From: Candidatus Poribacteria bacterium
GTDB lineage: Bacteria; Poribacteria; WGA-4E; PCPOR2b
Reading direction: 5' to 3'
Assembly (NCBI GenBank): GCA_022822785.1
Contig: JAJEAL010000111.1
Span: 1-64,000, forward strand
DNA: 64,000 bases
Shown piece after piece: positions 1 to 64,000 of this stretch. Below the pieces are notes generated by a model. It did not search any database. It was not told where the DNA came from and worked only from the letters and a program-made list of their open reading frames with translations. How positions within the stretch are numbered: the first letter of the stretch is position 1; the number at the start of each line of letters is the position of its first letter. The position numbers and the translations under genes were made by a program.

Positions 1-887
1 CTTTTAATCGAACCATTGTGGAATTGAAACATAGCAATCCCGACATGACGGCGTCAGCAGGGATAACTTTTAATCGAACCATTGTGGAATTGAAACCTCA
101 CAAAGCGAGGGAATACACTGATAGCGCGAAGGGCCTTTTAATCGAACCATTGTGGAATTGAAACCCATACATACCGGTAGTTATGTGAAATTCGCTGAGC
201 TTTTAATCGAACCATTGTGGAATTGAAACTGAAACGCTCCGCGACATGGATGAGATTAAGCGCGCCTTTTAATCGAACCATTGTGGAATTGAAACATTTT
301 GACAAACAAAATTGTGTATGTGCGTCGCTCACTTTTAATCGAACCATTGTGGAATTGAAACCGTTGCCAGGACTCGACCCCAACGAAACCACCGGCTTTT
401 AATCGAACCATTGTGGAATTGAAACAAGGGGAAGTCGGGGTAGTTGTACGGGGAGGGTTTCGCTTTTAATCGAACCATTGTGGAATTGAAACGTGGTACT
501 CTTTACCGATATTACATACCCTTTGCCGCTTTTAATCGAACCATTGTGGAATTGAAACTCTAATAGTTCCTGATCTGTTATCCCCGCAAGTGTACTTTTA
601 ATCGAACCAGTATGGAATTGAAACCCTTACTTGAAACCCCCACCTACCTCTCAGAGCGGTCTTTTAATCGAACCAGTATGGAATTGAAACGCGTCAAGCG
701 ATCCTTTGAACACCATCTCTGTCGTGCTTTTAATCGAACCATGGTGGAATTGAAACACTGGAAACCCCGCCAAAGAGCCGCGATAACCTTGCTTTTAATC
801 GAACCATGGTGGAATTGAAACTTGATGCGGTTAGTGGTCCCTAGTTACGTAGCCATGCTTTTAATCGAACCAATGTGGAATTGGAAC
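1..887 (+). CRISPR. CRISPR array, 14 repeats, left end outside window
   Basis: Fourteen 30-bp repeats start at 1, 67, 135, 200, 266, 332, 396, 463, 529, 595, 661, 727, 792 and 858, separated by 13 unique spacers of 34-38 bp. The repeat begins CTTTTAATCGAACCATTG and ends TGGAATTGAAAC; the ATTGAAAC end is typical of type I and III repeats and suggests rightward transcription. Repeats 1-9 are identical. Repeats 10-11 carry CCAGTATGG, 12-13 CCATGGTGG, and repeat 14 is the most diverged (CCAATGTGG and TTGGAAC). Decay toward the right end puts the leader and newest spacers to the left, beyond base 1. No cas interference or adaptation genes are in the window. Confidence 0.98.
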
Positions 888-891
888 AGTC

Positions 892-920
892 TTGGTACAA
901 AGCCAGAACAATGCTAATAT
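892..920 (+). promoter_or_regulatory. Predicted sigma70-type promoter of the small gene after the array
   Basis: A TTGGTA (892-897) and TAATAT (915-920) pair is separated by 17 bp, just after the last array repeat and 41 bp before the ATG at 962. This suggests that the small gene is expressed independently of the array transcript. Predicted from sequence only. Confidence 0.5.
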
Positions 921-961
921 AAAATATCGAAGGCCTGCAGCGAGGAGAGGAAAGCGGTAAG

Positions 962-1261
962 ATGCCAGAGCCAACACAATACCGCATTGTGGAAGTAGAC
1001 GATCCAGTTCATGGGTCACGTTATGTCATCCAATATGCCCACAGAACATTTTTCCGTAATAGGCTAGTATGGAAGGACTTACCCATCAATAGAGGCGAGG
1101 GAGCTGGCGATATAATGTTCTTTTCATTTTTGATGGCACAGGAAGCACTGGAGAAACATCTCAGTGAAGAGCGTCACGAGATCGCCGGAAAGGAAGAGGC
1201 CAATCCAGACATTGCACCAGAACACGAAGGGTTTACTGGCGGGGGAGACATTGACTTTTAA
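962..1261 (+). CDS. Small unknown protein between the CRISPR array and an orphan repeat
   Basis: A 99-residue acidic protein of unknown function, with no signal peptide or membrane segment. A purine-rich Shine-Dalgarno sequence (GAGGAGAGG, 942-950) lies 11 bases before the ATG. The N-terminal 60 residues alternate hydrophobic and polar residues (YRIVEV, YVIQYAH), suggesting a small beta-rich fold followed by a helix (MAQEALEKHL). The tail is rich in Glu and Gly. Its last codons and stop (GAC TTT TAA) lie at the start of a degenerate CRISPR repeat at 1255-1284, so the gene sits where a spacer should be. It is convergent with the CARF-RelE gene and shares a terminator with it. A role in CRISPR immunity, or as a captured phage gene, is only a guess. 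Confidence 0.7.
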   Translation: MPEPTQYRIVEVDDPVHGSRYVIQYAHRTFFRNRLVWKDLPINRGEGAGDIMFFSFLMAQEALEKHLSEERHEIAGKEEANPDIAPEHEGFTGGGDIDF

Positions 1262-1284
1262 TCGAATTATTGGAGCGTTGAAAC
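1255..1284 (+). repeat. Orphan degenerate CRISPR repeat
   Basis: This segment is exactly 30 bp. It begins with the same 12 bases as the array repeat (CTTTTAATCGAA) and ends with the same TTGAAAC. I count 24 of 30 positions matching the consensus. It lies 367 bp after the last array repeat, with the 99-codon gene between them, and provides that gene's stop codon. It is best read as the decayed terminal repeat of an array once continuous to this point. Confidence 0.85.
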
Positions 1285-1285
1285 A

Positions 1286-1326
1286 AAAAAAGCCGGTGGA
1301 ACATGCACGTTCCACCGGCTCTTTTT
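1286..1326. terminator. Bidirectional rho-independent terminator
   Basis: A perfect 12-bp stem, AGCCGGTGGAAC (1291-1302) and its complement (1309-1320), closes a 6-base loop. It is flanked by an A-run on the left and CTTTTT on the right. It sits between the convergent small gene (plus) and CARF-RelE gene (minus), so it can end both transcripts. Confidence 0.9.
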
Positions 1327-1370
1327 ACTGACTGCTACAGCATATTTTCGGATAAACAGTTTTCTCAGTC

Positions 1371-2513
1371 CTACGGACTTTTGTACACGTAATCATGCCC
1401 GCCATAGTGCCGAAGGGTCAACCCGCCATCATCAACCGTGCAACTGACACGGTTATTTTGAGTAACCCGAAACGTATGGATACCCGCTCTGCCTTCCGCC
1501 CCGCGAAGCTTTTCATAGTTCAGCGAACCTCCGAGAAGGCCACTCGTGTGTCCCCCATCCCTGTCGACGGTATATGAAACCGCCGCTAAAGTCTCTTGCA
1601 ATTTGAGACGCTCCTTGGGATTGCTCTCACGGTTGAAGTCATTGCGGAAAGTTCTCGCATACACTAACCGTGGAAATGGCAATAGCTCCGCTGCCAATAT
1701 ATCCGCTTTGGTCCGGTTCCAAATCAAGGTACCCCACGCCGATAACCCCGTATCGGTCTCGTCATCCCCCTCCTCTAAGAATTCGAGCAGCGTCTCCGGA
1801 ATATCTTCGAGTTCTCGACGCGGATACACTGTGCCCGCAGCCATTAGCGCGAATTCCGTTCGATATTCCTGAATCACGCTGACATCAATCTGAATCGGCA
1901 GCCGCGGAATCGTGATCAGGTCCGCTGTTTCCGACTCGAAGATGTAAACCACTTCATCGGCGTAAAACGCGCCGAAGGTATTCATATAGCCTTGCAGGCT
2001 TTTGAAACCGCCGACGAGATTAAAAATCACACGATAGCCGCCCTCACGGCGCCACGGCACATTCTCCTCTAACCACCGAATCAGTGCCTTTATTCCAGTC
2101 GTGAAAGCAGCGGTATCCTTTGTCGAAAGCCTTTCGGGTGTGTGGATGGATACACTAAGCCCTTGGTCCGCAAGAAAATCCCGAATCAGTCCGCCGGTCC
2201 GTTGTCCCTGGGCGGTATCGCTGCAGATGAGATAGTGCTGATCGGGACTGTTTCGGGGCAATCGCCCGTTATAGATGCCGTAGATGCCGTTCAGCTCCGC
2301 ACTGATTCGACGATTGAGTTTGGAATCCTCCTGCAAAAGTTTCTCCAGTGCTCGGTCAGCAAGTGTGCTAATCGCCGCGTCTGTCTCCGTATCTAATTCA
2401 TCTATCTTGCGGTTTGCCGAATCGCGCAACAGCCCCCGCCATTCAGTGGGATCGTCGTTATTAATCTGGTTGGTCAGGATGCTTGTCCCGACGGTTGATA
2501 AAACAAAACGCAT
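1371..2513 (-). CDS. CARF-domain CRISPR ancillary protein with C-terminal RelE-like domain
   Basis: 380 residues. The N-terminal ~215 residues match the APE2256-type CARF fold that senses cyclic oligoadenylate made by type III CRISPR complexes: STVGTS at 6-11, NLVGGFKS at 165-172, then YIFES and LPRLPI-like strands at 190-207. After an acidic linker (~235-258) comes a ~100-residue domain whose end (FRVTQNNRVSC, then RHYGGHDYVY) looks like the last strands of RelE/HigB mRNA interferases. CARF-RelE fusions (Cami1) are known cyclic-oligoadenylate-activated, ribosome-dependent mRNA-cleaving effectors, and that is the likely role here. A GGAGG lies 7 bases before the ATG. It is next to the array and convergent with the small gene. 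The CARF call is strong; the RelE assignment is by motif only, and I cannot assign catalytic residues. Confidence 0.82.
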   Translation of the reverse strand: MRFVLSTVGTSILTNQINNDDPTEWRGLLRDSANRKIDELDTETDAAISTLADRALEKLLQEDSKLNRRISAELNGIYGIYNGRLPRNSPDQHYLICSDTAQGQRTGGLIRDFLADQGLSVSIHTPERLSTKDTAAFTTGIKALIRWLEENVPWRREGGYRVIFNLVGGFKSLQGYMNTFGAFYADEVVYIFESETADLITIPRLPIQIDVSVIQEYRTEFALMAAGTVYPRRELEDIPETLLEFLEEGDDETDTGLSAWGTLIWNRTKADILAAELLPFPRLVYARTFRNDFNRESNPKERLKLQETLAAVSYTVDRDGGHTSGLLGGSLNYEKLRGAEGRAGIHTFRVTQNNRVSCTVDDGGLTLRHYGGHDYVYKSP

Positions 2514-2682
2514 AGCCGCGCCTCCAATTATTGATGTATATTTGCTGTGGGTCTTTCAGGGGCAATCGTTTCTAAATCCGCGTCATCTGTGTAATCTTCT
2601 AAATCCGCGATTCAGATGGTTTTGCATCCCAATTTATTGGGATTCTCGACAAGTCGGAACCGATGCAGCATCGGGGCAATAA

Positions 2683-4053
2683 TTAGCTCCCCTCAAACCG
2701 AAACGCAAACAGATCCGCATCTTTGAGGACAAAACGTAGCCGCACCGGTTGACCTACCAACGAACGCAGATCTCCATCACCCGCCCACTTGACCGCACCG
2801 TCAATCTCGTCCCCGAACAGCTCAGGACACGCGTCCAACGTGAAGCCCGACTGCGGTTCACCGGCTATATCCTGAATCTCAACCCGAACCGATCCCACCG
2901 CCGATGTCGAGAAGTTCAACTTCAAGGTGTTACCCCCAAACATCAGTGGACGGGTGACAAACTCACCCCCGGCGTAGCCGGCGCGGACCGACACAAACCC
3001 ATCCGTCCGAAGCGAGAATCGACGGATACCGACACTCGGCAGCCGCCAGTTCTCCATACCGTACAGCGATAGTTCTTCGGGCGTGGTCTGTAGAATGCCC
3101 CGCTCCATATAGATCCCGCGTTCATGCCAGTTGCCTGCATCCAGCCCGGGCCGTACAAAAGCCTCCATAAAACTCCGATCGAAGCGGAGTCCATCGCGGC
3201 TCGACATAAACACAATGTCATTCACCCCCGAACCGTATTCCCAGCCCGGAATCGGCTCACGTTCCGGTACGAAGCGTGAAGGAAACATCAGATACGTCCC
3301 CGGTGCCCGCTCGTATTGGACACAAGCGTTGGTGTAGAGATGCTCAAAAGGCGTATCGCCGGCGTCAATCGGTTCAAGCGGCGTCCAGCGGCGAAAATCT
3401 GTGGAGGTCGAGCGTCGAATCCAGCGTACCCCACTCTTGAAGTTGCCTTCACCCGCCACACCCCGCGTATAAGCGACGTATTCCCCCCGTTCTGCGTCCC
3501 AAAAGGCGACGTTGTGCGAATCGAACGGTCTATCCGTCAAGATCGGTTCAGTCTGCATCAATCGCCAGCGCAGCCCGTCCGGCGAGACCAACGCAAGTAT
3601 ATCGCCGGTCCGCACGATAGCCTTATATCTTTCATCCTCCGGCGCATCGGGATGGAGATCAAGGAACGGCGACATATTGTTGCCCGGTCCCGTCCAAACG
3701 AGGTTGTTGTCCGTCGATCCCTGAAATTCAATCAGTCCGAGTCGTGGCTTCTCCCAGTGTATCCCGTCCGTGCTTTCAGCGTAACCGATGAGCGGTTGGC
3801 GCTCACCCTGAATGGGCATCTCCTGATCGCAGCGATACCACGCCCGGAAGCGGTCCCCTTCACGGAACGTTACCATATAGGAGACACCGCCCCGTTCCCA
3901 CGGATGTTCGGCAGAAATTACAATCTCACGCCGCACCGGCTCATGCAAACGCCGCGTGACCGCGTGCGCCTCGGCAATCCAGAAATCGTCCACAAATAGT
4001 TGTCGGTCTGTGCCGATATGAATGGGTGCTCTATCGTTATTTTGTTGTGCCAT
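2683..4053 (-). CDS. Glycoside-hydrolase-like five-bladed propeller protein (GH32/43 type)
   Basis: About 456 residues from the ATG at 4053, which has AGGGG seven bases upstream. An ATG 30 bases earlier (4083) is in frame but has no ribosome site. Repeated strands such as YAESTDGIHWEKP, VSPDGLRWR and SSRDGLRFDRS are the blade signatures of the GH32/43/68-like superfamily common in planctomycetes and related groups. The C-terminal ~110 residues (TRPLMFGGNTLKLNFST onward) look like the beta-sandwich that follows such propellers. No signal peptide is evident, so cytoplasmic action on a sugar or glycoside is inferred. The substrate cannot be told. The gene is monocistronic, with a long repeat-rich upstream region. 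Confidence 0.65.
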   Translation of the reverse strand: MAQQNNDRAPIHIGTDRQLFVDDFWIAEAHAVTRRLHEPVRREIVISAEHPWERGGVSYMVTFREGDRFRAWYRCDQEMPIQGERQPLIGYAESTDGIHWEKPRLGLIEFQGSTDNNLVWTGPGNNMSPFLDLHPDAPEDERYKAIVRTGDILALVSPDGLRWRLMQTEPILTDRPFDSHNVAFWDAERGEYVAYTRGVAGEGNFKSGVRWIRRSTSTDFRRWTPLEPIDAGDTPFEHLYTNACVQYERAPGTYLMFPSRFVPEREPIPGWEYGSGVNDIVFMSSRDGLRFDRSFMEAFVRPGLDAGNWHERGIYMERGILQTTPEELSLYGMENWRLPSVGIRRFSLRTDGFVSVRAGYAGGEFVTRPLMFGGNTLKLNFSTSAVGSVRVEIQDIAGEPQSGFTLDACPELFGDEIDGAVKWAGDGDLRSLVGQPVRLRFVLKDADLFAFRFEGS

Positions 4054-4100
4054 GTCAACCCCTATAAATTGATGGTCGCTCATGTGAAGAAATCGTGCAA

Positions 4101-4134
4101 AGAAACCGAGTTTTTTCTTGAAAACTCAGTTTCT
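4101..4134. repeat. Dispersed palindrome (AGAAACCGAGTTTT type), copy 1
   Basis: AGAAACCGAGTTTT (4101-4114) is followed by AAAACTCAGTTTCT (4121-4134), a near-perfect 14-bp inverted repeat. A second copy occurs at 51425-51458, and a shorter, diverged one at 22765-22803. It could fold as a hairpin or terminator in RNA. Confidence 0.75.
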
Positions 4135-4362
4135 CCAAGTCGCTCTGCACTCTCTTTTGACATAAGCCTTGATGGTTATCAGCCCTGTTTTCCCTACAGA
4201 TAGCGACAGCAAAACCCAACGCTTACAAGATCGATTCTATCATAGGAGATTCCGGCACGTCCAGAGAAATAGCGTGCTGCGTTTCTTTGTGCTGCTCTTC
4301 TATATCTGTGCTATTATATTGTAGGTCGAAATTCATATCTCAACACCCAAAGGTCAACAGAA

Positions 4363-4554
4363 TTATGGTGAATTAAAAAAATAAGTAGACACTTTCGTCC
4401 CTGGTAGGCGCTGTTTCCAACTGCGCCGGTCTGAAGTGTCTCATTACCGGTAGGTGCGGTTTCCAACCGCACCGGTTTGGCGTGTCTGATTACCGGTAGG
4501 CGCTGTTTCCAACTGCGCCGGTACAGAGCGTCCAAGTAATTCTAAAATCTACCA
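4363..4554. mobile_element. MITE-like element, family 1, copy A
   Basis: The left end begins TTATGGTGAATTA and the right end is TCCAAGTAATTCTAAAATCT followed by ACCA; the two ends are imperfect inverted repeats. The interior holds three 28-bp palindromes (4403-4430, 4449-4476, 4495-4522) of the GGTAGGCGCTGTTTCC/GCGCCGGT type, spaced exactly 46 bp apart. No transposase is encoded. Other family members end at 10332, 46904 and 58685 with the same right-end sequence. Confidence 0.6.
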
Positions 4555-4576
4555 AAAATAAAAGGAGAAAACGTTC

Positions 4577-4786
4577 ATGCGCCACGAAAAATGGAAATGT
4601 CCCAAATGCGACCATGCTGAATTCGAGACCGATATTTTCCAAGCGACGGGCGGCACACTTGCCAAACTGTTTGATATCCAAAACAAGAAGTTTACCACCG
4701 TTTCATGCGCGCAGTGCCAATATACCGAGATCTATAAAACAGATACCTCGCGCTTGGGTAACATCTTCGATTTCTTCACCAGTTAA
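4577..4786 (+). CDS. Small zinc-ribbon nucleic-acid-binding-type protein
   Basis: 69 residues with two zinc knuckles, CPKC (8-11) and CAQC (44-47), spaced as in the zinc_ribbon_13 family. The conserved middle TGGTLAKLFDIQNKKFTTVSC is followed by the typical YTEIYK end. AAAGGAG precedes the ATG. Members of this family are called zinc-finger nucleic-acid-binding proteins, but no biochemical role is established. It is followed 19 bp later by a small membrane protein on the same strand, probably co-transcribed. It lies directly downstream of a MITE-like element. Confidence 0.75.
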   Translation: MRHEKWKCPKCDHAEFETDIFQATGGTLAKLFDIQNKKFTTVSCAQCQYTEIYKTDTSRLGNIFDFFTS

Positions 4787-4805
4787 TGCTAGGGGAGGCG
4801 TTCTG

Positions 4806-5210
4806 ATGCGGATATTCACCAACGCTGAAAAACAGCAACTGCAATCAAAAATTAGGGAGGAGCAGGAACGGCAGCGAGTACTTGGGGAAAGGATCCAAAT
4901 CGAGAAGGAAAAAGAGGCAAAAAGAAGCAGAGGCGTAATCTCGACTGTGTTGAGCGTTAAGTACGGTTTCCTATTGGTCATTCTGGGCGTGCTTGCCTTC
5001 AGCGTGTGGCCCCTGCTGCCTTTTGGTTGGCGAATTGATTTTTCCGGTAACCTCAGCCTCGGGGTGGTATTGGGGCTACTCTTCAATCATATTGCGTGGC
5101 ATTTCACAAAAAAGGGGAGATCAAGCCGCGTGATGAAAACGATAGCTGTGGTGTGGATGGTGTTTGTATTGGCTTACATGTTGTGGCTTTTGAAGACTGG
5201 AGCCATCTAA
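4806..5210 (+). CDS. Small membrane protein with N-terminal coiled coil
   Basis: 134 residues from the ATG at 4806, which has GGGGAGG nine bases upstream. A longer in-frame reading from 4614 overlaps the zinc-ribbon gene and is rejected. Residues 1-40 are highly charged and helical (EKQQLQSKIREEQERQ), consistent with a coiled coil. Three hydrophobic segments follow (about residues 52-70, 80-97 and 113-130). The family is not recognised. It is probably co-transcribed with the preceding zinc-ribbon gene. Confidence 0.6.
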   Translation: MRIFTNAEKQQLQSKIREEQERQRVLGERIQIEKEKEAKRSRGVISTVLSVKYGFLLVILGVLAFSVWPLLPFGWRIDFSGNLSLGVVLGLLFNHIAWHFTKKGRSSRVMKTIAVVWMVFVLAYMLWLLKTGAI

Positions 5211-5304
5211 CATATCGGCAGCGAAAGAGGGCAAGATATGAGGAAGTGTGCTTTGAGAAGATCCGCGTGGCGCGGTTTAATTGGGGGGGATGCTAGCGGA
5301 GTAG

Positions 5305-5330
5305 TAGGTGCGGTTTGTAACCGCACCGGT
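5305..5330. repeat. Hairpin repeat between convergent genes
   Basis: GGTGCGGTT-TGT-AACCGCACC (5307-5327) is a perfect 9-bp stem of the same family as the units inside the 4363-4554 element. It lies between the convergent membrane-protein and oxygenase genes and may act as a transcription barrier, though it lacks a T-run. Confidence 0.7.
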
Positions 5331-5397
5331 GCCGACTTGGGGTCACGGATGCTAGCGGCTAGTAGGGCTAACTGGTCGCCCGTTTCATTCACGACTC

Positions 5398-6150
5398 TCA
5401 ACTTTCATACCGGTCCGCACGGTTATGTCCCAAGAGACCCGGACACAATTGCTGCATCTCCGGCGGCATCCGCTCGTACGTCTCAGGCCAAATCGGTTGG
5501 TGACCGCCTTCAATCCAGTTGTTGAACCATCGTGGATAGTACGCAATATTCAATCCGACACGAATCTGATCGCTCGTATTTGCACGCGCTTGGTGGTAGG
5601 TGCCGCCATGCCACATAATAACTGACCCCGCCCCGCCAGTAATCGGCTTAATCAGTGGACTGTCCGGGGCAATATCCGACGGTGGAGAGTTCCGACGTGA
5701 ACGGTGACTCATAGGTACAACCCCCGTTGCCCCGTTCTCCTCCGTGAAATCCGTCAGCATCCAGATGCTATTAATCAACCACGGCACATCCGGGACCTCA
5801 TGGAAATGGCCGGCGGAATCCACGTGCAGATGCTGCCCCGGCGCACCGGGCCACGTCGGCTTGGAACACGCCTCGACCACCCGACAACTCTGCCCCAAAA
5901 AATGCTGTGCAACCGCCACTGTGTCCGGATGGCTCGCACACCCCCAGACCCGGTCATCTAGGTTCATCATGCCAAATAATGTCTGATAGTACTGATCGCC
6001 CGTGTTGTAGATTTGGCACGTCGGATCGGCGTGCAATTCGAGGAAACGTTCCGCCATACCGCGCGCCGTCTCTTCGGGGAGGCGATTCTCTAGCAGACAG
6101 TAGCCGTAGGTCGCCAAATGTTCAATGGCAGCTGTGAGGGCAGCGTTCAT
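5398..6150 (-). CDS. Phytanoyl-CoA dioxygenase (PhyH) family oxygenase
   Basis: 250 residues, a normal length for this Fe(II)/2-oxoglutarate-dependent family. The iron-binding HxD is seen at HLHVD (His109, Asp111). The distal His is in MWHGGTYH (His181), and an Arg for 2-oxoglutarate follows at IRVGL (Arg197). NSIWMLTDFTEENGATGVVPMSH is the conserved core strand set before the distal motif. These enzymes hydroxylate unactivated carbons of varied small molecules; the substrate here is unknown. Expansion of this family is a known feature of Poribacteria. It stands alone, convergent with the membrane-protein gene and followed upstream by a MITE-like element. Confidence 0.88.
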   Translation of the reverse strand: MNAALTAAIEHLATYGYCLLENRLPEETARGMAERFLELHADPTCQIYNTGDQYYQTLFGMMNLDDRVWGCASHPDTVAVAQHFLGQSCRVVEACSKPTWPGAPGQHLHVDSAGHFHEVPDVPWLINSIWMLTDFTEENGATGVVPMSHRSRRNSPPSDIAPDSPLIKPITGGAGSVIMWHGGTYHQARANTSDQIRVGLNIAYYPRWFNNWIEGGHQPIWPETYERMPPEMQQLCPGLLGHNRADRYES

Positions 6151-6180
6151 CTACTTCTCCTTCGTTGATGGGGCTAATGA

Positions 6181-6345
6181 ACTAACTTAGGAGTTACGCA
6201 GTTCAGTTTGTAGTAGCGCAATTCATTGCGCGTCCCGACAGACGCGTCCGACTATGAACGACAACCCTTGTGGTTGCCCGCCTGTCCCGATAAATCGGGG
6301 ATTCATCGGACTTTGAGCATTCGAGTGCGTAAGTCCTATAACTAT
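6181..6345. mobile_element. MITE-like element, family 2, copy 1
   Basis: The left end reads ACTAACTTAGGAGTTACGCA and the right end GTGCGTAAGTCCTATAACTA, inverted repeats of each other with a few mismatches. Related copies are at 12374-12438 and 38507-38705. The interior is unrelated between copies and non-coding. Confidence 0.55.
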
Positions 6346-6409
6346 TTTCACGTTTCATGACAAGGCGCGGTATACACACGCGCCCTGTCCGACAATCCAC
6401 CGCTTTGAC

Positions 6410-7288
6410 CTAGACAGGCATCGTCCTGCCGCTATAAGCCCGGCCGGCTTCCGCTATCTCAGGACTACCGCCCATAATTCGCACCCCTCCATCGATCCGC
6501 TCCGGGAGAGTCTCCAAACTCCCACCTTCCAAGAATGCGACACCCGCCTCCTTACACGCAGTATATACTCGATTTCTCGCCTCAACCATTTCAGGCGGAT
6601 GCGGACTCGGCGAATTCTTGTAACCAAACGACATGCCCAAGTCACCAGGTCCCCATTCGGCAAAGGCGATGCCGGGCACCCGAAGAGTCATTTCAGTGTT
6701 AGCGATTGCCCGCACATTCTCGATTTTCAGCCCAAGCATCAGCTCACCATCGGGATTAAGGGGCCACGGGTCAGCTTTATCCAAGTATTCATCGACGGAA
6801 ACACCCCAAATGGGGGCAGCAGCTCCCTGTCCGGCTGAACCCCTGCGGCCGACGTTCAGCTGCGTCCCAACGCCAATTGTCTGGAACGGATACCGGCAAC
6901 ACTCGACAAATACCTTGACCGCCTCCGGCGACTCCGCATGGCACAGTAAAAGACCATGTACACCTAACGCCAATAGCTGCCTGAGCTGCCACGCATTGGC
7001 TCGCATAACATCAGGACTTGAACCGTCCATCGGCAACTCTACCACGACCGCCGGTGTCAGGTGACCGCTGTTAGTTGGCCCACCGTCCACAAGCCCGCGC
7101 ATAAAATTCCCCAGCCCGACCAAATCGAGGGGCCCGTGCTCCATACCGATGTTGATGTAGTCTGCCCATGTTTTTGCCATCTCCTGGCCCGCTTCGTAAG
7201 TGAGATTGGCGCTTATGTGGCTGCCTGTGTAATAGACGGGCTGATCTTCCTCAAGTAACTCAATTGCTTTGTTCACTCGCTTCGGCAT
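6410..7288 (-). CDS. HpcH/HpaI aldolase/citrate lyase family protein
   Basis: 292 residues, a TIM barrel of the class II pyruvate aldolase type. LKIENVRAIANTEMTLRVPGIAFAEWGPGDLGMSFG holds the metal-binding Glu and Asp of the family (E in IEN, D in GPGDLG). LGVHGLLLCHAESPEAVKVFV is the central strand-helix. These enzymes cleave 2-keto-3-deoxy sugar acids or related compounds to pyruvate and an aldehyde; the exact substrate is not predictable. AAAGG lies 6 bases before the ATG. It is single, with an AT-rich 282-bp upstream region shared divergently with the TPR gene. Confidence 0.85.
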   Translation of the reverse strand: MPKRVNKAIELLEEDQPVYYTGSHISANLTYEAGQEMAKTWADYINIGMEHGPLDLVGLGNFMRGLVDGGPTNSGHLTPAVVVELPMDGSSPDVMRANAWQLRQLLALGVHGLLLCHAESPEAVKVFVECCRYPFQTIGVGTQLNVGRRGSAGQGAAAPIWGVSVDEYLDKADPWPLNPDGELMLGLKIENVRAIANTEMTLRVPGIAFAEWGPGDLGMSFGYKNSPSPHPPEMVEARNRVYTACKEAGVAFLEGGSLETLPERIDGGVRIMGGSPEIAEAGRAYSGRTMPV

Positions 7289-7570
7289 AATTAACCTTTC
7301 TTAAAAGAAAACTAACACCTCGTAACAATTTCAATTGCTCAAAGAATTCGTCAATACAAAAAAAATTATAGCATAGCTGCCGATTTGAGTCAACTGTAGG
7401 ACGGATTTCCCAATCCCGATACGCAAACAACCACATTCGCCGCTCCCACCTTGACATTCCTACTGAACCAAAAGTATAATGAATAGGTTATGTGCGACTC
7501 AGAACAGCTTTATCACAGGAACCGGACGGAAATACGACACGAAGATCGGTCAAGCGAAAGCGAGAAAAAC
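7289..7570. promoter_or_regulatory. Divergent promoter region
   Basis: 282 bp between the aldolase (minus) and TPR (plus) start codons, AT-rich near the aldolase start. Both promoters must lie here. I see no clear operator or riboswitch. Confidence 0.4.
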
Positions 7571-7888
7571 ATGGCAACAAAAGAGGAACTTTACGATCAG
7601 GCGTTAACACAGTTTGGGAACAATGAACTTGACGCGGCGGTTGATACCTTCAACCTACTCATCGAGCAATACCCTGACTATGTGGATGGACATATCGGGC
7701 TCGGGCACGCCTACGAACGGCTGAGCAGATATGATGAGGCGATTGAGGCTATCAAAAAAGCGATTGAGGTTGACCCAACCGATCCGCTGAATTACACCAG
7801 CTTATCAATCTGTTATCAGCGCAAAGGGATGATTCAGGAAGCGGAAGACGCAATGGCAAAATCACAACAGCTACAGATCGGAACCTAA
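7571..7888 (+). CDS. TPR (tetratricopeptide) protein
   Basis: 105 residues from the ATG at 7571, preceded by AGCGAG. An upstream in-frame ATG at 7490 adds a sequence with no TPR character and is less likely. Three TPR helical hairpins are visible: YDQALTQFGNNELDAAVDTF, HIGLGHAYERLSRYDEAIEA and YTSLSICYQRKGMIQEAEDA. It is a protein-interaction scaffold with no catalytic domain. It lies 38 bp upstream of cimA on the same strand and is probably co-transcribed with it, though no functional link is obvious. Confidence 0.75.
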   Translation: MATKEELYDQALTQFGNNELDAAVDTFNLLIEQYPDYVDGHIGLGHAYERLSRYDEAIEAIKKAIEVDPTDPLNYTSLSICYQRKGMIQEAEDAMAKSQQLQIGT

Positions 7889-7926
7889 TACACAGTATCT
7901 GCACACCAGGAGGAAACACAGGCGAT

Positions 7927-9495
7927 ATGCTTGAACTTTACGATACAACACTCAGGGACGGGAGTCAAGGGGAGGGGGTCGCTTTCTCCGTTGAGGATAA
8001 GCTGCTCATCATCAAAGCCCTTGACCGGCTGGGTATCCATTACATCGAAGGCGGGTACCCAGGCTCAAACCCAAAGGATATAGAGTTCTTCAAAAGTGCG
8101 AAGGGACTGGAACTCCGACAAGCAGCAGTCGTGCCTTTCGGCAGCACGCGCCACCCACGCTACCAACCGAGCGAAGACCCTAATCTGTTAGCTTTACTGG
8201 ATACAGGTGCTCGCACGGTTACGATTTTCGGAAAAAGTTGGGAACTTCACGCCACGGATGTGCTCCGGGTTACAGCGCAGGAAAACATTGAACTCATTGA
8301 AAGCTCAGTCCGTTTTCTAGTCGAGAATGGACGCGAGGTCATCTACGATGCGGAACACTTCTTTGACGGCTACGACGATCAACCGGATTACGCGCTTCAA
8401 ACGCTCAAAGCAGCAGCACGCGCCGGCGCTAGATGCCTTGTGTTATGCGATACCAACGGCGGACGATTGCCGCTGGAAATTCAGGACGGTGTGCGAACCG
8501 TCATGGCAGAGATTAATCTGCCGGTCGGCATCCACACCCATAACGATGCCGGCATGGGCGCCGCAAACGCCATCCTCGCCGTGCAAGCCGGGGCAGCGCA
8601 TGTGCAAGGGACGTTCAACGGCTACGGGGAACGCTGCGGCAACGCGAATCTCGCTACTATCATCCCGACACTCAAACTCAAACTCGGGATTGACTGTATT
8701 AGTGCAGAAGGGCTCAGCCAGCTGACGGAGACCTCACGCCTCATCAGTGAATTGGCGAACCTGCCACACGACGAGCGGCAACCCTACGTCGGCAGCTCCG
8801 CTTTCGCCCATAAAGGCGGGATGCACATTGACGCCGTGCGCAAAAATCCGCTTACCTTTGAGCATATCAATCCCGAACTGGTCGGCAATGAACAACGTAT
8901 CCTGATTTCTGATCAGGCGGGGAAAAGTGCTATCCTAAAAAAAATTGAGAGACGCTACCCAAATTACGACAAAAATTCACCGGAAGTAATCGCACTTTTT
9001 GATCGATTGAAAACGGCAGAAAACGAAGGCTATCAGTACGAAGCCGCCGACGCCTCGTTTGAACTGCTGACCCGTACACTTATGGACGGGTATCAGCCGT
9101 TTTTCGATCTGCTCGGATTTCGCGTGATTATTGAAAAATTCAAAGACCATAGCATCCGGTCTGAAGCGACAATTAAGGTGATGGCGCCTGATGGCATGGT
9201 CGAACACACCGCCGCGGATGGAGATGGCCCCGTCAACGCCCTCGACAGTGCCTTGCGCAAAGCGCTTGAACGTTTTTATCCGTCGTTACAGGACGTCCAT
9301 CTGACCGACTATAAGGTCCGAGTTTTGGACACCCAAGCCGGCACCGGCGCAAAGGTTCGGGTGTTGATCGAAGCGAGCGATGGAAAAGAATCCTGGGGAA
9401 CGGTTGGTGTCTCGGAAAACATCATACAGGCAAGCTGGGAAGCGCTCACCGATAGCTTGGAATATAAGCTCTACAAAGACAGCCGTAACGCATGA
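7927..9495 (+). CDS. cimA: (R)-citramalate synthase
   Basis: 522 residues. It condenses pyruvate and acetyl-CoA to (R)-citramalate, the first step of the threonine-independent route to 2-oxobutyrate and isoleucine. The N-terminal HMGL-like barrel opens with YDTTLRDGSQGEGVAFS. HTHNDAGMGAANA (~207-219) is the metal-binding motif, and the GTFNGYGERCGNANL motif follows. The C-terminal ~130 residues form a LeuA-type regulatory/dimer domain (VMAPDGMVEHTAADGDGPVNALDSALRKAL), so feedback control by isoleucine is plausible. The length fits CimA rather than the shorter homocitrate or 2-isopropylmalate synthases. AGGAGG lies 11 bases before the ATG. Confidence 0.93.
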   Translation: MLELYDTTLRDGSQGEGVAFSVEDKLLIIKALDRLGIHYIEGGYPGSNPKDIEFFKSAKGLELRQAAVVPFGSTRHPRYQPSEDPNLLALLDTGARTVTIFGKSWELHATDVLRVTAQENIELIESSVRFLVENGREVIYDAEHFFDGYDDQPDYALQTLKAAARAGARCLVLCDTNGGRLPLEIQDGVRTVMAEINLPVGIHTHNDAGMGAANAILAVQAGAAHVQGTFNGYGERCGNANLATIIPTLKLKLGIDCISAEGLSQLTETSRLISELANLPHDERQPYVGSSAFAHKGGMHIDAVRKNPLTFEHINPELVGNEQRILISDQAGKSAILKKIERRYPNYDKNSPEVIALFDRLKTAENEGYQYEAADASFELLTRTLMDGYQPFFDLLGFRVIIEKFKDHSIRSEATIKVMAPDGMVEHTAADGDGPVNALDSALRKALERFYPSLQDVHLTDYKVRVLDTQAGTGAKVRVLIEASDGKESWGTVGVSENIIQASWEALTDSLEYKLYKDSRNA

Positions 9496-9590
9496 AGATT
9501 GAGCGAGTTAACCTTAATACTTGACCGGAACGCCTCTTTGTGTTACAATATCTATAACAATTCGATAATTAAATCCGCCGGAGGTTCCGA

Positions 9591-10148
9591 ATGACAAGTT
9601 TACAAGAAATTGCAACCGCAGCCCAAGAGATTATCCAAATCTGCGAGCAGAAGAAAACTAACAAAACGGACAAAGAGAAGCTGCTGAAACTACAAGCGGC
9701 AATTAACAGCCATATTGAAGACCTCACCGAATGCGAAGCTTGTGGATCGATTGCCGATCTGGTGGTGACAATGACGATCGAGCGGGTGACCGCAAAGTTA
9801 TGCAAAGATTGTGGGATAAACGCAATTGAAGCCGGGAAAATTAAGAAGCCGACAACACGAAGGCGATCTACCCGAACAGTACAGAAAAAGGCATCGACTA
9901 CAAAGAAAAAATCGACACGCAAACCGGCATCACCCCGAAATACGGACGAACTATATGCCGAGGTGGAAAAGCAGACAAGCCTGAAAAAAACGGAGGTTAA
10001 GCGTTTGGATAAAATTATCCAAGATATCGCCAGTCCGATGAACCTTGAGAACACAATCCTATATGTGCAGCGTGAGGTTGACCTTGCAAAATTGAAGATA
10101 GAGCAAGACGTTTTGAAGACAGCGGTCACGCTATTAATGGCCGCGTGA
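9591..10148 (+). CDS. Unknown protein with CxxC pair and Lys/Arg-rich linker
   Basis: 185 residues, no family recognised. An N-terminal helical segment (1-45) is followed by CEAC (49-52) and CKDC (72-75), a likely zinc site. A very basic stretch (about 83-120: repeated KKK, TRRRS, RKPA) follows, then a C-terminal helical region (~122-185). The basic linker next to a zinc knuckle suggests nucleic-acid or ribosome contact, but that is inference. GGAGG precedes the ATG with good spacing. It is probably monocistronic, with a MITE-like element directly downstream. Confidence 0.6.
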   Translation: MTSLQEIATAAQEIIQICEQKKTNKTDKEKLLKLQAAINSHIEDLTECEACGSIADLVVTMTIERVTAKLCKDCGINAIEAGKIKKPTTRRRSTRTVQKKASTTKKKSTRKPASPRNTDELYAEVEKQTSLKKTEVKRLDKIIQDIASPMNLENTILYVQREVDLAKLKIEQDVLKTAVTLLMAA

Positions 10149-10205
10149 AGTTCCGCTTTCACCGCTGAGGGTGCACCACACCTAGCACGGGTTTAGAACT
10201 TTGAT

Positions 10206-10332
10206 TTATGGTGAATTAGACAAATAAGCAAACATGAAAGGTAGTAGGCACACTCCGTGTGCCGTAACTCCGCGCACAACGTCCTGGCCTCGCTCGTTCA
10301 CAGTATTCAAGTAATTCTAAAATCTACCATAA
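10206..10332. mobile_element. MITE-like element, family 1, copy B
   Basis: The left end is TTATGGTGAATTAGACAAAT and the right end is TTCAAGTAATTCTAAAATCT then ACCATAA. At 127 bp it is the most compact two-ended copy. The interior carries a short palindrome around GGCACACTCCGTGTGCC (10248-10264). No coding capacity. Confidence 0.6.
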
Positions 10333-10416
10333 AGTGAACAATTTCTGAAACAGATTTTCCCCTGATGCCGTTTAGAATAATACGATCTTGGAAACGATAG
10401 GGACAAGGAGGCGCCT

Positions 10417-11028
10417 ATGGTGAAGGATAAAATGATCGATGACCTATCGGATCAAGAAGACACACAATTAGCAACGCTCACAAAGGCGGGTGACGAAGAA
10501 GCCTTTAGAACGTTGTTCGATAAACATTATAACTGGGTTTATAGTAAAACATATCGAATGCTATCCAATCATCAGGATACTGAGGAAGTCTCCTTGGATA
10601 TCTTTATGAAAGTGTGGCAGAAAATCGAGAAATGGGATACTGTTCAAGGCAGTTTTCAAGCGTGGTTGAACGTCGTTGCGAAAAATACAATCATCGATGC
10701 AATCCGCAAGAAAGAAAGGATTCGCGAAGCCCTTTTAAGTATGGAGGATGAATCTGAATTGCCACTTGTTGACCACCAAGACCATCGACCAACGCCTGAA
10801 AAGCAGGTCGAATCCCAAGAAGCTCAGGAGATTCTTGAATGGGCACTCCAGATGGTAAAAAAACCGAACCATCGAGTCGCTTGGATTTTACGCCATCTTG
10901 AGGGGTGCAGTATTGCCGAAATTTCGCAGACCCTCCAACGCAAGGAAGGAACCGTCAAGATTTGGATCTTCCGATGCACTGAGGAATTGCGGCAAATTCT
11001 TACCAGAAAGGGTCTAAAATGGGTTTAA
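10417..11028 (+). CDS. ECF-type RNA polymerase sigma factor
   Basis: 203 residues. Region 2 is clear (~25-95): EEAFRTLFDKHYNWVYSKTYRML, then DTEEVSLDIFMKVWQKIEKWD and FQAWLNVVAKNTIIDAIRKKER. Region 4 (~145-198) has the helix-turn-helix HLEGCSIAEISQTLQRKEGTVKIWIFRCTEEL. No region 3 is present, which defines the ECF class. AAGGAGG lies 8 bases before the ATG. The double-FHA gene starts 18 bases after its stop, so the two are co-transcribed. The N-terminal part of the downstream product may act as an anti-sigma or sensor partner. The target promoters are unknown. Confidence 0.92.
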   Translation: MVKDKMIDDLSDQEDTQLATLTKAGDEEAFRTLFDKHYNWVYSKTYRMLSNHQDTEEVSLDIFMKVWQKIEKWDTVQGSFQAWLNVVAKNTIIDAIRKKERIREALLSMEDESELPLVDHQDHRPTPEKQVESQEAQEILEWALQMVKKPNHRVAWILRHLEGCSIAEISQTLQRKEGTVKIWIFRCTEELRQILTRKGLKWV

Positions 11029-11045
11029 TAATTGGGGGAGATAGA

Positions 11046-12152
11046 ATGAAATTATGGAAAAAATCAGCGCGAAGCTTCAGCAAAGATGAAATAAAAAAAG
11101 CAGAGATGCTAGAGATTCATACGCGCAGAATCCGGGGAGAAAAGCTATCTCGCAAGCAAACGCGGCTGTTAAAAGCCAGTGAACAATATCCGGAATTGGA
11201 CCCGCTAAAAGAGCTCATCGATTTCGCACACCACCGTTTTGAAGAGAGAGAAAACATCATCCCGCTTCCCGGGGTGAAGCGACGGGTCGCTACCAATTTG
11301 ATGAAGCTGATCGGGCGCGCGACTGTAGAAAACGATGCGCCGCCAGCAAATGAAATCGGGTTACAACCCGCTTACAGTCCCGATCTCGTCGGAAGTGATA
11401 GCGAACTTGCCTTGCCACACGGCTCCGGTAATCCGCCGCCATTTCGTGAAAAGACGGACCCACTCAACGAAACGGTCATCCTTGACGGTGAAAACGGCGA
11501 ATCGGAAGCGTTTCTGTCAATAGCAGAGGCATGTCATCTGAAATTAAAGGTCAGCCAAGGCGACGAGGCCGGACGTGAGTACGACATTTCGTTTCAACCC
11601 ATGATTATCGGACATGAGATCGATGCAGCCATTCAGTTGGAGGCTAACGCCGCTGTTTCACAGCGTCATGCGTTACTCTCGGTCGATGACGACGAGGTGT
11701 TGATTACAAATCTCGACAACGACAGCGGCACGTGCGTTGACGGCGTTCAGATTACTGAGCCAACGCCACTGCACGTCGCTTCTAGAGTGCAAATTGGTGA
11801 GCAGTTACTCGACGTCGCCGCATTTCGCCGAGACGCGAGTATCCTTAGCGTATCTTTTGAAGCGGTGGGCGGCCCCGATCTGGGACAGGTCTACTGGGTC
11901 CACTTCAAAGAGATGACCGTGGGACGCAGCGCAGCAGCGCACATTAAACTCGCTGACTCAACAGGAACCCTCTCCCGTTTGCATGCCCGATTTAATCTGA
12001 AAAATGGCGAGGTCTACCTTACAGATCTCGGCAGCAAAAACGGAACTTATGTCAATGGCACGCGTATAGAAGAACCAACTGTCGTTGAACCAGGTGCCAG
12101 CATTGCGTTCAGCGGCGTCATCTGTGAAATCATGGATAGTGAAAATCTCTAG
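11046..12152 (+). CDS. Double FHA-domain protein paired with the sigma factor
   Basis: 368 residues from the ATG at 11046, chosen because GGGGGAG lies 6 bases upstream. An in-frame ATG at 11019 overlaps the sigma gene and lacks a site. Residues 1-70 are charged and helical and may contact the sigma factor. FHA-1 (~165-265) is diverged but keeps SQRHALLSV and NDSGTCVDGVQI. FHA-2 (~275-365) is canonical: VGRS, LSRLHARF and DLGSKNGTYVNGTRI. FHA domains bind phosphothreonine, so the pair suggests kinase-linked control of transcription; no kinase gene is nearby. No membrane segment is seen. Confidence 0.85.
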   Translation: MKLWKKSARSFSKDEIKKAEMLEIHTRRIRGEKLSRKQTRLLKASEQYPELDPLKELIDFAHHRFEERENIIPLPGVKRRVATNLMKLIGRATVENDAPPANEIGLQPAYSPDLVGSDSELALPHGSGNPPPFREKTDPLNETVILDGENGESEAFLSIAEACHLKLKVSQGDEAGREYDISFQPMIIGHEIDAAIQLEANAAVSQRHALLSVDDDEVLITNLDNDSGTCVDGVQITEPTPLHVASRVQIGEQLLDVAAFRRDASILSVSFEAVGGPDLGQVYWVHFKEMTVGRSAAAHIKLADSTGTLSRLHARFNLKNGEVYLTDLGSKNGTYVNGTRIEEPTVVEPGASIAFSGVICEIMDSENL

Positions 12153-12373
12153 CTAACGGATCTCACCCCGATAAGGTCACAGGCGTGGAGGGAAATGCCC
12201 AGCGGTTAGTAAACCGTACTAACTGATGATTCGGTTCTGTCTTTCGCTCCAGCGGAGCGGCATGTCTATAGAAGGGCGATCCTCAAAAGCGACCGTGCTC
12301 CAGCGGAGCACCATGTGGAAACCGGCTTTAGCCCCAGTTGCTCGGAATCGCGATGTATCGGGGAGGACCGACA

Positions 12374-12438
12374 AGTATACGACTTACGCAGCGCGTTCAT
12401 TCCCCATGTGCCAAATTTGCCTAAGTCCTGACATAGTT
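12374..12438. mobile_element. MITE-like element, family 2, copy 2 (short)
   Basis: The left end AGTATACGACTTACGCA and right end TTTGCCTAAGTCCTGACATA are imperfect inverted repeats matching the copies at 6181-6345 and 38507-38705. At 65 bp it is almost only the two ends and may be an internal-deletion form. Confidence 0.5.
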
Positions 12439-12448
12439 AAAGCGATAC

Positions 12449-12502
12449 CGCATCTTTTCTTCATCGTCAAGCGGAGAGAAGAATGCGGTATTTTTTTATT
12501 TG
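12449..12502 (+). terminator. Rho-independent terminator-like hairpin
   Basis: ATACCGCAT near 12449 pairs with ATGCGGTAT near 12484, with extra pairing between TCTTC and GAAGA stretches, and a run of seven Ts follows the hairpin. Its position fits the end of the sigma-FHA operon. Confidence 0.65.
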
Positions 12503-12612
12503 AATTTTTAATGCCATAAGGTATAATAATCCGCACACACCCGTGGGGCGGGCATCCCCGGTCACGTCCTAATTTTCATCACCCCTAACGGATAGAAGCG
12601 TCATCATTTGCT

Positions 12613-13716
12613 ATGAGTCAGACACAACCTGCTTTCGCCTATTTTAACCACGCCGCACACCTCTATCAGCAAGTCTCCTATGCCGAAGCGATCAAATACT
12701 ATCTGGCAGGCTTAGAGATTGATCCGATGTGCGTAGAGGCGTATGCGGACTTGGCAAAGACGTATGAAAAGCTCGGCTGCTGGGATCAGGCGATTGAGTC
12801 TCTTGAGATTGCGCTGCAACGGCGCCCCGGTTACCCAACTGCCCTGCGTCGTAAGCAACGCATCCTCGAAGAGAAAAGCATTTATGATAGCTTAACCGAT
12901 GAGCTGAATATAGTCCTCAATGCCCCCGATCGAGGTCAGCTAACCAATGCCGCTCAAGAAGGCAGTTCCAAAATCGAACACGAATTTTTCACGCTTACCG
13001 GCGGAACTACAATCCCACAAGAGCTGTTAGCGGTCTGCTCCCAAATTGTCGAACACACCTATCATAAGGTCGGGGTAGTTTTCCAATGCTACCCTCAACA
13101 TAAAGTACCCGTTTTCATCGAAACGACTAGTAAGATAAATATAGCGCAGACTGCACAACCGGGGCGCAGCACAACATCTCCAATTCAAGTTACGAATCAC
13201 ACACTATTTTCAGATGCTGACCTCCCGGTGTGGGCTGTCGCCTGCTATGAAGATGGGGGCATCCGGCTGACTTATCACCCGTATAGTAGCTTCAATCCCG
13301 CTGTTTTATACGCGGTTGTTCGGCACGAATGGACACATCTGCTTGTCGACCTACTCACGGCGGGCCGCTGTCCCAACTGGTTTGATGAAGGACTCGCTCA
13401 ATTCGTAGCTCGTCCGTTGATGAACTCGGAGAAGGCACGCATCCGGCAGGCAGGTCGAGACAAACAGCTTTTACCGTTTCGCCTCCTACAAAAGCCGTTC
13501 TCCCAGCTTCCAGAGAAACAACGCCGTTTAGCATATCTTCAGTCTTACGCAATCGTCAAATACCTAATACAACGGTTCAGTTTCGATGCGCTCCGAGAGG
13601 TGCTCAAACAGTTCGGAGACGGAGAACCAATCAATGCTGCGTTTCAAGCGGTTTTCGGCAAGACAGAAGAAGAAATTATCGTCGCCTCAAACGCAGAGCA
13701 TTGCAAGATCGTTTAG
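12613..13716 (+). CDS. TPR protein with gluzincin metallopeptidase (MA-like) domain
   Basis: 367 residues. The N-terminal ~95 residues hold TPR hairpins (FNHAAHLYQQVSYAEAIKYY, VEAYADLAKTYEKLGCWDQA). The C-terminal half is a peptidase-MA-like domain with zinc motif HEWTH in VRHEWTHLLVD (~238-242), followed by GRCPNWFDEGLAQFVA, whose Glu is the usual third zinc ligand. No signal peptide is evident, so the site of action is unclear. It is followed 11 bp later by cvpA-like and rsmE genes, probably one operon. Related catalytic modules occur in the barrel-fused protein at 34826-37693. Confidence 0.8.
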   Translation: MSQTQPAFAYFNHAAHLYQQVSYAEAIKYYLAGLEIDPMCVEAYADLAKTYEKLGCWDQAIESLEIALQRRPGYPTALRRKQRILEEKSIYDSLTDELNIVLNAPDRGQLTNAAQEGSSKIEHEFFTLTGGTTIPQELLAVCSQIVEHTYHKVGVVFQCYPQHKVPVFIETTSKINIAQTAQPGRSTTSPIQVTNHTLFSDADLPVWAVACYEDGGIRLTYHPYSSFNPAVLYAVVRHEWTHLLVDLLTAGRCPNWFDEGLAQFVARPLMNSEKARIRQAGRDKQLLPFRLLQKPFSQLPEKQRRLAYLQSYAIVKYLIQRFSFDALREVLKQFGDGEPINAAFQAVFGKTEEEIIVASNAEHCKIV

Positions 13717-13727
13717 GAGAATGAGCT

Positions 13728-14222
13728 ATGGAAGCACTTGATATCGCCATCGTAATCGTCGTCGGGATAAGCGGCTTAAGCTGCCTACGAACGGGCTTTA
13801 CACGGAGCGTGTGGGGAATTGCAGCGCTGTCTGCCGGTGCATTCGTCGCTAGCCAAGTCTGGCAAGATGTGACCCCTTTTCTCCTCCGCTTCATAAAGCA
13901 GGAACCGCTCGCCAAGTGGATGAGCATCATCGCTATCGTTGCCGCTGTGAGTATCGTGATTGATATGGTATTTAGTCACATTCAGAAGGTCGTAGAGCGT
14001 GGAGTCTTAGGGTGGATCAATCATATCATTGGGGGCGCCTTTGGCGTAATCTCTAGTGCGATTCTGATTGGGGGTGCCCTCCTGTTGTTGGACCGATTCG
14101 GCGGAGAGGAAGCCAAGCAAGCCGTTGCCAATTCCCGTTTCGCACCCGATCTCCTAGAAATCGCTAGACAAGCTTTTGACTTTGGGGAGGAAACAATTAA
14201 AGAACACTTTGGACCGATGTAA
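13728..14222 (+). CDS. cvpA: CvpA family membrane protein
   Basis: 164 residues with four predicted membrane helices (about 3-22, 28-45, 62-82, 100-125). The family N-terminus (LDIAIVIVVGISGLSCLRTGFTRSVWGIAALSAGA) and the GVLGWINHIIGGAFGV motif are seen. CvpA was first linked to colicin V production in E. coli and is now associated with envelope integrity in several bacteria. AGGAG lies 9 bases before the ATG. It is 11 bp downstream of the TPR-peptidase gene. Confidence 0.82.
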   Translation: MEALDIAIVIVVGISGLSCLRTGFTRSVWGIAALSAGAFVASQVWQDVTPFLLRFIKQEPLAKWMSIIAIVAAVSIVIDMVFSHIQKVVERGVLGWINHIIGGAFGVISSAILIGGALLLLDRFGGEEAKQAVANSRFAPDLLEIARQAFDFGEETIKEHFGPM

Positions 14223-14267
14223 AAAGCCAATTCGTCGGCACACCCTCATCTCCGGTACAGTCTACCC

Positions 14268-14990
14268 ATGCACAGTTGTTACGTTACGCCTTCCCACATC
14301 TCCGAGGACACTATCTGTATCAGCGAGTCCGAACGACACCACCTACTCAACGTACTGCGCTTGCGGACTGGCGATCGAATTGAAATTTTTGACGGAGTAG
14401 GCAACCGCTATGTCGCCTCGCTCTCCAACACCCGCACCGCTCCGCTACAGGCAAAAATCCTCCACCATCAGTTTCAGCCGCACACCCCGCCATATATTAC
14501 CCTGTTTCAAGCCTTGCCCAAGTTTGACAAGATGGATCTCATCGTGCAGAAAACGACAGAGATTGGTGTGAACCAAATCGCACCGATGATTTGCCAACGT
14601 TCAGTACCGAAATCGGTCGTTCCACAGAAACGGACTTTTCGGTGGCAACGAATTGCAAACGAAGCTGCCAAACAGTGTAAACGTCCCCATTTTACCCACG
14701 TGCTCGCCCCTCACGGCTTAGAAAAGTGTCTTGGAAGGGTAATTGACTGGGACCTGTTAATTCTGCTGTGGGAGGGCGAAAAACGGCAAAAGCTTAAAGA
14801 AATACTGCGAAACCGTGAAGATGCAAAATCAGTTGGGCTTTTTGTGGGACCCGAAGGGGGTTTTACGGACGAAGAGGTGGAGTTGGCGCTTCAAAATGGA
14901 TGCCGGCCTGCAACCCTCGGCGAAAACATCTTGCGGACAGAGACCGCCGCAATTGTCAGTGTGGCAGCCGTGATGTATGAACTCGGCTGA
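14268..14990 (+). CDS. rsmE: 16S rRNA (uracil1498-N3)-methyltransferase
   Basis: 240 residues, the standard length. RsmE methylates N3 of U1498 of 16S rRNA using S-adenosylmethionine. The N-terminal PUA-like part contains ESERHHLLNVLRLRTGDRIEIFDG. The SPOUT knot follows, with VQKTTEIGVNQIAPMICQRS, then the cofactor-binding GPEGGFTDEEVELA and LGENILRTETAAIV motifs. It is the third gene of the likely TPR-peptidase/cvpA/rsmE operon. Confidence 0.95.
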   Translation: MHSCYVTPSHISEDTICISESERHHLLNVLRLRTGDRIEIFDGVGNRYVASLSNTRTAPLQAKILHHQFQPHTPPYITLFQALPKFDKMDLIVQKTTEIGVNQIAPMICQRSVPKSVVPQKRTFRWQRIANEAAKQCKRPHFTHVLAPHGLEKCLGRVIDWDLLILLWEGEKRQKLKEILRNREDAKSVGLFVGPEGGFTDEEVELALQNGCRPATLGENILRTETAAIVSVAAVMYELG

Positions 14991-15054
14991 ACCTCATATC
15001 TCCATGCGAAGTTCATAACTCCAACGGGACGATTGGTGGAGAGAACTTGCCCGG

Positions 15055-15135
15055 TTCAATCAGCAGCAACAATCGTTACATGCTGTCGTTGCCCGATTCA
15101 TGGGGACATACTGTCGTTGCCTGATTCATCGGGTA
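15055..15135. repeat. Short direct repeats between convergent genes
   Basis: CTGTCGTTGCCCGATTCAT and CTGTCGTTGCCTGATTCAT occur 29 bp apart, followed by CGGGTACATCGGGTATCAGG. They fill the gap between rsmE and the convergent dehydrogenase gene. No function is apparent. Confidence 0.5.
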
Positions 15136-15160
15136 CATCGGGTATCAGGCAGATTTAAGC

Positions 15161-16123
15161 CTAGTGCCAAACCAGCAAGACCGCAAGTGCTTCACCCGGC
15201 GTGTTCCACAAGAAATCAAACGCAGCCTTTGCCTGCTCGTATGGAAAGCGGTGGGTGATCATCTTATCGGTTTGAATCTTGCCGGTGCGAATCTTCTCCA
15301 ATGCCCGAACTGCGGTTTGTGACAGGGGTTCGTCGATCAGGATACCGGCTACAAGCCGCTTACCCATAATCTTTGATGAATCTAACGGCAGTGGACCGCC
15401 CTGATACAGCGCGATTAGCTGAAGAATTCCTCCCCGCCGCACCATATCCTGTGCCTGATCAAACGATTTGACACCTGCATGTCCGCCGACACAATCGACG
15501 ACCAGATCTGCACCTTTCCCATCGGTCAAACGCTGCACCGCCTCAACAGGGTCCGCTTCCGAAGCATTAATCACGGCATCCGCTCCCAATTCCTTTGAGA
15601 GTTGGCAGCGCAACGGGAGCCCATCAACCGTGATAATCCTCGCAGGCTCATATCCCCGCAAAATCTGCAGCATCAAGCTCCCTACAACACCCTGTCCAAG
15701 GATGACAATCGTATCCCCCGCCTGTGCCCCGGACGATGCTGCCCACGCCGTCGCCTCTGTCGAGAGCAGGAGGAACGTTCCCGCCTCGAACGAGACATCA
15801 TCGGGGAGGGCGACTAAATGCCCCCGCGTCGAATCTACATCGCCAACCGCATATTGTGCGTGTGGCGCAGCGACCATCACCCGTTGTCCTACTTGATACT
15901 CAGTAACATCAGCGCCAACCTTCTCGACGGTGCCTGTGAGGGAATACCCCATAATCGAATGAGGAAGCGCTTCTTCACTGATATAACGACGAAACAGTTC
16001 AGAGCCACGGCTAATCAACGTCCGTTCCGTCCGCACCAACACTTGACGGCTATTAATCTCAGGAATGGGCGCATCTTCTAACTGAATGTTGCCAAACCCT
16101 TCCGGCTTAATCACACGAATCAT
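15161..16123 (-). CDS. Medium-chain dehydrogenase/reductase (zinc-independent type)
   Basis: 320 residues. A GroES-like N-terminal domain is followed by a Rossmann domain with VILGQGVVGSLMLQI for NAD(P). The position that normally carries the catalytic zinc Cys reads LISRGSEL, so the usual Cys is absent and the protein is likely zinc-free or binds metal differently. The end (MITHRFPYEQAKAAFDFLW) is typical of polyol or alcohol dehydrogenase-like members. A close paralogue is at 58910-59896. It starts 6 bp after glcF and is surely co-transcribed with it, suggesting oxidation of a hydroxy acid or polyol. Confidence 0.85.
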   Translation of the reverse strand: MIRVIKPEGFGNIQLEDAPIPEINSRQVLVRTERTLISRGSELFRRYISEEALPHSIMGYSLTGTVEKVGADVTEYQVGQRVMVAAPHAQYAVGDVDSTRGHLVALPDDVSFEAGTFLLLSTEATAWAASSGAQAGDTIVILGQGVVGSLMLQILRGYEPARIITVDGLPLRCQLSKELGADAVINASEADPVEAVQRLTDGKGADLVVDCVGGHAGVKSFDQAQDMVRRGGILQLIALYQGGPLPLDSSKIMGKRLVAGILIDEPLSQTAVRALEKIRTGKIQTDKMITHRFPYEQAKAAFDFLWNTPGEALAVLLVWH

Positions 16124-16129
16124 CGGCTC

Positions 16130-17467
16130 TTATCCAAGCGGATCAATACCTCGGTATGACTGATCAAGGAGTTCAATTGGATGCATCACCTTCATGGACA
16201 ATCTATTCTCCTTAACGCCGAGTTGGATCTGTAGAATACACCCCGGATTTCCTGTCGCAACGATCTCAGCGTCTGTTTCAGCGATGTGCTTTATCTTACG
16301 CTCCAGAATCTCACGCGACATCTCCGGCTGCGTAATATTGTAAATGCCGGCACTCCCACAGCACCACTCCGATTCGGTCAGCTCGATCAACTCCAACCCC
16401 GGAATCGATTGTAATACTGTGCGAGGTTGAGATTGAACCTTCTGGCCATGGACAAGGTGGCACGGTTCATCATACGTCACGCGCCGCTTAATCTCTCCTT
16501 CGGGCGGTGTCATTTCAACCTCTGCGAGAAACTCACTGATGTCCCGCATTTTGCCGCTAAATACCTTTGCCTTTTCGGCATAGTCTGAATCGTGCGCCAT
16601 CAACGCTTCATACTCTTTCAGCGTCGCTCCGCAGCCAGCGGAGTTAATAATGATCGCCTCCACCTCCGCAGCTTCAAAAACATCGATATTTGTCCTAGCC
16701 AGCTCCAACGCCGTATCTCTAACCCCGTTATGGACGTGCAACGCGCCACAGCACATCTGCTGTGGCGGTGTAATGACATCACACCCATTTTCTGTCAGCA
16801 CCCGAATCGTCGCCAAGTTAGTCTCGGTGAAAGCCTGATTCATCACACAGCCGGAGATAAATCCGACCCGATGCTTTGCCTCCCCTTTAGCCGGGCTAAA
16901 TTCCCGTATCTCCTGCTTGAGAGACGGGTTGGGAATATCCGGCAGCAATGACTCCATCTCCCCCAATTTTCCCATCAGTTTGAGAATTCCTACCTTTTGA
17001 ACCAACCAACGAATGCCAAGACGCTGATAGAGCCACATCAGTTCAAAGAGAAGGTCTAAACGGTCTCTGTTGGGCAAAAGCTCCTTAAAAGCTAAACGCC
17101 TCCAAAACCGCTGTTCGGTTGGACGCTCAGCGTTCATCTCATAAATCGCGCGGGCTTCCTCGATAACCTCACCAAAATGCACGCCGGAAGGGCAGGCCGT
17201 TTCACAAGCGCGGCAATCCAAGCAGCGGTAGATATATTTTACCCAATCATCGTTGATTGGCATCGGGTTGTTATCCCTGAACGCTGCGCCCATCAGATAG
17301 AGCCGGCCACGCGGAGAATCCGTCTCTAGTCCTAACTCGCGGTAGGTGGGACAGGTTGGCAGACAGAGCCCGCAGTGGGTACAAGCATCCCATTTGTTCC
17401 AGCTAAAAAGTTCTGACCCGATAAGGGGTTTGGTCTGTAGATCCGGTTGAGTTTGTGACTGTTGCAT
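16130..17467 (-). CDS. glcF: Glycolate oxidase-type iron-sulfur subunit
   Basis: About 445 residues from the ATG at 17467. A TTG start at 17518 is in frame, but GGAG lies only one base from it. Two 4Fe-4S motifs (CTHCGLCLPTCP and CLDCRACETACP) are followed by two CCG domains (QMCCGALHVHNG; EWCCGSAG), the signature of GlcF and related heterodisulfide-reductase-like subunits. GlcF passes electrons from the flavin subunits GlcD/GlcE to the respiratory chain. Neither flavin subunit is in the window, so the partner is encoded elsewhere, or the protein serves another 2-hydroxyacid oxidase. It lies between larE and the dehydrogenase. Confidence 0.88.
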   Translation of the reverse strand: MQQSQTQPDLQTKPLIGSELFSWNKWDACTHCGLCLPTCPTYRELGLETDSPRGRLYLMGAAFRDNNPMPINDDWVKYIYRCLDCRACETACPSGVHFGEVIEEARAIYEMNAERPTEQRFWRRLAFKELLPNRDRLDLLFELMWLYQRLGIRWLVQKVGILKLMGKLGEMESLLPDIPNPSLKQEIREFSPAKGEAKHRVGFISGCVMNQAFTETNLATIRVLTENGCDVITPPQQMCCGALHVHNGVRDTALELARTNIDVFEAAEVEAIIINSAGCGATLKEYEALMAHDSDYAEKAKVFSGKMRDISEFLAEVEMTPPEGEIKRRVTYDEPCHLVHGQKVQSQPRTVLQSIPGLELIELTESEWCCGSAGIYNITQPEMSREILERKIKHIAETDAEIVATGNPGCILQIQLGVKENRLSMKVMHPIELLDQSYRGIDPLG

Positions 17468-17699
17468 TTTTTTTCCGATTCTCGTCCCTTGCTTCAGCGG
17501 CGCTTTTAAGTGCGCCAATCTCCTTCGTCATACAATCTTATCTATCGGAACTGGCGGTAAGTAAAATGGTCAGGGGGCTGCTACGGGTTCACTGGTGCAT
17601 TAATGAATTCTTGAACCGAGTAGAAAGGCGGGATATATCTTTGCGGCTCGCCAATTTCGGCTGCATTCACAACGGGAAGTCTTGGACTGCCAACCGTTT

Positions 17700-18548
17700 C
17701 TAATGGGCGACCAATTTTGACACGTTTAGCAACCCTTCATTCAAACTCCCAGATCTATATCCCTGTAAATCGAGAGCGACATGCTCATACCCAAGCGATT
17801 TGAATTTTTCGTTAATCTGAATGCGAATCGATTTGGCTGCAACGAATTCAATCTCTTGTGGGTCTACCTCAATACGGGCGAGCGTATCGTGGTGACGCAC
17901 ACGGAATTGGCGAACTCCTAAATCGAACAAAAACTGTTCCGCCCGGTCAACAAGGCGCAGGTTTTCACGGGTTATTCGTGTGCCGTAGGGAAAACGCGAG
18001 GAGAGGCAGGCAAAGGCAGGTTTATCCCACGTCGGCAGCCCCCAACGCTTTGAAACTTCGCGAATCTCCGCCTTCGTTAAATTCACATCGATGAGCGGTG
18101 CCTGAATACCCATCTGTTTAGCGGCATCCATACCCGGACGGTGATCACCCACATCGTCAGGAATTGCCCCGTAGACGGTCGTGCCGATTTTATACTGTTC
18201 GGCAATCGGACGGATCTGCTCAAAGAGCTCCGTTTTACAGAAAAAGCAGCGGTTCGTCGGATTGCTTGCATACCCTTCGGTGTCCAATTCATCGGTGTTT
18301 ATCGTTTCATAGCGGATGCGAATCTGCTTGGCGATGTCTTGGGCTGCCTTCATTTCGCGCTCCGGATAGGAGTCAGAGACCGCTGTCACGGCGAGCGCGT
18401 CTGCTCCCAACGCACGTTTGGCAGCTTCAGCCAGAAAGGTGCTATCGACCCCACCTGAGAAGGCGACAATCACTTTTCCGTAGGATTTGAGTAACTTGTC
18501 GAGCTGATCTAGCTTCTGATCAATATCTGAATTAACTGTTTCCGACAT
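17700..18548 (-). CDS. larE: ATP-dependent sacrificial sulfur transferase LarE
   Basis: 282 residues. LarE adenylates the nicotinate-derived precursor and inserts sulfur to build the nickel-pincer (NPN) cofactor of lactate racemase and related enzymes. The PP-loop SGGVDS is at 31-36. Three cysteines are in place: CFFC (two, ~101-104) and FACLSS (~176). The single-Cys enzymes give up their own sulfur, while three-Cys forms have been linked to a 4Fe-4S cluster that donates sulfur, so this one is likely the latter. larB and larC are not in the window. It follows def by 20 bp and precedes glcF, fitting hydroxy-acid metabolism. Confidence 0.9.
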   Translation of the reverse strand: MSETVNSDIDQKLDQLDKLLKSYGKVIVAFSGGVDSTFLAEAAKRALGADALAVTAVSDSYPEREMKAAQDIAKQIRIRYETINTDELDTEGYASNPTNRCFFCKTELFEQIRPIAEQYKIGTTVYGAIPDDVGDHRPGMDAAKQMGIQAPLIDVNLTKAEIREVSKRWGLPTWDKPAFACLSSRFPYGTRITRENLRLVDRAEQFLFDLGVRQFRVRHHDTLARIEVDPQEIEFVAAKSIRIQINEKFKSLGYEHVALDLQGYRSGSLNEGLLNVSKLVAH

Positions 18549-18568
18549 CTGTTTGCCCTTTCCGATAT

Positions 18569-19201
18569 TTACAGTTGTGATTGCTGCTGAAGTTTTCTCA
18601 GCTTGCCCCGGAGGAGTTTCCGTTTCAAGCCACTTATGCGATCGATAAACAATACACCATTGAGATGATCGATTTCATGCTGCAGCGCACGAGCGAGTAG
18701 GTTCTCCCCTTCGACCTGAATAGACTCACCATCAATATTTTGTGCGGTCGCGACCACCGTTGCCGCTCGCTTGACATCGGCAGTAATACCGGGGAGACTC
18801 AAACACCCCTCCTCCCCAGTGACCTTGCCCGTTAAGCTTTGAACGCTGGGGTTAAACAGCACTAGCGGAGCGCATTCCGGATTATCCCTGTCCACATCAA
18901 TCACAATCAGTTGCTTCAAAATGCCAACCTGTGGCGCCGCCAACCCCACCCCAATCGGTGAAGCATACATTGTGGCTAGCATGTCCGCTGCAAGCTGGCG
19001 TTCAACATCCGTGATCTCCTGAACAGGAAGCGCTTTTGATCGCAGCACCGGATCGTTGTAGCGCCGAATCTGTAACGGTCCCTCAACGCAACCGGGACGC
19101 CGCTTACCGACCGTTGAACCGCTAGCACGCTTTAGCGATGAGGTGTGCCATCTTCTGTGCTTGCGTCGTGCCATTTCCGAATATAGGTTCCCCTGTTCCA
19201 A
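18569..19201 (-). CDS. def: Peptide deformylase
   Basis: Removes the formyl group from nascent proteins. The three family motifs are present: GVGLAAPQVG, EEGCLSLPG with the metal Cys, and HEIDHLNG with both His ligands and the catalytic Glu. As drawn the protein is 210 residues. The conserved core starts near residue 42 (LQIRRYNDPVLR), so the basic 40-residue leader is unusual and the true start may be internal; M10 and non-ATG starts are options. It ends 20 bp before larE. Confidence 0.93.
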   Translation of the reverse strand: MEQGNLYSEMARRKHRRWHTSSLKRASGSTVGKRRPGCVEGPLQIRRYNDPVLRSKALPVQEITDVERQLAADMLATMYASPIGVGLAAPQVGILKQLIVIDVDRDNPECAPLVLFNPSVQSLTGKVTGEEGCLSLPGITADVKRAATVVATAQNIDGESIQVEGENLLARALQHEIDHLNGVLFIDRISGLKRKLLRGKLRKLQQQSQL

Positions 19202-19308
19202 TCAAAGGTGCTAAGATTTATAATCATATCACCCGGAGAGCGGGTGGTCAAGCAAAAAGGGAGATGTAGACATGTAACGACACGGTCGAACTGCTAGTAA
19301 AGCCTGCC

Positions 19309-20262
19309 TCAACCCTGTTTAACCAACTTCTGGAGTGAACGCAGTTCTCTGGGCGGATCCATCTGGCTGCCATAGTCACTCCATGAAACCTCCGCGACAT
19401 AAATACTTCCCTTGGAGTCAACCGCGATACCGTGCGGGGAGTAGAAGCGTCCAGGCTCATCCCCGTAGGATTCATCACTCAGCTGCGCCAATACATTCCC
19501 TTTGGTGTCTATGATGCTGACACGAGGTCCTAGATTCGTTCCCATTGCATTCGAGGCGATACCCCCAAAATATTCGCCTACATAGACTAACGGGTCGTCT
19601 CTGGTATCTAAACAGATGCACGCAGCCCTAGATAAGTTCAACCACTGCGTTTCGTATTTCCCGTCAGGCGAGAATACCTGCACCCGATGGTTCTCACGGT
19701 CGGCGATATATACCCAACCATCTTTATCGGTTATGATGTTATGGACGATGTTGAACTGCCCTTCACCCGTGCCTGACTCTCCCCACGAGGACAGCAGACG
19801 GCCGTCGGGCGAAAATTTATGAACCCGGGCGTTGCTGTATCCATCAGCCACATACAGGTCGCCGGTATGTGGATCGATTGCCAAATGCGTCGGGCTGTTG
19901 AATGGCTCGCCGCTCATCGGAGCGGCTGCTTGACCGGGTTGACCGAGTGTCATCAGCAGTTTCCCATCGGGGGTGAACTGACGGACGGTGTGGTCCCCGT
20001 TATCGACACAGTAGACCGAACCGTCAGGACCAATCGTCACACCGTGTGGATTGGCGAAGATGCCATCCCCCCATGTCCGAAGCACATCGCCGGCCGAGTC
20101 AAAAACAATCATCGGATGCGTGCCACGGTTAAAGACGTAAACATTATCATCGGCGTCAACAGCGACAGCCGTGGCTTCTTTGTAAGTCCAGTCTTCGGGG
20201 ATATTACCCCAGTCTTCGCCCGATACTTCATATCTAAAATCTCCAGCGCCTAAAGTGACCAT
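19309..20262 (-). CDS. NHL-repeat beta-propeller protein
   Basis: 317 residues of repeated NHL/YVTN blades: TYKEATAVAVDADDNVYVFNRG, NPHGVTIGPDGSVYCVDNGDHTVRQFTPDGK, PTHLAIDPHTGDLYVADGYSNARVHKFSPDGR and YSPHGIAVDSKGSIYVAEVS. Such six-bladed propellers resemble peptidyl-alpha-hydroxyglycine lyase folds and often bind ligands or proteins. No signal peptide is visible. No catalytic assignment can be made. The gene is divergent from the CPBP protease gene across a 177-bp promoter region. Confidence 0.85.
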   Translation of the reverse strand: MVTLGAGDFRYEVSGEDWGNIPEDWTYKEATAVAVDADDNVYVFNRGTHPMIVFDSAGDVLRTWGDGIFANPHGVTIGPDGSVYCVDNGDHTVRQFTPDGKLLMTLGQPGQAAAPMSGEPFNSPTHLAIDPHTGDLYVADGYSNARVHKFSPDGRLLSSWGESGTGEGQFNIVHNIITDKDGWVYIADRENHRVQVFSPDGKYETQWLNLSRAACICLDTRDDPLVYVGEYFGGIASNAMGTNLGPRVSIIDTKGNVLAQLSDESYGDEPGRFYSPHGIAVDSKGSIYVAEVSWSDYGSQMDPPRELRSLQKLVKQG

Positions 20263-20439
20263 ATTTTTCCTCCAATGGTATCGAATAAAATTGATTATAA
20301 CACACCTATTGCGACGATGTTAAGATCAAAATGGTTAGGAGCCCGCCCGTGGGAAGGGCTTCCTAAATTCCGAGGAAACGATTAATGTCCATTGACAGAA
20401 GGGGTGGAATGTGCTACCATGCGTCTCTAATCCTCATCA

Positions 20440-21516
20440 GTGGAGTTATGGAATCTGCCAATGCAAGTGGCTTCAAATCCCAATCTTATCGGCGAGGTGT
20501 ACACACTGTTTTTGGCCACTATCATCAACGGGGGGCTCGCCCTCTGGGTATACAATGATAGTCGGCTGCGAGAGCGCTCCCGGTTTTGGGCTGTGGGAAC
20601 TTTTTTCCTACCCCAGGCGTTCTTCCCACTTTACTTTTGGAACCGAATGCCCGATCTCATCTGGACCTGCCCGAAATGCCAGCGAGATAACCGAGCGTGG
20701 TCACGCAAATGTAGAGGCTGCGACCAGTTCTACACAGCGGAAGAAACCGTGGCGCGGCTACACGGCTATTTTAACCCATCTGATCCGGTGGTCATTTTTC
20801 TAGTAACTTTCCTGTTTCAGGAGGTCGCGCGTTATATCGCAATCGTGGCAGCGGAGGGGTTTGGCGCACTGGCAACAACAAACTTGGCGACGTATATACT
20901 CCCCGCTCCCTACTTCTGGAGCGTTAAGCTGTTCGTTGGGAATGTACTCATTTGGTTATCTCTGTTCTGCATCACCGGGCGCTATCGCAGAACGGTGAAA
21001 TCTGTTGGACTAAAATATAGTGGCAGCCTCACCGACTTGGGGTTGTCTCTACTGATCGCCCCCGTTTTAGCTTTCGTTTCCGTAGGTTTCGTTCGAGGCG
21101 TAGGTTGGTTCAGCGAACATACACCCCTCGACTGGCTAACCAACTTAGCGCACTGGGAGCAGCAGCAATGGGCCAACAGTATGCCGGAAAACTTTGGAGA
21201 TAGCGCCGTCATTCTTCTCGGGTTTGTGATGATAATTCTGCTGCCGGTAGGGGAAGAGATTCTCTTCCGAGGAATTGGGTATATCGGTCTCGCCGGGCGG
21301 TTTGGTCAAGCGAAGGGGATGGTCCTTAGTGCGCTCCTGTTTGCAGCGCTCCACGGCTACATCCGCGCTTTCATACCGTTAGTTTTGGGGGGAGTTCCGA
21401 TGTTTCTAATGGGACTGACCCTCGCATGGCTGCTAGTTAGGACGAAATCGCTAATTCCGTGCATAATCACCCATAGCGTGGTGAACCTAATTTTGATTCT
21501 GGCCTATTGGGGATAA
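20440..21516 (+). CDS. CPBP-family intramembrane metalloprotease with zinc ribbon
   Basis: 358 residues from a GTG at 20440; an ATG at 20461 is the alternative, and neither has a strong ribosome site. Two N-terminal membrane helices flank a cytoplasmic zinc ribbon, CPKC (~75) and CRGC (~90). The C-terminal membrane domain has the CPBP/Abi motifs EEILFRG (motif 1), FAALHG (motif 2) and a final ITHSVVNLIL with the third His. The family includes CAAX-prenyl-type proteases and self-immunity proteins; the substrate here is unknown. Confidence 0.82.
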   Translation: MELWNLPMQVASNPNLIGEVYTLFLATIINGGLALWVYNDSRLRERSRFWAVGTFFLPQAFFPLYFWNRMPDLIWTCPKCQRDNRAWSRKCRGCDQFYTAEETVARLHGYFNPSDPVVIFLVTFLFQEVARYIAIVAAEGFGALATTNLATYILPAPYFWSVKLFVGNVLIWLSLFCITGRYRRTVKSVGLKYSGSLTDLGLSLLIAPVLAFVSVGFVRGVGWFSEHTPLDWLTNLAHWEQQQWANSMPENFGDSAVILLGFVMIILLPVGEEILFRGIGYIGLAGRFGQAKGMVLSALLFAALHGYIRAFIPLVLGGVPMFLMGLTLAWLLVRTKSLIPCIITHSVVNLILILAYWG

Positions 21517-21524
21517 GCGCTAAT

Positions 21525-21550
21525 AGGTCGGGTGCCCTCGCCCGACCTTT
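21525..21550. terminator. Hairpin terminator between convergent genes
   Basis: AGGTCGGG (21525-21532) pairs with CCCGACCT (21541-21548), followed by a short T-run. It sits 9 bp after the CPBP protease stop and before the end of pheA. A similar GTCGGG/CCCGAC hairpin follows the restriction-modification gene at 51321-51339. Confidence 0.6.
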
Positions 21551-21614
21551 CAAGCTGAGCTAATACTCGTAGGTCGAGATTCACATCTTGACACGCCCGA
21601 CACGTCTTAGTCGC

Positions 21615-22706
21615 TTAGAATTGAGCGAATCCCTCCTCGCTCTGCTCCCCAATTGGATAAGTCCCTAAAATCTTCACCATCACGCACAATTCCTTAATTT
21701 CTGTGAGTGTTTTTCGGACATTTTCATCCGCCGTGTGCCCCTCCAAATCTACAAAGAAAACGTACTCCCACGCTTTGGTACGCGAGGGTAGAGACTCAAT
21801 CTTATTCATATTGATTTCATAGTTTTTCAAGACCTGAAGCACCTCCCACAGCGCGCCAACTTTATCCTTAACCGCGAAAAGGAGGGAGGTGCGGTCTCTG
21901 CCCGTTGGTGCTGCTGAATGGCTCCCAATAACGAGGAAACGCGTCGTATTGTTCGGCCCATCCATGATTGACTCCCCCACCACAGACAACCCGTAAATCT
22001 CACCCGCGAGTTGGCCCGCTATCGCCGCCGTATTTGATTCGTTGGCTGCCAATTCCGCCGCCTCCGACGTGCTAGAAACCTCAATCTGTTGCACACCAGA
22101 CATATTTTGGCTAAGCCATTGACGACATTGGGCAAACGCCTGTGGATGGGAATAAATCTTTGTAATCTGTCTAAGAGGGAACTTTGAAAGCAGGTGCTGT
22201 CTGATCGGTAAGAAGCACTCACCACAAATTTGAAGAGTTGTCTGCTGGAACATCTCTAAGACATCACGGACCGATCCATGAGTGGAGTTTTCAATCGCTA
22301 CAACACCGTAATCTGCGCGACCGGATTCTACCGTTGTAAAGATGTCAGGTTGGGGGGTCACCGCGACAAAATTGACTGACGTGCCAAAGAAATGCGAACT
22401 CACCGCGTGACCAAAACTACCAACGGGACCAAGGAAGGCAATCGATAGCGGCCTTTCGAGTGCACGGCAGGCAGAAATTATCTCGGTGTAAATCGTGCGT
22501 AGCGCTTCAGACGGGAATTGTCCGTGGTTCTGTGCCTCCAACCGAGAGAGAATTTCCCGCTCCCGATGCGGCGCATAAATCCGTTCAACACCGGTGTCTG
22601 CTTTGAGTTCACCGACACGCTTGACAGTGGTTGCCCGTTCCTGTAAAAGGGCTAAAATCTGGTCATCAATCTGATCTAGCAGATTACGATAGTCTTCTAA
22701 TTTCAT
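21615..22706 (-). CDS. pheA: Chorismate mutase/prephenate dehydratase
   Basis: 363 residues, the standard bifunctional P-protein. It converts chorismate to prephenate and then phenylpyruvate for phenylalanine synthesis. The AroQ chorismate mutase (1-88) has the Arg/Lys/Glu set in LDQIDDQILALLQERATTV. The dehydratase (~92-270) shows FLGPVGSFGHAV, ENSTHGSV and the catalytic TTRFLVIG motif. The C-terminal ACT domain (~280-355) carries the phenylalanine-binding KIESLPSR. Monocistronic on the minus strand. Confidence 0.95.
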   Translation of the reverse strand: MKLEDYRNLLDQIDDQILALLQERATTVKRVGELKADTGVERIYAPHREREILSRLEAQNHGQFPSEALRTIYTEIISACRALERPLSIAFLGPVGSFGHAVSSHFFGTSVNFVAVTPQPDIFTTVESGRADYGVVAIENSTHGSVRDVLEMFQQTTLQICGECFLPIRQHLLSKFPLRQITKIYSHPQAFAQCRQWLSQNMSGVQQIEVSSTSEAAELAANESNTAAIAGQLAGEIYGLSVVGESIMDGPNNTTRFLVIGSHSAAPTGRDRTSLLFAVKDKVGALWEVLQVLKNYEINMNKIESLPSRTKAWEYVFFVDLEGHTADENVRKTLTEIKELCVMVKILGTYPIGEQSEEGFAQF

Positions 22707-22764
22707 CGTCGCTGCGTCAAACGCTATCTCCTACGCTTCGGACAAGCAAAAATGCCTTAGATTT

Positions 22765-22803
22765 AGAAGCCGAGTTTGTCTAAAAACTAAAAACCCGGCT
22801 TCT
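22765..22803. terminator. Palindrome/terminator-like hairpin
   Basis: AGAAGCCGAGTTT and AAACCCGGCTTCT are near-perfect inverted repeats, resembling the palindromes at 4101-4134 and 51425-51458. The hairpin lies just after the 3' end of the minus-strand gene ending at 22826 and may terminate it. Confidence 0.5.
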
Positions 22804-22825
22804 CTTCTGCCTTAACGGATCGCCC

Positions 22826-23308
22826 CTATTTCAAAATGACGAACCGCCGCGTTTGATGGAATGAGGGGGTCGTCAACTGGTAGAAATAGACACCACTCGC
22901 GACACGTTCCCCTACGGCATTACGCCCGTCCCAATAAGCAGCACGCTCCCGACTCGTATAGAAGCCTGCCGATTGATAACCGAGCGAAAGGGTGCGAATT
23001 GACTTACCGGTTGTATCGTAAATGGAGACCGAGACAAGACTATCTTCCGACAGTTGATACGGAATCCACGTCTCCGGGTTGAACGGATTGGGGAAGTTCT
23101 GCAACAACTGCGTCAGCTTCGGTTGACCAATACTATCAAGTCTAATAGACAAGACCGCGTTCTCTAGGTCTTCAGGGGTCACGATAGAACGGAGAGTAGG
23201 CGACTCAACATTTCCCTCCGGACCGATGACATAAACTTCAATCACATCTCCAACCTGGACGACACTCCGGCGTGACAAGTCAGCGGTCGCCGCAGCAAAA
23301 TAATCCCC
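22826..23308 (-). pseudogene. C-terminal part of secreted repeat protein, cut off by an in-frame TAA
   Basis: Reading on past the TAA at 23309-23311 in the same frame gives GDYFAAATADLSRRSVVQVGD and then a complete sorting tail: NPFNPETWIPYQL, VSIYDTTGK, SAGFYTS, YWDGRNAVGERVASGVYFYQL and a final RFVILK. The tail matches the C-termini of the two WD40 proteins downstream. No good start codon or ribosome site begins this part (a TTG at 23278 is the first option), so it is most simply the separated end of the 23309-25501 gene. Confidence 0.75.
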
Positions 23309-25501
23309 TTACACCGAAGCGGTTATGGCGCTATTTGTTCTCGTGTTACGGACGATTACCGTGTAGCTGTCAAACGCTAATTTACCCGCCAAGTGACCGC
23401 TGACAACGAACGCCCATCCGTGCTGGGCAGTCTCCGCGGCGATGGCAGGTGCAGCTGCAGCGCGCTCTTGATTTGTCCACTCTGATCCGACAAAAGCAAA
23501 TTGTCGAGTTTCTGGGACATTGACGATATAGCCTTGTCCACCTTCAATCGGAAAACCGGCGTCCGGTGCACTTGGCGTCCATCCAACGAATTGCTGGTGT
23601 CCCGTATCGAGTGTGATAACGGTTGTCGCCCCCGTCAGCGCTGCCAATGTTTTGGCAGTCATCGGCTTTGGTGGCGCCAACGGCACAGAAATCATGTTTA
23701 GACCTTTAGTCAACGTGACATGGTAAGTGTTGCTAAAATAATCAGCCACTGCTTCGGTAGTAGGTCTGGCGATAAACCCGTGTGTGCGCCCATCGGCCGA
23801 TTTATAGTTCCCGACGACGGAGCCGTCCTGATTAATATTATAACCCTCCGTGCTAACGCTACCCGGGAACTTAAGTTCCTCTAGCCCGTGCCGGAATGTG
23901 CCGACATGGGTGCGCGGAACCTCCCCCACCCGTTTGGATCTGCCAACGAGCGTCCCTGCATCGTTGATACCATGCACAAAAAAGTATTCAAACTGTGCTG
24001 CTTGTGGCAGGTCGATAGATATAAACCTACCCTCCGGGGTACGCACGTATGGATGATATACCCCGTCAGCATCTATGTAACTGCCAACGAGACGGCCCGC
24101 ACTCACAAAATCGGCGTATGTCTCCGGCGCTTCGGGGAACTCAATTATTTCGTCCCCTGAGAATCCGCGACGAGCCCCAGAAGCATCTATGTAATTACCT
24201 GTCAGTGCCCCCGTTGCATCACTAATACCGTATATCTCCGTTTGGATGGCACCCGGAAAATCGTATTGCCGCAGTTCGCCATCTTCCAAAACGACCCCAT
24301 GGAAAAGCCCATCGCTATCTTCGTAGTGCCCTGCAGCTTGCCCACTATTACCGAGCGCATAGAAATACGTGTTCTCCGACCCCGGGAAATCATGCCTCTC
24401 GAAAACGCCATCAATGAGTGTAAAGCCGACGATTTTTTGACCATCAGCACTCAGTGTGTTACCTGCGTAATCCTCAAAATCGCTACTCGCGGTCAACTCT
24501 AAGAACTCTACACCCGGAACGTCAATACTCTCAAAGGTATAGTTGAGGTCGGTGGGTGCGACAACCAGTTCATCGTCGACAGCAGGCCTAGCGATAAACC
24601 CGTGTCTTCGTCCATCTACTGAGTCATAGTATCCGACGATAGAACCGTCCTGATTGATATTCCAGCCCTCCGTGCTAACACTGCCCGGAACCTGAAGTTC
24701 TTCTAGCCCTTCCCGGAATGTGCCGACATAGGTGAGCGTGACACCATCCACCGGTTTGGCTCGGGAAACGATAACGCTTGCATCGTTTATACCGTGCACA
24801 TAATAGAAGTCTAGGCTGTCAGCACGTGGAAGGTCGAGAGATACAAGCCTGCCGTTCGGGGTCCGCACGTATGGATGATATAGACCTTCAGCATCTATGT
24901 AGCTGCCCACCACACCACCGCTCGCGTTCACAAAATCGGCATAAGTTGCCACTGCACCGGGGAACTCAATAATTGTGTCCCCTGTGAATCCACGGCGAAT
25001 GCCAGAAGCATCTATCCAATTCCCCGTCAGTGCTCCAGTCGCATCACTAATACCGTATATAAACGTCTGGACAGCGCCCGGGAAATCGTGTTGCCGCAAC
25101 TCGCCATTTTCCAAGATAAGACCGTGGTACAGCCCATCGCTATCTTCGTAGTGCCCCGCAGCTTGCCCATTGTTACCAAGTGCATAGAAATAAGTGTTTT
25201 GGGAGCCGGGGAAATCATAGGTCGTGAAAACACCATCAATGAGCGTAAAGCCGACTATTTTTTGGCCATCAGCACTTCGTGTGTTACCCGCGTAATCCTC
25301 AAAGTCACTGCTGGCGGTCAACTCTAAGAAATCTACACCCGGCACATCAATACTCTCAAAAGTATAATTGGAGTCGGCGGGGGCGGCAATAGGTTCAGTG
25401 CTGATTTGTGCAGCACTATCGCTGAGGAAAAAGAAATTGAGGCATAAAAACAAAGCAAACGTGTAAAACAAAAAACTGGGTTTAACTTGGTTGATCTGCA
25501 T
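23309..25501 (-). CDS. Secreted HAF-like two-repeat protein, tail lost to in-frame stop
   Basis: 730 residues. A signal peptide (hydrophobic FLFYTFALFLCLNFFFL, then AAQ) leads to two ~270-residue tandem copies, each starting YTFESIDVPGV and ending HGFIARP. Each has sub-repeats of the form IYGISDATGALTGN, YALGNNGQAAGHYEDSDG and NINQDGSIVGYY, like HAF extracellular repeat proteins. A further segment (~600-730, VTLTKGLNMISVPLAPPKPMTAKTLAALTGA) is a typical extracellular module. The frame ends at a TAA followed in frame by the missing sorting tail at 22826-23308. Without readthrough the product would be exported but lack its tail. Confidence 0.8.
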   Translation of the reverse strand: MQINQVKPSFLFYTFALFLCLNFFFLSDSAAQISTEPIAAPADSNYTFESIDVPGVDFLELTASSDFEDYAGNTRSADGQKIVGFTLIDGVFTTYDFPGSQNTYFYALGNNGQAAGHYEDSDGLYHGLILENGELRQHDFPGAVQTFIYGISDATGALTGNWIDASGIRRGFTGDTIIEFPGAVATYADFVNASGGVVGSYIDAEGLYHPYVRTPNGRLVSLDLPRADSLDFYYVHGINDASVIVSRAKPVDGVTLTYVGTFREGLEELQVPGSVSTEGWNINQDGSIVGYYDSVDGRRHGFIARPAVDDELVVAPTDLNYTFESIDVPGVEFLELTASSDFEDYAGNTLSADGQKIVGFTLIDGVFERHDFPGSENTYFYALGNSGQAAGHYEDSDGLFHGVVLEDGELRQYDFPGAIQTEIYGISDATGALTGNYIDASGARRGFSGDEIIEFPEAPETYADFVSAGRLVGSYIDADGVYHPYVRTPEGRFISIDLPQAAQFEYFFVHGINDAGTLVGRSKRVGEVPRTHVGTFRHGLEELKFPGSVSTEGYNINQDGSVVGNYKSADGRTHGFIARPTTEAVADYFSNTYHVTLTKGLNMISVPLAPPKPMTAKTLAALTGATTVITLDTGHQQFVGWTPSAPDAGFPIEGGQGYIVNVPETRQFAFVGSEWTNQERAAAAPAIAAETAQHGWAFVVSGHLAGKLAFDSYTVIVRNTRTNSAITASV

Positions 25502-25688
25502 ACAAAACTCCCTTAAAGTGTTTTCTGTACTAAAGCGTTTTAGGTAAACAAAGACAGCAAGAGGGTTATCCTTTCAGAGTTGTCTGTCTACCTGATATTT
25601 TAGTCCAATTTCGTCCATTATTCAACCGTCAAAACTTCGACCGGTTTTGCACCTTGATTAGTGAAGTTCCTTGCTTCGCTTACGCGCT

Positions 25689-28205
25689 TTATTTGAGAAT
25701 TACCATACGTCGTAAGTCGGTATAATCATCTGCACGAAGTTGATAAAAATAAACCCCGCTTGCGACCGTTTCGCCGATTGCGTTGCGACCATCCCAATAG
25801 ACAGCTTTTGACCGGACGGTGTAGTATCCCGCAGGTTGATACCCCAGATCGAATTGGCGCACCGGGTTACCTTTTATATCATAAACTGTAACCGTCACGT
25901 CGGCATCACCGGCAAGTTGGTACGGAATCCACGTCTCCGGGTTGAACGGATTGGGATAGTTAGCCAAAAGTGCCGTCTCTTTCGGAACTATTACTGTAAG
26001 TAGCCGTTCCAAGAAAAGAATTCCTCTCTGCGTCCTTACGTCTGTAAGATCTAACCTTTCTGCTTCGGCAAGCCAACCCTTGACATCGGCGGGGCTCAGG
26101 TCGGTCAGTGCCCAGGGATGTCCAGCAGGGGCGGCGGCAGTATTCCCTATCGCACCGGCGACCTGAACGAGGTCAGTAATGTCCACAACACCATCCCCGT
26201 TGACATCGGCATCGTTTTCCCCGGTTTGGCCCAAACGTAATCCCACCAAAACTACATCCAAGATGTCAACCACCCCATTCCCATTGACATCCTCAACCGG
26301 CGGAACCGCCTTGACAACAGAAGGCGGCGGTGGGAGTGTAACATCCCATAGAAGCACCGTGCCATCCCAACTCCCACTCGCAAGGGTCTTTCCATCAGCA
26401 CTGAAAGCAACACTCTCAACGCTCGTTGCATGACCGATGAGGGTCTTTAACGATTCACCGGTAGCAGTGTCCCACAAGCCAACCGTATCATTCCACATAC
26501 CAGCTGCCAGAATCTTGCCATCAGGACTAAAAGCGAGGGTCTCGCAACCGTGCGAATCCCTTTCGATAGCCATCACTTCCTCACCGGTGGCGACATCCCA
26601 TAGGCGGATGACACTGTCCCAGCCTGCGCTCGCAACCGTTGTGCCATCGGGACTGAAGGCAACCGTAAGCACATGCCCCCTATGGCCCTCAAGGACATGT
26701 AAGGTTTCGCCGGTGGCGACATCCCACAGACGAACGGTGCGGTCCCGACTTCCACTTGCGAAAATTTTTCCATCGAGGCTGAACGCAATGCTCTCAACCC
26801 CGGTGGTATGCCCACTGAAGGTTCTCAAACGCGTCCCGGTCGCCACGTCCCACAACCGGATGTCATCGTCCTCGCTTCCACTCGCCACCATGCTCCCATC
26901 GGGACTGAAAGCAACGCTTATGATATACGAGGTATGCCCGACGAGGGTTTTCAAGTGTGCCCCCGTATCTACAGCCCACAAGCGGACCGTATCGTCCTGA
27001 CTGCCACTAGCAAGCGTGCGTCCATCGGGGCTAAACGCAACGATGTCCACATCATCCGTATGCCCGAACAGGACATGCTCGCGCTCGCCTGTTTCAGTGT
27101 TCCACAGTCGGATAGTACTGTCCCAACTCCGACCGATAAGGACACGACCCTCCGGACTGAACGCAACGTTCAATACGAGATCCGTGAACCCAGTAACGGT
27201 GTTGATGTGCTCACCGGTATCAACGTCCCACAGACGGAAAGACGCATCCCACGCCCCACTGGCAATCGTGCGGCCATCGGGGCTAAACGCAACCTGAATG
27301 ACATCAGCCGTATGATCGGCCAAGATGTGAACCGTTTCACCAGTCTTGACATCCCACAGGCGGACAGTATCGTCCTCGCTTGCACTCACTAGGATGCCCT
27401 CAGTCGAAAAACCGAGATCATAGATAAGGGAGGTGTGCCCGGTGAGGATATTGACAAGCTCACCCGTATCCGCATTCCATAAACGGATTCTCGCGTCGTA
27501 ATCTCCACTGGCAATTAGACTTCCATCCGGACTGAAAGCGACTGCCCGGACAAGAGACGTATGCCCGATAAAGGTTCTCATGTTTTCGCCCGTGCTGACA
27601 TCCCACAGACGAACCGTTTGATCCCAACTTCCACTAGCGACCATATCCCCATCTGGACTAAAAGCAACGCTAGTGACCCGATCCGTATGTCCGCTCAGCG
27701 TATGAATGACCTCACCTGCCTCAACATCCCACAGACGAACAGTTCGGTCGTAACTCCCACTAGCGAGGGTCTGTCCATCGGGGCCGAAAGAAAGGCTTCG
27801 TATACCACTCCTATGTCCAGTAAGGGTTTTGATGTCCTCACCGGTGGCAGTATCCCACAGACGGATAGTTCGATCCCAACCCCCACTAGCAAGGATATTT
27901 CCAACTGGAGAATACGCCATAGAAGACGGTGAGTAGGTCGCATTAGAATATATCGCGGTCTGTCCGGTCAGCAGATCAACCTCTTGAAGGGTTTCTGTAT
28001 CGTAAAGCCAGATACCGATGGCGGTGGCGACTGCAAGGCGGCTGCCGTCAGGCGAATACTGAAGTCCAGCTATCCACCCTTTACCAAATCGGGCAATCGC
28101 ATCATCGGGCAATCGCCATTGCGGATTGTCTTGAGTGAAGCCATCTGATAGAAATAGAGTAGAGAGTACTAATAAAATAAGGCTAAAAAACACTGTCCTT
28201 TTCAT
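25689..28205 (-). CDS. Secreted WD40-repeat protein with dockerin-like pair and sorting tail
   Basis: 838 residues. A signal peptide (MKRTVFFSLILLVLSTLFLSDGFTQ) is followed by ~14 WD40 blades (about 30-630), each with VAFSPDG, ASGS and RLWDV motifs, enough for two propellers. Then comes a dockerin-I-like pair of calcium loops (DVNGNGVVDILD, DVNGDGVVDITD, ~645-695). A helical spacer precedes a ~85-residue C-terminal beta domain (NPFNPETWIPYQL to RRMVILK) of the FlgD-like/sorting-tail type. AAGGAG precedes the ATG. It is a close tandem paralogue of 28304-30811. Extracellular binding is likely; the target is unknown. Confidence 0.88.
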   Translation of the reverse strand: MKRTVFFSLILLVLSTLFLSDGFTQDNPQWRLPDDAIARFGKGWIAGLQYSPDGSRLAVATAIGIWLYDTETLQEVDLLTGQTAIYSNATYSPSSMAYSPVGNILASGGWDRTIRLWDTATGEDIKTLTGHRSGIRSLSFGPDGQTLASGSYDRTVRLWDVEAGEVIHTLSGHTDRVTSVAFSPDGDMVASGSWDQTVRLWDVSTGENMRTFIGHTSLVRAVAFSPDGSLIASGDYDARIRLWNADTGELVNILTGHTSLIYDLGFSTEGILVSASEDDTVRLWDVKTGETVHILADHTADVIQVAFSPDGRTIASGAWDASFRLWDVDTGEHINTVTGFTDLVLNVAFSPEGRVLIGRSWDSTIRLWNTETGEREHVLFGHTDDVDIVAFSPDGRTLASGSQDDTVRLWAVDTGAHLKTLVGHTSYIISVAFSPDGSMVASGSEDDDIRLWDVATGTRLRTFSGHTTGVESIAFSLDGKIFASGSRDRTVRLWDVATGETLHVLEGHRGHVLTVAFSPDGTTVASAGWDSVIRLWDVATGEEVMAIERDSHGCETLAFSPDGKILAAGMWNDTVGLWDTATGESLKTLIGHATSVESVAFSADGKTLASGSWDGTVLLWDVTLPPPPSVVKAVPPVEDVNGNGVVDILDVVLVGLRLGQTGENDADVNGDGVVDITDLVQVAGAIGNTAAAPAGHPWALTDLSPADVKGWLAEAERLDLTDVRTQRGILFLERLLTVIVPKETALLANYPNPFNPETWIPYQLAGDADVTVTVYDIKGNPVRQFDLGYQPAGYYTVRSKAVYWDGRNAIGETVASGVYFYQLRADDYTDLRRMVILK

Positions 28206-28303
28206 TGAAATTGATTCTCCTTCTTAATTATCAGCTACAGAATCCCAAATACACGGCAAATGGGCGAGTGGTCTTTAGATTCAGCTCAGACCAATGGGTG
28301 CGT

Positions 28304-30811
28304 TTATTTGAGAATTACCATGCGCCGTAAGTCAGTATAATCGCCTGCACGAAGTTGATAGAAATAGACGCCACTTGCTACTGATTCGCCGGTTTCGTTA
28401 CGTCCGTCCCAATATGTTGCTTTCGTCCTACTCGTATAGAATCCTGCGGACTGATAGCCCAAATCAAACTGACGTACCGGCATACCTTTTGTGTCATAAA
28501 TTGTGAGGCTGACATCGGCGTCGTTGGCGAGTTGATACGGGACCCATGTCTCCGGATTGAAGGGGTTGGGGAAGTTAGGCAAGAGTGCTGTCGCTTTCGG
28601 AGCCAGGGTTGCAAGCAGTTGTTCAAGGAAAAGGAGCCCTTTTTGTGAACGGACATCCGTGAGATTTAATGCCTGCGCTTGGGTAAGCCAACCCTCAATA
28701 TCGGCGGAGGTCAGGTTTGCTAGAACTATCGGATGCACCGAAGGGGCAGCAAACGTACCGTTTATTGCACCGGCAACCTGAATCAGGTCCGCAATATCGA
28801 CAACACCATCCCCGTTGACATCAGCATCATTTTCCCCGATCTGTCCTAGACGCAAGCCGACTAACACTAAATCCAAGATGTTGACCTCCCCATTTCCGTT
28901 GACATCCTCAACGAGTGGAGGCGGTGGTTCTTCGAGTTCTGGCGGCGGTTGTGGAATATCCCACAGTAGCACCGTCCCGTCTTGGCTTCCACTGGCGAGG
29001 ACCGTACCATCGGCGTTAAAAGCTATGCTCTCAACCCTAGAGGAATGTCCGGTAAAGGTCTCGATATGCTCTCCTGTTTCAACATCCCACAAGCCAATCG
29101 CATTACCCCACCCGCCGGCTGCGAGCGTCTGTCCATCTCGACTGAAAGCAACGCTCTCTATCGCACTTTCGACGCCGTAGTCGCTCGCGTGGAGGGTCAT
29201 TACTTCATCACCAGTGACGGGATCCCACAAACGAAGGGTATTGTCCCACCCCCCACTTGCGAGGAGTGTGCCCTCCGGATTGAAAGCAACGGTCAACACA
29301 TGCCCGCTATGACCGAAGAACCCTTGCAAGATATCGCCGGTCTCAACATCCCACAAACCTATCGCGGAGTCTCGACTCCCACTTGCGAAAGCGCTGCCAT
29401 CGGGACTGAAAGCAATACTCTCGACACCGGCACCGTGCCCGTAGAAGGTGTCCAGACGTTCCCCCGTGACAACATCCCACAAACGGATTGTGTCGTCCTC
29501 GCTTCCACTCGCGAGGACTGTACCATCCGGACTAAATGCGATGGTGATAATATATGCCCAGTGCGCGACGAGCGTTTTCAGGTGCGCGCCAGTCTCAGCG
29601 TCCCACAGACGAACGGTATTATCCTGACTGCCACTGGCAATCGTGCGCCCATCCGGACTAAAAACAACGATGTCCACATCGTCTGTATGCCCTACGAGAA
29701 CGTGCTGCCGCTCTCCTGTTTCGGTATTCCAGACATGAATCGTTTGATCCCAACTCCGACCAACGAGGGTGCGGTCACCCGGACCGAAAGCAACGCTAGT
29801 GGCCCGATCGGCATGTCCAGTAAGGGTGCCGATGTTCTCTCCGGTGTCAACACCCCATAGGCGAACGGTTGCATCCCCACTCCCACTTGCGAGGGTGTTA
29901 CCCTCCGGGCTAAACGCAACCCTGTAGACATCAGCCGTGTGTTCAATAAAGGTTTTGACTGTTTCACCCGTGACCGCGTTCCATAAGCGAATAGTATCGT
30001 CCTCACTTGCGCTTGCCAAGATGCCCCCATCCGAAGAAAAAACGACTTCGTAGATACTTGAAGTATGCCCGGTGAGAGTTCTGATTTTCTCGCCTGTCTT
30101 AACATTCCACAAATGAATCGCCGAGTCATAGTCGCCACTCGCGAGGGTGCCTCCCCAACCAAAAGCAACCGTTTGGATCAGAGAGGTATGCCCGATGAGC
30201 GTTTGGGTGTTCTCGCCGGTGTCAACATCCCACACGCGAACGGTCTGATCCCAACTTCCACTGGCAACCATATTCCCGTCTCGGCTAAAAGCAACGCTAG
30301 AGACCCAATCCTCATGGCCGATAAGCGTTTGGGTGTTCTCGCCGGTGTTAACATCCCACAGGCGCACGGTGTCATCGTAACCCCCGCTAACAAGGGTTTT
30401 TCCGTCCGGACTGAGGGCAATGCTCAAGATACCCGCCTCATGCCCGGTAAGGGTGCTGATGCTCTCACCCGTTGCAGTATCCCATAACCGAATGGTATCG
30501 TCGTAACTTCCACTGGCAAGTATACTCCCATCCGAAGAATAAGCGATGGTAGAGACTATTTCCGTATGCCCGGTGAACAGATCAACCGCTTCGAGGGTTG
30601 CCGCATCGTAGAGCCAAATACCGATAGCGCTGCCCACCGCGAGCCGTGTGCCATCAGGCGAATATTCAAGCCCAGATATCCACCCTTTGCCAAATCGCGC
30701 AGTAGCACCATCGGGCAGCTGCCACTGCGGGTTCTCTTGCGCGACGCTATTTGATAGAAATAGTGCGAAGACTAATAATAGGATAATAGTAAACCAGGTT
30801 GTCTTTTCCAT
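28304..30811 (-). CDS. Secreted WD40-repeat protein with dockerin-like pair and sorting tail (paralogue)
   Basis: About 835 residues from the ATG at 30811, chosen because GGAG lies at a workable distance and a signal peptide (MEKTTWFTIILLLVFALFLS, then NSVAQ) starts exactly there; an ATG 36 bases upstream is in frame. The architecture equals the 25689-28205 gene: WD40 blades, acidic Pro-rich hinge (PPPELEEPPPPLVED), two dockerin-like calcium loops and the NPFNPETWVPYQL sorting tail. The 98-bp gap and the shared 5' sequence (GAGAATCAATxTCAATG) show a tandem duplication. Confidence 0.88.
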   Translation of the reverse strand: MEKTTWFTIILLLVFALFLSNSVAQENPQWQLPDGATARFGKGWISGLEYSPDGTRLAVGSAIGIWLYDAATLEAVDLFTGHTEIVSTIAYSSDGSILASGSYDDTIRLWDTATGESISTLTGHEAGILSIALSPDGKTLVSGGYDDTVRLWDVNTGENTQTLIGHEDWVSSVAFSRDGNMVASGSWDQTVRVWDVDTGENTQTLIGHTSLIQTVAFGWGGTLASGDYDSAIHLWNVKTGEKIRTLTGHTSSIYEVVFSSDGGILASASEDDTIRLWNAVTGETVKTFIEHTADVYRVAFSPEGNTLASGSGDATVRLWGVDTGENIGTLTGHADRATSVAFGPGDRTLVGRSWDQTIHVWNTETGERQHVLVGHTDDVDIVVFSPDGRTIASGSQDNTVRLWDAETGAHLKTLVAHWAYIITIAFSPDGTVLASGSEDDTIRLWDVVTGERLDTFYGHGAGVESIAFSPDGSAFASGSRDSAIGLWDVETGDILQGFFGHSGHVLTVAFNPEGTLLASGGWDNTLRLWDPVTGDEVMTLHASDYGVESAIESVAFSRDGQTLAAGGWGNAIGLWDVETGEHIETFTGHSSRVESIAFNADGTVLASGSQDGTVLLWDIPQPPPELEEPPPPLVEDVNGNGEVNILDLVLVGLRLGQIGENDADVNGDGVVDIADLIQVAGAINGTFAAPSVHPIVLANLTSADIEGWLTQAQALNLTDVRSQKGLLFLEQLLATLAPKATALLPNFPNPFNPETWVPYQLANDADVSLTIYDTKGMPVRQFDLGYQSAGFYTSRTKATYWDGRNETGESVASGVYFYQLRAGDYTDLRRMVILK

Positions 30812-30969
30812 TGAGATTGATTCTCCATTTTGAGTTGTCGATTCCAAGATATATTATTCTTAGCGCGCGGGACAGAGGTGAGCGCAGCGACATCCCGTTC
30901 CAGCCTACCCGACCTATCGGAGGCTATCAGGGAAAATCGCTGCCCACTTCCTGCTCGGTTTGTTGATAC

Positions 30970-31215
30970 TTATCGATTAAGCTGCTGCATCGCAGCGATC
31001 ATATCATCGTCTGATGGATTGCTTTTCACCATCTCAACAAACTCATCAGCATCTAGCTTGTGTTCCTCCAGGAACTTTTTGTCCTGCGGTCACGGGTAGA
31101 TGTACTCACCGATAGTACCGTCCAACTTGGCACGCGCCTTATCCGTAACCCGCGCCAACCACCAGTACCCGCCAATGAGCATATCCCGATGACGGGGTTT
31201 CCAATCGAGTCCCAT
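30970..31215 (-). CDS. DUF5069-like protein with in-frame UGA (candidate selenoprotein)
   Basis: 82 codons with a very strong AGGAGGTGA site 5 bases before the ATG at 31215. Translation gives MGLDWKPRHRDMLIGGYWWL, ARVTDKARAKLDGTIGEYIYP, then UGA (31092-31090), then PQDKKFLEEHKLDADEF to a TAA at 30970. Both halves match the DUF5069 pattern (GG-WLAR--DKARA, GEY-Y-CPLD--FL--LGID---F) as I recall it, and the UGA falls on the Cys of CPLD. A 5-bp hairpin GTTCC-TGGA-GGAAC lies 19 nt after the UGA with G in its loop, the spacing expected for a bacterial SECIS. So codon 42 may be selenocysteine. The alternatives are a nonsense mutation or a sequencing error. Confidence 0.6.
31062..31092 (-). promoter_or_regulatory. 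Possible bacterial SECIS element
   Basis: On the minus strand the UGA at 31092-31090 is followed 19 nt later by the loop (31070-31067) of a stem GTTCC (31075-31071)/GGAAC (31066-31062). This fits the general bSECIS pattern of a short stem with a G-containing apical loop 16-37 nt after UGA. A competing stem (CAGGA/TCCTG, 31085-31070) overlaps it. Short stems arise by chance, so this is suggestive only. Confidence 0.35.
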
Positions 31216-31261
31216 GTAATTCACCTCCTTTTTGGTTCATTATTGCCCCAGAACTTTAAAA

Positions 31262-34200
31262 TTATTGTGCATCCGCTTCAAGCTGCTTCAAGGTCGATTC
31301 GAGGAGATTCAAGTGTTGTCCATATGCTGCCCAATCCCCTGCGCGCTGCGCCGCTTGGGCCGCCTCAAACTGCTCCCGCGCCCGTTTTGCCAACGTCGAA
31401 ACAGATAGCGATACCTCTGCACTTACCACTTCGGTAGCTTCAGCAGACAGACTATCTTGTGCCAAGGCGACCTCTAACCGCCTGCCAAACATGTTAATCA
31501 ACGCTTCCTCAAGACTCGCACCCCAAGCAACATTTTCCTTATAACCCACAACAACACGACGCAATTCAGGGATTGCAGACTCCTCGTTCTCCGCTTGGAT
31601 GTAGATCGGTTCAACGTAGAGAATTGCTTCGTTCATCGGGATGATGAGCAGGTTGCCACGCAGCACACGTGAACCTTGCGTGTTCCACAAGCTAATCTGC
31701 TGAGAAATCCCAGGTTCTTGCGTGATAAAATTTTCTACCTGCATCGGTCCGGGGGCAAGTTTGCCCTTCGGGAAACGATACACCAGCAGCTGTCCATACT
31801 GAGGCAAATCACATCTCGCAGCAATCCATGCAGTCAGGTTCGGCTTGTTTTTCGGCGTGAACGGAAGCATCAGCACGAATTCCGCCCGCTCCTCTCCCGG
31901 TATCTTGACAACCACATAGTAAGGCGCGACCTCTTGGACATTCGTGACCGTCTCCGGTAATTGCTGAGTCCGTGCGAACGGGCTCTGCGGTTGCAGCGGC
32001 TGTGGAGGACGAGGACGCTCGGTATTATCGTAAAGCTCCTCACCTATCTGCCACTGATCCTCACTTGCGTAGAAAGTTATCGGATCTTTCATGTGGTAAT
32101 CCTGATACATCCGCGCTTGGATGAGAAACATCGTCGTCGGGTAACGGATGTGCGCTTTAAGATCTTCGGGCATTGCGTCAAACGGTTTGAACAGGTCGGG
32201 GAAGATACGGCGATAACACTCCGCAACCGGATCCTGTTCCTGCTCCATCAGATAGAAATTCACGCTCCCATCGTAAGCATCGATCGTGACTTTCGCCGCG
32301 TTGCGGATATAATTCCCCCACGGCCTCTCTCCGCCAACAATCCGCCCGGCAGCGCGCCTGCCACCCCGTTCTGCAATAATACTGCGAATGGCGTCCTGCA
32401 TCGGTGCCGAATAGGGATAACGGGCGGTCGTTGTATACGCGTCAATCATCCAGATTAATCGACCGTTGTGAATGACAAGGTAAGGGTCGTTATCATATTT
32501 CAGGAATGGGGCGATTTGGTTAACACGTTCCTTTATGTTCCGATCGTAAAGCACGCGACTTGACGACCGGATTTCACCGGGCAAGATGAAATTGAGCGCG
32601 TTGTTAAATCTCAACATGTACGCAAATTTTCGTAAGAACGACGAAAGCTCAACGCCACCTTCGCCTTGGTAAGAATACTTGGCAAAATCTTGTCCGAACG
32701 TTTCAGGGTAATCAAACTCAAGGCTATCCGAGCGGTCTGGATGAACTATCACATAATGGTTCGTCCGTTCCCCGTAGTAAATCCGAGGACCCGGACTATC
32801 GTTAAAACGATATGTCCATTCAGGTTCGTAATTAATCGGGTCCATATCCCGAATGTACATCTTCGGCTTGCCGTCCAAAATTTCGTTCACAGGGCTCAGC
32901 ACCGCTCCGTAACCGTGAGTGTAGACGTAAGTGCGCTTGAACCAATCCCGACTCACTTCACGCGGTAGGTCGTTAATGTTCAATTCACGTCCAGAGAGCA
33001 TCACCTGCCGAGGTTCACCGCTGCCCATCACATAACGATCAATATCTACATCGGAAAAATCGTATTGTGAACGTAACTCCTGCAGCTGGCGGAACGTTCG
33101 GCGCAGCGGGCGCCAATCCCACAGCCGGATGCTGTTAATCACCGCCGCATTTTCGGGGCCCGTGATGTTATCATAAGACAGCTCCCCCGTTAGAGGGTAT
33201 TCTGTCTCGGTCACGGTGCTATCCTCCAGATCATACGCGTGCAGCGTCGCCCTGATATTGTAGTTGATATATCTACTCTCAAGCTCCTGTTTGCTCGGCT
33301 CTACCTTCAGGTTTTGAACGAGACGGGGATAAGCTTGTCCGATAAAGGCGACCAGCAGAAGAACGATAACACTTCCAACCGCGAAGGAGATACGCCGTAA
33401 AAATATGCTGATGAAGAAAATCAGCGCACAGATAATGGTGAGTGCTAACAGTATCCACAACACAGGCAACCGTGCCTGTATTGCTGCGTAACCGCCGCCC
33501 CCACGAACAACATCGTTGGTGGTATAGAGCAGGTCGTACATCGCAAACCGGTAATTCCAGGCACGAAACAGGAGTGTCAACCCAATCAGCACAAACAGAT
33601 GTGTCTTAACACGTTGTGGCGGTGCAAAGCGGTTATTTTCATCGATGAGTAACCCGTGAAAAAAGTACAACACTCCTGTAAAAAGGGTGGCTAACATGAA
33701 TAATCCGAAGAGATAACCGCAGATTAGGCGTTCCAACGGCATCCGAAAAACGTAATAACTGACATTCTTATCGAAAACTGGATCCCGGGTCGCCCCGACC
33801 AAAACTGCGTTTTCGGTTGCGTCGAAACTAAGCCCTTGGTTTAATCCAACCTTAACGCTCCCAGCCTCGCCCGGACTTATTGAACGGATTTCGGCTGTAT
33901 GACTGCTATCTCCCTCTTTGACGGTAACCGCATCCCCCACTCTAATCCCTTTTGCGCTATACTCCAATTCAGAGATGGTAACCTCTGTCGCCTCCTGATT
34001 TGCCGGCGCATCAAGCGACGTTGCGGATTGGAAGGTAAGATTGCTCGCATTTGAATAACGGAGAAATTGTTCCCAGTGGTCTGTCGCGGCATAACCGCCT
34101 ACAATACTCCCACCAATGGCAAGGAGTGTCAATACAACATAGACCGCTTTCCGGAGGTTAAAATCGGGCATACCTTCAAGGGGAATTGATTCAACGAGTG

Positions 34201-34450
34201 TTGGACTCAGACGGGGTGGGGTGAAACGATATAGAAGATAGAGATTGGTGAGGGTTACGCCGAGAAAAAAAGTGCTGAAAACCACTCCCAACCCTATTTT
34301 TGTGAATAGCACTTTCTTGTAGATGGCGAGATAGCCGACCATATCGAACCAGAGGAGGTCAGGATAAATTTTGACGAATATTGCACCTCCGGCAATAACG
34401 ACCGCCAAAACAACAAGGATAGTAATCAATCGCGTCACGTTTGGTTGCAT
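31262..34450 (-). CDS. UPF0182 family membrane protein
   Basis: 1062 residues, close to the usual size for this family (COG1615). About seven membrane helices lie in the N-terminal ~400 residues (e.g. TILVVLAVVIAGGAIFV, VVFSTFFLGVTLTNLYLLY, LFVLIGLTLLFRAWNYRFAMYDLLY). A large extracytoplasmic domain follows, with the conserved SRDWFKRTYVYTHGYGAVLSPVN, PRIYYGERTNHYVIVHP and RVLYDRNIKERVNQIAPFLKYD stretches. The end is acidic and helical. The function is not established. An inserted stretch near 140-230 (SATSLDAPANQEATEVTISE) looks like an extra soluble domain. Confidence 0.92.
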   Translation of the reverse strand: MQPNVTRLITILVVLAVVIAGGAIFVKIYPDLLWFDMVGYLAIYKKVLFTKIGLGVVFSTFFLGVTLTNLYLLYRFTPPRLSPTLVESIPLEGMPDFNLRKAVYVVLTLLAIGGSIVGGYAATDHWEQFLRYSNASNLTFQSATSLDAPANQEATEVTISELEYSAKGIRVGDAVTVKEGDSSHTAEIRSISPGEAGSVKVGLNQGLSFDATENAVLVGATRDPVFDKNVSYYVFRMPLERLICGYLFGLFMLATLFTGVLYFFHGLLIDENNRFAPPQRVKTHLFVLIGLTLLFRAWNYRFAMYDLLYTTNDVVRGGGGYAAIQARLPVLWILLALTIICALIFFISIFLRRISFAVGSVIVLLLVAFIGQAYPRLVQNLKVEPSKQELESRYINYNIRATLHAYDLEDSTVTETEYPLTGELSYDNITGPENAAVINSIRLWDWRPLRRTFRQLQELRSQYDFSDVDIDRYVMGSGEPRQVMLSGRELNINDLPREVSRDWFKRTYVYTHGYGAVLSPVNEILDGKPKMYIRDMDPINYEPEWTYRFNDSPGPRIYYGERTNHYVIVHPDRSDSLEFDYPETFGQDFAKYSYQGEGGVELSSFLRKFAYMLRFNNALNFILPGEIRSSSRVLYDRNIKERVNQIAPFLKYDNDPYLVIHNGRLIWMIDAYTTTARYPYSAPMQDAIRSIIAERGGRRAAGRIVGGERPWGNYIRNAAKVTIDAYDGSVNFYLMEQEQDPVAECYRRIFPDLFKPFDAMPEDLKAHIRYPTTMFLIQARMYQDYHMKDPITFYASEDQWQIGEELYDNTERPRPPQPLQPQSPFARTQQLPETVTNVQEVAPYYVVVKIPGEERAEFVLMLPFTPKNKPNLTAWIAARCDLPQYGQLLVYRFPKGKLAPGPMQVENFITQEPGISQQISLWNTQGSRVLRGNLLIIPMNEAILYVEPIYIQAENEESAIPELRRVVVGYKENVAWGASLEEALINMFGRRLEVALAQDSLSAEATEVVSAEVSLSVSTLAKRAREQFEAAQAAQRAGDWAAYGQHLNLLESTLKQLEADAQ

Positions 34451-34825
34451 GTATTCCTTCCTTAAATTAAGAGTGACTAGGACGTATTGACATTTATGTG
34501 AGACGTATCCCTAATTCGCTGGTAAGTACCCGATCAGAATAGTCCGGTTTCCCAGCCCAACCGGTTGACAACTTCTACGCCTACACGTTCAACAGGTATA
34601 CAAAACTGCGGGTAGCCTGTAGGTCGAGATTCATATCTCGACACCCAAATGTCAACAGAATCTAGTACCCTAACTTATCCAGTTAGGGGGACGATTTATC
34701 GCCGCAGGCACCCGATTAAAACGGAAGTCCTTTCTTACCGAGTTCTTTCAAAAAACTGGCTGTCGCTTCATGTTTTGCACTCCCTTTTTATCTGCGGAAA
34801 TCTACGCTCATAAGGAGTGCTTGCC
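34451..34825. other. Intergenic region with hairpin repeat
   Basis: 375 bp without a gene. It contains the palindrome GTCGAGAT-TCAT-ATCTCGAC (34623-34642) of a dispersed family also seen at 4321, 21569 and 38483. Nothing else is recognisable apart from an imperfect CCTAACT/AGTTAGG hairpin near 34669-34688. Confidence 0.6.
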
Positions 34826-37693
34826 TTAAAACGCTTGACCTAAACCGAAATGGAACGTCGTTTCCGGATCTATACTAGCGAGATCTGTGCGGCGGGCCAC
34901 GTCAAAATCGAGGGAGAAAAGACCAAGCTGTAGTCGCAAACCGACGCCAATTGAACCTCTCGCGTCGTCAAGATGAAATCGATTGCCCTCACGTCGGATC
35001 AGGTAGTAAGGGTTATCGGCGTTGAATTCGTCCGCCGACCAGACCGTGCCGAAATCGGCGAAGAAAATCCCGCGGATACCGCCGATTGCCCATGAAAAGG
35101 GCCAACCGAAACGGAGCTCATCAATAAACGGAATCCGCAGCTCAAAGTTCAGTAATCCCATCCGTGTCCCGATGAGCTCTTCATAGCTATAGCCGCGCAA
35201 TGTATCAATGCCGCCGAGATAAAAGAGCGACTTGTCTCTTCCAAAACTTCCACCAAGCAGCAAACGGGTCGCAAAGGTTGAACGCCTGCCGAGCTTAAAG
35301 TATCGACGGAAATCAAAAATGAGATTTGTTAACTCAAGGTCGCTTCCAGTTGCACGATACGACTTTTCAAAGGTGAGATGATAACGGACGCCGCTCTGAG
35401 GACCGAACACCTGCCAGCGCGTTGTGTCGCTAACAAGAGCAATTGTTCCAAGCATCAGAAATCCACGGTTATCTTCGTGTTCCGTCTCAAATCTGAAAGC
35501 GTAAGGGGTGGAATACGTCAACAACTGGAACTCCAAGCGACGATACCGGTTGAACGGATAGATCGCGGAACCGGCAATACCCGTTAAACGCTGCGAGACG
35601 CGGCGACGATTTCGGGTGGTCCCTAATAGGTGATACTCGTGAAAATTAAAGAGGGAGAACCCAAAATCCGCACGACGCGCAAGAGAACCGTACTGGGCAA
35701 TGAAATCCGGGGCAAGAAAACCAGACTGATTCTGAACGCTCAACCCTAAGCGATGGTTGCCCATCATGTCGCTTGCAACCAACTCCGTCGAATTGCGAAG
35801 TAAACCGTCCGCACCGAGGCTAAAGTTGGTAAAAATTGCATCTAACCCAATCTTCGTGTTGTACTTCCGATGCCCAATTCGGCGCGGTCGCCGTTCCGGC
35901 GGTTGTACGACAACCGGCTCTGACTCAGAGGGAGGCAGCTCAATCTTCTCATTAAGCGCCTTCTCTGTGTCCATGAGGTAAACGTCCTGCTTACCCGATT
36001 GGTAGGCGCCAAACAGGATATGCTTACGATCCGGTGAGAAACTGGGGTTAAAACAGCCGGTAATAATGTTGGTTAAGCGTGTGAAGTCTGTGCCGTCCGA
36101 TTGGATCGTGCACAGGTCGTAAACGCCACCCAAGTCCGAGCAAAAAAGTAACTGCTCGCCACCGGGTGCCCAACGAGGACCAACCGCATTATGCTCACCG
36201 TGCGGCAACCGCCGCGCGGTCCGGCTCTTGACGTCAATGATTATCAGCTTATACTTACCCCCTTGTTCCGATGCGTAGGCAATCTCTTCTTTCGTCGGAT
36301 GCCATGAGGGGTTGATATCGTCAAAGGAATCGTTTGTCAGGCGTGTTAGCTCTTCGGTCTCTAGGTTGATAATAAATAGGTCGGTCTGACCCCCGCTTAG
36401 CGCAGAAAAAACAACCCGTTCGCCGCTACCGTCATAGCTCGGTGAACCGGCAGCGTCGAAGTCCAGCTTAATTCGGTGTTTTAGCTGCTTACTGATAACG
36501 TTCACCTCAAGCAGATACTCCGACTCTCGGTGTTTGGCGATGAAGGCGATATGATCGCCGTCCGGAGACCAAGCTAACCCACTGCCAGCACTTCGAATCT
36601 CCTCATATTTACTCCCGAAAAAATCCTTGCTTATCCGCTCTAAACGGCTGCCATCTTTAGCAGACGCAAGCACAATCTCACTAAATCCATCGTTACCGGT
36701 GATATAAGCGATAAGATCGCCGCTCGGAGACCAAATCGGCTTCACGTTATGCGAATAGCGCGAATTCTTTGTTAGGTTCTTCGCAATCGAATCCGGCATG
36801 TCCTTGTGCTCAATCATGGGCCAATACTTCTTCTGCACCGATAAACGCCACTCTTTATCAAACTGCTCAAGACTGACCCCAACCACGTTCTGAAAAGCCT
36901 GATTGAGATCTTTGGTCCGGATATGGCGCAGCTCATGCATTATCTGCCCTACCTTATCCCGTCCATAATTCTCAACAAAATATGACACTGCGGACTGCCC
37001 CATCTTATATCCCAAATACACCTGCGATCCGAGCACACGGAAATCCTGAAGCCGCATCAGCGGGACAATCTGATTAGCAACGCTGGCATCCCTTAACACC
37101 ATCTCTCCGGTCGCGTCGTTGTCATTGCCGAAATAGTCCGCTGTCCCCTCCATAAACCAGATTGGCGGGCTGTAGAGAAACTCACCGCTATAAAAATGCC
37201 CCGCCGGCTTCTGATAGATGATGTCATACTGAAATATGTGAACCAGTTCGTGGAAGATGACCTCACGAAATGCGGTCATTGAACCGGTGAAGGGGATAAC
37301 CATGCGCCGCTTAAAGAGCTCCGCAAATCCGCCGATCCCTTCGTGCAGCTCCGCTAAGGTAATGTTGGTCTCCTGAAAATCTTTGTGAGATTGATATAAT
37401 ACGAGCGGGGTCCGGTCCTTTAACTCGTGCTCAAAATCCTCGCTATGTTTTTCGTACGCCTCTTCAACAATGTCCGCCATGATTGCGACTAGCTGCTCTT
37501 CACCCGAATAGTAATGAATATCAAAATGCGCCGTCCGGTGAATCAACCAATCAAAATCTTGGTCCGTAACTTTGTTCTTGCCAAAACCTTGCGCCCAACT
37601 ACTGCCGACCAAAAGGAATACCGAAAAAACGAGCTGGAGAAGGATAACTCGGCGAATTAAGTGAGTAAAGCGATTTTCTGCGGTTTTCATCAT
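34826..37693 (-). CDS. Metallopeptidase / TolB-propeller / BamA-like barrel fusion
   Basis: 955 residues. A signal-like segment (~15-35, ending WAQ) precedes a peptidase-MA-like domain with HELVH (~147-151) and FMEGTADYFG carrying the third zinc ligand. A TolB/PD40 propeller follows (~310-580) with WSPDGDHIAFIAKH, WHPTKEEIAYASEQGGKYKL and FSPDRKHILFGAY blades. The last ~330 residues form a surface-antigen (D15/BamA) beta-barrel, with GSFGRDKSLFYLGGIDTLRGYSYEE and a terminal Phe (FGLGQAF), the usual outer-membrane barrel signal. It is thus an outer-membrane protein with a periplasmic protease-propeller. Its ATG overlaps the stop of the upstream lipoprotein gene (4 bp), so the two are translationally coupled. 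Confidence 0.88.
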   Translation of the reverse strand: MMKTAENRFTHLIRRVILLQLVFSVFLLVGSSWAQGFGKNKVTDQDFDWLIHRTAHFDIHYYSGEEQLVAIMADIVEEAYEKHSEDFEHELKDRTPLVLYQSHKDFQETNITLAELHEGIGGFAELFKRRMVIPFTGSMTAFREVIFHELVHIFQYDIIYQKPAGHFYSGEFLYSPPIWFMEGTADYFGNDNDATGEMVLRDASVANQIVPLMRLQDFRVLGSQVYLGYKMGQSAVSYFVENYGRDKVGQIMHELRHIRTKDLNQAFQNVVGVSLEQFDKEWRLSVQKKYWPMIEHKDMPDSIAKNLTKNSRYSHNVKPIWSPSGDLIAYITGNDGFSEIVLASAKDGSRLERISKDFFGSKYEEIRSAGSGLAWSPDGDHIAFIAKHRESEYLLEVNVISKQLKHRIKLDFDAAGSPSYDGSGERVVFSALSGGQTDLFIINLETEELTRLTNDSFDDINPSWHPTKEEIAYASEQGGKYKLIIIDVKSRTARRLPHGEHNAVGPRWAPGGEQLLFCSDLGGVYDLCTIQSDGTDFTRLTNIITGCFNPSFSPDRKHILFGAYQSGKQDVYLMDTEKALNEKIELPPSESEPVVVQPPERRPRRIGHRKYNTKIGLDAIFTNFSLGADGLLRNSTELVASDMMGNHRLGLSVQNQSGFLAPDFIAQYGSLARRADFGFSLFNFHEYHLLGTTRNRRRVSQRLTGIAGSAIYPFNRYRRLEFQLLTYSTPYAFRFETEHEDNRGFLMLGTIALVSDTTRWQVFGPQSGVRYHLTFEKSYRATGSDLELTNLIFDFRRYFKLGRRSTFATRLLLGGSFGRDKSLFYLGGIDTLRGYSYEELIGTRMGLLNFELRIPFIDELRFGWPFSWAIGGIRGIFFADFGTVWSADEFNADNPYYLIRREGNRFHLDDARGSIGVGLRLQLGLFSLDFDVARRTDLASIDPETTFHFGLGQAF

Positions 37694-38454
37694 CTCACCA
37701 AAAACCTTTCTTCTTGCTCATAGTGTGGCGAAACTTGTCGGGTAAACTCCGAGATTGCTTGTCGCGCTAAACTCTTGAGGATGCCCGCCTGTGGCGTGAC
37801 TTCTGAGATAAGGTATGAACTTACGCTATGCGACTGGTATGCCCGTCGTTCATACGTGTCATCCCGTATAATCTCCTCCGTGTCTACACTGGTAATGACA
37901 ACTCTCAACGAAAGAACGTAGGTCTTCTCTAAGTAATCCTGATAATCGGTGACATACCGTTGAAGCGTTCTGGAATAACGTTCACCGTAGTAACGTCTCG
38001 GTTGACTTACTGCAAAGAATCTGTAGCTACCTGCGATGACTGCATCGACTTCAAAATACTCACCGATACGCACCAACTCCGATACATTGGTCAACAGCTC
38101 CTCGTCCATCGCTTCATCGCCGAATAGCCGCAACGTGTCCTGTGTGCTGACAACGTCCAAATTTTGGTTCCGGCCCAATCCAATTCGCATCAGAGCCGCA
38201 ATCTCACCCCCTGTTTCGTCGGAGGAGGCGACCCGCTGTCTGCTGGAATCTTTCTCTTCCGTAAAGGGCAGCACAGCGAAACCTGAATACTTGGTGACAT
38301 CAATTGTGGACTCAACCTGAATTTTAATCGGTACTCGCGTTACCGATGCCCCGCAGCCCCAATACGTACCCAAGCATAAGGCTACGAGCAGCACCGTAAT
38401 GGTTAACGGGATCCGCTGTTGGGTTGATGTGTTGATTTGCTGATTCGGGTTCAT
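37690..38454 (-). CDS. Lipoprotein coupled to the barrel-protease gene
   Basis: 254 residues. The N-terminus (LTITVLLVALCLGTYWGC) resembles a lipoprotein signal ending in a Cys, although the lipobox is not ideal. The mature part starts TKYSGFAVLPFTEEKDSS and contains IDVTK and EYFEVDAVIAGSYRF, in the style of CsgG or LpoB-like periplasmic lipoproteins. Arg/Tyr-rich YYGERYSRTLQRYV suggests a binding surface. Coupled translation with the downstream metallopeptidase-barrel protein suggests a shared envelope function. Confidence 0.7.
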   Translation of the reverse strand: MNPNQQINTSTQQRIPLTITVLLVALCLGTYWGCGASVTRVPIKIQVESTIDVTKYSGFAVLPFTEEKDSSRQRVASSDETGGEIAALMRIGLGRNQNLDVVSTQDTLRLFGDEAMDEELLTNVSELVRIGEYFEVDAVIAGSYRFFAVSQPRRYYGERYSRTLQRYVTDYQDYLEKTYVLSLRVVITSVDTEEIIRDDTYERRAYQSHSVSSYLISEVTPQAGILKSLARQAISEFTRQVSPHYEQEERFLVR

Positions 38455-38482
38455 TGGGGTATCCTAAATTGCTAGACAGTTT

Positions 38483-38510
38483 GTAGGTCGAGTTTCTATA
38501 CTCAACAACT
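38483..38510. repeat. Dispersed hairpin repeat (GTCGAG type)
   Basis: GTAGGTCGAGTTTCTATACTC is a diverged copy of the family at 4321-4362, 21569-21600 and 34619-34662. It abuts the family-2 MITE that starts at 38507, as the 4321 copy abuts a family-1 MITE. Confidence 0.5.
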
Positions 38511-38705
38511 ATAGGACTTATGCAGTTCGTTCATAAGCCCCCTTGATACGGGTTTCCCCCGACCCCCCTGACAAGGGAGGGAAGCGAAGGGTCCCTTATT
38601 TTCCCCCCCTTCGCAGGGGGGTTCAAAGGCGGTAGGGGGATTTAGGGGGTTAAAAACAAAAAAATCTCACGCCGCGTGCTAAATTTGCTTAAGTCCTTAA
38701 CTACT
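38507..38705. mobile_element. MITE-like element, family 2, copy 3 (long)
   Basis: The left end is AACTATAGGACTTATGCAGT and the right end TTTGCTTAAGTCCTTAACTA, imperfect inverted repeats as in the copies at 6181 and 12374. The interior holds runs of G and C (CCCCCCTTCGCAGGGGGG) that pair as a strong hairpin near 38604-38621. Non-coding. Confidence 0.55.
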
Positions 38706-38727
38706 AAAAATGACCAAATGTGCCAAC

Positions 38728-39150
38728 TCAATTAGGAGACGGATCTTCAGACTCATCTACTTCAGATTGATCTGATGTCTCCGCAGGCGGAGCCTTCACA
38801 CGATTGCGCTGAACCTGCATCCGGCATTTCCTGTAGTTAAAACGGTAGAACTTATTTTCTGGTTCTAATTCGGTTGCACGTTCATACGCTTGCATCGCTT
38901 CATCAATCTTGCCCACCGCTTCATAGGCGACCCCCAAATTATTGTGGGCTTTCGCGTTTTGCGGCTCAATCCTTAAAATATGCTGCAAACGGAAAATTGC
39001 TTCGTTCCACAACTGTAATTCAGCAGATTTAATCGCGAATTGATTATACTGCTCGATCGTCGGCTGATCCTGTAGTGGACCGCACGAAATTATCACGAAA
39101 GGAAAAACGACTAGAAATAAGCAGATACGAGCTGACAAATTAAATCCCAC
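38728..39150 (-). CDS. TPR lipoprotein
   Basis: 140 residues. The N-terminus (ICLFLVVFPFVIISC) ends in a lipobox-like Cys at ~23, so the mature protein is probably membrane-anchored. Two to three TPR hairpins follow (KSAELQLWNEAIFRLQHILRI, KAHNNLGVAYEAVGKIDEAM, QAYERATELEPENKFYRFNY). The tail is acidic. It is a likely envelope scaffold with no specific partner evident. The gene is divergent from the MOSC gene. Confidence 0.75.
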   Translation of the reverse strand: MGFNLSARICLFLVVFPFVIISCGPLQDQPTIEQYNQFAIKSAELQLWNEAIFRLQHILRIEPQNAKAHNNLGVAYEAVGKIDEAMQAYERATELEPENKFYRFNYRKCRMQVQRNRVKAPPAETSDQSEVDESEDPSPN

Positions 39151-39371
39151 CTTTCCAAAAAGTATATTCTACACAAAGCCAAATCAAACAGTCAAGCCAA
39201 AAGGGTAGCAGTAGACGCATATACTAGATAGATGTCCGGAATATGAGTGGAAAAATTTTCCTTTTAATTTCGCCGATTCTATACTACAATTACAGCATAC
39301 ATTGTCCGCCGGTCGCAGAGAGCTCCGGCGCTCAAATATCCGCAACAGCCTATACCACGCAGGAGAGACAG

Positions 39372-39917
39372 ATGGCAGTTCAACGTTTATCAGTTGCTCA
39401 AATTGAAGCTCAGATGGATCAATTAACACGGAGCCCCCAAGACCGCGGTGTCCTTGAATATATCGTCCTTCGCTTGCCCGACGAAGAACGGGCAACTCCC
39501 CAAGAGGCAGAAGTGAGCCCTGACGGCGGACTCGAAGGCGATCGCTGGGCACGACCGCTCAGCCCGAATCCGGGGGCACAAATATCTGTAATGAATTCCC
39601 GATTCCTCAGGATAATCGCCGGTGACGACAACCGAATGCCGCTCGCCGGGGACAACCTACTTGTCGATTTAGACCTGAGCGAAGAGAATCTCCCCACCGG
39701 CACCCAATTACAGATCGGCACCGCTATCTTTGAAGTGACCGATGTCCCACATACCGGCTGTCAAAAATTTGAACGCCGATATGGCAAAGATGCGCTCGAA
39801 TTTGTCAACGGAGAAACCTATAAATCTCAACGACTCCGCGGGCTATTCATACGGACAATCCAAGCCGGAAAAATTCAGGTCGGGGACGCTGTCCGCAAAA
39901 CAGCTGCTGATTCTTAA
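39372..39917 (+). CDS. MOSC-domain protein
   Basis: 181 residues from the ATG at 39372, with AGGAGAG eight bases upstream; 43 upstream in-frame codons lack domain similarity. The MOSC fold is recognisable: LEYIVLRLP, EVSPDGGLEGDRWAR, AQISVMN, GDNLLVDLDLSEENLPTGTQLQIG, then VPHTGCQKFERRYG, whose Cys is the expected molybdenum-cofactor or substrate ligand. MOSC proteins handle sulfur or molybdenum cofactors. It is a stand-alone domain; the substrate is unknown. Confidence 0.85.
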   Translation: MAVQRLSVAQIEAQMDQLTRSPQDRGVLEYIVLRLPDEERATPQEAEVSPDGGLEGDRWARPLSPNPGAQISVMNSRFLRIIAGDDNRMPLAGDNLLVDLDLSEENLPTGTQLQIGTAIFEVTDVPHTGCQKFERRYGKDALEFVNGETYKSQRLRGLFIRTIQAGKIQVGDAVRKTAADS

Positions 39918-39975
39918 GATAGCTCGGTTCTGTTGATATTTGACCACCCATTGGTTGGGGGGAACGGTTTTTAAC

Positions 39976-40005
39976 TTGATTCTTTGAAGATGGATATGCT
40001 AAAAT
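39976..40005 (+). promoter_or_regulatory. Promoter of tRNA-Leu
   Basis: TTGATT (39976-39981) and TAAAAT (40000-40005) are separated by 18 bp, ending 13 bp before the tRNA 5' end. This is a good match to a housekeeping promoter. Confidence 0.6.
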
Positions 40006-40018
40006 TAGAGACGCTTTT

Positions 40019-40102
40019 GCCGGAGTGGTGAAATCGGTAGACGCGCTGGACTCAAAATCCAGTGAGCCTTGGCTCGTGTCGGTTCGAGTCCGACCTCCGG
40101 CA
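40019..40102 (+). tRNA. tRNA-Leu (anticodon CAA)
   Basis: 84 nt. The acceptor stem GCCGGAG pairs with CTCCGGC, the D-loop has GGTAGAC, and the anticodon stem CTGGA/TCCAG encloses CTCAAAA with anticodon CAA. A long variable arm (GAGCCTTGGCTC) is typical of class II leucine tRNAs. The T-arm has GGTTCGAGTCC. CCA is not encoded. Confidence 0.95.
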
Positions 40103-40108
40103 TCGTCC

Positions 40109-40143
40109 GCCATATAGCCTTGTTAAGGCTGTATGGCTTTTTT
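40109..40143 (+). terminator. Rho-independent terminator after tRNA-Leu
   Basis: GCCATATAGCCTT and AAGGCTGTATGGC pair around a short GTT loop, followed by a run of Ts (40138-40143). It ends at the stop of the convergent oxygenase gene and may serve both. Confidence 0.85.
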
Positions 40144-40979
40144 CATGACCACACAAAAATCTCATCATCGTCCGGAGAATAGCCGATAAACACCGCTAGA
40201 ACAATGCGAGGGTTATTCCCGTGGACCGGGGGCACTTCGTGGACGCACCGGGTGTTAAAGAAATACAAATCGCCCGGCGACAGCTCGACCCGACACCGCT
40301 CAATACCGTTTTCGGCGGCGTACTGATCGAAGGTGTCCTCAGCGATATACGGCTGCACCTCCTCCGTCCACAAGCATCGGTGCAAAATTGCCTGTGTGCC
40401 CGTGTCAAATTCATCCGCATTTTGCATGCAGAGTACACCCGCAAACTGATGTGCAAAACGGTATACCGCGTAATCCGTCCGTTCCTCCCGCAGCCGCACA
40501 CTGTCAATATGTGGTTTGTAGACCTGTGTGTGGTAATGGATGCGAACAATCGCAGGCCCATAACGGCGCCCATCCGGCTCATAAGCTGTCCTGACCTGTT
40601 TGTCCGGTGAAAGGGCGGACAGCGTATCGTAGATCAGGTCCACCGGATTGTCGAACCCATCAAACAGAAATTTGAATAGGTGGTGGGAGGCTTCCGCATG
40701 TTGGAAGAAACGCTCCTGATTCTGTCCCCGAATCCCTAGGCTCGTGCCGATATCCGTTCTCACCCGCTGATCACCGCCGTAAGCGCCATCTTCAGGGTTA
40801 CGCGCCAGCCCCATGTTGTAGAACCGTTGAATCAGTGAGGTACACTGATCCGGGTCGTAAGCCCCGCGCAGCATAATGGCAGGCACCTCTGCTTGAGACA
40901 AAGCGTAAAGCGGGTCCGCATAACGTGCGCGGATCGTCTCCAAATCCGGCTCAACCGGCACCCAATTTTCCGCAGCCAT
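40143..40979 (-). CDS. 2-oxoglutarate/Fe(II) oxygenase-like protein
   Basis: 278 residues from the ATG at 40979, chosen for GGAGGG directly upstream; 32 further in-frame codons from 41075 have no support. The Fe(II) HxD is in YKPHIDSVR, and the distal His with the 2-oxoglutarate Arg is in VHEVPPVHGNNPRIVLAVFIGY. YFFNTRCVHEV is the strand before it. This resembles prolyl-hydroxylase-like or PKHD-type 2OG oxygenases. The substrate is unknown. It is the second oxygenase of this broad class in the window. Confidence 0.78.
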   Translation of the reverse strand: MAAENWVPVEPDLETIRARYADPLYALSQAEVPAIMLRGAYDPDQCTSLIQRFYNMGLARNPEDGAYGGDQRVRTDIGTSLGIRGQNQERFFQHAEASHHLFKFLFDGFDNPVDLIYDTLSALSPDKQVRTAYEPDGRRYGPAIVRIHYHTQVYKPHIDSVRLREERTDYAVYRFAHQFAGVLCMQNADEFDTGTQAILHRCLWTEEVQPYIAEDTFDQYAAENGIERCRVELSPGDLYFFNTRCVHEVPPVHGNNPRIVLAVFIGYSPDDDEIFVWS

Positions 40980-41207
40980 ACTATCCCTCCATTTTTGGCG
41001 TTGCAATAAATTCCCCACTCTCTTCTGAGATGAGGAGAGAACCGCACCTCTTTTTGTCTTGTATGTGTAGGACAACTATTTTATACTACCCGATGGTAGT
41101 AGACACACTGCGTATATCGTGAGTCTCCTGACGACCTATATCAATTACTTTGAATCTCCCGACCAATCGGGATTCTCGCCTGTCCCGATTAAAAAGGAAT
41201 ATTTACT

Positions 41208-42053
41208 ATGAACCTCGGTTATAGCACCTGGGGAATGCCGACTGTTCCCATTGATGTTGCAATATCACATATCGCGCAGCTCGGATTTGATGGCATAGAA
41301 ATAGCGGTCGGCCCCCGTTTCATCACCGAACTGAGCACGCTTGATGCCGCCGAACGTAAACGGATCGCGAGGTTGTTGAAACAACATAACCTCACGCTAC
41401 CGGCGATTGCAGCGCATTCAAGCTTAATGGAAACCGATCCCGAAGCACATGCACAAAGCATCGCACGACTGAAAGGTGCAGCGGAACTAGGGGTCGAACT
41501 CGCACAGGGCGATAGTCCACCAGCAATCAACACAACATCAGGGGGTCAACCAGAAGAGTGGGATAGCCGCAAGCAATTGCTGGCTGAACGGATCGGTGAA
41601 CTGGTTGAGTACACCCAAACGCTTGGGGTAGCGGTTGCGATGGAACCCCACATCGGTGGTCTAATTGATACCCCTGATAAAGTCCTTGAACTCCTCGACC
41701 TCGTCGGTTCCCCTTGCCTCAAGGTCAATTTCGACATCAGTCACTTCGACATCATCGGCATACCTACTGAGGAGAGCGTCGCCGCTCTCGCACCGCATTC
41801 TGCCCATACGCATGTCAAGGACCAGCGTGGACGCGCACCCGACTTTGAATTCCTCATCCCCGGCGAAGGTCCCTTCGATTACGTGAACTACTTGAAACTG
41901 ATGGAGCAGCACGGTTACGACGGGTTCATCACCGCGGAGGTCAGCTTTATGGTGCAAGCCCGTGAGAACTATAACCCGCTCGCAGCAGCAACCCTCTCTT
42001 ATGAGACATTATCACGCGCCTTTGCTGACGCAGGGATTGATAGAACTCAATAG
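41208..42053 (+). CDS. Sugar phosphate isomerase/epimerase (AP-endonuclease-2-type TIM barrel)
   Basis: 281 residues. The xylose-isomerase-like barrel shows YSTWGMPTVPIDVAISHIAQLGFDGIEIA at the start, VAVAMEPHIGG with a metal Glu, VNFDISHFDIIG with Asp/His, AHTHVKDQRGR and FITAEVSFM with the last metal Glu. These proteins act on sugars or polyols such as myo-inosose; the exact reaction is not predictable. It is preceded by an A-rich stretch and stands alone on the plus strand. Confidence 0.85.
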   Translation: MNLGYSTWGMPTVPIDVAISHIAQLGFDGIEIAVGPRFITELSTLDAAERKRIARLLKQHNLTLPAIAAHSSLMETDPEAHAQSIARLKGAAELGVELAQGDSPPAINTTSGGQPEEWDSRKQLLAERIGELVEYTQTLGVAVAMEPHIGGLIDTPDKVLELLDLVGSPCLKVNFDISHFDIIGIPTEESVAALAPHSAHTHVKDQRGRAPDFEFLIPGEGPFDYVNYLKLMEQHGYDGFITAEVSFMVQARENYNPLAAATLSYETLSRAFADAGIDRTQ

Positions 42054-42169
42054 GGCGTAGGTTGGGGTGAATGGTAGTGAAACCCAACACCCATGAACAT
42101 AGAGCCGGGCGTAATTCCTAGGGAATGCAGATCTGCGTTCCGTTCTTTCATACGCATCACGTCTCACGC

Positions 42170-44008
42170 TCAGGCAATCTCCTGCACTTTCCGGGCAATC
42201 GCCCCCGCACTGATGCCGTGCGCTTCCAAAAGTTCATCCGCCTTGCCGGACCTCGGCAGACCGTTGACGGCAAGTTTGTGAACCTTGACCCCGCTAGGCG
42301 CAACTGCGTCTAGCACCGCGTCGGTAAGCCCACCTTCCGGGTAGTGGTCTTCAACAGTTACTATGGTGTTGTTGGTCGCAGCGGCTGCGGCGAGAACCGT
42401 CTGGGCGTCAATCGGTTTGACCGAGTAGAGATCGATGACGCGGATAGAGATGCCCGCTGCTTTCAGGGTTTCATACGCTTTCAGCGTCTCGTGAAGCGTT
42501 ACACCGGCTGCGATAACCGTCACCGCATCGCTGTCACTGTATCGGAGAACCTTGCTGCCCCCAATTGGGAACGCTTCAGACGCGGTGTAGATGGTTGGCG
42601 TCGGCGGACGCGAAGTCCGAATGTAGACAATGCCGTGATGCGCCGCAGCTTGTGCGACCAAGCGTTCTGTGGCGACCGCATCGCTCGGATACAGCACGAC
42701 CGATCCAGGCAATGCCCGAAACATAGCCAAGTCCTCCAACCCCATCTGAGAGGGACCATCTTCGCCGACCGAAACGCCGCAGTGCGAACCGACATACTTG
42801 ATGTTTGTCTGCGAAATCGCGGACATCCGGATGTGATCACAAGCGCGGGTAAAGAACGCCGCAAAGGTCGAGACAAACGGAATTTTACCGCACTTGGCGA
42901 GCCCAATGCCTGCCCCAACCAGATTCTGCTCGGCGATGAACATCTCAAAATACCGATCGCCGTGTTTCCCCATGAACTGTTCGGCGTAAGTCGAGTTTTT
43001 GACATCGCCATCCACCGCCACGACCGATGAGTTCGCATCGCCCAATTTCGCGAGCCCAGAGCCGTAGCCGCTACGGGTTGCTGCCTCCTCGCCGAGCTGA
43101 TATTCAGGCGGTGCCATCTCCTCAGTTTGCGGCTCAGCGATGGTCATGGTCGGGACTGTCTCAATCTGAAAGCTGCCAGCTGTGCTCAAAGGACCGAGCG
43201 CTTTCAGGGCGGTATCCAACGGTTCTCCCTGCGGAAGTGCCTTTCCGTGCCAACCCGCCTTGTTCTCAAGGGAAGATACCCCTCTGCCCTTGAAGGTTTT
43301 CGCGACAATCATCGTTGGCCGATCCTCGGTGGACTTCGCTTTATTCAGCGCAGATAAAATCTCGTCAAAATTATGTCCGTCAATCCCGATCGCCTGCCAA
43401 CCAAACGCCTCAAACCGCCGACAGTAAGAGTCAATATCGAACCCGTACATCGTCGGCTCGCTCTGACCCATACCGTTCACATCAACGATGCCAATCAGGT
43501 TATTCAGGTCATAATGTGCCGCTAGCGCGACCGCTTCCCAAACACTCCCTTCCGCTGCCTCGCCGTCACCCATCAGGACGTAAACGCGGTAATCTGATTG
43601 ATCCAAATATTTGCCGTTGAGTGCCATGCCGACTCCAATTGACAACCCCTGTCCCAGCGAGCCAGTCGCGACATCAACCCAATCTAGACGCGGCGTTGGA
43701 TGCCCTTCAAGGTCGCTATCAATTCGGCGGAGCGTTAGCTGATCTTCAACGGAGATGATGCCCGCTTCCGCCCACGCGGCATAAAGTACCGGCGCAGCAT
43801 GCCCCTTGGATAGGATAAACCGATCGTTGTTCGGGTTATGTGGGTCGGTGGAATCATACCGCATCTCACGGAAAAAGAGCGCGGAGATAATATCCGCAGC
43901 GGACAGGCACGTTGTCGGATGCCCGGACCCCGCTTCGGATGTCGAGACAATCGAGTGGATGCGTAAGTTGTTGGCTTTCTGTTTCAGCACATCTATGGAA
44001 GTTCCCAT
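42170..44008 (-). CDS. tkt: Transketolase
   Basis: 612 residues. It transfers two-carbon units in the pentose phosphate pathway using thiamine diphosphate. AGSGHPTTCLSAADII, LSKGHAAPVLYAAW, the ThDP motif GDGEAAEGSVWEA and its Asn (GIVDVNGMGQSE), the catalytic-Glu segment (FEMFIAEQNLVGAGIGLA) and the C-terminal IVTVEDHYPEGGLTDAV are all present. The length and the opening VLKQKANNLRIHSI resemble the animal-type transketolases (~620 residues) more than the ~660-residue E. coli enzyme. The gene stands alone. Confidence 0.92.
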   Translation of the reverse strand: MGTSIDVLKQKANNLRIHSIVSTSEAGSGHPTTCLSAADIISALFFREMRYDSTDPHNPNNDRFILSKGHAAPVLYAAWAEAGIISVEDQLTLRRIDSDLEGHPTPRLDWVDVATGSLGQGLSIGVGMALNGKYLDQSDYRVYVLMGDGEAAEGSVWEAVALAAHYDLNNLIGIVDVNGMGQSEPTMYGFDIDSYCRRFEAFGWQAIGIDGHNFDEILSALNKAKSTEDRPTMIVAKTFKGRGVSSLENKAGWHGKALPQGEPLDTALKALGPLSTAGSFQIETVPTMTIAEPQTEEMAPPEYQLGEEAATRSGYGSGLAKLGDANSSVVAVDGDVKNSTYAEQFMGKHGDRYFEMFIAEQNLVGAGIGLAKCGKIPFVSTFAAFFTRACDHIRMSAISQTNIKYVGSHCGVSVGEDGPSQMGLEDLAMFRALPGSVVLYPSDAVATERLVAQAAAHHGIVYIRTSRPPTPTIYTASEAFPIGGSKVLRYSDSDAVTVIAAGVTLHETLKAYETLKAAGISIRVIDLYSVKPIDAQTVLAAAAATNNTIVTVEDHYPEGGLTDAVLDAVAPSGVKVHKLAVNGLPRSGKADELLEAHGISAGAIARKVQEIA

Positions 44009-44042
44009 TGTGTTCGCAATTCCTTTATCAACATTGTTTTTA

Positions 44043-44567
44043 TTACCTCATTGAGGCAAGCTCGTCTTTCAACTGTAACAGCTGTGCTTCTGGAAGGTTT
44101 GTAATTTCAGAAATGAGGGTAATCTCCATGCCCTTGGCAAGCATTGCCTTTGCAGTTTCAAGTCTGCCTTTCTGCTCTCCTTCAAGCAAACCTTCTTGCT
44201 TACCCTCACGCAAACCGTTTTGAAAAAACTGCTCCCGCTCTCTCTCTAACGCTGTGACTAACATCATCTTCACCTCCTCTTCGTTCCGATAAATGTACTC
44301 CAATGACTGATAATCTTCAGATTCAAGCCGTCCGTGGAAAGCCAACTGCCTAAACCAATTTAAGAATAGACTGACCGCCTGTCTGTCGCTCTCTGACGAA
44401 AACAGATTCAGCAGCTCCACCTCTAACACATCTAAATCGTAGTGCGATTCTGCCAGAAACAGCGTCGAAACAATGTTTCGGATGTTTAACAACGCTTCCT
44501 GACTGTATTCGTTCTCAGCAATCAGGAAATACTGAAAATCTAACCCGAATGCACCGAGTGGGGGCGT
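44043..44567 (-). pseudogene. C-terminal part of Rpn-family nuclease gene after in-frame TAG
   Basis: Continues the 44568-45065 reading frame past the TAG (44570-44568): TPPLGAFGLDFQYFLIAENEYSQEALLNIRNIV, then helices and a charged tail with GLREGKQEGLLEGEQKGRLETAKAMLAKGM, the repeat-like segment typical of Rpn/DUF4351-linked proteins. The only plausible separate start is a TTG at 44492 without a ribosome site. It is most likely the orphaned 3' half of a broken gene. Confidence 0.65.
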
Positions 44568-45065
44568 CTACTCAATTAACGCCGAAAGATTGACCGGTGC
44601 CGTCCACGGCGCGCTTCCATTGTACAGCACGATTGGAAAGACCGCCGGTAATTTTTTGACACCACTATTATTAACGAGAAAATCCATGTAAAAGTTGGTA
44701 ATGTAGTTCAACACCCGTAACGCCATGAACGGCTCTACCGTGGATTGAAACTCAACAAGGATGTAGATATAGACCTCGCGGTCATGAAACTGGATTTTGT
44801 AGATTAAATCGCTCTCGGTTTCTTTGTAGTGTTCGGAGATAAAGGATTTATCAAGGGGTTCACAATTGTCGAAATTGAGAGAATGGAGCAAGTAAATGAC
44901 CAGACAGGAACGCACCAAGCACAGTTCACACTTGTCGAAATTGAGAGAATGGACCCACTCTTGGTTGACAAAGGTTTCGAGGAGTTGTCGAAAGATAGTG
45001 CGATTTGAGAATAGCTTCTTATATCCGCTGTCGTGGATGTTCATCTCTAACACCTTTTGAGTCAA
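44568..45065 (-). pseudogene. Rpn-family recombination-promoting nuclease, N-terminal part (interrupted)
   Basis: 165 residues of the PD-(D/E)xK Rpn/transposase_31 type: HDSGYKKLFSNRTIFRQLLETFV, ESDLIYKIQFHDREVYIYILVEFQS with the catalytic D-E-Q set, and LPAVFPIVLYNGSAPWT. The frame stops at a TAG and resumes in frame beyond it. In addition a 30-bp segment is duplicated 66 bp apart (44858-44887 and 44924-44953), inserting 22 residues (including CLVRSCLVIYLL) into the N-terminal domain. Both changes suggest inactivation. Rpn proteins cleave DNA and promote RecA-independent recombination. Confidence 0.7.
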
Positions 45066-45129
45066 GAGGGGAGATGGATGCTCTATCCTTCGACCCTTCC
45101 AATCTGAATATCCCTTGCGTCTTAGGACC

Positions 45130-46173
45130 CTAAAAAGTCTTAATCAAATCCACCAATGTTTCCGCGGCATACAGCACATCCTCACGACTCGCATCGTGAT
45201 TCGTCACCATGCGGACGGTCGTCGGCCCGTAAACGGAGACCTTAATATTGTGTTGCAGCGCGCGATCCGCAAAATCCGCCGCCGGAATGCCCAACGGCTC
45301 TGTGTTCACAAAAACCATGTTCGTATCCACAGTCTCCGGACGCACACCTAATTCGTCGAATTGGGATAACGCCTTCGCGAGGAGCTTGGCGTTGGCGCGA
45401 TCTTCACCCAGACGATCTGACATCTCTGTCAGCGCAACAATGCCAGCGGCAGCAAGCACACCTGACTGACGCATGGCGCCGCCGAGACGTTTCCGGGCGC
45501 GACGTGCCTCTTGGATAAAGTCCGCAGCCCCGGCAACCATCGAGCCGACAGGGGCGCACAATCCTTTCGACAGACAGAACATCACGGAATCGACGCGACC
45601 CGTTATTTCTCGCACATCAACACCGAGAGCATCTGCAGCATTGAAAACGCGGGCTCCGTCCAAGTGAACCGGAACCCCATAGCGCGCTGCTAATTCATGA
45701 ACCGCGTCCATCCGATCCAACGGAATCGCGCGTCCGCCACGACGGTTATGTGTGTTCTCCAAACAGATTAGACTAACCCTTGGGAACTTGGCGGGATCGC
45801 GTTGCAGGTAAGCCTCAACCTCTTCGAGCGGAGGGACGCCATCCGGACTGTTCATCACAACCGGCATAATTCCCGCTAATGAGGAGACGTTTCCGTGTTC
45901 ATAGTAGTAGATGTGGCACTCGGCATCCATGATGGCATAATCGCCGGCGCGGGTATGTGCCAGGAGAGCGGCGGTGTTCCCCATCGTTCCTGTAGGAACG
46001 TACATCGCCGCTGCTTTGCCAACCTTTTCAGCCGCTAACGCTTCCAAACGATGGATGGTCGGATCCTCTCCGTAACAGTCATCCCCGACCTCCGCGTTCA
46101 TCATCGCTTCGCGCATCCTATCGGTCGGTTTGGTTACCGTATCACTTCGCAAGTCAATTATCTTATCTATCAT
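45130..46173 (-). CDS. ltaE: Low-specificity L-threonine aldolase
   Basis: 347 residues. A fold-type I PLP enzyme that cleaves threonine or allo-threonine to glycine and acetaldehyde. DLRSDTVTKPTDRMREAM opens the protein. GDDCYGEDPTIHRLE, HLDGARVFNA and the PLP-lysine segment SVMFCLSKGLCAPVGSMV are all typical. Its ATG overlaps the stop of the acidic TPR gene by 4 bp, so the pair is translationally coupled, although no shared function is clear. Confidence 0.93.
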   Translation of the reverse strand: MIDKIIDLRSDTVTKPTDRMREAMMNAEVGDDCYGEDPTIHRLEALAAEKVGKAAAMYVPTGTMGNTAALLAHTRAGDYAIMDAECHIYYYEHGNVSSLAGIMPVVMNSPDGVPPLEEVEAYLQRDPAKFPRVSLICLENTHNRRGGRAIPLDRMDAVHELAARYGVPVHLDGARVFNAADALGVDVREITGRVDSVMFCLSKGLCAPVGSMVAGAADFIQEARRARKRLGGAMRQSGVLAAAGIVALTEMSDRLGEDRANAKLLAKALSQFDELGVRPETVDTNMVFVNTEPLGIPAADFADRALQHNIKVSVYGPTTVRMVTNHDASREDVLYAAETLVDLIKTF

Positions 46174-46730
46174 GTGGACTCACTTTCTGCGTCAAGCCTC
46201 AGTGAGGCGATTCGCCGTCGTGCTGCTGGCACGAGGTAGTGTTGACCATAAAGGTCTATCAACTCCCTAAATATATCAACAGCTCGATCTTCTTGATTCA
46301 GTTTGATATACGATTCACCCATCCAGTACATAGATTTGACAATAACCTCGTCCGACGACATCGACTCGGCTTGATCCGCTGAATCTGAAGGATCCGAAGG
46401 GTGCGCTTTCTCATATTCAATTGCAGCTTGAAATTCAGCAATGGCTTCCTCATAGTTCTGCTCCTCATAATATGCTTTGTTCGCTTCATAAAAACTCATA
46501 TTGTCACTATGTAGGAACTCCAAATCCGTCTCAAAGGATACCAACAAGGACGAACCCTCCGCTTCCAGTACTCCCTGCTCCTCATCTATTGCTTCATCTG
46601 TGCCTAGCGCTTCTTCATCTGTGCCTAGTACTTCTTTATCTGTGGAAGCGTCGTCCTCCGCTTCCTCTGCCGTTTCTTCCGCTTCCGCTACATCATCTTG
46701 TGTTGCTTCATCTTCTGGTGTTTCAGCCAT
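46170..46730 (-). CDS. Acidic TPR-like protein
   Basis: 186 residues. The first ~65 are almost entirely Glu, Asp, Ala and Thr, with a duplicated LGTDEEALGTDEA unit, so probably disordered. The rest has TPR-like helices (SFYEANKAYYEEQNYEEAIAEF, KSMYWMGESYIKLNQEDRAVDIFRELIDLY), as in YbgF/Tol-Pal or BamD-type proteins, but no signal peptide is present. The acidic tract may bind basic partners. It is coupled to ltaE downstream. Confidence 0.7.
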   Translation of the reverse strand: MAETPEDEATQDDVAEAEETAEEAEDDASTDKEVLGTDEEALGTDEAIDEEQGVLEAEGSSLLVSFETDLEFLHSDNMSFYEANKAYYEEQNYEEAIAEFQAAIEYEKAHPSDPSDSADQAESMSSDEVIVKSMYWMGESYIKLNQEDRAVDIFRELIDLYGQHYLVPAARRRIASLRLDAESEST

Positions 46731-47459
46731 ATAAAATCTCCTTCGGATATAGTCTATCCACCTATCGAAAAATGGATGTTTCCATGAAATGAACCGGTAA
46801 AGTCCTCCTGATAAGAATGAACCGGTAAAGTCCCCCTGATAAGGGGGATTTAGGGGGTTAGCTGTGCCCTGAGAGTGTCCAAGTAATTCTAAAATCTACC
46901 ATAATTATAATTTGGGTTGCCACCTAAACCTTACCCGCCCGGAACATCGACTATAATTTGCGAGGCACGGCGGTCCCTCCCCTCTTTCTTTAACGCACTA
47001 CATATTATTTCGGATTAGTCCCCACAGTATGACAGATGTGTAATATACCAATCCAAGCTGCTAGGGCGTGTTGCCATCTATGCAAAATCGTTTCTAATCG
47101 TAGGGGCGACCTGTTTATAGAAACTTATACTACTTGCGCTCTCAGGCAGGTAGCAACTCAGGCTATAGTATACCAAACATTAGGCTGTATGGCAAGAACC
47201 GCAAGACAGAAAAAACTGGCAGATCCTCCCACTGCCGTGGGGCAGCTATCCATGGGGAATAGTCACCTAATTTGTACCTATGGATTTGCCTTTACCCACC
47301 CGCCTCACCTCTGGTATAATAACCCAAATTGCCACCCAAATCTTCAACACAATGTGTGAAGAACGCAAATCTCCATGCTGTTTCCCTCACGCATCATTCT
47401 TCCGTAGTTGGGTAGACAGTGGTGAATCCCAACACTAGAGTCGATGAACTAATACGCTA
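46731..47459. other. Long intergenic region with repeats, no gene
   Basis: 729 bp. It contains two 28-bp tandem units starting at 46788 and 46816 (AATGAACCGGTAAAGTCC), a CCCCCTGATAAGGGGG hairpin near 46832 and a family-1 MITE right end at 46876-46904. The stretch 47060-47160 (GGGCGTGTTGCCATC) might be an insertion-sequence remnant, but no transposase is present. A 107-codon frame at 47036-47359 lacks a ribosome site and domains. Confidence 0.6.
46876..46904. repeat. Family-1 MITE right end, copy C
   Basis: TGTCCAAGTAATTCTAAAAT followed by CTACCATAA matches the right ends at 4554, 10332 and 58685. No matching left end is seen nearby, so the element is a solo end or has lost its left part. Confidence 0.6.
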
Positions 47460-50400
47460 ATGAACCAACTCCCCGACGCGGTCAAAAACCGATCGCTTTT
47501 CTCAAATTACTATCTCGATGCCCTCATTGTCCAGCAACCACAATGGGCAGACACTCCCAATATCGAATCGGACTATGCAGCAATCAAGGAACGCTTCGAC
47601 GCTGCTGCACCAAACGCAAAGGACCTCAACGAGGCGCAAACCGAACGCGAATTCATCCAACCGCTGCTAGAACGGTTAGGGCACATCTTTGAGGTACAGC
47701 CTACACTCCAAACATCGCACGGAACCAGAAGACCCGACTACGCTTTCTTCCCATCGGTGGAGGCCCACAACGCAGCGCAGCCGCACATCAACACAAACCA
47801 ACTCTTCAACACCGCCCTCGCTGTCGGCGATGCCAAAGCATGGTCACGCGACCTAGACCGGAAAGGTCAGGGCGGAGGCGATCCATTCACCAATCAAAAT
47901 CCGAACTACCAAATTGACTGCTACCTACGGGACGCGGATAAAGACTGGGGTATCTTGACCAACGGCAGGCAATGGCGACTTTACCACCGTCAGACCAGTT
48001 ATCGGCTTGATAGCTTCTATGAGATAGACCTCGCCACACTCCTCTCCGGCAATGCGGACTTAGACGCCTTCCGCTATTTCTACTGCCTCTTTCAGCGCGA
48101 CGCCTTCATACCCGATGCGGGTGGAGCATCGTTTCTCGATCTCGTACTGACCGAAAGCCACCAATACACCGTCGCCGTTTCCGATGACCTAAAAAACCGT
48201 GTCTACGATGCCCTACGCCTACTCATTGACGGCTTCCTTCATTTTCCACGCAACCGATTCGACGCCGCCAATCCGCCACTCCATGAGATTCATACCAACT
48301 GCCTAATCCTGCTATACCGTGTCCTGTTTATCCTCTACGCCGAAAGCCGAGGGCTGCTACCCGTCGAAAATCCTGACTACGCCGCAGGTTACAGCCTCGC
48401 AGCACTTGCGGAGACTGTTCACGAAACAGTTGATCGAGGCGATCTTATCATCCCAACAGTCAGCGACTATTGGGCACGGCTACGCGGCCTCTTTTCCCTC
48501 ATCAACGATGGTTGGGACCACCTCATCCCCCAATACAACGGAGGGCTTTTCAATCCGGCGTATCACCCGTTCCTTGAGGAGAACGAACTTGGAAACAAGG
48601 CATTGGCGCGGGTTATTGAACTCCTAACCCGGACCGAAGAAGGCGAACGCATCGCCTACCGTGACCTCGACGTGCGCCATCTCGGAGATATCTACGAAGG
48701 CTTGCTCGAATATCAACCCCAAATCGCCGACCAAGAGCTGGTCATCGTCTCACGACGCGGAAGCGAAACGGTTGCACCAAAATCCTCTCCTGATCAGGAG
48801 CCCGCCTATTCGGAGGGCGATGTCTATCTATTGACTGACAAGGGCGAGCGGAAGGCGACCGGCAGCTACTACACCCCCGATTACATCGTCCGCTACATCG
48901 TCGAAAATACCCTCGCACCGCTCTGTGAGGGCAAAACTGTCGATGAGATTCTATCCCTCAAAATCCTTGACCCCGCCACAGGGAGCGGCCATTTCCTCGT
49001 CGGGGTTGTCGATTATCTTGCCGAAGAACTGATTACGCATCCGGACGCGCCACACATAACCGAAACGACGGACGCAGAGACAGAACTCGCCTACTGGCGC
49101 CGGCGCGTTGTCGAGGCCTGCGTCTACGGTGTCGATCTCAACCCGATGGCGGTGGAGTTAGCGAAACTCTCCCTCTGGCTGCACACGGTGGCAAAGGGCG
49201 AACCGCTCTCGTTCCTCGATCATCATATCCGTTGCGGCAATTCGCTAATCGGCGCGAAGATTGAGAACCTATCGAACCTGCCGGCGCTGAAGAAGAGTCG
49301 CCGCCGAACGAACGAAACTCAGACAGAGATTCCGATGGAATTCCCTTTCACCGATAAAGTTGCCACCGCTATCGGACACTACCTGCTGATAGAGGAGACC
49401 GAGAGCCGCACCGCCGACCAGATCCATGCGAAAGAGCATCAACTAGACATCGCCCAACAGATGCTCCGTTTCCATAAAGGGGTAGCGAATCTCTGGACGA
49501 GCGTTTATTTCGGGAACGATGTATCTCGTGCCACCTATCATCAGGCGGTGAATGCCCTCCGCTCTCAAAATACCGAGACCCTTGAAGATTTGCTCGCCTA
49601 TCAGCGGGCGCAGGAGATAGGGAAAGAAAAACGGTTTTTCCATTGGGAGATAGAGTTCCCGGAGGTGTTTCGGGACAGATACGGCCGGGAGAAGGACAAT
49701 CCGGGATTTGATGTAGTGATAGGGAATCCGCCTTATATCCGACAAGAAGCGTTAGGTGATGCCAAGCCGTTTCTTGCGATATATCAGACCTACAGTGGTA
49801 TTGCTGATCTTTATGTTTATTTCGTTGAACAAGCACATGAGTTGCTGCAAAAGTGTGGACGATTCGGTATGATCACGTCGAATAAATTCATGCGAGCGAA
49901 TTATGGAAAGAACTTGCGCGCTTATCTTTCAACTAACGCTGTGCTGAATGAAATTGTCGATTTTGGTGAGTTGCCTGTTTTCGAGGATGCTGCCGCGATG
50001 ACCGCAATTCTCCTGACCCTACGCGAATCTGTGGACACACAAACGTTCCGATTCACCCAAATGCAAACGCTCGATTTTGACTCGTTGCGAGCAGAAATTG
50101 ACCGCATCGGTGAGCAGCTTAATCAGGATGCGTTGGGTGAAAATTGGACATTAGCCACTGCGGATGAAATCAGGATTTTGAAAAAAATCAGAGAAAATAG
50201 CACGACTCTCACTATATACTGTGAAGGCAAGATGCGCCGAGGTCTTATCACGGGATTCAACGAGGCATTTATTATTGATGCTGCAACACGCGACTACCTG
50301 ATTGACGAAGATCCCAGATCGGCAGAAATTATTAGACCGTGTGTCGTTGGGGATGATATTCGCAAGTATGAGATCCAATTTCGTGAGCGGTATCTGATTT

Positions 50401-51320
50401 GGACATATATTGGGGTGCCGATCACGCAATACCCCGCTGTTTTCAACTATCTCCAGCAATTTGAGCGACGATTGGCGAGACGGCAGGACCAAGGGGAGTA
50501 TTGGTGGGAGTTGAGAAGTTGTACCTACTACGATGAATTTGAAACCCCAAAAATTGTCTATCCCGACCTCGGTATGGGCTGCCGATTCTGCTTTGATGAA
50601 TCGGGACTGTTTTCAACAAACACAACTTACTTCCTCCCAACTTCTGATTTGTATCTGCTTGCCCTCTTAAATTCCCGCATGACTTTCTACTATCTCAAAC
50701 ACATCTGTGCGGTACTTGGGGAAGCGGATAAGCGTGGACGGCTGCGATTCTTCTCTCAATACATGGAGGAACTTCCCATCCGCCATATCAACTTCACCAC
50801 CCCCGCCGACGAACGGAATCGCCAACTCGAAAAAGCCAAAACCCTCTACCAATTCTGCCTCGACAAAGGGAGTACTGACTGCGTTCTCGGTTTCGTGAAG
50901 CATCAGCTCACCGCCGATCCAGAATGCTCCGATGTCGTCCACGACCTACTCGCCTACCTCGCGGAGGATATGGTTGAGATGAACAGAGCCAAAGGGGAGG
51001 AGATCCGCGGCTTCCTGCGTTGGTTGGAACGGGAAATCGGAGCCCCAATTGATACGCTCAAAAATAAGACCGCGATTCAGGGTTACTCCGATCTGTTATT
51101 TGAGGAATTGCTTGAGATTCTCAAGAAAAATCGCCGATCCATCGCCGTTGATCTATCGGACCGAAGTTTCCAAGAATCGTTGGAGCGTGAATTTACACGT
51201 AGCCACGATAAACTCAACCCCTTACTTACCCGCATCCAACGAACCGACGCGCTGATTGATCAGATAGTCTATCAACTCTACGGCTTAACCGACAAAGAAA
51301 TCGCCGTTGTAGTCCAGTAG
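47460..51320 (+). CDS. Single-chain type IIG restriction enzyme/DNA methyltransferase
   Basis: 1286 residues. The N-terminal ~200 residues look like a PD-(D/E)xK nuclease (RRPDYAFF, then ALAVGDAKAW). The adenine methyltransferase core has motif I (DPATGSGHFLVGVVDYLAEEL, ~500) and motif IV NPPYIRQEAL (~760), with the linking VYGVDLNPMAVELAKLSLWL and HIRCGNSLIGA typical of Eco57I-like enzymes. The C-terminal ~350 residues (VGDDIRKYEIQFRERYLIW, LLALLNSRMTFYYLKH) form a TaqI-like target-recognition domain. Cleavage and protection are thus in one chain. No separate specificity or restriction gene is adjacent. It would act as cytoplasmic anti-phage defence. Confidence 0.88.
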   Translation: MNQLPDAVKNRSLFSNYYLDALIVQQPQWADTPNIESDYAAIKERFDAAAPNAKDLNEAQTEREFIQPLLERLGHIFEVQPTLQTSHGTRRPDYAFFPSVEAHNAAQPHINTNQLFNTALAVGDAKAWSRDLDRKGQGGGDPFTNQNPNYQIDCYLRDADKDWGILTNGRQWRLYHRQTSYRLDSFYEIDLATLLSGNADLDAFRYFYCLFQRDAFIPDAGGASFLDLVLTESHQYTVAVSDDLKNRVYDALRLLIDGFLHFPRNRFDAANPPLHEIHTNCLILLYRVLFILYAESRGLLPVENPDYAAGYSLAALAETVHETVDRGDLIIPTVSDYWARLRGLFSLINDGWDHLIPQYNGGLFNPAYHPFLEENELGNKALARVIELLTRTEEGERIAYRDLDVRHLGDIYEGLLEYQPQIADQELVIVSRRGSETVAPKSSPDQEPAYSEGDVYLLTDKGERKATGSYYTPDYIVRYIVENTLAPLCEGKTVDEILSLKILDPATGSGHFLVGVVDYLAEELITHPDAPHITETTDAETELAYWRRRVVEACVYGVDLNPMAVELAKLSLWLHTVAKGEPLSFLDHHIRCGNSLIGAKIENLSNLPALKKSRRRTNETQTEIPMEFPFTDKVATAIGHYLLIEETESRTADQIHAKEHQLDIAQQMLRFHKGVANLWTSVYFGNDVSRATYHQAVNALRSQNTETLEDLLAYQRAQEIGKEKRFFHWEIEFPEVFRDRYGREKDNPGFDVVIGNPPYIRQEALGDAKPFLAIYQTYSGIADLYVYFVEQAHELLQKCGRFGMITSNKFMRANYGKNLRAYLSTNAVLNEIVDFGELPVFEDAAAMTAILLTLRESVDTQTFRFTQMQTLDFDSLRAEIDRIGEQLNQDALGENWTLATADEIRILKKIRENSTTLTIYCEGKMRRGLITGFNEAFIIDAATRDYLIDEDPRSAEIIRPCVVGDDIRKYEIQFRERYLIWTYIGVPITQYPAVFNYLQQFERRLARRQDQGEYWWELRSCTYYDEFETPKIVYPDLGMGCRFCFDESGLFSTNTTYFLPTSDLYLLALLNSRMTFYYLKHICAVLGEADKRGRLRFFSQYMEELPIRHINFTTPADERNRQLEKAKTLYQFCLDKGSTDCVLGFVKHQLTADPECSDVVHDLLAYLAEDMVEMNRAKGEEIRGFLRWLEREIGAPIDTLKNKTAIQGYSDLLFEELLEILKKNRRSIAVDLSDRSFQESLEREFTRSHDKLNPLLTRIQRTDALIDQIVYQLYGLTDKEIAVVVQ

Positions 51321-51339
51321 GTCGGGCTTCCAACCCGAC
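51321..51339 (+). terminator. Hairpin after the restriction-modification gene
   Basis: GTCGGG and CCCGAC (51321-51339) form a hairpin starting one base after the stop codon, followed by a short TTTCG. It is the same type as the hairpin at 21525-21550. Confidence 0.5.
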
Positions 51340-51424
51340 TTTCGCTCTGATGCCCAAAATGAACCGATGAGCCCCATACACTCCAACTTGAATTACAATA
51401 ACGCAGGTTGCTAATGATAAACCA

Positions 51425-51458
51425 AGAAACCGAGTTTTTTCTTCAAAACTCGGTTTCT
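51425..51458. repeat. Dispersed palindrome (AGAAACCGAGTTTT type), copy 2
   Basis: AGAAACCGAGTTTT (51425-51438) and AAAACTCGGTTTCT (51445-51458) are perfect 14-bp inverted repeats around a 6-base centre. It matches 4101-4134 except for one base in the right arm and one in the centre. Confidence 0.8.
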
Positions 51459-51504
51459 GTTATACCATTTCTTAACATGAGTGAATCAAAATAAGGAGAA
51501 AGCT

Positions 51505-53169
51505 ATGGCAATTTTGGAAGGTGGTCAGATTATTACAAAGGTCCTGAAGCAAGAGAATGTGGAATATCTGTTCACACTCTGTGGTGGGACGATTGAATCA
51601 ATTTACGAAGGGTGTTTGAACGACGGCATCAAAATCATCGATACGCGCGTGGACCCATCTGCGACGATGATGGCGGATGCGTATGCACGGGTAACCGGCG
51701 GTGTCGGCGTCAGCGGTGTTACTCGTGGCCCCGGGCACGCCGCTATGATCTACGGATTAGCGACAGCACACATGATGGGTAGCCCACTCTATTCGATAAG
51801 TGGCAACAGCGATGCGGATCAGCTTGATATGGGTGGTTCTCAGGAGTATAACCAGACAGGATTGGTCAAACCGATTACCAAGTGGACACGATTGGTCGCG
51901 CAGACGGAACGGCTGCCGGAGTATGTCGGCACCGGATTCCGTAAGGCGTTGGGGGGACGTCCGGGACCCGTTCATCTGAATGTGCCCTACGACGTTTTGT
52001 ATGACAAGATTGATGATTCGGAAATTGATTATCCTGAACCGGTGAACTCTCGCCTGCAAGGCAAGGTCCACGGCGATCCGGAACAGATAGACCGCGCCTT
52101 GAAATTGTTGGCAGGTGCGGAGAGCCCGGTAATTATTGCTGCTGGTGCGACGCACTGGCAGAACGCTGCGGGGGCACTCTTAGATTTCGTGGAGGCGACG
52201 GGGATACCGTTTTTCTCACGCGGCGGCGATGTGAACGCAATTACCCGCCCGCATCCGCTTTTCTTTGGCATGGCGAGCACCCGATTCGGCAATGCCTCAA
52301 AGGAGCTACGGAATGCTGATGTAGTGCTTGCCTTGGGAGTTAAATTCGACACAAACATCAGCTACGGCAAACCGCCGCTATTCCACGAAGATGCCACGTT
52401 TATCTGCGTTGATATCGATGCTGAAGAGATGGGCAAGAACCGCCCCTTTGATGTTGGCATCATCGGTGACCTGCAACCTGTCCTGAATGAGATGACAAAC
52501 GGCGTTTCCCGGCACGATTTTCAGAAACCGACAGATTGGGTTGAACGGCTAACTCTCGTCCGTCAAGCTTTTCGGCAACGCCTCGCTGAAGCGGAGAACT
52601 CCGATAGTGTTCCCGTTCATCCGTTACGCATCTGTAAGGAGGTACGTGAGCTCTTCGGAGATGACGCGACAATCTCGCTTGATGGTGGAGATGCCTCGCT
52701 ATTTTCGCACATGGCACTTGACCACTACCATCCCCCCTACCTACTGTTTACGGGGCCCATCGGCGGAATTGGGCAAGGAGTGCCCTTTGCGTTGGCTGGT
52801 AAAGTGGCAAGACCTGATCATCCGAGCGTTTTAATCACTGGGGACGGCTCCTTCGGTTACGGTGTCATCGAGTACGACACTGCCCTCAAGCACAATCTAC
52901 CGATTATTTCGATCATCTCAAGCGATGAGGCGTGGGGAATTGTGAGACATCCACAAATTCAGCGCTACGGTCTGGAACGCGCTGTGGCTACGGATCTCCG
53001 GGCGGTGAGTTATGAGCGGGTTGCCGAAGCCCTTGATTGTTACGGCGAGCTTGTCACGAAACCCGGCGACATTCGCCCGGCACTGCAACGCGCTGCCGAT
53101 TCAGGGGCCCCGGCGGTGATTAATGTGCCCACAATTTTTACAAGTGCGGCGGCATACTGCCCACAATAG
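51505..53169 (+). CDS. Thiamine-diphosphate enzyme, acetolactate-synthase-like, with altered cofactor ligands
   Basis: 554 residues from the ATG at 51505 (AAGGAG seven bases upstream). Three-domain layout as in acetohydroxyacid synthase and benzoylformate decarboxylase: N-terminal pyrimidine domain, central domain (~190-320) and C-terminal ThDP domain with GDGSFGYGVIEYDTALKHNLP. Two usually invariant sites differ: where RHE is expected before the MADAYAR helix it has RVD, so the Glu that activates ThDP is Asp, and where the ThDP motif ends in NN it reads SSDEAWG. The substrate is likely a 2-keto acid, but the reaction is uncertain. Not clearly IlvB; no ilvN neighbour. Confidence 0.78.
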   Translation: MAILEGGQIITKVLKQENVEYLFTLCGGTIESIYEGCLNDGIKIIDTRVDPSATMMADAYARVTGGVGVSGVTRGPGHAAMIYGLATAHMMGSPLYSISGNSDADQLDMGGSQEYNQTGLVKPITKWTRLVAQTERLPEYVGTGFRKALGGRPGPVHLNVPYDVLYDKIDDSEIDYPEPVNSRLQGKVHGDPEQIDRALKLLAGAESPVIIAAGATHWQNAAGALLDFVEATGIPFFSRGGDVNAITRPHPLFFGMASTRFGNASKELRNADVVLALGVKFDTNISYGKPPLFHEDATFICVDIDAEEMGKNRPFDVGIIGDLQPVLNEMTNGVSRHDFQKPTDWVERLTLVRQAFRQRLAEAENSDSVPVHPLRICKEVRELFGDDATISLDGGDASLFSHMALDHYHPPYLLFTGPIGGIGQGVPFALAGKVARPDHPSVLITGDGSFGYGVIEYDTALKHNLPIISIISSDEAWGIVRHPQIQRYGLERAVATDLRAVSYERVAEALDCYGELVTKPGDIRPALQRAADSGAPAVINVPTIFTSAAAYCPQ

Positions 53170-53171
53170 GC

Positions 53172-54023
53172 TTAGTGCGCTTCCCAAGATGTTCGCTTCA
53201 GGGGGTCATGGACGTTAATCGTCAGTGAGGGACCAAAGCCCTCGATTTCCAAATGCAGGTGATCTCCGTCCTGAATTGGTGCTAGGGCGTAGTGATGGGT
53301 TCCTGTGGAGACAACGTCACCGGGTTCAAGTGTGAGGACTTTGGTGACCTCTGCTAACACCTCCGGTATGAAACGCGCCATAGAGTTAGAGGAGAAGTCG
53401 TGCCGAAGCTCGTCGTTGACCCAGAGACGAATTCCAAGTTCGTTTGGATCAGAAACCTCGTCGGCGGTGACCAATGCCGGGCCCATTGGAGCGAAGGTAT
53501 GCCAGCTCTTGCCCAAGAAAAATCCGCCGGGTAGACCGCGGGCGGACACATCAATGAATTGGGTATAGCCGAACACATGCTCCATAGCTTCTGCTTGCGA
53601 CAGATGGCTTGCCGTTTTGCCGATGACTACGCTGAGTTCAGGCTCAAAATGGAAAACGGTAGCATCTGTTTCGGGAAGTTGTACTGTATCGTCCTTTCCA
53701 ATGATACCGGTGGGCGATTTGAGGAAGGCGTTAAACTCTCCCCGATCAGGGGCTGCGGGTTCGATGTAATTGCCTGCAAGACAGACCAGCTGCCCCGGTC
53801 TCGGTAGCGGCGCTCTTAGCCGGACATCAGCCAGTCCTGTACCGGCATTCGCTTCAGCCGCCTGTGCGATCTGCGGTTGTACGTTGTCCCAATCTTGGAT
53901 AAGCATCTCAATAAGTTCTTGGGGGCTATGGTAGGAGATTCCCTCTATCGCTGAGGCGACATCGACAATCTGATCGCCGCTGATTACACCGAGTTGGTAG
54001 TCATTAAAAAATGCAAGTTTCAT
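53172..54023 (-). CDS. Fumarylacetoacetate hydrolase (FAH) family protein
   Basis: 283 residues. RPGQLVCLAGNYIEPA, FLKSPTGIIGKDDTVQLP, FHFEPELSVVIGKTASHLS with two acidic metal ligands, and LEPGDVVSTGTHHY are the family landmarks. Members hydrolyse or decarboxylate beta-diketo or 2-oxo acids in aromatic and sugar-acid catabolism. The last Gly-Thr-rich motif is GTHHY rather than the usual GTP-G, a small variation. It is convergent with the ThDP enzyme, only 2 bp between stops, with no terminator visible. Confidence 0.85.
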   Translation of the reverse strand: MKLAFFNDYQLGVISGDQIVDVASAIEGISYHSPQELIEMLIQDWDNVQPQIAQAAEANAGTGLADVRLRAPLPRPGQLVCLAGNYIEPAAPDRGEFNAFLKSPTGIIGKDDTVQLPETDATVFHFEPELSVVIGKTASHLSQAEAMEHVFGYTQFIDVSARGLPGGFFLGKSWHTFAPMGPALVTADEVSDPNELGIRLWVNDELRHDFSSNSMARFIPEVLAEVTKVLTLEPGDVVSTGTHHYALAPIQDGDHLHLEIEGFGPSLTINVHDPLKRTSWEAH

Positions 54024-54196
54024 CTGATATTTTTCCTTTCAATCTCTGATGAGGGTACAAGTTTGTTATGGAGCCTAGCCGTTCCGTCGGGCTTTAAGTA
54101 CATGCTCTCAACGGTAGTTTGCATTCTAACACGAATCGTGTGGCTGTCAACAACTTTTCGTTGTTTAATCGGGAGTAGCGAGCGGCTTCTCCGCTG

Positions 54197-55312
54197 TTAG
54201 GTGCAGAACATCTCGATCATCCGTTGGTACACACCGACAGCTGCTGACAGCTGTTCGATGTCGATCCACTCTCCAACGGTATGCGCTTGAACGATATCGC
54301 CGGGACCGAGAATAACGAGTTGCAGGTGATTCTTGAAGGCGTGTGCGTCGGTACCAAATGGCACCGTCCCCGGCTTCGTCGCGCCTGTGGCTTTTAGCCC
54401 GGCTTGGACAATCTCAGCGTCGGGCGAAACGTAGAACGGGGTTCCCTTTTGCGAAGAGACTTCAAGGTCGTACTTTTCGGCGGTTTCCGTTATCATTGCA
54501 ATGACATCGTCGCTCCGATCATTCGGCATTGGTCTAAAACTAAGGGTACAAACTGTCTTCGCCGCTGCAACGTTCGGTCGGCACCCGCCGTCATCAAGCA
54601 CCATATTAAATCCATTCGTGGGTGGGTCAAACTCCTTATTCATGAAGGACTCGTCGGTTTTGAGGAGTTCTGCCAATGCCGCCATCTCCGCGAGGAAAGG
54701 TGCAATTAGAAAATTCGCGGAAACACCTTTATCTGTGCTGGTATGCGCCGCCCGTCCGTTCGCGGTTACAAAGACCCGTCCGCCTCCTTTGTGCGCGTAG
54801 ACCGGTGTCAATCGTGTCGGCTCAGCGATAACTCCATGTTTCGGGCATTCCGCGTTGAAAAGCTCTGACGCTTCTGCCACTTGGCGGGCTCCCGCGCTGC
54901 TAATCTCTTCGTCCGCGGTAACAACGATAAATAGGGGGCTCTGCAAATCAGCCGCATTGACTTTTTCCCCTGCGGCAATCGTCGCAGCCAGTGGACCTTT
55001 CATATCGCAGCTGCCGCGCCCAAAGAGGCGCCCATCTTGAATTACTGGGTCAAACGGATCCCACTCTCCCTCCAGGCCGGGAACAGTATCGGAGTGGGAA
55101 AAAAGTCCAAAACCGTTGGGACCGTCTCCTTTTTTACCGACGAGGCTTACCTTTCGCTCGCCATTGTTGTCAAGGTATTCTAGACGCTCGACCTCAAACT
55201 CACATCCCTTTAGTGTAGTTTCTAGGAGATCTGAGACCTCCTCATTGCTGCGCTGGCTAACGGAATTAATCGCCACAAGCTCTCTAGTCAGCTGAACGAC
55301 ATCAAGTCCCAT
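54197..55312 (-). CDS. M20-family metallopeptidase/deacylase (ArgE/DapE type)
   Basis: 371 residues from the ATG at 55312, with AGGAG ten bases upstream; a TTG 21 bases earlier is in frame. GLFSHSDTVPG, FGRGSCDMKGPLAATIAA, VVTADEEISSAGA and PFGTDAHAFKNHL carry the zinc ligands and catalytic Glu of dinuclear M20 amidohydrolases. A dimerisation domain lies in between (~170-280: HKGGGRVFVTANGRAAHTS). The family includes acetylornithine deacetylase and succinyl-diaminopimelate desuccinylase; the substrate is not decided. No arg or dap neighbours. Confidence 0.88.
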   Translation of the reverse strand: MGLDVVQLTRELVAINSVSQRSNEEVSDLLETTLKGCEFEVERLEYLDNNGERKVSLVGKKGDGPNGFGLFSHSDTVPGLEGEWDPFDPVIQDGRLFGRGSCDMKGPLAATIAAGEKVNAADLQSPLFIVVTADEEISSAGARQVAEASELFNAECPKHGVIAEPTRLTPVYAHKGGGRVFVTANGRAAHTSTDKGVSANFLIAPFLAEMAALAELLKTDESFMNKEFDPPTNGFNMVLDDGGCRPNVAAAKTVCTLSFRPMPNDRSDDVIAMITETAEKYDLEVSSQKGTPFYVSPDAEIVQAGLKATGATKPGTVPFGTDAHAFKNHLQLVILGPGDIVQAHTVGEWIDIEQLSAAVGVYQRMIEMFCT

Positions 55313-55674
55313 TGAGAATGAACTCCTATCCAAAATTTAACTCATTCTGAAGAACATCGGAAAGAGTGATATACTTTGTGAAATTTATCATTGAGAACGG
55401 ATGTAGTAGTCCCGATAAATTGTAACTGTTGGATTAAATTCTGATGTTAGAATCAAGCTATGCTATCATATATTGACGTAGGAGATCTATAAAAAAATGG
55501 GTATGTCAATTTCTGTTGACTTTTCATAGGAAGATGGTTACAATGATGAGTACCGTTTATCTTCAGAATGGGTTTATCAATACGATTGTTGTCGTAATTT
55601 TTCTGAGGATGAGAAGCTTTCAGTGACCGTAACGCGCTGTGCGCTAACAATATGGTCGTAGGAAGGAGAAACCG
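55313..55674. other. AT-rich intergenic promoter region
   Basis: 362 bp between the divergent M20 peptidase and lipoprotein genes, AT-rich, with no gene. It must hold both promoters. A TTGACTTTTCATAG stretch near 55518 is a possible -35 element, but I cannot fix a -10. Confidence 0.4.
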
Positions 55675-56277
55675 ATGAAACGACAGTTTACAACTTACAT
55701 AATCTGCGTGCTATTTGTAGTCGGCTTTATTGCTTGTGGGGGAGATTCGGAGGACGATGCGCCTCAGCAGCCCACACAGCCCTCAACACCAAGTGGTGGT
55801 GGTGAAGTCATACAAATTGAGATTGATTATGAGGCGGAAGAGGCAGCAGTTCGCGAAGTTTTTACGCTACATGCTGAAGCCATTGAAACAGAGGACTCGA
55901 AAGAATTTATGGCTTACTGGCTGAAAAGCGAGAGTGATGATGTCTTTGTCGCGTGGGACTTTTGGGCGGGCGCATTTGCGAAACACATTGGTTGGAAAAC
56001 GATTGAGCAGGCATGGTTAGGTATTTTCCAGCTGCGAAGAGGCAAGATGACCGTTGAGTACGAGAGTATTTCGATTGCTAAAAACGCCAAGACTGCCACA
56101 TTACGCGGCGGTTATCAGTGGGCGGTTAGCGGTACTTTGGTCGCCTTACTGGTAAAGCCAAATCGCGACGATGGGTGGAAAATTAAACAGGTTGATTACA
56201 CAAGCGGAAAGTTTGGGAAACAGGTCGAAGAGCTCACGGAGCCGGCTTATGTGAATCCTCCACCCGAGGAGGAGTAG
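55675..56277 (+). CDS. Lipoprotein with NTF2/SnoaL-like domain
   Basis: 200 residues. The signal (TTYIICVLFVVGFIACGG) ends in a good lipobox, IACGG. A Pro/Ser/Gly linker (QPTQPSTPSGGG) precedes a ~130-residue domain resembling the NTF2/DUF4440 fold: EEAAVREVFTLHAEAIETEDSKEFMAYWL, FWAGAFAKHIGWKTIEQAWLGIF, VEYESISIAKNAKTATLRGGYQW and DDGWKIKQVDYT. Such domains bind small ligands or serve in stress-linked proteins. AAGGAG precedes the ATG. Terminator at 56320. Confidence 0.78.
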   Translation: MKRQFTTYIICVLFVVGFIACGGDSEDDAPQQPTQPSTPSGGGEVIQIEIDYEAEEAAVREVFTLHAEAIETEDSKEFMAYWLKSESDDVFVAWDFWAGAFAKHIGWKTIEQAWLGIFQLRRGKMTVEYESISIAKNAKTATLRGGYQWAVSGTLVALLVKPNRDDGWKIKQVDYTSGKFGKQVEELTEPAYVNPPPEEE

Positions 56278-56319
56278 AAATGGATGTCGGTTGAGTTGTC
56301 TTTGGACTGAGAGTGGTTA

Positions 56320-56360
56320 AGGTTGGCTTTTCTTTCAAGAGAAGCCAACCTGTCTTTTTT
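56320..56360 (+). terminator. Rho-independent terminator
   Basis: AGGTTGGCTT (56320-56329) pairs with AAGCCAACCT (56342-56351), followed by GTCTTTTTT. It ends the lipoprotein transcript and faces the convergent hupE gene. Confidence 0.88.
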
Positions 56361-56378
56361 ATGTTGTCACCAAAGATA

Positions 56379-56957
56379 TCAGATGATTATGAGATGGAAT
56401 CCGATGCCAGTGATGCCTGCTCCTACATATCGTAACAGACCTACCCCGTGCCTGAATCTTTCCGCAATCACTCCAATCACGACACCGGCGATATGAATGC
56501 CTGCGGTTCCGAGGACAAATCCACCGGCGTAAAACATCGGCTTAGAGAGGTACGGCATTTCAGTTCCATGTGCGTGACCGTGAAAGATAGCAAAGAACCC
56601 CACAAACACCATAGCTAATAGTGGAGAAAGTTTTTTATCTGCGGCAATCGCAATACCTAGCGCGAGGACGGAAAGGGCTATACCCAATTCAACCGAAAAT
56701 ATGGGTATGTCATTTATTCCAAGAATTCCACCCCCGAGCATAACGAGCACAAAAGTTAATGGCACCCGCCATATCGCGCTTCCACCCATTTGTGCACTCA
56801 AAACTCCTACACTCAACATCGCTAGCAGATGATCGAATCCAAGAACAGGATGCGTCAATCCGGATATGAATCCGCCGCCACCAGACATTTCATGTGCGTA
56901 AGATATGCTCGGAAACAACGATACTATTCCTAGCATTGACAGAACCATTTTTTTCAT
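56379..56957 (-). CDS. hupE: HupE/UreJ-type metal transporter
   Basis: 192 residues from the ATG at 56957 (GGAGGGAAAAATTG upstream); a 30-codon in-frame extension lacks support. A cleavable signal (SMLGIVSLFPSISYAHEMS) leads to HPVLGFDHLLAMLSVGVLSAQ, the HPxxGxDHxxxM family motif with nickel-binding His and Asp. FAIFHGHAHGTEMP carries a second His cluster. Six membrane helices are expected. HupE/UreJ proteins import nickel or cobalt. Nickel supply would fit the LarE gene, but the loci are 38 kb apart and no urease or hydrogenase gene is near. Confidence 0.9.
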   Translation of the reverse strand: MKKMVLSMLGIVSLFPSISYAHEMSGGGGFISGLTHPVLGFDHLLAMLSVGVLSAQMGGSAIWRVPLTFVLVMLGGGILGINDIPIFSVELGIALSVLALGIAIAADKKLSPLLAMVFVGFFAIFHGHAHGTEMPYLSKPMFYAGGFVLGTAGIHIAGVVIGVIAERFRHGVGLLRYVGAGITGIGFHLIII

Positions 56958-57087
56958 CAATTTTTCCCTCCTAACTTTTTTGCCTCTTTTCCTGCATCGC
57001 TCTAGTCCTACTAGATTCCAATCCCTTGAGTTTGTCGAGGCTTCCACGGGGAAATACGCAGGAAGATACAGCGTTTACTATCAACAA

Positions 57088-58245
57088 TTACGAGTTGGTG
57101 ACTGATCCATCGCGTCGACGGAGGAAGCCTCTCCGCCCGAGCCCAGCCGGATTTGCAAGTGCCAACTCCTCATTAAACTCGATCCCAAGTCCCGGCAGCT
57201 CAGGTGTTGGAAAACGGGGCCCTTCAGCCTGTGGCTGGACCGGAAACAGGTTTTTATCATAGAACGGCAGGTGTTCGGTTGGCGATTCCCTTATCTCCAA
57301 CCATGCAAAGTTGGGCACTGCTGCCGCCAAGTGGATTGATGCCGCGGTACAGATTGGCCCTAGCGGGTTATGTGGCATCAGGTCAATGTAGTGCGCTTCC
57401 GCTAAACTCGCGACCTTCATCGCTTCCGTCAAACCCCCAACATTGCAGACATCTATGCGGACAAAATTGGTGATACCCCGCTCAATATAAGGAAGAAACC
57501 CCCATTTGCTCGAGATTTCTTCTCCAATTGCGAAGGGGACATCCACCATGGTTCGCAGCGACTCATACGCCTCCGGTGTTTCATCTCGAATCGGTTCCTC
57601 CAAGAAATCGAGGGTGCCTGGAGGCATGCGGTGACAGAACGAAGCGGCTTCTGCGACGCTGAGGCGGTGGTGATAGTCGATGCCGATGACCGGATCCGGT
57701 CCAACGGTTTCTCGCAACTGCGTTAGCCAGTCTGCGGTCAACCCTATTGACTCGCGTGGCTCAAAAATATTGCCCTCCGGTCCCTGTGCTCCACGTGCCA
57801 TCCATGTCCGAATGACATTCCAGCCATTTTCGATTAGTAGCTTGGCGTCTGCAATCAACCGATCTAGAGAGTGAGAGTTCGTTGTGGCAAAACAGGGGAT
57901 ATAATCCCGTTGTTTTCCGCCAAGTAGCTGATAGACAGGCACTCCCAAGGCTTTGCCAGCAATGTCGTGGAGGGCGATGTCAATGGCAGAGATAGCAGCC
58001 GTCAGAACACGCCCACCCTCGAAATATTGGCTTCGGTATAGCTCCTGCCACAATGCACCTATACGCATTGGATCTTGACCGAGCAGCAATTCACGATAAT
58101 GCTGGATTGCGCCAACTACCGCTAAGGCGCGGTTCGACAGGCCAGCTTCACCTACCCCGTGGATTCCCGCATCGGTTTCCACCTTTACCACAAGTTGGGT
58201 GCCGCCCAGTCGCACAGGAAACGCCTTAACATCAGTGATTTTCAT
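57088..58245 (-). CDS. Mandelate racemase/muconate lactonizing enzyme family protein
   Basis: 385 residues from the ATG at 58245, which has AGGAGGAG nine bases upstream. The enolase-superfamily capping domain (1-120) ends in AISAIDIALHDIAGKALGVPVYQLLGG. The barrel has metal ligands in IGIDYHHRL (Asp), FLEEPI (Glu) and IGEEISS (Glu). A His follows in YIDLMPHNPLGPI. This fits the galactonate-dehydratase-like branch, which removes water from acid sugars; substrate specificity cannot be read from sequence. Confidence 0.88.
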   Translation of the reverse strand: MKITDVKAFPVRLGGTQLVVKVETDAGIHGVGEAGLSNRALAVVGAIQHYRELLLGQDPMRIGALWQELYRSQYFEGGRVLTAAISAIDIALHDIAGKALGVPVYQLLGGKQRDYIPCFATTNSHSLDRLIADAKLLIENGWNVIRTWMARGAQGPEGNIFEPRESIGLTADWLTQLRETVGPDPVIGIDYHHRLSVAEAASFCHRMPPGTLDFLEEPIRDETPEAYESLRTMVDVPFAIGEEISSKWGFLPYIERGITNFVRIDVCNVGGLTEAMKVASLAEAHYIDLMPHNPLGPICTAASIHLAAAVPNFAWLEIRESPTEHLPFYDKNLFPVQPQAEGPRFPTPELPGLGIEFNEELALANPAGLGRRGFLRRRDGSVTNS

Positions 58246-58489
58246 GAAATCTCCTCCTATATGTTTTGGATATTTCAATTGACTCAGTTCGTCCATCGTG
58301 GTATATTTTCATTATATCAGGTATCTATAATTTGCTCAACACAATTGTTCTGTATCAACCTATGTCAGTGTTAGGGTCATTTAATTCTCGGTTTTTCGAC
58401 GCTTGAGTCTGAAGTCAAAATCTGCATCAAATTGAGGGGGGCTACGGCACGGGGATCACAGATTAGGCAATCTGTGACTACGGGCGGAA

Positions 58490-58685
58490 AACTATAGTAA
58501 ACGATAAAAACAGATAGCCCCTTTCGCTCCTCATGTTTGGTAGGCGCAGTTGGAAACAGCGCCGATGCGGTGCGTTTAGAAACCGCGCCTACCGGGTGAT
58601 AGCTCAGATTTTTCTAACGCCAGTCGTCGAGGGTTGCTCACCTCGCCGATTGGGGGTGTCCAAGTAATTCTAAAATCTACCATAA
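58490..58685. mobile_element. MITE-like element, family 1, copy D (left end degenerate)
   Basis: The right end (58657-58685) reads TGTCCAAGTAATTCTAAAAT then CTACCATAA, as in copies A-C. A possible decayed left end, ACTATAGTAAACGATAAAAA, starts near 58490. The interior carries the same GGTAGGCGC-type hairpin units as copy A. Confidence 0.45.
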
Positions 58686-58803
58686 ATAGCCCTAATGTCA
58701 GTGTGAACAGAAGGAACATGTTACTGCCTATGTATGGTATAATCTCGCCCGGATACAAGGTTACAAGAAAGCGTGAAAATATCGTGATAGAATCGCAAAA
58801 AAG

Positions 58804-58872
58804 ATGACCTCCGCCCAAATTGCCGAAGCCCAGCGTTTGGCACGCGAATGGAAACCGACAGCGAAGAACTAA
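58804..58872 (+). pseudogene. Possible C-terminal remnant of a Sel1/TPR-type protein
   Basis: 22 codons read MTSAQIAEAQRLAREWKPTA, then KN and TAA. The phrase AQIAEAQRLAREW is common at the very end of Sel1/TPR-repeat proteins, from memory. No upstream coding sequence continues it, so it is probably the stub of a deleted gene. Confidence 0.35.
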
Positions 58873-58909
58873 GAGATAGGGGCTAACACAGCATAGAAAG
58901 GATGGCGGG

Positions 58910-59896
58910 ATGAAACGAGTCGCCAAGCCAGAGGGGAAATTTAACGTTGTTATCGAAGATGCGCCGATGCCGGAACCCGGTCCCGGGGAGGTGCGTGTCA
59001 AAGCGGTGCGGAGCCTCATCAGTCGAGGTTCAGAGATGGGAGGGCGGTATACTCGCGAATATGCGGTCAACCCTGAAAGCATGGGGTATTCGCTCGCAGG
59101 AATCGTTGACGCTGTCGGCGAGGGGGTAGATCACTATGCTGTTGGCGATCGGGTCGTCGCGTCAGCACCGCACGCGCAATACACTGTCCGTCCTGTCCGT
59201 TTGAGCTCGCCTGACGACCAAGCGCAGGTTGTGCCTATGCTGCCGTCGGTGAATTTCGACCAAGCACCCTACTATCCACTGACTTCCGGTGCCGTATCTT
59301 GGATAGATATTGAGGACATCCAACCCTACGATACGGTTGTCATTATCGGTCAAGGGTTGGTCGGCAGCCTTCTGATGCAAGTTGCAAAAGCCAACGGACG
59401 CGGACGCATCATCACGGTGGACGCCCTTGATAGCCGATGCGCGCTATCCGAGGAATTGGGGGCGGATGCGGTTATCAACGCCAGTGACGAAGATCCCGTC
59501 CGAGCCGTCCGCAAACTCACCAATGGGGTCGGCGCTCACATTGTTGTGTACGCTGTCGGGGGACCGGCGGGCCCCAAAGCGTTCGATCAGGGGTTGGACA
59601 TGCTAGCAATCGGTGGGCTGCTGCATCTGATTGGTCTGTATGAAGATCAACCCCTACCGCTCATGTCGGGCAAGATTCAGCGACGCAAACTTCTGGGCGG
59701 CTATTATGGTCAAGTCGTTCCTGCTGGCGTGGCACTGCGAGCGATGCAGCTGCTCGGTTCAGGTGCTATTCAGACAGAGAAGATGACGACTCACCGTTTC
59801 CCTTACACCGAAGCCGCCGCTGCATTTGACCTGCTCTACACCCGAATGAACGACGCATTGGGGGTGCTACTTGATTGGGAAGTCCCAGACGCTTGA
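58910..59896 (+). CDS. Medium-chain dehydrogenase/reductase, paralogue of 15161-16123
   Basis: 328 residues. It aligns with the gene at 15161-16123 through its length (MKRVAKPEGKFNVVIEDAPMP versus MIRVIKPEGFGNIQLEDAPIP). The NAD(P) site is VVIIGQGLVGSLLMQVAKANG. The position of the usual catalytic zinc Cys reads SLISRGSEM, so it is likely zinc-independent. A GGATGGCGGG stretch precedes the ATG. Its substrate is unknown. It starts 37 bp after a gene remnant and is followed by gamma-glutamyltransferase on the same strand. Confidence 0.85.
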   Translation: MKRVAKPEGKFNVVIEDAPMPEPGPGEVRVKAVRSLISRGSEMGGRYTREYAVNPESMGYSLAGIVDAVGEGVDHYAVGDRVVASAPHAQYTVRPVRLSSPDDQAQVVPMLPSVNFDQAPYYPLTSGAVSWIDIEDIQPYDTVVIIGQGLVGSLLMQVAKANGRGRIITVDALDSRCALSEELGADAVINASDEDPVRAVRKLTNGVGAHIVVYAVGGPAGPKAFDQGLDMLAIGGLLHLIGLYEDQPLPLMSGKIQRRKLLGGYYGQVVPAGVALRAMQLLGSGAIQTEKMTTHRFPYTEAAAAFDLLYTRMNDALGVLLDWEVPDA

Positions 59897-60026
59897 TTAC
59901 CCCAAGAATCCTATGAGCAACGATTTTTACGCGCTTCTTGAGCGGTGAGATATGTCTATAGAATGCGTGAACGCAATGTACATGGTCCATTAGTTCAATG
60001 AACTTCTTAAGAGAGGAGAAATACTC

Positions 60027-61763
60027 ATGCCAAACAGTCACCGTCCCTCATTCCGAGGGAAACGTTATGTTGTCTCATCGCTTCACTATCTCGCAACGAT
60101 GGCGGGGGTCCGCATCCTTGAAAGCGGGGGCAACGCCGCCGACGCCGGTGTCGCAACCGGCATCTGTATCAACGTCCTGCAGCCCGGCTCCGCACACTTT
60201 GGCGGCGTTGCACCCATTATCTACTCTCCAGCGTCAGGTGGGCCCGTTGAAACAATCAGCGGACTCGGACGGTGGCCCAAAGCTGCGACGATGGACTACT
60301 TCCACGAACACCACAGCAGCGATCTGCCTGCGGGGATTCTGCGCACAGTCATGCCCGCAGCCCCTGATAGCTGGCTGACGGCCCTGGCGCGATTCGGCAC
60401 AATGACTTTTGAAGAGGTCATCCAACCTGCCTTAGACCTCGTTGAGAATGGAAGGCCCGTGGATGATCAGTTCTACGGACTTGTAAGCGGAGCCGGGGTC
60501 AGGAATTGCCCCACAACCGCTGCTTCCTACAATCCCGGCGGACATGTGCCACAAATCGGAGAGATCTTCGTCCAGAAAGACCTTGCGGAAACCTTCAAAC
60601 GCATGATCGAAGCCGAGCGCAAAGCCAGCGGAGACCGACACGCTGGCCTCCGTGCAGCACGCGACCTAATCTATAGAGGTGAAATCGCCCACGAAATCGC
60701 CGACTTCTATCAGGCTGAGGGCGGTCTGCTGACCTACGAGGATCTGGCATCGTTCTCGGTGCGCGTCGAACCCCCAACGCATATCAATTACAAAGGTTAT
60801 GATGTATACACCTGCGGTCCTTGGTGTCAGGGTCCCACCCTGAACATGGCGCTGAAAATTGTCGAGGGCTTCGATCTAAAAGAAATCGGACACAACACAG
60901 CGGATTACCTCCACACTGTGGTTGAATCGCTCAAACTTGCCTTTGCAGATCGGCACGCCTATTTCGGTGACCCCGATTTTGTGCAGGTGCCGATGGCAGG
61001 ATTGTTAGATGGACGATACGCTGCTGAGAGACGTGCAGCGATTGACGCTCAACACGCCACACCCGATATGCCAGCTCCCGGCAATCCGTGGCGATTCCAC
61101 CCCGAACCCCGTCGTGAAAATGGACCGTTCCCGACCTTGGATCCAGATCGTCCCCAACCGGAATACACATCCGAATGGGAAACTGATACCAGTTACATCT
61201 GCGTAGTTGACGAGGCAGGAAACGCCTTTTCAGCGACCCCGTCTGACGGTGTTGGTGGCACACCAGTTGTTCCGGGCTTGGGCTTCCCAATCTCGTCGCG
61301 TGGCACACAGACGTGGCTTGATCCCGACCATCCCTGCTGCCTGCAGCCGTGGAAGCGTCCACGCCTCACACCGAACCCCGCGCTCAGTCTCAAAGATGGG
61401 AAACCGTTCATGCCTTTCGGTTGCCCCGGCGGCGACGCACAGGTTCAGGGGATGCTACAGGTCTTCCTCAATATTGTTGAATTTGGAATGGAACCACAAG
61501 CGGCTATCGAAGCACCTCGCGCCATCACGCACAGTTTCCCCAACTCATTCTGGCCCCACGGCATTCAGCCTGGCGAAGTGACCGTTGAAGCGCGTGTTGA
61601 TCCACAAGTGCGAGCGGTTTTAAGAGAGCGCGGGCATATCGTCCACGATAATCAGGACTGGGGATCGGTCAGTTGTGTCTGCGCTATTACGGTTGATCCC
61701 GATACCGGTGTCCGTGCCGGTGGGGCGGACCCACGGTCAACGTCGTATGCAATTGGATGGTAG
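60027..61763 (+). CDS. ggt: Gamma-glutamyltransferase family protein
   Basis: 578 residues. An Ntn-hydrolase precursor that self-cleaves to give an N-terminal Thr. ESGGNAADAGVATGICINVLQPGSAHFGG is the family opening, and the cleavage/nucleophile region is WETDTSYICVVDEAGNAFSATPSDG (Thr ~390). GCPGGDAQVQGMLQVFLNIVEFGM closes the small subunit. No signal peptide is visible, unlike most periplasmic enzymes, so a cytoplasmic or atypical role is possible. AGAGGAG lies 9 bases before the ATG. It ends 3 bp before the hemY-like gene, so the two are co-transcribed. Confidence 0.88.
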   Translation: MPNSHRPSFRGKRYVVSSLHYLATMAGVRILESGGNAADAGVATGICINVLQPGSAHFGGVAPIIYSPASGGPVETISGLGRWPKAATMDYFHEHHSSDLPAGILRTVMPAAPDSWLTALARFGTMTFEEVIQPALDLVENGRPVDDQFYGLVSGAGVRNCPTTAASYNPGGHVPQIGEIFVQKDLAETFKRMIEAERKASGDRHAGLRAARDLIYRGEIAHEIADFYQAEGGLLTYEDLASFSVRVEPPTHINYKGYDVYTCGPWCQGPTLNMALKIVEGFDLKEIGHNTADYLHTVVESLKLAFADRHAYFGDPDFVQVPMAGLLDGRYAAERRAAIDAQHATPDMPAPGNPWRFHPEPRRENGPFPTLDPDRPQPEYTSEWETDTSYICVVDEAGNAFSATPSDGVGGTPVVPGLGFPISSRGTQTWLDPDHPCCLQPWKRPRLTPNPALSLKDGKPFMPFGCPGGDAQVQGMLQVFLNIVEFGMEPQAAIEAPRAITHSFPNSFWPHGIQPGEVTVEARVDPQVRAVLRERGHIVHDNQDWGSVSCVCAITVDPDTGVRAGGADPRSTSYAIGW

Positions 61764-61766
61764 AAG

Positions 61767-63212
61767 ATGCCAAACAGTTCACACCGAAAACAGGCTATCG
61801 TCATCGGCGGCGGCATCGCTGGCCTGACAACGTGCTACCGGTTAGCAACCGAATCAGTCAAACGTGGTATTTCACTCGACCTAAAGCTGCTCGAAGCGGG
61901 GGACCGCGTCGGGGGCGCGATCCACACATCAAGACAGGACGGCTTTATCATCGAACACGGTCCCGACGTGTTTATCTCCACCAAGCCGTGGGCAAAAGCC
62001 CTGTCCGAAGAGTTGGGTATCGCCGATCAGTTTCTCAGCACAAACCCAACGGAACGGCGCAGTTTCGTCCTACGTAAGGGGCAGCTTCACCCCGTCCCCG
62101 ATGGCTTCTACCTAATGGCCCCCGCATCTTTTTGGCCCTTTGTCAAGACACCAATATTCAGTTGGGGCGCAAAACTACGCATGGGCTTAGACTGGGTCCT
62201 CCCCCGCCGACGAAGTGATGGCGATGAGTCGCTGGAAGGTTTCATTAGGCGACGGCTGGGAAAGGAAGCGTTCACACGGATAGCACAGCCGATGATAGGG
62301 GGCATCTACACCGCAGATGGGAAAGATTTAAGCCTCAAAGCCACGATGCCACAATTCCTTGAGATGGAACGGAAACATGGCAGCATCATCAAAGCCCTAG
62401 CCGCACGGAAGAAAGCATCCGCGCAAGAGGCTAGTGGCACAAGTGGTGCTCGTTATAGCATGTTCCTCTCTTTCAAAGATGGGATGCAGACCCTGACCGA
62501 CACCCTCGCCGATCGCCTGCCCGATGATTGCATACAACTCGGAACGAAAGTTACTTCGCTGGACTACCAAAGTCAGGAGGAAAAATGGCATCTTCATCTC
62601 GCAAACGGGGAACAGATGGAAAGCCACCTAGTCTGTGTTGCCCTCCCGGCACATCATACAGCGGGCTTGGTCAGAACAGTCGCTCCGGCCCTATCAGAAT
62701 CCCTTGACTCTATCCCCTACGCCTCATCCGCCATTGTGAACCTCGCTTTCCGACGCGCGGATATTGAACACCCTCTCAACGGGATGGGCTTTGTTGTGCC
62801 TGCCATTGAGGAACGCTCGATTATCGGATGTACCTTCAGCAGCGTCAAGTTGGAAGGACGTGCACCAGAGGATTATGCCCTGTTACGTGCTTATGTGGGT
62901 GGGGCGGGAAGCACAGGGGAGGCATATTTCAACCGCTCGGAGTCTAAGATAGTCGAATCGGTCCTAAAAGAGCTGCATGAACTGCTCGGACTTAAAGGCG
63001 ATCCTCGGTTTGTGGTTGTGTATAAACACCCGAAGGCAATGGCGCAATACCATCTGGGGCATCTAGATTTGGTAGCGGAAATCGAGGCAGAGGCGAGAAA
63101 ATTACCCGGATTTGCGCTCGCCGGAAACGCCTATCGTGGAATCGGTATTCCCGATTGTGTCAATAGTGGCGAGCAGGCAGCAGCCCGTCTGTTGGAACAA
63201 GGATTAAAATGA
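61767..63212 (+). CDS. hemY: FAD-dependent protoporphyrinogen oxidase
   Basis: 481 residues. The Rossmann motif AIVIGGGIAGLTTCYRLA and GDRVGGAIHTSRQDGFIIEHGPDVF bind FAD. The C-terminus has FALAGNAYRGIGIPDCVNSGEQAAARLL, the conserved FAD-binding end. It oxidises protoporphyrinogen IX (or coproporphyrinogen III in monoderm-type pathways) in haem synthesis. The gene follows ggt by 3 bp, and its stop overlaps the start of the cytochrome gene (ATGA at 63209-63212). Some databases name this family hemG. Confidence 0.9.
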   Translation: MPNSSHRKQAIVIGGGIAGLTTCYRLATESVKRGISLDLKLLEAGDRVGGAIHTSRQDGFIIEHGPDVFISTKPWAKALSEELGIADQFLSTNPTERRSFVLRKGQLHPVPDGFYLMAPASFWPFVKTPIFSWGAKLRMGLDWVLPRRRSDGDESLEGFIRRRLGKEAFTRIAQPMIGGIYTADGKDLSLKATMPQFLEMERKHGSIIKALAARKKASAQEASGTSGARYSMFLSFKDGMQTLTDTLADRLPDDCIQLGTKVTSLDYQSQEEKWHLHLANGEQMESHLVCVALPAHHTAGLVRTVAPALSESLDSIPYASSAIVNLAFRRADIEHPLNGMGFVVPAIEERSIIGCTFSSVKLEGRAPEDYALLRAYVGGAGSTGEAYFNRSESKIVESVLKELHELLGLKGDPRFVVVYKHPKAMAQYHLGHLDLVAEIEAEARKLPGFALAGNAYRGIGIPDCVNSGEQAAARLLEQGLK

Positions 63213-64000
63213 CATCAGTTTCAATTATACGAATAGCCCTGATCTGCCCCCTCCTTGCACTCATAACGTTCTGTGCACAGGTAGAGACCGCTGACGAAAC
63301 GGACGAGGAGTCAATCTTCGAGCCTAGCTATCTTAGCTACGATGACATCTACCGAGATTTCACTACGAAAAAAATGTGTAAAAGATGTCATCCGGCAATC
63401 TGGCGTGAATGGGAGAGATCTATGCACGCTAAGGCGTGGGAGGATCCAATCTACCAAGAAGCTGCAAATCAGGTCGCAGATCGGGAGAAGAAATGCGATC
63501 CGTGCCACGCTCCCGAACCAATTTTAATCACCGGTATCGGGAAAATGCCGACGCTGCGGACGACAGATCGGGAGTATGGTGTTTCTTGTATCGTATGTCA
63601 TATCGACGCCCACGGCGCGATGCACGGCCCTCACGAGAGCACCAATCCGATGTACCACGCGAATGTAACCTCTGAGGCTCATGCCAAGCCGACTGAGCTT
63701 TGTGCCACTTGCCATGGTCAACCGAGCGTGCCCGAACACAATCAGGTTGATAGTTTCAGAGAGAGTGCTGCTGCGGAACAGGGCTTAACCTGTGCTACAT
63801 GCCACATGCCTGCTGTTAAACGGCGATTGAGCGTCCATAGCTACGACAATGTTTCTATCCGGCGGCACACATGGGCTGGCAGTCGCAGTGTCAATAAGCT
63901 TAGAAGTGCCGCAAACCTGAAAATTACCCGGGCAGCGGGCAAAGCAACGGTTCGTCTGACCAATAAGGCGGGACATCTCCTGCCGGGTGAAGCGCTGCGT
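63209..64000 (+). CDS. Multiheme cytochrome c-type protein, 3' end outside window
   Basis: 264 codons are visible, with no stop before the window edge. The N-terminus (IIRIALICPLLALITFCAQ) is a signal or lipoprotein-like leader. Five CxxCH haem sites are seen: CKRCH, CDPCH, CIVCH, CATCH and CATCH. Several extra His (VHSYDN, MHGPH) could be distal ligands. The layout resembles cytochrome c554/NrfB-type or octahaem-like proteins, with a final VRLTNKAGHLLPGEAL of the beta-domain found in such proteins. It overlaps hemY by 4 bp, so the two are translationally coupled. Confidence 0.85.
   Translation, partial: MTSVSIIRIALICPLLALITFCAQVETADETDEESIFEPSYLSYDDIYRDFTTKKMCKRCHPAIWREWERSMHAKAWEDPIYQEAANQVADREKKCDPCHAPEPILITGIGKMPTLRTTDREYGVSCIVCHIDAHGAMHGPHESTNPMYHANVTSEAHAKPTELCATCHGQPSVPEHNQVDSFRESAAAEQGLTCATCHMPAVKRRLSVHSYDNVSIRRHTWAGSRSVNKLRSAANLKITRAAGKATVRLTNKAGHLLPGEALR

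Follow-up and report, generated by a model that had tools for sequence, protein, structure and literature searches.

The family-1 repeats of this genome are probably two nested mobile-repeat systems, with a MITE of the IS630 type on the outside and GTAG-headed REP hairpins on the inside. We typed 74 distinct elements in which both ends were paired and both flanks were available. These elements are 104-405 bp long, have common ends and are without coding capacity. Judging by their sequences, the family-1 elements are MITEs of IS630 type, because an IS630-family element with similar ends is present in the same genome and because uninterrupted sites joined at TA were found. The hairpin cargo appears to be largely a second system of GTAG-headed REPs that is separate from the MITE.

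Family-1 elements in the window

The window, i.e., the whole stretch of DNA that was analysed, comprises bases 1-64000 of contig C7 in a 5.6-Mb genome of 147 contigs that is 96%-complete. The left end TTATGGTGAATTANACAAATAAG was found at 4363 and 10206 (two matches in the window, allowing up to three mismatches; none in 100 shuffles), and the right end was found at 4538-4557, 10313-10332, 46885-46904 and 58666-58685 (four matches in the window; shuffle mean of 0.01). A sequence-only reading of this DNA had proposed at least two copies with both ends, and those at 4363 and 10206 were indeed matched well above the shuffles. The same reading had assigned a right end only to the copies at 46904 and 58685. 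This stands for the former, for which no left end was recognised in the window, but not for the latter, where CTATAGTAAACGATAAAAACAGATAG at 58492 was found to be a left end (seven mismatches in 39 positions relative to a left-end variant). With this left end, three of the four window copies are complete (Table 1). The three 46-bp tandem hairpin units described earlier were also recovered. If the 4363 copy is written like the other copies its boundary lies at 4557, with the outer right TA mutated to AA. The composite structure of the 58492 element recurs elsewhere in the congeners with identity of up to 87%.

Table 1. Family-1 elements and related hairpins annotated in the window.
Feature	Position	Strand	Remarks
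Complete family-1 MITE, three tandem H1 hairpins	4363..4557	+	Ends; uninterrupted site in L194
Three H1 REP-type hairpins (GGTAGG..GCC)	4403..4522	+	Starts 4403, 4449, 4495; period 46 bp
Complete family-1 MITE, H2 subtype, 127 bp	10206..10332	+	Site without element in 5/5 congeners
H2 hairpin GTAGTAGGCACACTCCGTGTGCC	10241..10263	+	Variant near RAYT-like gene of own genome, L129
Complete family-1 MITE, 195-bp composite subtype (H1, inverted H1, third hairpin)	58492..58685	+	
Family-1 right end, left end not recognised	46885..46904	+	
H3 interior (CCCCCTGATAAGGGGGATTTAGGGGG), not GTAG-headed, adjoining the right end at 46904	46832..46857	+	
Solo H1 hairpin AGTAGGTGCGGTTTGTAACCGCACCGGT, without family-1 ends	5303..5330	+	Same variant flanks RAYT genes of L295, L364
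GTAGGTCGA.. hairpin, 17 bp left of the 4363 MITE	4321..4346	+	Family flanking RAYT gene in L305

Several other repeats were observed in the window. The GTAGGTCGA family represented at 4321 has further copies at 21569 and 34619, and a hairpin that is not GTAG-headed, GAAACCGAGTTTTTTCTTGAAAACTCGGTTTC, occurs at 4102-4133 and 51426-51457. A 12-bp direct repeat, GGATGCTAGCGG (5285-5380), stands on either side of the solo H1 hairpin at 5303 and may be an insertion trace or chance. A CRISPR-like array occupies positions 1-900, where 14 copies of the repeat CTTTTAATCGAACCATTGTGGAATTGAAAC follow one another at intervals of about 66 bp, separated by unlike spacers, and a degenerate copy lies at 1255. 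Positions 26343-30519 hold about 20 copies of a 126-bp coding repeat, which may belong to a WD40-type repeat protein.

Abundance, anatomy and distribution

A genome-wide search for the right end, as the sequence-only reading had recommended, gave 204 matches in the own genome (105 + 99, up to three mismatches) against 0 + 1 for the reversed-pattern control. The left end gave 80 matches under the same threshold (40 + 40; reversed-pattern control 0). Among the distinct right ends in the set of extracted loci, 71 of 103 have a left end within 450 bp. When both ends are read inward they have in common TTATGGT, ATT and a subterminal AGACACT/GGACACT, which together form an imperfect repeat of about 31 bp. 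Both outer ends are TA in 68 of the 74 elements, although the search pattern itself favours TA.

The interiors of the 74 elements fall into several types, with 39 H1 (GGTAGGYGCNGTTTNNAACNGCRCC), 12 H2 (GGCACACTCCGTGTGCC), 10 H3 (CCCCCTGATAAGGGGGATTTAGGGGG), 2 H4, 2 mixtures and 9 that have no type by our cut-offs, several of the last being visible variants of typed interiors. The H1 elements range from 104 to 335 bp, with 18 of the 39 measuring 110 bp, and the longer ones gain hairpin units of about 40-46 bp. At L114:568-722 we observed an H2 element in which the hairpin loop holds a second hairpin (of GATTCATCGGGG type), so that two repeats are nested inside one MITE.

The exact 24-mer of the right end was found in at least 89 stretches of the public genome collection, and among the matches listed every title is Candidatus Poribacteria. 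The right end is present in 33 of 39 genomes and has at least 14 matches in 30 of them (own genome included in both counts). Three genomes have one or two matches, a number that the reversed control also reaches in some genomes, and the remaining six of the 39 searched have none. Among the five congeners, G001 has a single match and the other four have 59-156; the family is therefore patchy.

Insertion sites

For each of the 74 elements the two flanks were joined and searched for in the available DNA of the own genome and its relatives. An uninterrupted site spanning the join was found for seven of them, with TA at the join in all seven. Locus L007 and its counterpart L205 are 97.5% identical over 119 bp with no gap, and a single TA stands where the own genome holds the element. 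The 4363 element is missing from L194, where the flanks line up in register, with 84% identity and no gap over 101 bp. None of the five congeners has the 10206 element at the orthologous position; the intergenic stretch has diverged there and a straight alignment across the join was obtained in L317 only. The remaining four join-spanning cases are insertions into other repeats, such as that at L011, with one of them (L119) being gapped near the join. No clean join was found in the congeners for the other two window copies: for the 58492 site no right end was found at eight loci, where the intergenic stretch is too diverged, and the 46904 site gave partial matches only.

The uninterrupted sites with TA at the join agree with the earlier description of a non-autonomous inverted-repeat element with a real boundary. 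That description had also suggested aligning the flanks for target-site duplications, and TA was found at the join in both of the copies first called complete. The word "active" holds on the evolutionary scale only, through the empty sites in relatives, and no interior change at a shared site was found. A search with 111 right ends for a shared site with different interiors in two genomes found none; it gave only empty sites (for the L003 and L007 elements) and, for the IS630 element, a second copy of the same locus. A REP empty site inside a MITE was likewise not found, and in the corresponding search for the solo hairpin at 5303 the L194 alignment ends at window position 5219, short of the hairpin.

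Out of the 42 right ends placed relative to genes with a crude ORF caller, 41 lie outside ORFs, which make up 89% of the sample, and the 4363 copy precedes an ORF starting at 4577. Such positions would be expected of an element useful to the host, that is, a terminator, promoter or mRNA-stability hairpin under selection at gene ends. However, the same crude caller shows no orientation bias between tandem genes (17 same, 15 opposite), right ends are not over-represented between convergent (2) or divergent (7) genes, and the sites are empty in relatives, making host use highly improbable as an explanation. The placement of the right ends fits tolerated parasites and a host role is not indicated.

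An IS630-family element with similar ends

Six DDE_3 matches were found in the own genome. At L061:1441-2350, a 910-bp element is bounded by family-1-like ends and has a transposase inside. The ends are similar but not identical to those of the MITE, with about 25 of 31 left and 23 of 30 right bases in agreement as counted by eye. A transposase element with the ends of the MITE had been suggested as something to look for, and L061 provides one in the same genome with similar ends.

The L061 transposase, which is the sole full transposase of this kind in the own genome, is split over two frames. One frame encodes HTH_Tnp_IS630 and the following one DDE_3, the two meeting at a run of eight A. 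Its DDE part scores 102.2 bits with the NCBIfam IS630 model (cut-off 100). Programmed frameshifting occurs in some IS630 members, and the layout in L061 may reflect either a programmed frameshift or damage. Relatives of this transposase were found in 25 of the 39 genomes, own genome included. Related elements or fragments in G018 and G017 (L327, L339) have right ends nearly identical to those of the MITE.

Hairpin cargo

The H1 hairpin has 390 matches in the own genome with up to two mismatches (control 0). In an 800-kb sample of this genome, whose contigs were selected by length, 10 of 42 H1 places are inside paired family-1 elements. The others are in family-1 elements whose left end was missed by the search, in a second frame, in tandem arrays or solo. 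The second frame is short, has the ends ATGARGTTTCAGAAAATAAT and ATTAATCTTCAT and carries H1 (e.g. C88:44178 and C129:49440); four of its right ends, three of them with a left end, were found in the 800-kb sample. The sequences flanking the RAYT genes of L294 and L295 resemble this frame.

Across the GC-rich perfect hairpins of the 800-kb sample, GTAG is the commonest tetramer at the 5' base (17 of 156, or 21 times background), although many of the 17 belong to one family and are thus not independent. GTAG next to a short hairpin marks the REPs that are cut by RAYT transposases, as set out in the relevant part of PMC3733652. The tetramer is present in 65 of the 74 elements and stands immediately 5' of a short hairpin in H1 and H2. 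H3 is not headed by GTAG, and seven of the ten H3 elements have no GTAG at all.

Pairing in the H1 stem is largely maintained, as 87% of the cells pair over 65 variants. Two-sided changes were found in 32 cells compared to 13.7 in shuffles, but 25 of the 32 are one C-G/T-A pair so that the events are fewer than the cells. In 31 of the 65 variants the middle pair (columns 10 and 20) does not form.

Association of the hairpins with RAYT genes

GTAG hairpins were counted within 400 bp of Y1_Tnp loci in relatives, using two hand-picked sets of 20 loci each. A total of 63 hairpins were found at 18 of the 40 loci (43 at 12 of 20 in one set and 20 at 6 of 20 in the other), and the other 22 loci have no GTAG hairpin nearby. 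The controls gave 40 GTAG hairpins in 800 kb of the own genome, 5 in 88 kb around 29 IS200-type loci (at 4 of the 29) and 3 in 93 kb around 30 IS630 loci. The 625 kb around 80 family-1 ends in other genomes contained 86, an enrichment that is expected. IS200-type Y1 transposases were dropped as the REP partner because few GTAG hairpins occur at their loci.

The hairpins flanking the RAYT genes belong to the H1 cargo family in L294, L295 and L364 and are close variants of it in L296 and L302, while those in L305 belong to the family seen at 4321, 21569 and 34619 of the window. Four of the five proteins scanned passed the NCBIfam RAYT cut-off (L294, L295, L303 and L305); the fifth, the L129 protein of the own genome, is under it (68.3 against 80). 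No H1-linked RAYT was recognisable among the four Y1_Tnp matches of the own, 96%-complete genome, which comprise an IS200/IS605 gene, a broken gene and one RAYT-like gene. The last, in L129, has an H2 variant 73 bp upstream, on one side only.

The L129 locus has further features. The GAAACCGAGTTTTTTCTTGAAAACTCGGTTTC hairpin is found on both sides of the RAYT-like gene, at 1253 and 1875. The gene itself (1294-1869, minus strand) lies between ORFs that were read by eye as cas2 (995-1246) and cas1 (2035-3144), and what seems to be a remnant of a RAYT-like C-terminus is present upstream of it.

The likeness between cargo and RAYT flanks could also arise if MITEs had landed near RAYT genes. The family-1 element would then be an ordinary IS630 MITE whose hairpins are internal and were diversified by mutation and slippage. 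This is in keeping with the lack of a recognisable H1-linked RAYT in the own genome, with the linkage of interior type to the ends (see below), each subfamily moving as one unit, and with L295, where a family-1 MITE does adjoin the RAYT gene. However, L295 is the sole locus with close GTAG hairpins that showed a right end, most RAYT-flanking hairpins having no close family-1 ends. Hairpin families that are not cargo behave alike (L303, L305, L350), and the hairpins also occur solo and in the second frame. On balance we consider an ordinary MITE of this kind unlikely.

Interior type and end sequence

A tree of the end sequences was built for 61 of the 74 elements, leaving out 13 that were mixtures, untyped or the longest. 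With 33+30 end bases, at least nine changes of interior type are needed, whereas 200 shuffles averaged 21.3 and never fell below 17. Restricting the tree to the outer 24+24 bases raised the number to 15 (shuffle mean 21.5, lowest 17). The tree is poorly resolved, with 44 of 56 inner branches open. The consensus subterminal sequence also differs by interior type. The interior type is therefore linked to the end sequence, a pattern that fits a small number of acquisitions, after which the subfamilies were amplified.

The earlier term "exchangeable" for the hairpin cargo is too strong in view of this correlation (nine changes against about 21 when shuffled). Free exchange, in which interiors are often swapped between frames by recombination or REP transposition so that any end may carry any hairpin, draws on the outer 24+24 bases, whose 15 changes are nearer to the shuffles, on mixed and nested elements (L030, L101) and on the hairpin variant that the MITE in L295 shares with the neighbouring REP. 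It is hard to reconcile with the longer ends, where nine changes fall well short of the lowest shuffle, or with a subterminal consensus that varies with type, and we regard it as quite doubtful. The proposal that the inner hairpins amplify independently was upheld, since arrays exist outside any frame and tandem growth without a frame is also seen beside the RAYT genes of L296, L302 and L364.

Proposed mechanism

Under the nested reading, the outer layer would be a MITE whose terminal inverted repeats, about 31 bp long, are imperfect and which a DDE transposase of the IS630 family would move in trans, inserting it at TA and duplicating that dinucleotide. The inner layer would consist of GTAG-headed REPs of the kind recognised by RAYT tyrosine transposases, with the family link coming from the RAYT flanks in relatives, and RAYT action may have brought the REPs into the MITE. 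A few MITE founders would have taken up different REPs (H1, H2), after which IS630 activity may have amplified every founder into a subfamily of its own; H3, which lacks the GTAG head, stands outside this account. In some copies the hairpin units would then have grown in tandem by replication slippage or RAYT action. Several observations speak against the nested reading, namely the own genome without a recognisable H1-linked RAYT, the 10 of 74 elements whose H3 interior has no GTAG link, the split L061 transposase, the 22 of 40 Y1_Tnp loci without a nearby GTAG hairpin, and the failure to find either a REP empty site or a shared site with different interiors.

The spread of REP hairpins is considered to require a RAYT. 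With about 390 H1 hairpins, no recognisable H1-linked RAYT and a share of the hairpins in MITEs, this genome offers a case where one selfish element may carry another. We tentatively suggest that REPs without a RAYT of their own might persist and spread by hitch-hiking in IS630 MITEs, thereby outliving their transposase. The DDE transposase would disperse the frame while hairpin recombination or RAYT action would grow the cargo. If true, this would be a two-transposase partnership of unrelated mobile repeats. The persistence of REPs without RAYT also becomes testable by genome comparison.

Comparison with known systems

In the open literature searched, we found neither an account of such elements from Poribacteria nor one of an IS630-type frame that is shared by several REP families and for which both transposase families were identified. 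The poribacterial single-cell paper PMC3909097 contains one transposase passage, and the string "palindrom" is absent from it. Thiomargarita MITEs are treated with another partner in the corresponding part of PMC4853749. Each layer is already known on its own, as IS630 MITEs and as GTAG REPs, with a close precedent in the sections concerned of PMC3733652.

The hairpins resemble the RAYT-associated GTAG REPs, REPtrons and REPINs in having a GTAG head, a short GC-rich stem, tandem or inverted arrays and positions adjacent to RAYT genes, as these are presented in parts of PMC3733652 (see also PMC3116915). In contrast to RAYT-associated REPs, a share of the hairpins here sits in a DDE-type MITE, and the genome has no recognisable H1-linked RAYT. 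Insertion of the TA type is known from both RUP and Correia elements. The outer frame is like RUP of Streptococcus pneumoniae (in the relevant passage of PMC3049150) and the Correia elements of Neisseria (in that of PMC2817692) in being short, non-autonomous and provided with IS630-like terminal inverted repeats. RUP is described as a simple repeat in the passage cited, whereas the interior here is modular and apparently REP-derived.

When the architecture alone is compared, the elements are also like the BOX elements of Streptococcus pneumoniae, which have fixed ends and variable tandem inner units. In the section on BOX in PMC3049150, however, the inner boxB is not described as a REP and the proposed mobiliser is ISSpn2, not IS630. 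The uptake of REPs is a route by which modular, BOX-like MITEs may have arisen.

The closest likeness is to Anabaena variabilis, for which GTAG REPs inside TATA-ended palindromes were noted in 2013. There, the GTAG-15 REP dimers consist of GTAG-headed REPs in a longer palindromic frame with TATA-like ends, and section 7 of that paper presents the frame only with the REP and does not identify it as an IS630 MITE (PMC3733652). The present elements differ from those of Anabaena variabilis in that several hairpin families are found in one frame and that IS630 and RAYT proteins are both identified.

What the first reader, a model, noticed from the sequence alone, without database searches (positions are those of the whole stretch)
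30970..31215. Candidate selenoprotein: DUF5069-like gene with UGA at the expected Cys
The reading frame has a textbook ribosome site and clear DUF5069-like sequence on both sides of a UGA at codon 42, exactly where family members, as I recall them, have the Cys of YxYxCPLD. The UGA is followed after 19 nt by a short hairpin with G in its loop, the layout of a bacterial SECIS. A gene finder would split or drop this gene. If real, it would place selenocysteine in a domain of unknown function and suggest that the Cys is catalytic or redox active.
Basis: partly seen in the sequence, partly recalled or inferred. Interest (0 to 1): 0.9.

Follow-up and report, generated by a model that had tools for sequence, protein, structure and literature searches.

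The report
Selenocysteine in DUF5069 small protein
A tiny gene that ordinary annotation would cut in half encodes a protein with the rare amino acid selenocysteine in a domain of unknown function, and the same arrangement is preserved in over a hundred uncultured bacteria from three phyla.

Summary
On the minus strand at 31215..30970 lies an 81-codon DUF5069 gene (PF16798, 60 bits against a cut-off of 27) with an in-frame UGA at codon 42. The genome is a Candidatus Poribacteria MAG with a selA-selB-tRNA-Sec cluster and a selD that itself contains a UGA. The same gene with exactly one UGA occurs in 72 Poribacteria and 36 Latescibacterota genomes. Every homologue read without the UGA has TGC or TGT there. 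The hairpin 12-mer TTCCTGGAGGAA below the UGA is invariant in 63 of 63 distinct poribacterial UGA genes, with its loop 19 nt after the UGA in 62 of them, and is absent from all 21 Cys homologues. Its flanking pairs covary between the two phyla (pair 5: 78/78 formed as G-C, C-G or A-U; shuffled mean 59.7). Four Chloroflexota genomes have one in-frame UGA, at the same codon in the four read; three show a different hairpin, a probable independent origin. A 2026 catalogue of 119 prokaryotic selenoprotein families does not list DUF5069. Function is inferred: a lone selenol at a helix start, with no partner Cys. Incorporation has not been shown biochemically.

The parts
30970..31215 (-). 81-codon DUF5069 selenoprotein gene, ATG at 31215..31213, TAA stop at 30972..30970
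   Evidence: Pfam PF16798 60.2 bits; same gene in 72 poribacterial genomes
31090..31092 (-). in-frame UGA, codon 42, read as selenocysteine
   Evidence: TGA in 72 Poribacteria, 36 Latescibacterota and 4 Chloroflexota genomes; TGC/TGT in every other homologue read
31062..31075 (-). SECIS hairpin GUUCC-UGGA-GGAAC; loop 31070..31067, 19 nt after the UGA
   Evidence: core 12-mer TTCCTGGAGGAA in 63/63 distinct poribacterial UGA genes and 0/21 Cys homologues; covariation
31223..31230 (-). ribosome binding site AAGGAGGT
   Evidence: sequence

Best explanation
This is an intact selenoprotein gene. SelB carrying Sec-tRNA-Sec binds the hairpin just below the UGA, and the ribosome inserts selenocysteine at residue 42 of a compact DUF5069 protein. 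Supported by comparative sequence: frame continuity, the Sec/Cys column, the SECIS, and the machinery. Taken from established knowledge of bacterial Sec insertion: the SelB mechanism. The protein has no Cys, and the model puts Sec just before helix 43-51, a position that usually lowers the pKa of a thiol or selenol, inside a motif of invariant Y38, Y40, P41 and D45 with invariant R8, R22 and K26 elsewhere. Most likely it is a small single-selenol (1-Cys-type) redox enzyme that is reset by an external thiol; this last step is inference (about 0.5).
For: One TGA at the same codon in 72 Poribacteria and 36 Latescibacterota genomes; Cys in all other homologues read. dN/dS stays low after the UGA. 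The SECIS core is fixed in UGA genes, absent in Cys genes, and the only run of four codons free of synonymous change; flanking pairs covary across phyla while encoding different residues. tRNA-Sec, selB and selD in the same genome, with an ORF recognisable as selA before selB; tRNA-Sec in most UGA genomes. Lone Sec, helix-start position, invariant residues.
Against: No biochemical or proteomic proof of Sec. Predicted alone, the window's hairpin is weak and a competing fold is preferred. tRNA-Sec was not found in 8 of 67 poribacterial UGA genomes tested, all drafts. The function step has no direct evidence and no typical UxxC motif.
Confidence: 0.96

Rival explanations
1. Pseudogene or sequencing error: a Cys codon became TGA by mutation or base-call error and the gene is dead.
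For: In a single genome a TGA would look like this.
Against: The same TGA in 72 genomes of several families and in two other phyla; intact frame and low dN/dS after it; an invariant SECIS.
Confidence: 0.01
2. UGA is read as another amino acid, by a suppressor or a changed genetic code, rather than as Sec.
For: UGA as Trp or Gly exists in some lineages (general knowledge).
Against: UGA ends 6 of 26 long frames in the window (some may not be genes). The column is Cys, not Trp or Gly. The full Sec machinery is present and the hairpin is tied to UGA genes.
Confidence: 0.02
3. The Sec is real but is not a redox centre: it is a metal ligand, or a nucleophile in group transfer, perhaps acting with an APH-like phosphotransferase.
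For: No second Cys or Sec, no Trx-like fold match. An ORF of one family lies directly upstream on the same strand in 14 loci of Latescibacterota, Bacillota and Chloroflexota, of both UGA and Cys types; one member matches Pfam APH (26.2 bits, cut-off 23.2).
Against: That neighbour did not appear in the poribacterial loci compared, where UPF0182 and pheA/queG flank the gene. Most selenoproteins of unknown function are thought to be redox proteins (PMC13188914).
Confidence: 0.3

Closest known systems
DUF5069 (Pfam PF16798), solved example 3omd from Leptospirillum rubarum
   Same: Same domain by sequence and fold (TM-score 0.82 over the query); the Cys of YNCPLD in 3omd aligns with the Sec.
   Different: Here only positions 4-75 of the 133-position profile are present, and the Cys is replaced by Sec with a SECIS; family function unknown.
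Selenoproteins in other domains of unknown function (DUF3179, DUF166, DUF1573, DUF1858, DUF523; catalogue PMC13188914)
   Same: Sec at a position that is Cys in homologues, found by comparative genomics.
   Different: Other families and motifs; DUF5069 is not in the 119-family list, and no held paper names DUF5069 or PF16798.
Thioredoxin-fold selenoproteins (Trx, Grx, Prx, DsbA types)
   Same: A Sec at the start of a helix is also typical of these (general knowledge).
   Different: No Trx-fold match in the PDB fold search and no UxxC or CxxU partner.

Membership tests
Bacterial selenoprotein | In-frame UGA with conserved coding sequence on both sides | tested here: met
Bacterial selenoprotein | UGA aligns with Cys in homologues | tested here: met
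   20 of 20 sense homologues and all are TGC/TGT
[quoted passage not shown]
   5 bp, UGGA, 19 nt; conserved and covarying
Bacterial selenoprotein | bSECIS minimum free energy of -7.5 kcal/mol or lower (PMC13188914) | tested here: inconclusive
   The window's 14-nt hairpin alone scores -4.2; the 43-nt region folds at -7.8, but into another structure. Relatives with a longer stem reach -9.4 to -9.9 with the hairpin formed
Bacterial selenoprotein | selA, selB, selC and selD in the genome | tested here: met
   tRNA-Sec, selB and selD by model; selA recognised by eye in the ORF before selB
Bacterial selenoprotein | Selenium present in the protein | not testable with these tools
   needs 75Se labelling or mass spectrometry
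DUF5069 (PF16798) | Score above the Pfam gathering cut-off | tested here: met
   60.2 against 27 bits
DUF5069 (PF16798) | Full-length domain of about 133 positions | tested here: not met
   matches profile 4-75 only; a short form of the family
Trx-fold selenoprotein | Trx fold and a UxxC or CxxU motif | tested here: not met
   mostly helical model, only 3omd as a convincing fold match, no Cys in the protein

The most novel reading that the evidence does not exclude
DUF5069 is a new, mostly helical, single-selenol catalytic domain outside the thioredoxin fold, in which Sec arose at least twice (Poribacteria/Latescibacterota and Chloroflexota) and gave way to Cys in genomes that still keep tRNA-Sec, so its chemistry specifically rewards selenium in some lineages.
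Probability: 0.5. Interest if true: 0.78.

Novelty: new member of a known kind. Interest (0 to 1): 0.68.

Why it matters
It adds a selenoprotein family in an uncharacterised domain, widespread in uncultured phyla. A sponge metagenome study found that SelA and SelB co-occur in most symbiont bins but are missing from most related reference genomes (PMC5649159); this names a concrete protein that uses such machinery. It points to residue 42 as a functional centre of DUF5069 and makes its function testable. Standard gene callers would stop at codon 42, so the gene is probably truncated or missing in public annotation. Sec/Cys switches within one clade, with the SECIS core found only in Sec forms, make a clean case for studying gain and loss of selenocysteine.

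Tried and rejected
Rfam SECIS_1 matched nowhere, not even in the control genomes, so it is uninformative; a permissive Rfam scan gave only a chance hit. Folding the window's UGA region alone does not single out the hairpin, so I relied on conservation and covariation. NCBIfam has no model for the protein. A window-wide scan for other UGA-split frames gave 100 pairs, mostly noise; none was pursued. Trees of about 80 columns are weakly resolved. A paper on methyltransferase clusters that mentions selenocysteine (PMC10418091) was checked as possible prior art for the MetE-like candidate; the passages found do not describe it. Rejected: pseudogene or base error, and genome-wide recoding of UGA (see rivals).

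Full report
What is there. On the minus strand of the window, 31215..30970 encodes an 81-codon protein with a strong ribosome site (AAGGAGGT, 31230..31223) and an in-frame UGA at codon 42, ending in TAA. Read as Cys at that codon it matches Pfam DUF5069 (PF16798) at 60.2 bits against a cut-off of 27, over positions 4-75 of 133. The nearest named relatives are Candidatus Poribacteria MAGs, up to 96% identical.

The frame is continuous through the UGA. A search of 98 whole genomes found the gene with exactly one TGA inside in 72 genomes, the window's own included, and with no stop in six genomes of family f5 of the same class. In the loci read, the TGA is always the same codon, and the six f5 genes have TGC or TGT there. 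A separate scan of named genome contigs gave 60 poribacterial loci with TGA and 20 loci with TGC/TGT: 5 Poribacteria and 15 from Latescibacterota, Chloroflexota, Bacillota and others, with no other residue. These two sets overlap, being drawn from public MAGs. dN/dS remains low after the UGA (0.02-0.41 where it could be estimated). UGA ends 6 of 26 long frames in the window, so it is not a sense codon throughout (some of those frames may not be genes).

The SECIS. In 63 distinct poribacterial UGA genes the 12 bases TTCCTGGAGGAA (codons 48-51, FLEE) never change. Tabulated over 62 of them, these are the only four consecutive codons without any synonymous change; F59, E37 and L31 use their codons freely. 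The core starts 15 nt after the UGA in 62 of 63 genes, and 18 nt in one with an inserted codon. The loop UGGA thus starts 19 nt after the UGA, with G at its second position, inside the published limits (PMC13188914). None of 21 Cys homologues has the 12-mer. In Latescibacterota 30 of 33 UGA genes read carry the same 12-mer at the same spacing; two have GGGA for GGAA, which keeps pairing, and one has a widened loop. The flanking codons differ and covary: CAC/GTG, AAG/CTT and CGC/GCG against ATG/CAT and GTG/CAC in Poribacteria. Over 78 distinct sequences the fifth pair is formed in 78 (G-C 67, C-G 10, A-T 1; shuffled mean 59.7), the sixth in 69 (shuffled 38.6) and the seventh in 42 (shuffled 27.1); none of 5000 shuffles reached these values. 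These shuffles do not correct for relatedness. The paired codons encode different residues (Met/His, Lys/Leu, His/Val, Arg/Ala), so pairing is not a by-product of protein conservation. A caveat: folded alone, the window's own 43 nt prefer a competing helix, and energies are unremarkable.

The machinery. The genome has a tRNA-Sec with anticodon UCA (74.6 bits) directly after selB (E 2e-109), which follows a 477-aa ORF that I recognise as selA by sequence, not tested by model. selD (E 9e-110) carries a UGA in KTCGUAAKVSP, the usual Sec site of SelD, with its own hairpin 17 nt away. tRNA-Sec was found in 59 of 67 other poribacterial UGA genomes tested, drafts and with stricter filters, and in 34 of 36 Latescibacterota and 3 of 4 Chloroflexota UGA genomes. 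It is also present in five of six Cys-form Poribacteria, so the Cys form is not explained by loss of the machinery.

Breadth and history. Of 43 genomes of the Latescibacterota phylum with the gene, 36 have one TGA. In one Chloroflexota class 4 of 38 have one TGA, at the same codon in the four read. The three whose sequence runs past the UGA have a different hairpin (GCUC-GGU-GAGC in two, GAGU in the third, which my scan did not pick as its best), with the loop 21 nt away, and their kin have Cys. In the tree Poribacteria and Latescibacterota are split from the rest (100/97); Cys rows of both lie within that group, and the Chloroflexota Sec rows lie among Cys rows. The simplest reading is one Sec origin shared by Poribacteria and Latescibacterota, which have the same SECIS, with later Cys reversions, plus a second origin in Chloroflexota. 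With about 80 columns this is suggestive only, and transfer between phyla is not excluded.

What it probably does. The protein has no Cys, so Sec acts without an internal partner. The AlphaFold model (pLDDT 86) has four helices, with Sec just before helix 43-51. The only convincing fold match is 3omd, a DUF5069 structure of unknown function whose Cys aligns with the Sec. Across 51 homologues P7, R8, G15, W19, R22, D25, K26, A29, G36, Y38, Y40, P41, residue 42, D45, L49, F59 and D69 are invariant. I infer an activated lone selenol: a 1-Cys-type redox enzyme, or less likely a nucleophile or metal ligand. Neighbourhoods differ by phylum. Many Poribacteria have UPF0182 upstream, then pheA and queG downstream. 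In 14 loci of Latescibacterota, Bacillota and Chloroflexota, of UGA and Cys types alike, an ORF of one family lies directly upstream on the same strand; one member matches Pfam APH, while another had no match at the usual threshold. That pairing is the best functional lead.

Known or new. A 2026 catalogue of 119 prokaryotic selenoprotein families and subfamilies does not list DUF5069 (PMC13188914). The nine new families of the 2025 deep-Sep paper are others (PMC12013277). No held paper mentions DUF5069 or PF16798, or selenoprotein together with Poribacteria. Most subscription papers were not searchable, so an earlier description cannot be excluded. I file it as a new family of a known kind.

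Noticed in passing
L071:3474-4586 minus strand (G000:C25:57473-58585): A second unlisted selenoprotein candidate beside selD: a MetE-like protein (Pfam Meth_synt_2) with in-frame UGA in HLURGN, where distant relatives have HVCRGN, which I take to be the zinc-site Cys. Seven genomes have the UGA, and a hairpin with a GGU loop can be drawn about 19 nt after it.
   Followed up: partly
L071:2035-3096 minus strand: SelD of this genome is itself a UGA-containing selenoprotein (KTCGUAAKVSP) with a hairpin whose loop is 17 nt after the UGA.
   Followed up: yes
L163:5335-6189 minus strand; L164:5763-6200; L165:5207-6490 minus strand: Other DUF5069 proteins in Poribacteria, including tandem two- and three-unit forms, lack the Cys and have GDDSG or similar (L163, L165), or CNPAATD (L164), at that place.
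   Followed up: partly
L148, L152, L157-L159, L162, L251, L252, L261 (Latescibacterota or kin), L147, L150 (L150 Bacillota), L151, L262, L263 (Chloroflexota): An ORF of one family, with an APH match in one member, lies directly upstream of DUF5069 on the same strand, a conserved gene pair across phyla.
   Followed up: partly
window 25689-28205 and 28304-30847, minus strand: Two tandem, closely similar WD40-repeat proteins of about 840 aa, apparently a duplication, lie downstream of the gene where many other Poribacteria have pheA and queG.
   Followed up: no
L162: A contig titled Gemmatimonas phototrophica carries a DUF5069 gene that groups with Latescibacterota; the record may be mislabelled or misbinned.
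   Followed up: no
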